Below are positions 1 through 22,157 of a stretch of 22,157 bases of DNA, piece by piece. The stretch covers positions 1 to 22,157 of the IMG/VR virus record IMGVR_UViG_3300025815_000127. One strand, given 5' to 3'. Position 1 is the stretch's first letter. Every line of letters starts with the position of its first letter. Source of the DNA: a virus. The translations under genes were made by a program, and so were the position numbers. The notes beneath the pieces are model-generated. The model searched no databases. It had not been told where the DNA came from and saw nothing but the letters and a program-made list of their open reading frames with translations.

Positions 1-216
1 AAGGAAATTGTTAAAGGACAAACTAGCACCACAATTATGGCACTTGAAGTTGGTATTATTCTTTACCGCATAGATGTACCCGCGTGCCTTATTTTTGTTG
101 CGTGTGGAGTCACCACAAATAGGGCAGCGGAAATTGTAGAGATCCGACTTGACCCTCTTGAATTTTTGCAGGCGTGACGAAACGAGTCCAATATACTTGG
201 AATCAACCAAATCCAT
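1..216 (-). CDS. gp61: DNA primase gp61, N-terminal fragment (runs off the window)
   Basis: The 72 visible residues form the zinc-binding start of a T4 gp61/DnaG-type primase, which makes RNA primers on the lagging strand together with the gp41 helicase. Two cysteine pairs are seen, FRCPICGDS (residues 29-37) and FKCHNCGAS (57-65), with the intervening NKARG motif that T4 gp61 also has after its first pair. The ATG at 216 is the first in frame and lies 12 bases after the stop of the upstream gene, with no clear Shine-Dalgarno. The frame is open to base 1, so the catalytic TOPRIM part is outside the window. In T4 this gene sits close to gene 41; here late genes lie between them. Identification is firm for the domain; the rest of the protein is inferred. 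Confidence 0.9.
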   Translation of the reverse strand, partial: MDLVDSKYIGLVSSRLQKFKRVKSDLYNFRCPICGDSTRNKNKARGYIYAVKNNTNFKCHNCGASLSFNNFL

Positions 217-228
217 TATAAAGGGATG

Positions 229-645
229 CTATCTTGTCCTTTCTATTGTAGTAGGTGCTGCCTGAGAAGTCAAGAAGAATGGTGCCAATCTGCTACCTGC
301 ACCAATGAGAAGTGCTGCTACTACTAACACTCCACCAACTTGCCAACGAAACTTTGAGAATGCTTTTATCTCTACCTGCAATCTGTCTATTCTATCGTGA
401 ATAATCTTATGGTCCTTTTCACTTTCTGCTTTTAACTCATCAATCATTTTGATAATGAGTGAATCGGTTTTCATACTTTGCTCTATTCTCTCATCGTGCT
501 TTGTGAGAATCTGAGCAATACGATTGTTTCCTTCAGATATCTTTTCTACAGCGGACTCTAACTTGGACAGCATTTCGCGTGACAGGTCTTCATACATGTC
601 AAGTTTAGATTCCAACACCGCTACTTTAGAACCTTGAGCAAACAT
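229..645 (-). CDS. Coiled-coil protein with C-terminal membrane segment
   Basis: 138 aa from the ATG at 645, which overlaps the previous stop as TAATG; the in-frame codon further upstream at 663 is TTG and is less likely. Residues about 5-95 are charged and heptad-like (ESKLDMYEDL, IEQSMKTDSLIIKMIDEL), suggesting a long coiled coil. Residues about 106-122 (VGGVLVVAALLIGAG) are a membrane segment, followed by a short polar tail. This layout is like small phage XhlA-type or holin-accessory proteins and is conserved in marine T4-like phages, but no lysis gene lies beside it in this window. A role at the membrane is inference; the exact function is unknown. Confidence 0.8.
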   Translation of the reverse strand: MFAQGSKVAVLESKLDMYEDLSREMLSKLESAVEKISEGNNRIAQILTKHDERIEQSMKTDSLIIKMIDELKAESEKDHKIIHDRIDRLQVEIKAFSKFRWQVGGVLVVAALLIGAGSRLAPFFLTSQAAPTTIERTR

Positions 646-848
646 TATACCCCACCCCTCCAACGGGTTCTAGCACCAGGCATTAATCCTCTGGCAATGA
701 TTGGGGGTTTCTTTTTCTTCTTTCTTACAGGTGGTTCATCTGGTGGCAAACCCGCTATAGCACCACCACTGGCAACATTAGTCGGTCCAGCAACTACACC
801 CTCTTCATTGAGAGTTCTGACAATGTTTATAATCTTATCTAAGTCCAT
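645..848 (-). CDS. Small conserved protein with Pro/Lys-rich middle
   Basis: 67 aa starting at ATG 848 (TAATG overlap with the upstream gene) and ending at 645 (TAATG overlap with the downstream gene). The N-terminus MDLDKIINIVRTLNEEG is a short helix, followed by a Gly/Ala/Pro-rich stretch, PPDEPPVRKKKKKPP and a basic tail ending RTRWRGG. It looks like a family of short proteins seen in cyanomyoviruses next to structural genes. The disordered, basic composition would suit a virion or nucleic-acid-binding component, but that is a guess. No enzymatic motif is visible. Confidence 0.75.
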   Translation of the reverse strand: MDLDKIINIVRTLNEEGVVAGPTNVASGGAIAGLPPDEPPVRKKKKKPPIIARGLMPGARTRWRGGV

Positions 849-1219
849 TAAACTTCGTGTAGTTTAGACAAACAATCAGAATCTTCATCAATATTATCGA
901 TCTCGGACTTTGGATATTCTGGTATCCTTTTTAAGAATACCAGAAAACTTTTAATATATGACCAGAGATCTTTTTCTAAATTATAAAAAAGTAAGGGAAC
1001 TGTGGCATCACCAAATACATTAAACAAAACGGTTAAGTGATTTAATATAAGATGAGTTTTTAATTCGCCAGTATTTTTGTATCTCTTTAACAATCTTTTG
1101 ATGTATTTGATTCTTTTCAGGTCATCATCAAAATCATCCTTAGTCACTGCCTGAGGATTATCGTAGAATTTTATAGCAAAGAGCAAATAGTTGCTCTCAT
1201 TCAATTCGTCAAATCTCAT
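848..1219 (-). CDS. Conserved marine-phage hypothetical protein, 123 aa
   Basis: Starts at ATG 1219, 14 bases after the structural gene upstream, with no obvious Shine-Dalgarno. The N-terminus (MRFDELNESNYLLFAIKFYDNP) is followed by a mostly helical protein with LKRIKYIKRLLKRYKNTGELK, the ILNHLTVLFNVFG segment and LKRIPEYP near the end, then an acidic tail. The pattern is one I recognise from T4-like marine phages, where it is a conserved protein of unknown function. No catalytic motif or membrane segment is evident. Its place directly after a late-promoter gene suggests late expression. Confidence 0.8.
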   Translation of the reverse strand: MRFDELNESNYLLFAIKFYDNPQAVTKDDFDDDLKRIKYIKRLLKRYKNTGELKTHLILNHLTVLFNVFGDATVPLLFYNLEKDLWSYIKSFLVFLKRIPEYPKSEIDNIDEDSDCLSKLHEV

Positions 1220-1233
1220 ACATCAATCACTTA

Positions 1234-1812
1234 TCAGGCATCTGGGAATCTTGTATCGTCATCAGCGTCAGCCGTTGTCAGAATTCCGCTGGCAACTAAT
1301 ACTTCAGACTTAACTCTGAGTTTTCCGTGACAGTCAATGTAAGTTGTAACACCAACCCAACCAGAGTGTGCCACTGCATATGCAGCTTCTTTACCACCAA
1401 CTGTAGTTCCTGCTGCAACACCAACCTCAATTTCGTCTACACCAAAGACACCAGTAAATACGGGACTTGTGGAGAATCCAACAGTCTTTGATTCAGGTGC
1501 TCTGTAGTGAGAATCGCCAAGAACATAAAGAGGTTCTTGGGAGATTGCATAAGTTGTAGAAGGAACTGTGCTTAATCCACTAACAAATCCAGCGGTTGAA
1601 GCAATAGAAATAGTTGTGGAGGTAAAACCTGTTATAATAGCATATCCGTAAGTTGCACCAGCACCAACTGTAATAACATCACCTGTGCTAATTCCAGAAG
1701 TGGTAAAAGTTACAACTCCAGCAGTACCAGTTACTTGAGCAGTTGAAGTGCCAAGATTTACCTGAACTGTTCCTTCGTTATATACTAAGTCTTTATTGCC
1801 CCAAAGAGCCAT
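1234..1812 (-). CDS. Beta-rich virion structural protein candidate
   Basis: 192 aa, from ATG 1812 with a good Shine-Dalgarno (AAGGA about 5 bases upstream) and an exact T4-type late promoter box 32 bases upstream. The composition is rich in Gly, Thr, Ser, Val and Ala with short strand-like repeats (GDVITVGAGATYGYAIITG, STTISIAST), almost no Lys and few charged residues, typical of an exposed beta-sandwich. The N-terminus MALWGNKDLVYNEGTV and the central YVLGDSH are signatures I associate with a structural protein of cyanomyoviruses. It may be a capsid decoration or neck/tail component; which one cannot be decided from sequence alone. Confidence 0.75.
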   Translation of the reverse strand: MALWGNKDLVYNEGTVQVNLGTSTAQVTGTAGVVTFTTSGISTGDVITVGAGATYGYAIITGFTSTTISIASTAGFVSGLSTVPSTTYAISQEPLYVLGDSHYRAPESKTVGFSTSPVFTGVFGVDEIEVGVAAGTTVGGKEAAYAVAHSGWVGVTTYIDCHGKLRVKSEVLVASGILTTADADDDTRFPDA

Positions 1813-1843
1813 GTTTCCTTACCTTATAAAATTCTTATATTGA

Positions 1844-1851
1844 TATTTATA
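1844..1851 (-). promoter_or_regulatory. T4-type late promoter box TATAAATA
   Basis: Reading the minus strand gives TATAAATA exactly, the core of T4 late promoters recognised by the gp55 sigma factor, with the sliding clamp as co-activator. It sits 32 bases before the start of the structural gene and directly downstream of a terminator hairpin, sharing its T-rich tail. No -35 element is needed for this class. Confidence 0.75.
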
Positions 1852-1880
1852 AAAAAAAGAGACCTTTACTTCAGGTCTCC
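1851..1880 (-). terminator. Rho-independent terminator
   Basis: On the minus strand a perfect 7-bp stem (GAGACCT/AGGTCTC, arms at 1873-1879 and 1859-1865, 7-base loop) is followed by eight T. It ends the transcript of the 67-aa gene that stops at 1889, just before the late promoter of the next gene. Confidence 0.85.
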
Positions 1881-1888
1881 TTATTAAA

Positions 1889-2092
1889 TCAACCTTCTTC
1901 TCTGTTTCTAATCGCTGCTGCTACGGTTTCCAGAAGCTTGTCATCCATATCAGTCTTAGTCAGTTTAACTGCTTTACCAAGAATAACCAGACAAATGTCA
2001 ATGAGTTTTTCACCAAGTTCCTCATTTTCAGGAATCTTAGCAACAGCATCTTGAATTACCTTTGCTGCGAGTGGAAGTAAAAATCCTAACAT
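1889..2092 (-). CDS. Small protein with hydrophobic N-terminus, 67 aa
   Basis: ATG 2092 is chosen over an in-frame TTG at 2104. The protein begins MLGFLLPLAAKVIQDAV, a short hydrophobic to amphipathic helix, followed by an acidic patch (ENEELGEKL), a second hydrophobic helix (IDICLVILGKAVKL) and a charged end. Size and layout are compatible with a small membrane-active protein, possibly holin-like, but there are no other lysis genes near it and the hydrophobic stretches are short. It is bounded downstream by a strong terminator. Function unknown. Confidence 0.65.
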   Translation of the reverse strand: MLGFLLPLAAKVIQDAVAKIPENEELGEKLIDICLVILGKAVKLTKTDMDDKLLETVAAAIRNREEG

Positions 2093-2126
2093 AATAGATA
2101 CCAATTATCTATCATTATATAGGAAC

Positions 2127-2492
2127 TTACTTCTTATTTTTTGCTGCCTCTACGTCCTTTGTGAAGTCTTGGAAAGACTTTCCTCTCTTCTCCATACTCT
2201 TTTTAACAGCACCCATTTTAAGAGAGTCACTAACCTTTCTTCTCAGACTGGTGCGTCCAAGAGGTGGTTTGGTCTTATCAATTGCCCGGGCAATGTCCAA
2301 TCCAACACCCTCTTCTACTTTCTTCTTTTCTGGAAGACCTTTGTGCTTGGTAGATGCAAAATCCTTGGCATCACCCTTTTTCATTGATGCTGCTGCCTGA
2401 GCAACTTCTGGGGAAGGTGCTGGCATATCACCTTTCTTCACGGCATGAACCATACCCATGAAGCGTTGTTGTGCCTTAGATACTGCGGGCAT
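2127..2492 (-). CDS. DUF3008-like small basic protein
   Basis: 121 aa, start ATG 2492 overlapping the upstream stop (TAATG). The N-terminal signature [17 protein letters not shown], followed by KGDMPAPSPEVAQAA and KDFASTKHKGLPEKK, fits the DUF3008 pattern of small proteins found in marine bacteria and their phages. The second half (about residues 65-121) is a Lys/Arg-rich extension beyond the usual short family length. No enzyme motif is visible. The very basic composition could suit DNA binding or packaging with the genome; this is inference. The family name is from memory and needs a profile search. Confidence 0.75.
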   Translation of the reverse strand: MPAVSKAQQRFMGMVHAVKKGDMPAPSPEVAQAAASMKKGDAKDFASTKHKGLPEKKKVEEGVGLDIARAIDKTKPPLGRTSLRRKVSDSLKMGAVKKSMEKRGKSFQDFTKDVEAAKNKK

Positions 2493-4060
2493 TATTTGAT
2501 AGACCTCTTACCGTGTTTTGCTTGGATATCAGCACGGACAATATCCATCGCTGACTTACCCTTTCCATACTTTTTCTCCAGTTCTTTTTGAACTGCAGTT
2601 TTACCTGGTTTGATGCCCAGTTCAGCATTGCTAAGTTTTTTAGCAGGTGGTCTACTGTAGTCAACATTAGCACCAACACCACCTCTTTCCATACGACGAT
2701 CTCTTGCGCGATCTTCTGCAGACTCACCAAGTTCATCATAAGTTTTCATATTTCTTGGTGCAAGTGTAAGTCCAGCAACCTGAATACCTCTTGCTCTCAG
2801 TTTGTTCTTAAAGAGAGTTGCCTTTGTTGGCATTTCTCTTTCATCTTCTGCCTTTGCTGGTTTTGAGTTCTCATCCCAGTACTCTCCACCATAACGGCAC
2901 TCATCTCTGGTTTCATCCTTATCACACTTAGGACAATAACGAACTGCTCCTGCTTCTTCACTATAATTCAGAGGAAGTCTTCCCTGTCTTTGCATCTGCA
3001 TTGTCTGCTTCTGCATCATAATCTTTTTCTTCAGCATCTTATCCTTATTGGCAAGTTGCATCTTTTCTTCTGGGGAAGGACCTGCTGCCTTTGCTGCTGC
3101 TTCCTGCTCCTCAATCTTTTGTGCTTTCAGAGCATCAAGTTCTGCACGGATACTTTCACCAATAGTTGGATTAACTTTGACCTTATTTTTACCCTTCATA
3201 ACATCAAGTTTCTTATCACCCTCTTCCTTTTCATAAATGACTTCTTCTTGGGTGAGTTTTTCCCTAGATACTTCCTTAGTACCACCTTTTACATTCTTAT
3301 CTTTAACAACTTTAATAGTTGATTTTCCAGTCTTAGGATCTTCCCAAGGATTCAGAGTTCCTTGTACTCTTGGAAATGCCTCATCAACATATTCTTCTTT
3401 CGCAATTGCCTTACCAATTGTCTTACGGCGATTCTTCAGATAAGAATCACTCTTATCTACCTTACCATCATTATTAATATCAGAATCTTCCTTACCGACA
3501 GGATCAAGTCCCTTACCTGCCTTTACCTTCGCAGTCTTTTGACCTGTCTTATCATAAGTATCTTCTGCTCTTCTACCAGTAATCTCAACAGAAGAGATAT
3601 TAGGATTGCTTCTCAGTTCTGAGATCTTGGCACGATCTGCCTTTCTGTAATACTCTCTACCAGTCTTCTTATCTTTGACTCTGATGGTGAACTTAGTATC
3701 TGCTGCTTCTTCTACAACTTCTACTTCTTCCTTCTGACCGCCACCTTCTACGAATACTCTTCCAAATATCCCAGAAGTGGTTGACTTTAGATTCTCCGAA
3801 ATATCAAACATATCATATGCCTCACCAATCAGCATCTTCTTGGCAAGAAGTTTGACAGGACCAGGTGCAGGTGACTTACCCAACTGCTGCATATAAGCAC
3901 GCTTCAGTGAGGCAGGGTCGGTCTTTTGTCCTTCCTTAAATCCTTGCTTGACCTTATAACGGACATCATAAGCAAGTTGTCTAGCAGCCTTTCTAACTTT
4001 ATCGGTAGCACCGCCACCACCTTGTTGCTGAGGTGCCTCCTCAAATACGTTATTACTCAT
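2492..4060 (-). CDS. Large Lys/Glu-rich protein with dockerin-like EF-hand loop and Cys motif
   Basis: 522 aa from ATG 4060, downstream of an exact late promoter box. The chain is highly charged and low in hydrophobics. Residues 194-205 ([12 protein letters not shown]) match a calcium-binding loop of dockerin/EF-hand type, with Asp or Asn at positions 1, 3, 5, 9 and 12 and Gly at 6. Residues 376-388 ([13 protein letters not shown]) hold a CxxC plus a third Cys, a possible half zinc site. Residues around 77-82 (LIGEAY) match the I-x-E/A form of T4 prohead protease sites, so processing in the capsid is possible. A late virion-associated or internal head protein is likely; the function is unknown. 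Confidence 0.75.
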
Positions 4061-4078
4061 CGGAAGATCTGATAATTC

Positions 4079-5335
4079 TTACTTTTTTCTATACTTATTT
4101 ATAAATTGTCTTCCCCATTCACTTCCGGGAACCATTTTCTCAACATACTTTCTGAATCCATCAGTTCCGACAAGAGTATTTGGTTTTCCTGGTTCTCTTT
4201 CTTCACTATCCATTTTGACTTCGGTATACTTCTGTGCTTCCATTACATCCTTAATCCAAGACTTGAACATAATATTGTCTTCCGTTACACAAATCAAATA
4301 GTTGGTTCCCCGACGGATAATCTTACCGACCAATCCAGTGTTGAGATTTTCTACTAGCTCACCAACCTTAAAAACTTTTTCCTTGACAAAGTTTTCGCGC
4401 AACCCTTTCCAATCAAACTTCGGTGCAATCTCCCAGAGACTCCAACCTTCTTTGATTTGCATTGCGGCACGAAGAGTATTATAAAGTTCTCTTGCCTGCT
4501 TATTATTCATTGATGAAGGAACACCCTTACGGAATGCTGCAAAGTCTCCTTCTGCTGCTGCCTTTCTTTGCTTTGATGCAGACATACCAGAGACATCATC
4601 ACCATCTGGGTCTCTGTCACCTGCGGAACGAACTTCTACATTATCAAAAGCATAAAGTTTTCCATTGTAATCATTGGAGAGTTTCTCAAACTCTTGGACT
4701 CTATCTCCACCGCCAATGATTCTTACACCAGCATATCCATCCATATGTGCCTTCTTCAACACATCAAAGATAGTGCGGTTAGCAGGATCATTTACAATTC
4801 TCTCACTGTGCTTTGGATACATCTGTCTCATAATAGAGACTTTTGTATCAGCATCCAGTGGATTCTTTTTCTTGTCCTGCGTGCGTGATGGAATAATAAT
4901 GTAGTCACCATCATCAGACGATGAAGCAACAGTGTCCAGGAGTTTTTCGTGTCCAGTGGTTGGTGGATTAAAACGTCCGAAAGCAATTGTTAAAGTTCCT
5001 TTGGTTTTCTCAACTGGTGGTGGACCTTCCTGTGTCGATGCCTGTTGAGCAGCAGGTTGCTCTGGTGCTGGTGCCTGCTGCTGTGCTGCAGGTTCTTGTG
5101 CTGGTTCTTTTTCGTATGAGGTTTGAGAAAGATTCTTTTCCTTATCAGTTTGTGCTGGATCCTGCTGTCCAATTCTCTGACGCTTATTATAAAACTTCAG
5201 TCTTCCTTTTTCTGTCTTTGCAACAAACTCACCTTTATTATCATACCATCCACCATGTCCGTCACTTTTCAGACCAAGACGTGCTGCCTGCTGAACTGCG
5301 GTTGATTCGGATAAAAATTGGAAGAAGCTCTTCAT
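4079..5335 (-). CDS. Nucleotidyltransferase-domain protein with capsid-targeting-like N-terminus
   Basis: 418 aa; ATG 5335 overlaps the upstream stop (TAATG). Residues 1-10 are MKSFFQFLSE, close to the T4 internal-protein targeting peptide MKTYQEFIAE, with a predicted cut after Glu10. Residues 20-53 form a small domain (GLKSDGHGGWYD, KFYNKRQ) known from marine phages. Residues 60-112 are a Gln/Pro/Ala linker. Residues 115-270 are a nucleotidyltransferase alpha/beta fold: AFGRFNPPTTGHEKL at 118-132 is the HxGH motif with the first His replaced by Thr126, and MSASKQR at 251-257 is the ISSTxxR equivalent. Residues 322-366 look like a small beta-barrel (VFKVGELV, RRGTNYLI). The substrate is unknown: NMN, cytidylyl or protein AMP transfer are all possible. 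Confidence 0.8.
   Translation of the reverse strand: MKSFFQFLSESTAVQQAARLGLKSDGHGGWYDNKGEFVAKTEKGRLKFYNKRQRIGQQDPAQTDKEKNLSQTSYEKEPAQEPAAQQQAPAPEQPAAQQASTQEGPPPVEKTKGTLTIAFGRFNPPTTGHEKLLDTVASSSDDGDYIIIPSRTQDKKKNPLDADTKVSIMRQMYPKHSERIVNDPANRTIFDVLKKAHMDGYAGVRIIGGGDRVQEFEKLSNDYNGKLYAFDNVEVRSAGDRDPDGDDVSGMSASKQRKAAAEGDFAAFRKGVPSSMNNKQARELYNTLRAAMQIKEGWSLWEIAPKFDWKGLRENFVKEKVFKVGELVENLNTGLVGKIIRRGTNYLICVTEDNIMFKSWIKDVMEAQKYTEVKMDSEEREPGKPNTLVGTDGFRKYVEKMVPGSEWGRQFINKYRKK
4096..4103 (-). promoter_or_regulatory. T4-type late promoter box TATAAATA
   Basis: Exact TATAAATA on the minus strand inside the last codons of the nucleotidyltransferase gene, 36 bases before the ATG of the 522-aa gene. The spacing is nearly the same as for the other exact late box in the window, which supports it as a real late start. 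Confidence 0.65.
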
Positions 5336-5559
5336 TACTTACTCAGTTTTTTAATTATAGATTTTTCGTTGGCAACAATGTAACTGAGGACACTATTCCT
5401 CATTTTCTTATATTTATTCATCATCTTATCTGACTTGCATAATGAGATGTGCTTGTCAAAGGTTGTGTAGACGTGAGCAAGGAAGTCATTATACTTCCTT
5501 TTCGGTGCCTTTGAGTCCGTCTCAAAAGACTGTAATAATTCTGTAACTTGTGGGTTCAT
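5335..5559 (-). CDS. Small basic helical protein, 74 aa
   Basis: ATG 5559 overlaps the preceding stop by ATGA, and its stop overlaps the next ATG as TAATG, so it is coupled on both sides. The sequence is helical and basic with motifs KAPKRKYNDFLAHVY and SDKMMNKYKKMRNSVL and ends KKLSK. There is no membrane segment or recognised domain. It sits between two large late-type genes and is probably expressed with them. Function unknown. Confidence 0.7.
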   Translation of the reverse strand: MNPQVTELLQSFETDSKAPKRKYNDFLAHVYTTFDKHISLCKSDKMMNKYKKMRNSVLSYIVANEKSIIKKLSK

Positions 5560-6977
5560 GCCAATTTTCCGTGAGGTGCAAACCTCTTTCCAACTTTCAG
5601 GGAAAGATATAATAAGTCAGTCCAAAATTCTTCTGGTTTATTACTATTCCTAGACATAACATCAGAGAAAAAATGAAGTTGCATTAGTTTAGATTGTGCA
5701 ACTGCTTTTGATTTTGGATTATCAGATCTATACATTTTAAGTATTCTACTTCTAAACTCTGCATAATCTTTTGTCCCTTTTATATTTGCTCTTAAACTAT
5801 TATACATCCTTTCATAGTCTCTTCTATCGTTCTTAAAATCTTCTGCTGTTTCTGGGTAGTCTTGGTGCCTATTCACATAAGTATGTCCCGGAACCTTACT
5901 CTTCAACATAGTTGCTACTAAATCTACAGGTGCTGCTCCACCCCTTCCACCACTACCTTTTATAACACTTTCATATTTTAGATTTGAGAATCCTGATCCA
6001 GGAGTTCTTATAACATTTATAGTATATTTTCCAAATAAAACATATCCACCCTGAGACATGCCATCAACGGTTTCTTCTGTTTTAATTTCAATAGTTATAT
6101 CACTCATCTTTACTTCTTCAACCTGAGCAAATTCAATTTTCTTTGGATCTTTATTTACATAAACAAAATTTGCTTTCTCTTTTGGTTCTATTTTTTTAAG
6201 AGACAATCCTATCAACTTATTATCTTTCATCAAATTCAAAAGAACATTATTCAACTCTTTCAGAGTTGCAGTTCCGTCTTTCTGAATAGCATCATCAATT
6301 TTTTTCTTTACCTGAGATTTATCTTTCACTGCCCATATATCAGCAGGATTCCATGTTTCATATTTACCAACATCCTTCAATCTACCAGAGGCAGTTACTT
6401 CTTTCACAATTTGACATTGTTCCTTCACAAATTCCATTAAGTCTTGTCCACCATGCTCAAATATATCCCATTGTGCAGGTTGAAATTTTTTAAAGAAAGC
6501 TTTCTGGTGTTCAAAATAACTATGAGTCCATTCATTAATACTTTCGGTATATGGTGCTTTGAATATTTTTTCAAGTCCTTTTTTTGTTTCCGTATCACCT
6601 AAAATATCAGCGGCACTAGTAAATTTTTTATTCTTCTTTAATACTTGAGTAAGAATAAAAGCACTTCCAGCTTCTTGAATTGCAGTCGGTACTGGTCCAG
6701 CAACTCCACCCTGAGATACTTTTATTTTTAAGGTGCTTTCAAATCCGTCGTACTTTACATCACCAATTTCATAAGAACCATAAAAATTTTCATTTAAAAT
6801 TTTTAGAGTCTCATCTTTAAGTTTCTTTTGTTGTGCAGCAGTCAATTTCTTTTCAAAGGATAATTCAACACCACTCACAGTCAACATAGTATCAAAAAGA
6901 GGAATTGTTCCTATTTTTTTAACCTTATCTCCAAAATATTTTTCTACGTTTTTATTATCAGCTTGCTGCTTAGCCAT
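5556..6977 (-). CDS. Large conserved hypothetical protein, 473 aa
   Basis: ATG 6977 has an excellent Shine-Dalgarno (AGGAG, 7 bases upstream); an in-frame TTG at 6980 is not needed. Visible conserved-looking blocks are GPVPTAIQEAGSAF (about 95-108), EWTHSYFEHQKAFFKKF, TWNPADIW (about 208-215) and a C-terminal HFFSDVMSRN followed by LLYLSLKVGKRFAPHG. The first quarter is beta/alpha mixed (LTVSGVELSF), with no membrane segment and no nucleotide-binding loop. I recall WNPADIW-type proteins as recurrent unknowns in marine phages. It lies between the long MKSF protein and the nucleotidyltransferase, so a virion or ejected role is possible but unproved. Confidence 0.75.
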   Translation of the reverse strand: MAKQQADNKNVEKYFGDKVKKIGTIPLFDTMLTVSGVELSFEKKLTAAQQKKLKDETLKILNENFYGSYEIGDVKYDGFESTLKIKVSQGGVAGPVPTAIQEAGSAFILTQVLKKNKKFTSAADILGDTETKKGLEKIFKAPYTESINEWTHSYFEHQKAFFKKFQPAQWDIFEHGGQDLMEFVKEQCQIVKEVTASGRLKDVGKYETWNPADIWAVKDKSQVKKKIDDAIQKDGTATLKELNNVLLNLMKDNKLIGLSLKKIEPKEKANFVYVNKDPKKIEFAQVEEVKMSDITIEIKTEETVDGMSQGGYVLFGKYTINVIRTPGSGFSNLKYESVIKGSGGRGGAAPVDLVATMLKSKVPGHTYVNRHQDYPETAEDFKNDRRDYERMYNSLRANIKGTKDYAEFRSRILKMYRSDNPKSKAVAQSKLMQLHFFSDVMSRNSNKPEEFWTDLLYLSLKVGKRFAPHGKLA

Positions 6978-6980
6978 CAA

Positions 6981-8858
6981 TCACTCCTGTGGTAATTGTC
7001 CGTTAGAAGTTTGTACTGGTTTCTTTTCTTTCTTCTTCTCTGGTTTTGGTGTTACTGGTGAAGGAACTTCTGGTTTTGCTGGTTCTTCTGGTTTCTGTTG
7101 TGGTTTTGTATCTACTGGTTCTGTTCTTTGTGGTTGCTGTTGTGGTTTTGGTGCCTCTGGTTGCGGTTTAGTTTTTTCTCTTGCCTGTGCTGCTTTTGCC
7201 TGAATATCGGCAATTGATGTTTGTGCCTGTTGAACTGCCTGTGCTGCTACTTCCTGTCTGGCTGCGTGTTGTTGTGCAGCATCTGGATTATTCTGCAAGT
7301 AATATTGATTCTTTCTTGGAACTGGTTTTCCATTAGGGAATCTAATTACACTTGCATCTGCCTGCTCTCTTTCGGCATCATCAAGTGCTTTTTGTGCTTG
7401 TTTTTGTGCGGCAGCAGCATTCCTCAATTCCTGCCTTCTATTTTGAATATCAGGATCTGCTTCTGCTGCAGCAAGTTTTGTTCTTCGTTCAGATTGTGCT
7501 CCTGTAATTGGTCCTTGTTGTGGTTTTGCCTGATTATCTTTTTTGTCTGAATCTGGTTTTGCTGGACCAACCCTTCCAGCTAAAGCACCAGATCTTTGTA
7601 TTCTTTCTGGTTCTTCTCCTCTCCTCCTTTTTTCAAATTCAATAAATCCAGTTTCCTTTTTACTACTTTTACCTTTTCCAGATCTAGCGGAAAGAGGTTG
7701 ATCTAGTTCTCCTCTTTGCGATACTGGTTCTGCCTTTGCTCTACTAACAACTTCTCCTGTTTTTGGATCTACATATGTCCCCCTAACAACTTCTCTTGCT
7801 TCTCCAGATGGAGAGGATTTGAGATAGTCAGAAAGTTGTTGATAAGTTTTATATTTTGATTGAATTTTACTTACTCGTGCTCGTTCATCCTTTGATAAAT
7901 CAGATTTATTAATTTTTCCAGTTTTAATTCTTAATGCAGTCAAGGCATCTTTGAAGTCTTGACTTTCCGAATCCATCTGAGCAGAAACTTTTTTTCCAAA
8001 TTTTTGTTCGCCACTAGCAGCTTCTTTATCAACTAATCTATCAAATCCTGGATAAGATTTAACAAGTTTATCAACTGCAGATTGGGCAATTGATAATCTT
8101 TTATCGCTCTTTTCTTTATTTTCTGTTGGACTGATTTTTAAACTTTGTGCTCTAATATACTTTGATATGTTAGATTCCACATCTACTTTAAATTTTTCAA
8201 TATCTTCTTTAGATGCACCATCCTTTTTTAATTGTTGAATATATTTTTTAGCAGCAGCTTGGAACAATCCTCTAACTTCTTCAGGTTCGGCAGATAAAGT
8301 TTGCGACCCTTCCCCTTGCTTTAAACTTATCCCCTGTCCAAATTTTTTATCTTTTGTGTCCGCAATAGAAATATCTCTTTTTGAAGTATCTGCTTCTTTT
8401 CCAACAACATCTTTCCACATTTTTGTAGTTGGTGGAGTTGCCCCACCTTCAACTTTAGAATAAGCAGTTGGGCGATTAGCAGCAGACTTTCCTCTTCTAC
8501 CTTTAGTATATGCTACTACACTATCTGGTGCTAATTTCAATTCATCATAATATGTTGATTGACTTTGACTTGCATTATTATCCTTTCCCTTTTCAAATCC
8601 CCTTTTTGCTTTCTCAAAACTTAATGGATGTTTCGGATCTTCTTCAGCAGCAGCAATTTCTTTCTCCATTGCTTCTCTAGCTTCATCATATTTTCCACTA
8701 TTAATTAAGTCTCTTACTTCCTTACCATATTTTCTATGGGTAATGAAGTGATTCCACACTTTTCTAAATGCGTGTTCATCACTATACTTTCCTTCAAAGA
8801 GAAACAATGAAAACTTATTAAAATAACACTCAAATATAAAATCTCCGAAAGACTTCAT
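6981..8858 (-). CDS. Long disordered protein with capsid-targeting-like N-terminus
   Basis: 625 aa from ATG 8858. The N-terminus MKSFGDFIFE resembles the T4 internal-protein targeting peptide and has two consensus-like prohead protease positions, IFE/C after Glu10 and LFE/G after Glu22. Residues 23-100 are charged and helical. The middle (100-400) is Lys/Ser/Glu-rich with repeated short helices, and the last third (about 430-625) is low-complexity Gln/Ala/Pro/Lys (PKPQQQPQ, KPEKKKEKKP). It has no recognised enzyme motif. It is the first gene after the tRNA, in the stretch that carries late-type genes. A scaffold, internal head or ejected protein would fit; this is inference from the N-terminus and composition. 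Confidence 0.75.
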   Translation of the reverse strand: MKSFGDFIFECYFNKFSLFLFEGKYSDEHAFRKVWNHFITHRKYGKEVRDLINSGKYDEAREAMEKEIAAAEEDPKHPLSFEKAKRGFEKGKDNNASQSQSTYYDELKLAPDSVVAYTKGRRGKSAANRPTAYSKVEGGATPPTTKMWKDVVGKEADTSKRDISIADTKDKKFGQGISLKQGEGSQTLSAEPEEVRGLFQAAAKKYIQQLKKDGASKEDIEKFKVDVESNISKYIRAQSLKISPTENKEKSDKRLSIAQSAVDKLVKSYPGFDRLVDKEAASGEQKFGKKVSAQMDSESQDFKDALTALRIKTGKINKSDLSKDERARVSKIQSKYKTYQQLSDYLKSSPSGEAREVVRGTYVDPKTGEVVSRAKAEPVSQRGELDQPLSARSGKGKSSKKETGFIEFEKRRRGEEPERIQRSGALAGRVGPAKPDSDKKDNQAKPQQGPITGAQSERRTKLAAAEADPDIQNRRQELRNAAAAQKQAQKALDDAEREQADASVIRFPNGKPVPRKNQYYLQNNPDAAQQHAARQEVAAQAVQQAQTSIADIQAKAAQAREKTKPQPEAPKPQQQPQRTEPVDTKPQQKPEEPAKPEVPSPVTPKPEKKKEKKPVQTSNGQLPQE

Positions 8859-8893
8859 CTCTATCTTTTAGTCTATTATATTCTATTTAGAAA

Positions 8894-8966
8894 TGGAGAA
8901 TAGGAGACTCGAACTCCTGACCTCCTGCGTGCAAAGCAGGCGCTCTACCAACTAAGCTAATTCCCC
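8894..8966 (-). tRNA. tRNA-Ala (anticodon UGC)
   Basis: A full cloverleaf folds on the minus strand: acceptor GGGGAAT/ATTCTCC, D stem GCTT/GAGC, anticodon stem CCTGC/GCAGG with loop TTTGCAC, T stem AGGAG/CTCCT with loop TTCGAGT, and discriminator A. The anticodon TGC reads alanine codons. The acceptor holds the G3-U70 wobble pair, the main identity element for alanyl-tRNA synthetase. Length is 73 nt and CCA is not encoded. It stands alone between the 59-aa gene after mazG and the late-type genes. Confidence 0.97.
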
Positions 8967-8968
8967 AG

Positions 8969-8984
8969 AAAACCCCGAAGGGTC
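8969..8984 (-). terminator. Short UUCG hairpin with T tract
   Basis: On the minus strand ACCC-TTCG-GGGT is followed by TTTCT: a 4-bp stem (5 with a G-U pair) capped by a stable C(UUCG)G tetraloop, starting in the stop codon of the 59-aa gene and ending 2 bases before the tRNA. It may be a weak terminator or a processing signal for the tRNA. The short stem limits confidence. Confidence 0.45.
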
Positions 8985-9162
8985 AGTCAGATTCTACCAC
9001 AGCACTGATTGCTTCGTCAAGGTCTACAATGACTTGGCGAATACCAACGATACGGGCAGGAACGTTCTCATAAGAATATCCTTTTTGAGACTCAAACAGG
9101 ACTTGACGGACTGCCGCAGCAGAGAACACGTCCATTTCTAAAGTTACTTTCTTATCAGTCAT
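8983..9162 (-). CDS. Small conserved protein after mazG, 59 aa
   Basis: ATG 9162 overlaps the mazG stop as ATGA, so it is translationally coupled. The protein begins MTDKKVTLEMDVFSAAAVRQ, continues LFESQKGYSYENVPARIVG and ends IRQVIVDLDEAISAVVESD. It has two amphipathic segments, no Cys and no membrane helix. The pattern resembles a short conserved protein next to mazG in cyanomyoviruses, but no function is known to me. The even codon composition and coupling support a real gene despite its length. Confidence 0.75.
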   Translation of the reverse strand: MTDKKVTLEMDVFSAAAVRQVLFESQKGYSYENVPARIVGIRQVIVDLDEAISAVVESD

Positions 9163-9569
9163 CGGTCGTCAGCAGCACGGTTTTCGGAGAAGTAAACATC
9201 AAAGGTGCCTTCGGGGTAACGCTTCTCAAGTTTCTTAACGTTAGTAGCAATCACATCGTCAAAGGAAACATCGAGTGCCATGCAGGCTTGAGCAACATAC
9301 CACATAAGATCACCGAGTTCAATAATAAGATGCTCACGGTTATCGTCGTTCCAAGGTTTTCCTTGGAAAACCATCTTCTTGATGATTTCAAGGAACTCCC
9401 CACCTTCAGCATTAATACCAACACCTGCAGTAAGTAGTCGCTCAATATTGGCACCCTTTTCATCAAGGGCAACAAGGCGGTCGGAAAGCGCGAGAAAATC
9501 AGTAGAGGCATCACTAGTAACCGCATCAACAAATTTTTGATAGCGTTCAAAATCAATATGTCGTTCCAT
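9159..9569 (-). CDS. mazG: MazG-type nucleotide pyrophosphohydrolase
   Basis: 136 aa, all-alpha NTP pyrophosphatase. The metal-binding pattern is visible: AEGGE at 54-58 with Glu61, and ELGD at 84-87 before a helix (LMWYVAQACMALD). MazG enzymes hydrolyse nucleoside triphosphates to monophosphates; in cyanophages it has been discussed as acting on (d)GTP/dCTP and on host stress or nucleotide balance. Start ATG 9569 overlaps the gp41 stop as TAATG and its stop overlaps the next ATG, so it is read in the replication operon. The N-terminal 45 residues (SDRLVALDEKGANIERLLTA) are as in other cyanophage forms. Confidence 0.9.
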   Translation of the reverse strand: MERHIDFERYQKFVDAVTSDASTDFLALSDRLVALDEKGANIERLLTAGVGINAEGGEFLEIIKKMVFQGKPWNDDNREHLIIELGDLMWYVAQACMALDVSFDDVIATNVKKLEKRYPEGTFDVYFSENRAADDR

Positions 9570-10948
9570 TAAAATTTAAATCCGTCGAATGATTTTTTGG
9601 GTTTGGTTTCTTCTTGGTTATTATACTCGTCATCCTGCCCAGAGTCAAGTATGTCGTTCTGGGCGGACTGCTCACAATCATACAGTCTCATCTTTGCTCT
9701 GTCAATACCTACGATGAAACGCTTAAAGACTGTTGGATCGTTGTAACGGTTCTTCAGTTGTTTCACCATAATCTGATTCAACTGCTCAAGTTCTTCAGTG
9801 CTAATAAGGGCAAACATAAGATCAGCAGTAGCAGGAAGACCAAAGGATTCAGAAGTATCAGTAAGGTCAACGTCACTGCTACTATAACCAGAGCGAGTGG
9901 TCTGCGTGGCAGATACGATAGGGACGTTTGCCTCAACAGCCAACCCACGTAACTCTTCTGCAATCGCCTTAATATAGCTATATGAATTGACAGACATCCC
10001 CGACTTATAGCGGGAGGAAGCACATATATTAAGGTAATCAATGAAAATAATATCAGGTTTAAATGACTTCTTAAGTGAAAGTTCGTTAAGAAGTGCCTTA
10101 AAGTGTCCACTATGTGCCGATGCAGTAGGATACTCTTTAATTATAAGAGTGCCCTGAGTCTTCTTGGAAATGTTCGTAACCTTATTCTCAAAGGTCTTCT
10201 TTGGAAGATCTGTCAGATCCTGAATCGGAACATTCAGGAGATTTGCGTCAATTCGTTCAGCAATCTTCTCTTCTGCCATCTCCATTGTAATGTAGAGAAC
10301 GTTCCGTCCTTGGAGCAACACGGAGCTAGCAACATGGCACATGAATAGAGACTTGCCGACACCTGTACCAGCGAGCGCGACATTAAGAGTCTTGTTAGGT
10401 AAACCACCTTTTGTGATTTTGTTAAAGTATTCGAGATCAAAGGGAATCTTGTCTTCTTTCTTGTGGTAGTATTCATACCTTTCTTCGTAGTTTTGTAAGT
10501 AATCATGTCCAATGTTATTGTCAAAAGATACTGCCAGAGCATCAGATAAAATGCTCGGAATTGCATCACGGTTCTTTTTGGAATCGTTTCCATCGGCAAT
10601 ATGGATTGATTCCATCAGAGCAAGATAAATCGCACGGTCACGGCACCACTTTTCGGTGGTATCTAGTAACCATTGTTGATCTACTGGGAAATCATTAAAA
10701 GAGTCACAAATATCTCTTGTCTCTTTAATCTCTCCCTCATTTAGATCCGTTCGATTCTCAACCTCAATATTTAGTGCTTCGGTTGTAATCGCAGAACCAT
10801 ATTTCACAATGAACTGAGCAATCTCCTCAAAGATTACTTTCTCAGTTCTCTGCTCGAAATAAGTTGGTTCAATAAATGGAATTACCTTGCGTGAATACTC
10901 TTCATTGTGTATTAGATTCCTCAGAATAGTGGTCTCAATTCTTTCCAT
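9569..10948 (-). CDS. gp41: Replicative DNA helicase gp41 (DnaB family)
   Basis: 459 aa, close to T4 gp41 (475 aa). It is the hexameric 5'-3' helicase that unwinds the fork and works with gp61 primase. The N-terminal domain (1-140) is DnaB-like helical. The RecA-type core shows Walker A GTGVGKS at 194-200, the TMEMAEEKIAERI helicase motif at about 221-233, Walker B IIFIDYLNIC (Asp304), a SATQTTRSGY sensor segment near 345 and a late GIDRAKMR arginine-finger region. The acidic, Lys-ending tail may bind partners. ATG 10948 overlaps the oxygenase stop as TAATG, and the stop is coupled to mazG. Confidence 0.95.
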   Translation of the reverse strand: MERIETTILRNLIHNEEYSRKVIPFIEPTYFEQRTEKVIFEEIAQFIVKYGSAITTEALNIEVENRTDLNEGEIKETRDICDSFNDFPVDQQWLLDTTEKWCRDRAIYLALMESIHIADGNDSKKNRDAIPSILSDALAVSFDNNIGHDYLQNYEERYEYYHKKEDKIPFDLEYFNKITKGGLPNKTLNVALAGTGVGKSLFMCHVASSVLLQGRNVLYITMEMAEEKIAERIDANLLNVPIQDLTDLPKKTFENKVTNISKKTQGTLIIKEYPTASAHSGHFKALLNELSLKKSFKPDIIFIDYLNICASSRYKSGMSVNSYSYIKAIAEELRGLAVEANVPIVSATQTTRSGYSSSDVDLTDTSESFGLPATADLMFALISTEELEQLNQIMVKQLKNRYNDPTVFKRFIVGIDRAKMRLYDCEQSAQNDILDSGQDDEYNNQEETKPKKSFDGFKF

Positions 10949-11505
10949 TATTTGTAGTGCAGATAAGTGCTCATAATATATTTTGGATTACTGATTGGAG
11001 GATCTCCACGGTGAGGATACATCCACAAAGGAGGAAATACTAATAGTGATCCTTTCTTTGGAGTAATCTTTCTGTCTCTAAAAACTGTATCTCCTCCTTC
11101 CAAAACATCATTCAGATAGAACATAAAAGATAGAAACCTTCTGGCAGAAGAATAGTCTGACACATCTACATGAGTATCAAACCTATCTTCACCACCAGTA
11201 TTATACCTCTTTATTCTGAATTGTTCAAATGCGTGCTCGGAAGGAAACACTCTAGAGTCTACAAATTCATAATACAGATCACGATACTTGTAGACTTTTT
11301 TAATGATATGATTATGAATTTTATTCAATTCATCTGTTACACCAGATTTTTCTGTCAAATTAAACTGAGTAAAATTTGGTTTTCCTTCATTGATAATTGA
11401 CTCGTGCAAATGAGATGAGTTATCAAAGACTGTCACTAAAAAATCACAAATCTCAGGATCTAGTGCATTTTCATAAGTTTGAATAAGGTCATTAAGTTCA
11501 ACCAT
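10948..11505 (-). CDS. 2-oxoglutarate/Fe(II)-dependent oxygenase (prolyl hydroxylase-like)
   Basis: 185 aa from ATG 11505; the in-frame codon at 11526 is TTG and lies deeper in uvsX. The double-stranded beta-helix fold is recognisable: iron ligands His112 and Asp114 (DTHVDVSDY), the RFLSFMFYLND..GGDTVF strands, distal His165 (YPHRGDPP) and Lys175, ten residues later, which should hold 2-oxoglutarate. It oxidises an unknown substrate using O2 and 2-oxoglutarate; such genes are frequent in cyanomyoviruses. It overlaps the end of uvsX by 8 bases and is followed by gp41 with a TAATG overlap, so it is part of the replication operon. Confidence 0.88.
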   Translation of the reverse strand: MVELNDLIQTYENALDPEICDFLVTVFDNSSHLHESIINEGKPNFTQFNLTEKSGVTDELNKIHNHIIKKVYKYRDLYYEFVDSRVFPSEHAFEQFRIKRYNTGGEDRFDTHVDVSDYSSARRFLSFMFYLNDVLEGGDTVFRDRKITPKKGSLLVFPPLWMYPHRGDPPISNPKYIMSTYLHYK

Positions 11506-12499
11506 AACTGAATTCTTCTTTTGCAATAGAATCCAGTTTCTCCATTACTTCTGGAGTGAAATATGTTTCGGGGTCTTTGAGTATAGCTTTAGCATAGACT
11601 TTTTTGCCGTCAATCTCATAGCGTCCTGCGACGTTTTTCCAGAGGCCGCCAATCTCACCGAGTTCAAGAAGACCATAATAACGATCAAGACCACGCTCAT
11701 CGTAAAACAAACGTATCGTAACATCTTGGTTCTCCTTACTTAAACGTGACTTAGCAGTCTTAGCCTTGATAAGGTTTCCGACGATTTCAGTTCCGTCTTT
11801 TTCCTTTTTCTTGCTGAGGTGAATAATGGTAGAAGCAGCGTACTTAAGACCAGAACCACCGCCCATCTCTTTAGTAGGAACGTAAGCGCCAATGACATCG
11901 TAGGTGTGGTTAGTAACAATCATAGGAATGTTTGCCTGACCCAACTTAAGAGTGAGCATACGGAAGGCACCTTTGATAAGTTGGGATTTAGTCATATCCC
12001 GAACTTGCTTATCGTTTAGTGCATCAGTAATTTCTTTCTCAGTGGAAAGCATACCCAAAGAGTCTAACACAAACATACAGGGTTTGCGTTCTTCTACAGG
12101 TTTTTTTAAGTATAGGTCTACTGCCTTGAGTGCCTTGCTACGAAACTCCTCAACAGTAACGACATTAACTACAACTAACCGATTGAGGTCAATACCCCTA
12201 GACTCAAGTAGGGATTTGTTAACAGCGGCTTCAGTATCAAAGTAGAGACAATAACCATCGGGGTTAGAATCAAGAAAATTCTTAACCACAGCGAGAGAAA
12301 AGAAAGTCTTTCCAGTACTAGACTCTCCAGCAATAGCAGTAATCTTATTCCCAGATACACCACCAAATAAACTACCTGAGACCAGTGCATTAAAAATGTA
12401 CGAACCTGTGTCCACATAAGTTTCGGTCTCATCAATGTCCGCTGCGAGTTTGGTATAGTCATCACCAATCTCTTTTACAATATCTTTTAAAAAATCCAT
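11498..12499 (-). CDS. uvsX: UvsX recombinase (RecA family)
   Basis: 333 aa. It is the phage strand-exchange protein for recombination-dependent replication and repair, forming filaments on single-stranded DNA. Walker A is GESSTGKT at 58-65, the catalytic FDTE glutamate is Glu90, Walker B MFVLDS has Asp146, and VTNHTYDVIGAYVP with EMGGGSGLKYAAS is the L2/DNA-binding region. It is shorter than T4 UvsX (about 390 aa), as in other cyanophages. ATG 12499 overlaps the gp43 stop as TAATG, so recombinase and polymerase are coupled. Confidence 0.95.
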   Translation of the reverse strand: MDFLKDIVKEIGDDYTKLAADIDETETYVDTGSYIFNALVSGSLFGGVSGNKITAIAGESSTGKTFFSLAVVKNFLDSNPDGYCLYFDTEAAVNKSLLESRGIDLNRLVVVNVVTVEEFRSKALKAVDLYLKKPVEERKPCMFVLDSLGMLSTEKEITDALNDKQVRDMTKSQLIKGAFRMLTLKLGQANIPMIVTNHTYDVIGAYVPTKEMGGGSGLKYAASTIIHLSKKKEKDGTEIVGNLIKAKTAKSRLSKENQDVTIRLFYDERGLDRYYGLLELGEIGGLWKNVAGRYEIDGKKVYAKAILKDPETYFTPEVMEKLDSIAKEEFSYG

Positions 12500-15000
12500 T
12501 ATCCAAAAAATAGTTCAAGGTTTACAGTTTTCTCAACATTCCACCCAATCGCATCCAAGATAGACTTAAGTGGTTCTACAAAACTCTTCTCAAATTGTAG
12601 GTCATAATCAATGTACTTGTCAAGTCCAAGTTCCTTTGGAAAATCCTGAATAAAAGAAATAATATTCTCCTGTATAATATTCGGTTTTTTCAGATAAAGA
12701 AACTTAATCTTTTCTCCATTACCAATAAGTGAATATTTATTGGTCAGTTTTTTCTCCTTAATATAATGATTAAAGAGTAGTGCTCCACGACAATGAATAG
12801 GAGTTCCTTTAATATAAATGTCAGAATTAGACTTATACTTTACGACATCAGATACTGAACGTGGAAATGCAATCTCTTCTGGCGGTAATGTCTTAAACTT
12901 TTTGCGGCATTCATCAATAAAGTCAATCACATCTTCTTCTGTTCCATTCATCATCAACTTCAGACCATCCTTAATCATCTGACGGCAAGGAGCAGGTGTA
13001 GAAGACTTGACTGCCTCAATACCCATCATCTTTAGTTTGGGTTCTGTGTATTGCACACCCTCACTATTCCATACGTTGAGAATATAACGCTTCTTCGCGG
13101 TCCAAATACCACGTTCGGCAATATTCTCACGCTTCATAATCATTTTCTGTTCATATGCCGAAACATAATCCGCAAGTTCCTGATAACTGGATTCGATGAA
13201 TGGTTCCAACTTGTCTTGACAGATCTTGTCAAGTAACTGAACAACCTTTGTTTTATCGTCAGACTGACGACTAAGAAATTTATCAACAAGAGGTCCCATA
13301 TTAAGATAGATTGAGTCAGTGTCAGATGCGATGACATAATCGACTTCCTCTGTTTGCAAAATCTTATTTAGAAATCCGTTCATCTTATTCTCAATCCAAC
13401 GGATCGAAACTTGACCCGAGAGAGTGATTGCTTCAGCATTTGCAAGTTTATAATACCTAAAATACTGATTACCAATCGCACCATAAGCAGAGTTAAGTTG
13501 GATCTTACGTGCCATCTGAATGTTATTACATCTGGCAATCTCTTTTTCCAACTCTTTAGTTTTCTTCTTCTCATACTCTTGCTTTGCAGCAAGCATCTTC
13601 TTTTTATAGATGGTGCGATCCTTATAGATCTTTTCCATCAATTCTGGAAGAAACCCACGAACATCCTTACGGTACATTGCACCATTGGCACATACCGCAT
13701 TATCCTTATAAAACTCAAACTCAATATCTTGGTTTAAGATTTTTTCAACAGTCGCGCTGGGATGTCTTTCCTCAAGTAATGTCTCTGGTGAGATGTTGTA
13801 CTGCATAATAAGGTGAGGATAGAGACTATTAAGGTCAAAAGACACAACCCAATCATACTTTCCAGGAATCGGTTCCTTGACGTAGGCTCCTGCATACTTC
13901 GAATCCTTGTCCGATTTTTCTTTGGGAGGAATAACAATATTCCTATCCTTTAGATAGTTATAAATGATCGTATCCCACATACGAACTTGTGAAGAAACGT
14001 CAGCATAGTTTGCCTTAGCATCATATGCCATTGTGATTGCCAACTCAATCAATTTCATCTTGTCTTCCATTCGGTCAACAAGTTCCACGTCAATGATGTT
14101 GTATTCTACAAACTTCTGCCAACCATTAGTGTAGAAGTCCTTAAAAGTATCAAACTCAGAGTGGTCAAGTTTCTTCTGTCCCAGTTCTACACTTGCGATG
14201 TAGTCAAGGCGATAGGATTCTTGTGCCTTATAAGTGAACTTCTTATAAAGGTTAAGATAATCAAGTTGAGTAATACCACCAACATCATATGCAATGTTCT
14301 TACGACCAGCAATAAAGATTTCACGTTCAGTCACAAGACCCCAAGGAGAAAGTCTTTTCATCAACTTCTCACCAAGAATCCTTTCAATACGCCGCACAAG
14401 ATAAGGCATATCATACAATTCACTATTCCATCCAGTCACAACTTCGGGGATATTATCCTCAACCATCCACCAGTTGATGAATGCGCTCAGAAGTTCATAC
14501 TCGGTTCTGAAACCTTTGTAAATAACATTCTGCTGTTTGTTTGTGAATGGTCCTCTACCCCAAGTACGAATCTGTTTGGTTGCATAATCTTGGACGGTAA
14601 TGAGTAGAACTTCCTCGGCGGCAGATTCTACATCAGGGAATCCGTTCTCGGATGCAACCTCAATATCAATGGTTGAGATTTTGATTTTGTTAGTATCAAA
14701 CTTAATCTCTTCTTCTGGATACATTTCAGAAATATACTGATAGATGTATCCAGTATTTCCATGGATCTTAAAGTTTTCTACGCCCTCATACTTCTTAATA
14801 AACTCGCGGCAATCACGAACGGTTCCTGGTTGGACTGACTCAACATAGTCACCCTCAAGAGTTTTGTATTTTGTTTTTTTATTAGAAGGGACAAAAAGAG
14901 TCGGGTAGAACTTCTCCTTGGTCATGAAATGGCGACCATTTTCATAACCACGAACTAGGAAGTTGTCCCCGACCATTTGGACGTTGGTGTAAAAACGCAT
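12499..15000 (-). CDS. gp43: DNA polymerase gp43 (family B, with proofreading exonuclease)
   Basis: 833 aa, intact (T4 gp43 is 898). Exonuclease motifs: TIDIEVAS with Asp112 and Glu114, NSELYDMPY with Asp197, and YNIID with Tyr300 and Asp304. Polymerase motifs: DLNSLYPH at 389-396 (motif A), KIQLNSAYGAIGN at 499-511 (motif B), ASDTDSIYL with DTDS at 560-563 (motif C) and KKRY at 635-638. The C-terminus ends LELFFG, a short clamp-binding peptide for gp45. All catalytic residues are present. ATG 15000 overlaps the previous stop as TGATG. In T4, RegA represses translation of replication genes. Confidence 0.97.
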   Translation of the reverse strand: MRFYTNVQMVGDNFLVRGYENGRHFMTKEKFYPTLFVPSNKKTKYKTLEGDYVESVQPGTVRDCREFIKKYEGVENFKIHGNTGYIYQYISEMYPEEEIKFDTNKIKISTIDIEVASENGFPDVESAAEEVLLITVQDYATKQIRTWGRGPFTNKQQNVIYKGFRTEYELLSAFINWWMVEDNIPEVVTGWNSELYDMPYLVRRIERILGEKLMKRLSPWGLVTEREIFIAGRKNIAYDVGGITQLDYLNLYKKFTYKAQESYRLDYIASVELGQKKLDHSEFDTFKDFYTNGWQKFVEYNIIDVELVDRMEDKMKLIELAITMAYDAKANYADVSSQVRMWDTIIYNYLKDRNIVIPPKEKSDKDSKYAGAYVKEPIPGKYDWVVSFDLNSLYPHLIMQYNISPETLLEERHPSATVEKILNQDIEFEFYKDNAVCANGAMYRKDVRGFLPELMEKIYKDRTIYKKKMLAAKQEYEKKKTKELEKEIARCNNIQMARKIQLNSAYGAIGNQYFRYYKLANAEAITLSGQVSIRWIENKMNGFLNKILQTEEVDYVIASDTDSIYLNMGPLVDKFLSRQSDDKTKVVQLLDKICQDKLEPFIESSYQELADYVSAYEQKMIMKRENIAERGIWTAKKRYILNVWNSEGVQYTEPKLKMMGIEAVKSSTPAPCRQMIKDGLKLMMNGTEEDVIDFIDECRKKFKTLPPEEIAFPRSVSDVVKYKSNSDIYIKGTPIHCRGALLFNHYIKEKKLTNKYSLIGNGEKIKFLYLKKPNIIQENIISFIQDFPKELGLDKYIDYDLQFEKSFVEPLKSILDAIGWNVEKTVNLELFFG

Positions 15001-15263
15001 CAGGCAATCATCTCAAAATATTTGGAAAGCAAATCAGGTGTTGGGTCTGCAAGAGTCATAATGCTCTCAGAACTAATCATAAACTCATTCTGTGTGGAGA
15101 AGTCAATCCAAGGTTCCAAATAATACTCTTCAGATTGCTTTTTAAGGACGAAAGGATTAGTCAGTTTGCAATTTGGTTCTCCAATATCCGCACCGACCTC
15201 TACAATCTCAGTAATCAATACAGCGTCATTCTTCAGTAAAAGACACTTCACTATCTGTTCCAT
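15000..15263 (-). CDS. Small conserved protein upstream of gp43 (second of a related pair)
   Basis: 87 aa. ATG 15263 has a GAGG Shine-Dalgarno about 10 bases upstream, which supports this start despite a 38-base overlap with the previous gene. The sequence runs VKCLLLKNDAVLITEIVEV, then PFVLK, then LEPWIDFSTQNEFMISSESIMTLADPTPDL. The same order of elements occurs in the gene before it, so the two look like diverged duplicates. The short strand-turn-strand start is reminiscent of an Sm-like barrel, but this is speculative. It is coupled to gp43 by TGATG and may act in its expression or complex. Confidence 0.75.
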   Translation of the reverse strand: MEQIVKCLLLKNDAVLITEIVEVGADIGEPNCKLTNPFVLKKQSEEYYLEPWIDFSTQNEFMISSESIMTLADPTPDLLSKYFEMIA

Positions 15264-15552
15264 TTACTTTTTCCTCATACAATTTTCTAATTTCTTTGGC
15301 TGGTTCTACAATCGTAACCATCCAATCTGGTCTAACAGGAATTTCCTTGTCGTTAGTAAACATAATCCAAGGAGTAAATGTTACTCCAACAGAATCATCT
15401 TCTGCTTGTTCGGCAAGATATATGGACTCGGTAAGTGTAAGAACGTGCGGGTCCTTAAACAAATATCCACAAATCTTTTCTTCTGATATTAGTTCTTTGA
15501 TATCTGCAATGATTGTCTCACCAGATTTTAATAGTGCAAGTTTTACGGACAT
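15226..15552 (-). CDS. Small conserved protein (first of a related pair)
   Basis: 108 aa from ATG 15552, 22 bases after the -10 box of a strong promoter, so it is the first gene of the gp43-uvsX-gp41 operon. The sequence shows VKLALLKSGETIIADIKEL, a central FKDPHVLTL, FTPWIMFTNDKEIPVRPDWMVTIVEPAKEIRKLY and an acidic tail. It aligns by eye with the following gene at LLK-(S/N)-x4-I-x-(D/E)-I, the (F/E)PWI(M/D)F block and the D/E-P-x3 end. It has the small beta-barrel look of an Sm-like fold. Function unknown; its position suggests a role early in infection. Confidence 0.8.
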   Translation of the reverse strand: MSVKLALLKSGETIIADIKELISEEKICGYLFKDPHVLTLTESIYLAEQAEDDSVGVTFTPWIMFTNDKEIPVRPDWMVTIVEPAKEIRKLYEEKVNGTDSEVSFTEE

Positions 15553-15573
15553 TTACAAGATTTCTCTCAATAC

Positions 15574-15602
15574 ATTCTACCAACAAAAAAGGGAGGTGTC
15601 AA
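15574..15602 (-). promoter_or_regulatory. Sigma-70-type promoter for the gp43 operon
   Basis: Minus strand: TTGACA (15602-15597), exactly 17 bases, then TAGAAT (15579-15574), 22 bases before the ATG at 15552. The -35 box is a perfect consensus and the -10 differs at one position. The -35 lies inside the descending arm of the terminator of the upstream transcript and creates the only bulge in that stem. Likely an early promoter used by the host polymerase. Confidence 0.8.
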
Positions 15603-15625
15603 CTGGATTGTGCCAGTTACCTCCC
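15585..15625 (-). terminator. Strong rho-independent terminator
   Basis: Minus strand: 13 paired bases in two blocks (GGGAGGT/ACCTCCC and AACTGG/CCAGTT) around a 6-base loop, with a single 3-base bulge (GAC), followed by TTTTTT. It closes the transcript that contains the 27-aa micro-ORF and any read-through from hsp20. Confidence 0.88.
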
Positions 15626-15667
15626 CGTCTGCGCCGACGATATTCAGTTTTATTTATTCAGGAAGTA

Positions 15668-15751
15668 TCAGGGTAGAACGGCGGCGAGCGTTCCCCCAAA
15701 GAAAAGAGTCATTGCTGTTCCCAGTGTTAAGGTGGCGGTGGTAAAGTTCAT
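15668..15751 (-). CDS. Possible 27-aa membrane peptide
   Basis: A short frame with ATG 15751, a near-perfect Shine-Dalgarno (GGAGGG, 3 bases before the ATG) and stop at 15668. The product starts MNFTTATLTLGTAMTLFFGG and ends in LAAVLP: uncharged, Thr-rich, with one predicted membrane helix over most of its length. It has its own -10 box and palindrome upstream and a strong terminator 43 bases after the stop, so it forms an isolated transcription unit. I do not recognise a family. It might instead be a regulatory leader or a small RNA with a chance reading frame; the SD and hydrophobicity favour translation. Confidence 0.5.
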   Translation of the reverse strand: MNFTTATLTLGTAMTLFFGGTLAAVLP

Positions 15752-15770
15752 CGTCCCTCCATAGGTCTAA

Positions 15771-15776
15771 ATTATA
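15771..15776 (-). promoter_or_regulatory. TATAAT -10 box of the micro-ORF transcript
   Basis: TATAAT on the minus strand, 19 bases before the ATG of the 27-aa frame. No TTGACA-like -35 is found at 16-18 bases; the place where it should be is covered by a palindrome, so activation or repression by a bound protein is plausible. Confidence 0.5.
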
Positions 15777-15786
15777 TAGTCATTAT

Positions 15787-15801
15787 GTATCATAGTGATA
15801 C
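15787..15801. promoter_or_regulatory. Palindrome GTATCA-N3-TGATAC, operator-like
   Basis: A perfect 6+6 inverted repeat with a 3-base centre, 10 bases upstream of the TATAAT box and hence over the -35 region. It has no T tract, so it is not a terminator. An operator or activator site is the simplest reading. Confidence 0.45.
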
Positions 15802-15842
15802 AAAAGTCTGTAACGACCGCTACTGATAATAAGGAAAATGTC

Positions 15843-15862
15843 AAGGATTACAGATAATCCTT
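15843..15862 (-). terminator. Hairpin overlapping the hsp20 stop codon
   Basis: Minus strand AAGGATTA-TCTG-TAATCCTT, a perfect 8-bp stem with a 4-base loop that contains the hsp20 stop codon and is followed by GACATTTTCC. The T tract is interrupted, so it may be a weak terminator or protect the 3' end of the message. Confidence 0.45.
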
Positions 15863-16279
15863 ACGGGCATGATGCTCTGGGACTATTTTTCCGAGGACGA
15901 TTCTGAGGAGTCCGTCTTCGAAGGTGACTTCCCGTACTTCTGTGTCGTCGGATAAAGTCCACGCTCGTTGAAAACTTCTTTGAGCCAGTCCCTTGTGGAT
16001 AAACGTCTTCTCGGATTCGGTGTCCTCCCGTTGCCCCTCGACAAAAAGTTTTCCATACTCCGTGAAGACATTGACCTCTCCTTTCTTGAATCCTGCTAAT
16101 GCAATCTCTAAATGGGATTCCACATTATTTATTTGTATGAGATTATAAGGCGGATAATTCTTTGTAGTTTCGTGAAGGTTGAATAGACGATCGAAGTATT
16201 CGTCCATACCAATGCTGTTGCGGGTAATCTTATCCATCAGGGTATTAAGATCCGCAGCAGTATAACGCTGAATGTTCAT
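15848..16279 (-). CDS. hsp20: Small heat-shock protein (Hsp20/alpha-crystallin)
   Basis: 143 aa, IbpA-like. An N-terminal segment (1-45, MDEYFDRLF, NYPPYNLIQ) precedes the alpha-crystallin beta-sandwich: HLEIALAGFKKGEVNVFTEYGKLFVEGQR at about 56-84, FIHKGLAQRSFQRAWTL at about 92-108 and the FEDGLLRIVLGKIVPE end. Small heat-shock proteins hold unfolding proteins in a soluble state; in cyanophages hsp20 is near-universal and thought to help virion folding or host photosystem stability. The classic IxI tail motif is not obvious; the C-terminus is HHARKDYL. Start ATG 16279 has AAGGAG about 9 bases upstream. It is a separate unit between two terminator-like hairpins. Confidence 0.93.
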   Translation of the reverse strand: MNIQRYTAADLNTLMDKITRNSIGMDEYFDRLFNLHETTKNYPPYNLIQINNVESHLEIALAGFKKGEVNVFTEYGKLFVEGQREDTESEKTFIHKGLAQRSFQRAWTLSDDTEVREVTFEDGLLRIVLGKIVPEHHARKDYL

Positions 16280-16342
16280 TATGGTAGCTCCTTGTAAAAG
16301 CGAGTTTGTGTTTTGTGGACCCTTTCGGCATCCACTACTAAT

Positions 16343-16348
16343 TATACA
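16343..16348 (-). promoter_or_regulatory. TATAAT -10 box upstream of hsp20
   Basis: Perfect TATAAT on the minus strand between the regA terminator and hsp20, 63 bases before the ATG, giving a leader of about 55 bases. No good -35 is visible, as for the micro-ORF promoter, so both may depend on a phage or host activator. Confidence 0.5.
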
Positions 16349-16355
16349 AGAAGCA

Positions 16356-16382
16356 TAAAAAAAGCGGGTGTTGTAACCCGCT
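16356..16382 (-). terminator. Rho-independent terminator after regA
   Basis: Minus strand AGCGGGT-TACAAC-ACCCGCT followed by TTTTTT: a perfect 7-bp GC-rich stem, 6-base loop and T tract, 5 bases after the regA stop. It ends the gp45-to-regA transcript. Confidence 0.9.
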
Positions 16383-16387
16383 CCTTA

Positions 16388-16828
16388 TCATTCGGTTTCT
16401 TCTACACGCTTCTTCTTGGAACCAATATTGTATTTGGTTTCCAAAATCCAATCTCCTTTGTCCTTATAAGCAAGGACTTTGATTTGGTTGAGTGGAGCAA
16501 TATCTTGGATCTTAGTAACATCCACGATACCAATCAAACCCCAGTCAGCAAGCAACTGAGCGATGCGATTGCGGCGTTGGACATCGTTCACCGTCAGGTT
16601 TGCGTGTTTACCATCAAGGGCAAACAGTTCCTTAAAATGAACGAGATAGTATCTACCTTGCTTGTGTAAAATATGACAAGACTGATAGATTTTCTTTTCT
16701 TTCCTTGAAGCGACTCCGATACGGGTCAGAGTTTCACGCACTTTCAAAAAGTCATCGGGTTCATTAAGAACCACTTCAACCATTTGTTCAGGCGACCACT
16801 TCACTTCGGGTTCTTGAACCACACTCAT
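16388..16828 (-). CDS. regA: RegA translational repressor
   Basis: 146 aa. RegA binds the start regions of early phage mRNAs and blocks their translation. The match to T4 RegA (122 aa) is clear along the chain: PDDFLKVRETLTRIG, KIYQSCHILHKQGRYYLVHFKELF, DGKHANLT and RRNRIAQLLADWGLI, then the final KYNIG. The protein has about 13 extra residues at the N-terminus and a basic C-terminal extension (SKKKRVEETE). ATG 16828 overlaps the gp62 stop as ATGA. A terminator follows at once, so it is the last gene of this operon. Confidence 0.95.
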   Translation of the reverse strand: MSVVQEPEVKWSPEQMVEVVLNEPDDFLKVRETLTRIGVASRKEKKIYQSCHILHKQGRYYLVHFKELFALDGKHANLTVNDVQRRNRIAQLLADWGLIGIVDVTKIQDIAPLNQIKVLAYKDKGDWILETKYNIGSKKKRVEETE

Positions 16829-17205
16829 TTTGTTCCTCCAGTTTCAAATTTCGATTTAATAAAATTAAGTTGTTCTTCTGTAAGAATCCTCAAAGCTTGT
16901 TTTGCCTTTTCATTACTATAACCATAATAACGTTTGACATAATCAAGATCTTTGATTGTATCCTTTCGGAGCCAGGGAGAAAATCTCTTCTTTTTCCTCA
17001 GACTATTTAGAAGAAAATCATATTGTAGTTTTTTAGGGAGGAAATGATAATGGTTCATTTCATTGGCAAACAGCACTGCATCCAGGTGACCAGAGAAGCA
17101 GCGGTTCACAATATAAGGAGGATATTCCTTCTCAAGTGAAGGGTCTTCGTCAATCAGGTTCTTTTTCGTCTGATTGATCGAGTTTAACCAGTCCTTCAAT
17201 TCCAT
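16825..17205 (-). CDS. gp62: Clamp loader small subunit gp62
   Basis: 126 aa from ATG 17205, the start that gives the expected MELKDWLNSINQTKKNLIDED. With gp44 it loads the gp45 clamp on primer junctions. Motifs typical of the cyanophage form are PPYIVNRCFSGHLDAVLFANEMN, LQYDFLLNSLRKKKRFSPW and YYGYSNEKAKQAL. It is shorter than T4 gp62 (187 aa), as usual in this group. The first 56 bases overlap the end of dam in another frame, and no Shine-Dalgarno is visible, so re-initiation or coupling is likely. It is five genes away from gp44. Confidence 0.9.
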   Translation of the reverse strand: MELKDWLNSINQTKKNLIDEDPSLEKEYPPYIVNRCFSGHLDAVLFANEMNHYHFLPKKLQYDFLLNSLRKKKRFSPWLRKDTIKDLDYVKRYYGYSNEKAKQALRILTEEQLNFIKSKFETGGTK

Positions 17206-18037
17206 AATTAAAAAGTAGTAGTTCTTTGCGTTTCTTTTGCTCTCGCATGTATTCGCCAACAGACCTCATCGTATAAGTAAGGTCAAACTCAGCAGCATTC
17301 CAGTTAGTAAAACGGTCTTTGACTAACTGGTCTGAGTTATAACTAATCAACTGATCAAGACTACAAGCAGAGCAGTCAGCAGCAAACTTATCGTGATCAA
17401 ATCCTTTGTGCATTGATCCCTTACGCCCATAGAGGTTATCCTTAATATCATAAGGAGGATCAAGATATACAAAAGCATTACCTTCAGCACCAAGTAGGTA
17501 ATCATAGGAGTAATTAGTTATACGCCACTTTTTGATTATTTCAGAATAACCTGGCAGTTTGTCAATTCCCCTGATTGAGAAGTTACTATCGCTTGCTTGG
17601 GCGGAGAAGGAGGAGGACTCAGTAAGACCTGAGAAAGAACACTTATTAACCACATAGAAGGAAACAGCACGATGGAAATTTTCACTGTCTTCCAGAGGTC
17701 TAGCAAGATATGCTTTGGCGTCAAGGAATAGGTTTTTAGCACTGGTAGGTTCGACATGGCGATATTTCAGTTGCAGCAGTTCATCTCTCATCTCACGACC
17801 AAACATCTGGAGTTGCTGCCAGAAGTTGACCAGAGGTTCATATAGGTCGTTTACCCAAACTTTCACGTCTGGATACTTTTTAGTAATATGAATAGCAACA
17901 CTACCACCACCAAGAAATGGCTCACGGAACTCATCATACTCCCTTAGGTCGGGGAAGTATTGATCCATCTTGGCGACTGCTCTACTTTTTCCGCCCGGAT
18001 ATCTGAGACAGGTTTTATAACTTTTCAGACTGGTCAT
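17150..18037 (-). CDS. dam: DNA adenine methylase (Dam, D12 class)
   Basis: 295 aa N6-adenine methyltransferase. The D12-class order is visible: LRYPGGKSR at 11-19, FREPFLGGGS at 37-46 (SAM-binding motif I), NKCSFSGL at 131-138 and YLDPPYD at 191-197 with the catalytic DPPY. The likely target is GATC by analogy with T4 Dam; several GATC sites occur in this window, so the site is not avoided. The tail after about residue 275 extends into gp62. ATG 18037 overlaps the stop of the unknown 172-aa gene as ATGA, which couples the two. Probable roles are protection from host restriction or marking of phage DNA. Confidence 0.93.
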   Translation of the reverse strand: MTSLKSYKTCLRYPGGKSRAVAKMDQYFPDLREYDEFREPFLGGGSVAIHITKKYPDVKVWVNDLYEPLVNFWQQLQMFGREMRDELLQLKYRHVEPTSAKNLFLDAKAYLARPLEDSENFHRAVSFYVVNKCSFSGLTESSSFSAQASDSNFSIRGIDKLPGYSEIIKKWRITNYSYDYLLGAEGNAFVYLDPPYDIKDNLYGRKGSMHKGFDHDKFAADCSACSLDQLISYNSDQLVKDRFTNWNAAEFDLTYTMRSVGEYMREQKKRKELLLFNYGIEGLVKLDQSDEKEPD

Positions 18038-18552
18038 ACTATTTCCTCAATCAAATTATAAAGTTTAGTAGCGAAATCTTCTTTCTTTACTGGAATAACA
18101 TTCTTGGCGAGAAACGTAATATCATCAAAATGGACCCTAAAAGAAACTGTTGCGTCTTTAACTTTCGTTTGCTTCATACAAGCATCCCAAGTACAAATGC
18201 CTACAGTATAAGTTTTAGTATCCCATAGTAGCATGTAATCAAAAGTCTTTTCAGGGAGTCCCAAATTTTTACCTTGAAAATTTTTCAGTGTAATTTCCTT
18301 TGTCCATGGTATAGTCTTACAAAAAATACCATCCATGCCTTTTGATTCATAATGAAGATTATCTACAAGTCCATAAAAATCTCTACCATTTTCAGTGTCG
18401 CCAACATATTTAAGTTGTCCGCCACTGTATTTGGCAATAGAAATTTCTTGAACTTCGGCACGTAAAGGTCTAGTCTGATTTCTTTTTAATCCTTCAGTAG
18501 ACTTAACCACACCAAAAATAGAGGCAAAATCAAAGAAACTGGGATTGATCAT
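18034..18552 (-). CDS. Unknown protein coupled to dam, 172 aa
   Basis: Starts at ATG 18552 inside the end of the previous gene (23-base overlap), and its stop overlaps the dam ATG. The N-terminus is MINPSFFDFASIFGVVKS; the centre has FYGLVDNLHYESKGMDGIF and FDYMLLWDTKTYTVGICTWD; the end is FATKLYNLIEEIV. Alternating strands with ESK (69-71) and DTK (111-113) resemble the acid-x-Lys of PD-(D/E)xK nucleases, but no full set of active-site residues can be assigned by eye. No family is recognised. Coupling to dam makes a restriction-like or DNA-binding role possible; this is inference only. Confidence 0.75.
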   Translation of the reverse strand: MINPSFFDFASIFGVVKSTEGLKRNQTRPLRAEVQEISIAKYSGGQLKYVGDTENGRDFYGLVDNLHYESKGMDGIFCKTIPWTKEITLKNFQGKNLGLPEKTFDYMLLWDTKTYTVGICTWDACMKQTKVKDATVSFRVHFDDITFLAKNVIPVKKEDFATKLYNLIEEIV

Positions 18553-18748
18553 AATCTTTAGGATGATACTTCAAGTATTCAAGGAAGGTCATTTTCATTT
18601 CCTTCTTAGTCATACCACAATGTTTTGCGGCAGCAGGTAGAGTCATTTTAGCACGAAACAGTGCTTCATTTGCTTCCTGCACATTCTCAGGTGTAGTCTT
18701 CACTCGTGGTTCTACCAGTTTGGTTTTATCGATATTCAGTAGTCCCAT
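18530..18748 (-). CDS. Small helix-turn-helix-like protein, 72 aa
   Basis: ATG 18748 with AGGGG 8 bases upstream; the in-frame codon at 18751 is TTG. The second half, MTLPAAAKHCGMTKKEMKMTFLEYLKYHP, has the LPxAAxxCGMTKKEMK pattern of a helix-turn-helix, so nucleic-acid binding is plausible. The first part (LLNIDKTKLVEPRVKTTPENVQEANEALF) looks helical. It overlaps both neighbours by about 23 bases. A small regulatory protein is the best guess; the target is unknown. Confidence 0.75.
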   Translation of the reverse strand: MGLLNIDKTKLVEPRVKTTPENVQEANEALFRAKMTLPAAAKHCGMTKKEMKMTFLEYLKYHPKDYDQSQFL

Positions 18749-18920
18749 CAAGCACCCCTACAAAACTATTAGTAAGTCTATTTACACTCTCTGCCATAAC
18801 ACGATACCCAGCACCAACATAAAGTTGACCGAATACAACAGCAACCGTGCAGATACCCCAGAAGATATAATAGTGAGATGATTTCATTTGTGCCAACCTT
18901 TTAGTTTTTTTGTTTTTCAT
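18726..18920 (-). CDS. Small membrane protein, 64 aa
   Basis: ATG 18920 follows the preceding stop by 2 bases. A basic N-terminus (KNKKTKRLAQMKSSHYY) precedes one membrane helix (about residues 18-38, IFWGICTVAVVFGQLYVGAG) and a short tail. Positive residues before the helix predict a cytoplasmic N-terminus. An inner ATG at 18887 (MKSSHYY) has AAGG about 9 bases upstream and would give 53 aa; the choice of start is open. The SHYYIFWGI/GQLYVGAGYR pattern resembles small membrane proteins near gp44 in cyanomyoviruses. Function unknown. Confidence 0.7.
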   Translation of the reverse strand: MKNKKTKRLAQMKSSHYYIFWGICTVAVVFGQLYVGAGYRVMAESVNRLTNSFVGVLDGTTEYR

Positions 18921-18922
18921 AA

Positions 18923-19093
18923 TTAATTATAAGTAAGTGGTTTACTCATATCCAACATTGGTTTCAGTTTACCAAAATTGACTGCCTTTTCGGAGAAGGA
19001 CATTTCAAGTGCTTCAAGAATAGTAAGCAGATTTTCTTCTGGGTTTTCCTTAAACTTCTCAAGGTCCAGAGCAAAGTATTCAGTCTTATTCAT
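18923..19093 (-). CDS. Very small protein after gp44, 56 aa
   Basis: ATG 19093 overlaps the gp44 stop as ATGA; stop TAA at 18923. The chain starts MNKTEYFALDLEKFKENP and continues with an amphipathic helix (NLLTILEALEMSFSEKAV) and KLKPMLDMSKPLTYN. It is too small for a catalytic domain, and it is not gp62, which lies further on. Coupling to gp44 and a clean frame support a real gene. Function unknown. Confidence 0.7.
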   Translation of the reverse strand: MNKTEYFALDLEKFKENPEENLLTILEALEMSFSEKAVNFGKLKPMLDMSKPLTYN

Positions 19094-20031
19094 TTAAAGT
19101 TACACTCCACCATAAGTTCAGTTAGACAAGCAAGCATATTTATTTCTTGGTCTGCTACGAACGCCGACTGATACTGATACTTAGCAAGCACAAGCACAGC
19201 AGCAGGAACGCTATTGTTTTCAAGGGATGTATAACAAGCATCGTAAATACGACGCATAAGTACAGTAGTATCGTTGTCCATGTTAGACACCACCCACTTC
19301 CGAACTTCTGGGAAATTCTTTTCTTTAAGGTTTTTAACGAGTTCATTTACGGCAACATCGGAGAAAGTAGCAAGAATACCAGCATCAATCTTTCCACTCA
19401 CAGAATAACGCTGACACTCATTAAGAACACGACGCCAATCGGGGAAGTGCTTATTAACAAGTTCTACCAGGACCTTGTTATCAGATTCAACACCTTCTGC
19501 AACCAAGATTTCTTGGAGACGCTTGAAGAATTGTGCGGCAATAGACTGACGCTCTTTTCCTTTGATGGAAAAGTCCACGACGGCGCAGCGGGAATGGAGA
19601 GGTTCGAGAATCTTGTTCTTGTAGTTACAAGTGAAGATGAATCGACAGTTCCCAGCAAACTCCTCAATAAACGCCCGTAGGAGGAGTTGAACATCGTTGG
19701 ATGTGTTGTCAGCTTCGTCAATGATGATGACCTTGTGTTTAGAATCTGACGTAAGTGAGACGGTCGAAGCGAAGTTTTTCGCATTGTTTCGGACAGTATC
19801 CAGAAATCTGCCCTCGTCGGATCCGTTGATGACATATACATCTGCTCCAAGTTCGTTACACAGTGCTTTGGCGACGGTAGTCTTACCAATACCAGGAGGA
19901 CCTGCCAAAAGCATATTGGGAATCTCACCCTTGTTTAGAAACTCCTGAAACATCTGCTTTGCAGACTCTGGGAGAATACATTCTTCAATAGTCTTTGGGC
20001 GATATTTCTCAACCCAAATAAAGTTACTCAT
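19090..20031 (-). CDS. gp44: Clamp loader large subunit gp44 (AAA+ ATPase)
   Basis: 313 aa, close to T4 gp44 (319). It forms the ATPase ring that, with gp62, opens and loads the gp45 clamp. N-terminal WVEKYRPKTIEECILP is the family start; Walker A GPPGIGKT is at 44-51, Walker B IIIDEAD ends at 108, sensor 1 FTCNYKN is near 133-139 and the SRC arginine-finger motif is at 147-149. The C-terminal collar is helical (about 230-313). All ATPase residues are present. A GGTGAG stretch upstream of ATG 20031 serves as ribosome binding site, 6 bases after the cupin gene. Confidence 0.97.
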   Translation of the reverse strand: MSNFIWVEKYRPKTIEECILPESAKQMFQEFLNKGEIPNMLLAGPPGIGKTTVAKALCNELGADVYVINGSDEGRFLDTVRNNAKNFASTVSLTSDSKHKVIIIDEADNTSNDVQLLLRAFIEEFAGNCRFIFTCNYKNKILEPLHSRCAVVDFSIKGKERQSIAAQFFKRLQEILVAEGVESDNKVLVELVNKHFPDWRRVLNECQRYSVSGKIDAGILATFSDVAVNELVKNLKEKNFPEVRKWVVSNMDNDTTVLMRRIYDACYTSLENNSVPAAVLVLAKYQYQSAFVADQEINMLACLTELMVECNFK

Positions 20032-20037
20032 AATAAA

Positions 20038-20514
20038 TTACTCACCAATAGTGTGAATCACTGGTTTCTCGTGTGCCAGTATACGATACAAGTCTGCGTT
20101 TTGTCCAGCAGAAACTGGAACAAATTCCTTCTCTGGGTCAAACTCATCATCACGAATTGCCTGGTTAATGACAATAGAACCATCTTCACCAGAGGTGCTG
20201 CGATGATAAGTGCCGACAGGAATTACAAGAGCACCAGAACTGCGATTGAGGTGAACAATATGATAGGGATACTTCCACTCAGGGTTCACAAGTTCAAATG
20301 TTCTCATACCAGATAAAACACGATTATGATCTACCTGATGATAGTGAATGTAAAACTGCTTCGCACCAATGACATCATTCGGGGGTGAGATGGCAGGTCC
20401 AGTATGAACAACCAGGTCACTGGCATTTGAGTTCTCCACAGAAATATCGTAGAAGATAACGGAATCCGTTTCACGGAATACCCGATGCTTCTTAAAATTA
20501 ACTTCACTCATCAT
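20038..20514 (-). CDS. Cupin-like (RmlC-type) protein
   Basis: 158 aa; two adjacent ATGs (20514 and 20511), GAGG about 8 bases upstream. The sequence looks like a single-domain jelly roll: FYIHYHQVDHNRVLSGMRTFEL at about 54-75 has the His-x-His-type first cupin motif, and LVIPVGTYHRSTSG at about 96-109 has the second motif with a late His. A Glu- and Asp-rich end follows. Cupins of this type bind a metal or act as sugar epimerases/isomerases; no substrate can be assigned. It overlaps the preceding small gene by 11 bases. Confidence 0.6.
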   Translation of the reverse strand: MMSEVNFKKHRVFRETDSVIFYDISVENSNASDLVVHTGPAISPPNDVIGAKQFYIHYHQVDHNRVLSGMRTFELVNPEWKYPYHIVHLNRSSGALVIPVGTYHRSTSGEDGSIVINQAIRDDEFDPEKEFVPVSAGQNADLYRILAHEKPVIHTIGE

Positions 20515-20698
20515 CTAAAACCTCAATATGAGATAAAAACTGCGGGGGAGTATTCCACCACATCATCTGGGTTTCTTCCCAGTTGTCAAAAATTACAAAT
20601 TTACCATGGGTATCCACCACCTTATATCGGTGACGAATGTATGGTTCTTTGGATGTCTCAGTAAAATACCGAGAGTCCTTTTTATCAATCAGTTTCAT
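20504..20698 (-). CDS. Small conserved protein, 64 aa
   Basis: Starts at ATG 20698, which overlaps the stop of the upstream gene as ATGA; the longer in-frame extension to 20749 lies inside that gene and is unlikely. The protein begins MKLIDKKDSRYFTETSKEP, has a beta-hairpin-like RYKVVDTHGKFVIFDNWEE and ends in an acidic HIEVLDDE. It has several aromatics (MMWWN) but no membrane helix or enzyme motif. Its place between two coupled genes supports it. Function unknown. Confidence 0.72.
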   Translation of the reverse strand: MKLIDKKDSRYFTETSKEPYIRHRYKVVDTHGKFVIFDNWEETQMMWWNTPPQFLSHIEVLDDE

Positions 20699-21204
20699 AC
20701 CCATTCTGGTTTGCGTTGGGGCATACGAAGATAATTGTCCTTCACCCAAGGCTTGGATGCGATATACATCTTGTATGCGTCAAATGTAGAAATACTAGTA
20801 TCAAACTTGTATTCCTTAGGCATTGCTCGTGCGAAAGGAGTTACTTTTGTCAGTTTACCTTTGGGGAAAAGGTAGTAAGCATGAGTTAGTGTCCCTTCAC
20901 AGGAGTGTGTCTTATTATAGCGTAGAGTATACTCTTGGCACAAGTTCAATCCCCATTTGATGAGCCAATAGGCATTATCCACCGTCTCTGCCGCCCATTT
21001 GGTGCAGGGGTGGTTACGGAAGGCACCTTTTTCTGTCTTGTAGGCAGTGCCGTCTTGCTTGGGAAGAGTCCCATAATTATGATACCAGGGAGAAGCAATA
21101 ATGCTAAGCATCTGGCAGCACTCAAGCGGCATCTTGACAATGTGTTTGTCAGGAAGGCAGATAGCACTTTCGGCAGGGAATTCATGAGTGACAAAGATGT
21201 TCAT
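20695..21204 (-). CDS. Conserved phage protein with DKH-VKM signature, 169 aa
   Basis: ATG 21204 overlaps the speD stop as ATGA. The N-terminus MNIFVTHEFPAESA is followed by LPDKHIVKMPLECCQMLS (about 17-34), FRNHPCTKWAAETVDNAYWL (about 62-81), LCQEYTLRYNKTH (about 87-99), PFARAMPKEYK and a C-terminal RKPEW. This is a widespread phage and bacterial family I recognise by the DKHxVKM, HPxxxW, EYxxRYxKxH and AMPxEYK blocks, but I cannot name a verified function; a remote likeness to endonuclease V-like glycosylases has been in my mind and is not shown here. His, Trp and Cys are unusually abundant for its size. Confidence 0.8.
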   Translation of the reverse strand: MNIFVTHEFPAESAICLPDKHIVKMPLECCQMLSIIASPWYHNYGTLPKQDGTAYKTEKGAFRNHPCTKWAAETVDNAYWLIKWGLNLCQEYTLRYNKTHSCEGTLTHAYYLFPKGKLTKVTPFARAMPKEYKFDTSISTFDAYKMYIASKPWVKDNYLRMPQRKPEWV

Positions 21205-21536
21205 TCCAATGGTCGAGTAAATGATTTACTTACGATGCTTTTAGCGTCAAGCATCATCTTCATGTATTTTACACCCTCCTTGGGTTTTGTGTGATCTCCA
21301 CAGGTAAAGATGTCACACACTGCCATACCCAGTTCTGGCCAAGTGTGAATGCTAATGTGACTCTCAGCCAACATCGCCACACAAGTAACACCCTGAGGGT
21401 CAAACTTATGTGAGTTGAGTGCCAACAGAGTTGATTTGCATTTAACTGATGCCTGATAAACAACATCCCTTACAAACTGTTCGTCATCTAAGAACGATTT
21501 GTTGCACTCTTTTAGAGTGAAGAGAATGTGTTTCAT
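21201..21536 (-). CDS. speD: S-adenosylmethionine decarboxylase (SpeD)
   Basis: 111 aa pyruvoyl enzyme of the bacterial SpeD type, which decarboxylates S-adenosylmethionine to supply aminopropyl groups for spermidine. The self-cleavage site is intact: AESHISIHTWPE at 57-68, with cleavage between Glu58 and Ser59; Ser59 would become the pyruvoyl group. His64 and Cys79 (DIFTCGDH) match the catalytic His68 and Cys83 of the Thermotoga enzyme. ATG 21536 overlaps the gp45 stop as TGATG. A longer frame opens at a TTG just upstream and is not favoured. No spermidine synthase gene is in the window, so the product would feed the host pathway. Confidence 0.93.
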   Translation of the reverse strand: MKHILFTLKECNKSFLDDEQFVRDVVYQASVKCKSTLLALNSHKFDPQGVTCVAMLAESHISIHTWPELGMAVCDIFTCGDHTKPKEGVKYMKMMLDAKSIVSKSFTRPLE

Positions 21537-22157
21537 CAACCAAAAGTGGAATCAGGTTCCAGAGCGATATAATAAGTAAGGTTGTACTTGGTATTCGTAA
21601 ACTTGGAAAGGAGTTTGGAAGAAACTACAACGTCATAGGCACCAGGAATAATCTTGATGTTTTCTACCTTAAAGTTAAAGGTAAATTCCTGGTCGGTCTC
21701 ACCAACAACAATGGCATACTCATTAGAAGTATCGTTCTTCTTGTCACGGACAACCAGTTTCACAACACCTGCTTCACCAATAGCAGAAAGGTCAGGGAGT
21801 TGATATACTGCTGCTGCCTTTACCAGTTTCTCCAAAGAAGTGCTATCCAGTTGGAAGCAAACATCTTGGGAAGGCAGATTAATCTCCTTCTCGGGAGGAG
21901 AAATAATAACATTAGGATCAGCAAAGAAATACTTCACACGACGCTTGCCTTCTTTGATGCTCAGATAGGAGTCTTCCTTAAAATCAAGATCAGGGTCTTG
22001 ATGCAAACTCAAACCATTCAGAAACTGATTGAGATCATAGATTGCAAAGTCACGGGGAAACTCTTCGGTAATGTCCGCTTCTGCCAAAATATTCTTGGCA
22101 ACAGAAATGGTGCGAAGTTTATTTCCTTCCTTCACAAGAATTGAGTTGTTGATGCCC
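21536..22157 (-). CDS. gp45: Sliding clamp gp45, 5' end outside the window
   Basis: 206 residues are visible and the frame is open to the window edge, so the true start is outside. A GTG at 22135 could be read as a start, but the seven codons before it (GINNSIL) align with the INSGIML of T4 gp45, so it is an internal codon. Other matches to T4 are DFAIYDLNQFLNGLSL, the FNFKVENIKIIPGAYDV strand and the final YYIALEPDSTFG. The trimeric clamp ties gp43 to DNA and, in T4, also activates late transcription with gp33 and gp55. The stop overlaps the speD ATG. Confidence 0.95.
   Translation of the reverse strand, partial: GINNSILVKEGNKLRTISVAKNILAEADITEEFPRDFAIYDLNQFLNGLSLHQDPDLDFKEDSYLSIKEGKRRVKYFFADPNVIISPPEKEINLPSQDVCFQLDSTSLEKLVKAAAVYQLPDLSAIGEAGVVKLVVRDKKNDTSNEYAIVVGETDQEFTFNFKVENIKIIPGAYDVVVSSKLLSKFTNTKYNLTYYIALEPDSTFG

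Follow-up and report, generated by a model that had tools for sequence, protein, structure and literature searches.

A nucleotidyltransferase of T4-like cyanophages with a T4 internal-protein-type leader is a probable virion enzyme

A gene from an uncultured T4-like cyanophage raises the question of whether its product, a predicted nucleotidyltransferase (NTase), is carried in the virion, and which reaction it might catalyse after delivery to the host. The gene lies on a stretch of 22,157 nucleotides, referred to hereafter as the window (IMG/VR record IMGVR_UViG_3300025815_000127, positions 1 to 22,157). Among named phages, Synechococcus phage S-SKS1 is the closest and covers 44% of the window at 81% identity. 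Enzymes have been reported in marine cyanophage virions since 2010, and recent papers caution that some may be carried over into phage preparations. The initial annotation had proposed, from the sequence alone, that the protein begins with a peptide like the one that targets T4 internal proteins to the capsid, that a nucleotidyltransferase fold follows and that the enzyme is packaged.

The open reading frame is real, and hundreds of phage records show conservation along its entire length. Relatives were found in 535 records, in 364 of which the alignment covers at least 80% of the length. The protein matched phrog_395 ('cytidyltransferase') at 4.9e-107 and belongs to the family labelled T4-GC190 in the S-ShM2 and S-SM1 records. 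Pfam PF01467 (CTP_transf_like) was matched above its cutoff (E = 8.9e-8; 32.8 bits versus 21), as it was by 23 of 23 aligned family members. The NTase gene and the small ORF preceding it are likely to be translationally coupled (Table 1). In S-SKS1, the orthologue (L003:20001-21229) is divided between two frames that break in the linker (matches 72905-73234 and 72006-72995), and because of this split it is not annotated as a single gene; a frameshift or a sequencing error lies behind the division. PHROG 4808 and some records mislabel the small C-terminal domain 'ribonucleotide reductase alpha subunit'; the domain belongs to NTase proteins.

Table 1. The NTase gene, its parts and its neighbours in the window.
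Feature	Position	Strand	Evidence or remark
Gene of the probable virion NTase, 'cytidyltransferase'	4079..5335	-	418 aa; ATG at 5335; PHROG 395 / T4-GC190
Leader MKSFFQFLSE, residues 1-10, probable capsid-targeting sequence with predicted gp21 cut after E10	5306..5335	-	Conservation; T4 IPII/IPIII; T4 CTS genetics (PMC9026906)
Common N-terminal module, residues 12-55, contains GLKSDGHGGWYDNKGEFVAKTEKGRLKFYN	5171..5302	-	Cyanophage virion kinases and S-CREM2 ORF12 have it too
P/Q/A-rich linker, residues 56-111	5003..5170	-	Variable, low pLDDT; alignment, model
Nucleotidyltransferase domain, residues 112-297	4445..5002	-	Model pLDDT 87.9, pTM 0.83; PPAT/NMNAT matches
Catalytic motif 1, GRFNPPTTGH (T/HxGH), residues 120-129	4949..4978	-	Sequence
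Catalytic motif 2, MSASKQR (ISxTxxR-type), residues 251-257	4565..4585	-	Sequence
Small C-terminal beta domain, residues about 310-368	4232..4408	-	Common to other phage proteins; phrog_4808
Small ORF, 74 aa, 5' of the NTase gene	5335..5559	-	Stop overlaps NTase start (TAATG)
Island neighbour, phrog_1462	5556..6980	-	Weak relative of MS-detected S-SCSM1 ORF90
625-aa low-complexity ORF, starts MKSFGDFIFE-C	6981..8858	-	Leader present; five leader-bearing relatives among IMG/VR loci
TATAAATA, T4-late-promoter-like	4096..4103	-	36 nt upstream of the 2492-4060 start
Island neighbour	2492..4060	-	Partial relative of MS-detected S-SCSM1 ORF92
Island neighbour, DUF3008	2127..2492	-	97% identity over 58 aa to MS-detected S-SCSM1 ORF93
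Island neighbour	1234..1812	-	Relative of MS-detected S-SCSM1 ORF95

The proposed likeness between the first ten residues and a T4 peptide was confirmed. In the T4 record, IPII and IPIII both begin MKTYQEFIAE-A. A start of the form M-K-x-F-x-x-F-[LI]-x-E is common to the four relatives detected in virions by mass spectrometry (MS) and to practically all full-length orthologues seen. Orthologue starts were first set by BLAST alignment rather than by the pattern. Among 86 distinct 60-nt starts from a second extraction, which used a loose pattern to locate them, K2, F or L at position 4, F7 and E10 were each found in 85, and L, I or F at position 8 in all 86; positions 3, 5, 6 and 9 were variable. 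The sole exception was S-SZBM1, in which the motif is displaced by one residue (MRFRQFIIE-A). The leader codons vary freely, with about 1 bit at K2, F7 and E10, and it is therefore the protein sequence that is conserved. In T4 IPIII the first ten residues suffice for packaging, residues 4 and 7 serve targeting and residues 8 and 10 serve processing by gp21, a protease that cleaves after L/I-x-E (reviewed in PMC9026906). The positions constrained in the cyanophage leader (4, 7, 8 and 10) are thus those with targeting or processing roles in T4 genetics. At its end the leader is also similar to the major capsid protein maturation site, which reads SFLAE-A in S-SCSM1 gp23 and SFLTE-A in T4 gp23, with LLTE-A and ILTE-A at the equivalent sites of S-CREM2 and S-SZBM1. 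A gp21 homologue is encoded in relatives; the head genes fall outside the window fragment.

To gauge chance likeness, the leader pattern was counted at annotated gene starts of S-CREM2. It was present at 6 of 219, as compared with 0.27 expected from internal windows and 0.30 from shuffled sequences, and none of 2000 shuffles reached six; the leader is therefore more than a chance resemblance. A relative in Pelagibacter phage HTVC008M has no leader with Glu, which counts against the leader reading. In cyanophages, the leader is very probably a targeting signal, and its cleavage after E10 is likely. Leader-like starts were also seen in the same island of Methylophilales phage Melnitz-3, which has a non-cyanobacterial host (MQGFKTFLSEA, MINFSKYITED and MKKFSEIIEA, in genes 15, 16 and 18). 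S-CBWM1, a non-T4 cyanophage with a reported virion NMNAT, was considered as further support and set aside: its gp39 is a different protein, without the leader.

Relatives of the NTase are present in four published virion proteomes. T4-GC190 peptides were detected by MS in purified S-SM1 virions (PMC3037559), and S-SCSM1 ORF91 (PMC9602691), S-SZBM1 protein 140 (PMC9146016) and S-CREM2 ORF154 (PMC10665884) were likewise detected by MS in virions; in S-SCSM1 the neighbours 89, 90, 92, 93, 95 and 97 were detected as well. The four proteins begin MKKFSAFLNE-A, MKSFLQFLKE-A, MRFRQFIIE-A and MKNFSSFLTE-A, respectively. These data are protein-level detections in relatives, in which N-termini were not mapped. 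The S-PM2 homologue is encoded and was undetected in virion MS, which counts against packaging.

If the leader directs packaging, other proteins that carry it should also be found in virions. In S-CREM2, five of the six leader proteins were detected by MS (Fisher P = 0.003), namely the SAM lyase ORF6, ORF13, the kinase ORF14, ORF136 and the NTase ORF154, and most replication proteins were undetected. The pattern had been widened from a tighter first version after proteins of S-H34 and S-CRM01, from the phage cluster of S-CREM2, were viewed and before S-CREM2 was scored, so that this test is not fully independent. Leader genes were detected in one of two cases in S-SCSM1 and one of four in S-SZBM1, neither significant alone. 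Pooling the three proteomes gave 7 of 12 leader proteins detected as compared with 2.3 expected (exact test, P = 0.0027), an association driven by S-CREM2. Many virion proteins of the island are without a leader.

The authors of the S-SCSM1 and S-CREM2 studies speculated on delivery to the host and warned of residual non-virion protein (PMC9602691, PMC10665884). If the latter applied here, the NTase would be a cytosolic enzyme, abundant late in infection and contaminating the phage preparations, and its likeness to the T4 leader would be incidental. This is very unlikely given that the protein was detected independently in four phages, that its leader agrees with that of T4 at the functional positions and that in S-CREM2 leader starts are in excess and mostly belong to detected proteins, unlike most replication proteins. 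The proposal that the NTase is packaged in the capsid is thus supported both by the proteomes of relatives and by agreement with T4 at the positions that matter.

The module that follows the leader links the NTase to other virion proteins. The module has the pattern GLxxDGHGGWYDxxGEFVAKTExGxLKFYN at residues about 12-55. With a family profile it was recovered twice in S-CREM2 ORF14 and also in S-CREM2 ORF12, the kinases of S-H34 and S-CRM01 and a 977-aa protein of S-H34 (E = 8e-8 to 1e-5). ORF12 and ORF14 were both detected by MS, and in ORF12 the leader core lies slightly further in (RFASFMAEA). A putative kinase has been reported in the S-CRM01 virion, according to a citation in PMC10665884, and the annotated S-CRM01 kinase begins MISFDQFLSE. 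Apart from the NTase, the leader or a variant form occurs in the MS-detected S-CREM2 proteins ORF6, 12, 13, 14, 15 and 136; among them are a SAM lyase (PF23780), a 'Cas9' without Pfam support, a kinase and uncharacterised proteins. The leader and variant proteins of S-CREM2 are a candidate injected set. A conserved leader protein of ∼105 aa (MKTFKQFMSESVNISGDFNGNLY / MKSFKSFLSESVNISGDFNGNLY) is encoded near virion genes, as S-SCSM1 ORF30 (L084:44215-44535) and S-SZBM1 ORF191; it was undetected by MS in both phages.

In the window, the 625-aa ORF of the same island gave no Pfam or PHROG match and is, on the basis of its leader, a candidate for a second internal protein. The sequence TATAAATA was considered as a late promoter in support of a virion role and given no weight, as it occurs twice before virion-gene neighbours, compared with 1.1 times expected by chance.

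A packaged NTase could still be mainly structural, part of the prohead core or an internal scaffold, in which case the enzyme domain would be vestigial or moonlighting. Its gene lies within an island of uncharacterised virion proteins, the protein contains long low-complexity stretches, and in S-SZBM1 its copy number is low (emPAI 0.26, similar to the 0.30 of the prohead protease). However, such a copy number is low for a core protein, and the catalytic motifs are all invariant over the range of 41-94% identity, which a relic would not need. A mainly structural role therefore seems unlikely.

We turned to structure prediction to characterize the enzyme domain. Modelling of the whole protein gave a poor result (pLDDT 59), and a model of the domain alone, built with more diverse relatives, was used in its place (Table 1). 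Among the 50 matches listed, PPAT/CoaD was best (Z 14.1, rmsd 2.8, 152 aligned), with NMNAT at Z 12.9 (rmsd 3.0, 154 aligned) and NadD at Z 12.7; the PDB matches listed span Z 12.5-14.1, and Foldseek agrees. A direct sequence search of the PDB with the NTase gave no match. Together with the Pfam result, the domain model and its structural matches confirm the Rossmann-like nucleotidyltransferase fold, and the two catalytic motifs are present as first described. The core residues GRxNPP(T/H)xGH, SRxxDxKKNPL, GxDR, SAGxRDxD and SASxxR do not vary even in relatives at 41% identity, and the domain is therefore probably active, as judged from sequence. The initial annotation had further suggested that Thr in place of the first His of HxGH might alter activity or substrate. 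This is weakened by PPAT/CoaD, where Thr is the usual residue and where the E. coli CoaD motif GTFDPITNGH has the aligned Thr, and by relatives in S-SZBM1, S-CREM2 and S-CRM01 that have His; packaged relatives carry either residue. Thr at this position was accordingly dropped as a mark of changed activity.

The family names in use do not suit the protein. It falls far below every curated NCBIfam cutoff, with 18.1 bits versus 103.3 for PPAT/CoaD (TIGR01510) and, for the NMNAT families NadR, NadD and NadM, 22.3 versus 341 (TIGR01526), 20.7 versus 112 (TIGR00482) and 12.4 versus 181 (TIGR01527); the names NMNAT, CoaD and cytidyltransferase are therefore all unsuited. Most annotations would make it a true cytidylyltransferase, acting on glycerol-3-phosphate or similar, in line with the name of the Pfam superfamily and the label of PHROG 395. 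In both structural comparisons, however, all 50 matches listed are adenylyltransferases (PPAT, NMNAT, NadD) and none is a cytidylyltransferase, an absence that does not amount to exclusion. We consider cytidylyl transfer quite unlikely, and transfer of an adenylyl group probable.

A more specific proposal, put forward in the S-SCSM1 paper (PMC9602691), concerns NAD; S-SCSM1 ORF91 carries the GenBank note 'NMNAT (virion protein)'. On such a reading the NTase would act as an NMN adenylyltransferase brought in to maintain or restore the NAD of the host, for instance where defences deplete it, a role compatible with the packaged adenylyltransferase that we favour. The top NCBIfam match by E-value is NadR (6.6e-5), the GRF element resembles the GKF of NadR, and NMNAT is among the structural matches. 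Against this, the NadR score is a small fraction of its curated cutoff, the Z scores of PPAT structures are higher by up to 1.2, and none of seven relatives carrying the NTase has a NAPRTase/NadV gene, whereas phage NadM occurs together with NadV (PMC9503650). NadV as a partner for NAD salvage was thus rejected. A second apparent link to NAD, the 'NAD synthetase' neighbour in S-SKS1 (SWZG_00081, L003:31714-32175), proved to be a SegE-type GIY-YIG endonuclease (PF19835, 4e-55). NAD synthesis by the NTase is possible and at present unsupported; we regard the NMNAT reading as doubtful, if less so than cytidylyl transfer.

The best explanation, and a probable one, is that the NTase is a virion enzyme handled like a T4 internal protein and acting as an adenylyltransferase. 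It would be synthesized late, and its first ten residues would dock it onto the prohead core. A gp21-type protease would then cut behind Glu10 and release the leader, so that the processed protein would begin at Ser11. In this mature form it would be retained with the packaged DNA and ejected with the genome at infection; ejection into the host is somewhat less certain than cleavage, and still rather likely. In the host, the HIGH-superfamily domain may transfer AMP from ATP onto a small phosphate-bearing acceptor. We suggest, tentatively, that one leader loads a set of head enzymes, comprising the NTase, kinases, the SAM lyase and several others, of which the NTase is the most widespread and might, during the first minutes of infection, change the pool of a nucleotide cofactor, possibly to counter host defence.

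Packaging of the family was known; what the present analysis adds is that cyanophage virion enzymes carry a leader of the T4 type. No description of such a leader, or of its match to T4 internal proteins, was found in the papers searched on the virion-detected relatives. The leader provides a mechanism and a sequence rule for cyanophage virion enzymes. It allows the proteins that these viruses, which are very abundant in the ocean, inject into Synechococcus and Prochlorococcus to be predicted without data beyond their genomes. If one leader does load the set, the injected set of T4-like cyanophages could be deduced from their genome sequences. The results also remove a wrong lead, as Thr in HxGH is no sign of an odd or dead enzyme. 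The predicted neo-N-terminus at residue 11 would correspond to a single peptide, which can be sought in existing raw proteomics data.

The closest counterparts are the T4-GC190/PHROG 395 virion proteins (S-SM1 190, S-SCSM1 ORF91, S-SZBM1_140 and S-CREM2 ORF154), which are homologous, combine the same leader and enzyme domain and in most cases lie in the same kind of genomic island; the window phage is a different, uncultured virus. With T4 IPII and IPIII the NTase shares a ten-residue leader with K2, aromatic residues at 4 and 7, an aliphatic residue at 8 and Glu10. Whereas the cargo of T4 IPI, IPII and IPIII is a small inhibitor or an uncharacterised protein, that of the NTase is an enzyme of 408 aa, with an extra module after the leader. 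The initial comparison with T4 Alt stands as an analogy, both being enzymes that are packaged in the virion, or probably so, and could act at entry; as had been claimed, the chemistry differs, and the NTase domain is of the HIGH type by Pfam and predicted fold and not an Alt-type ADP-ribosyltransferase. PPAT/CoaD is the closest fold among the matches listed and shares the TxGH form of motif 1, but identity is 14-17%, the NTase has GRF in place of GTF, and its domain is fused to the leader, the module and a C-terminal domain. NMNATs of the NadM, NadR and archaeal types share the fold and, within motif 1, the G-[RK]-F-x-P element; the NTase falls far below their family cutoffs, and most members of its own family have Thr for the first His.
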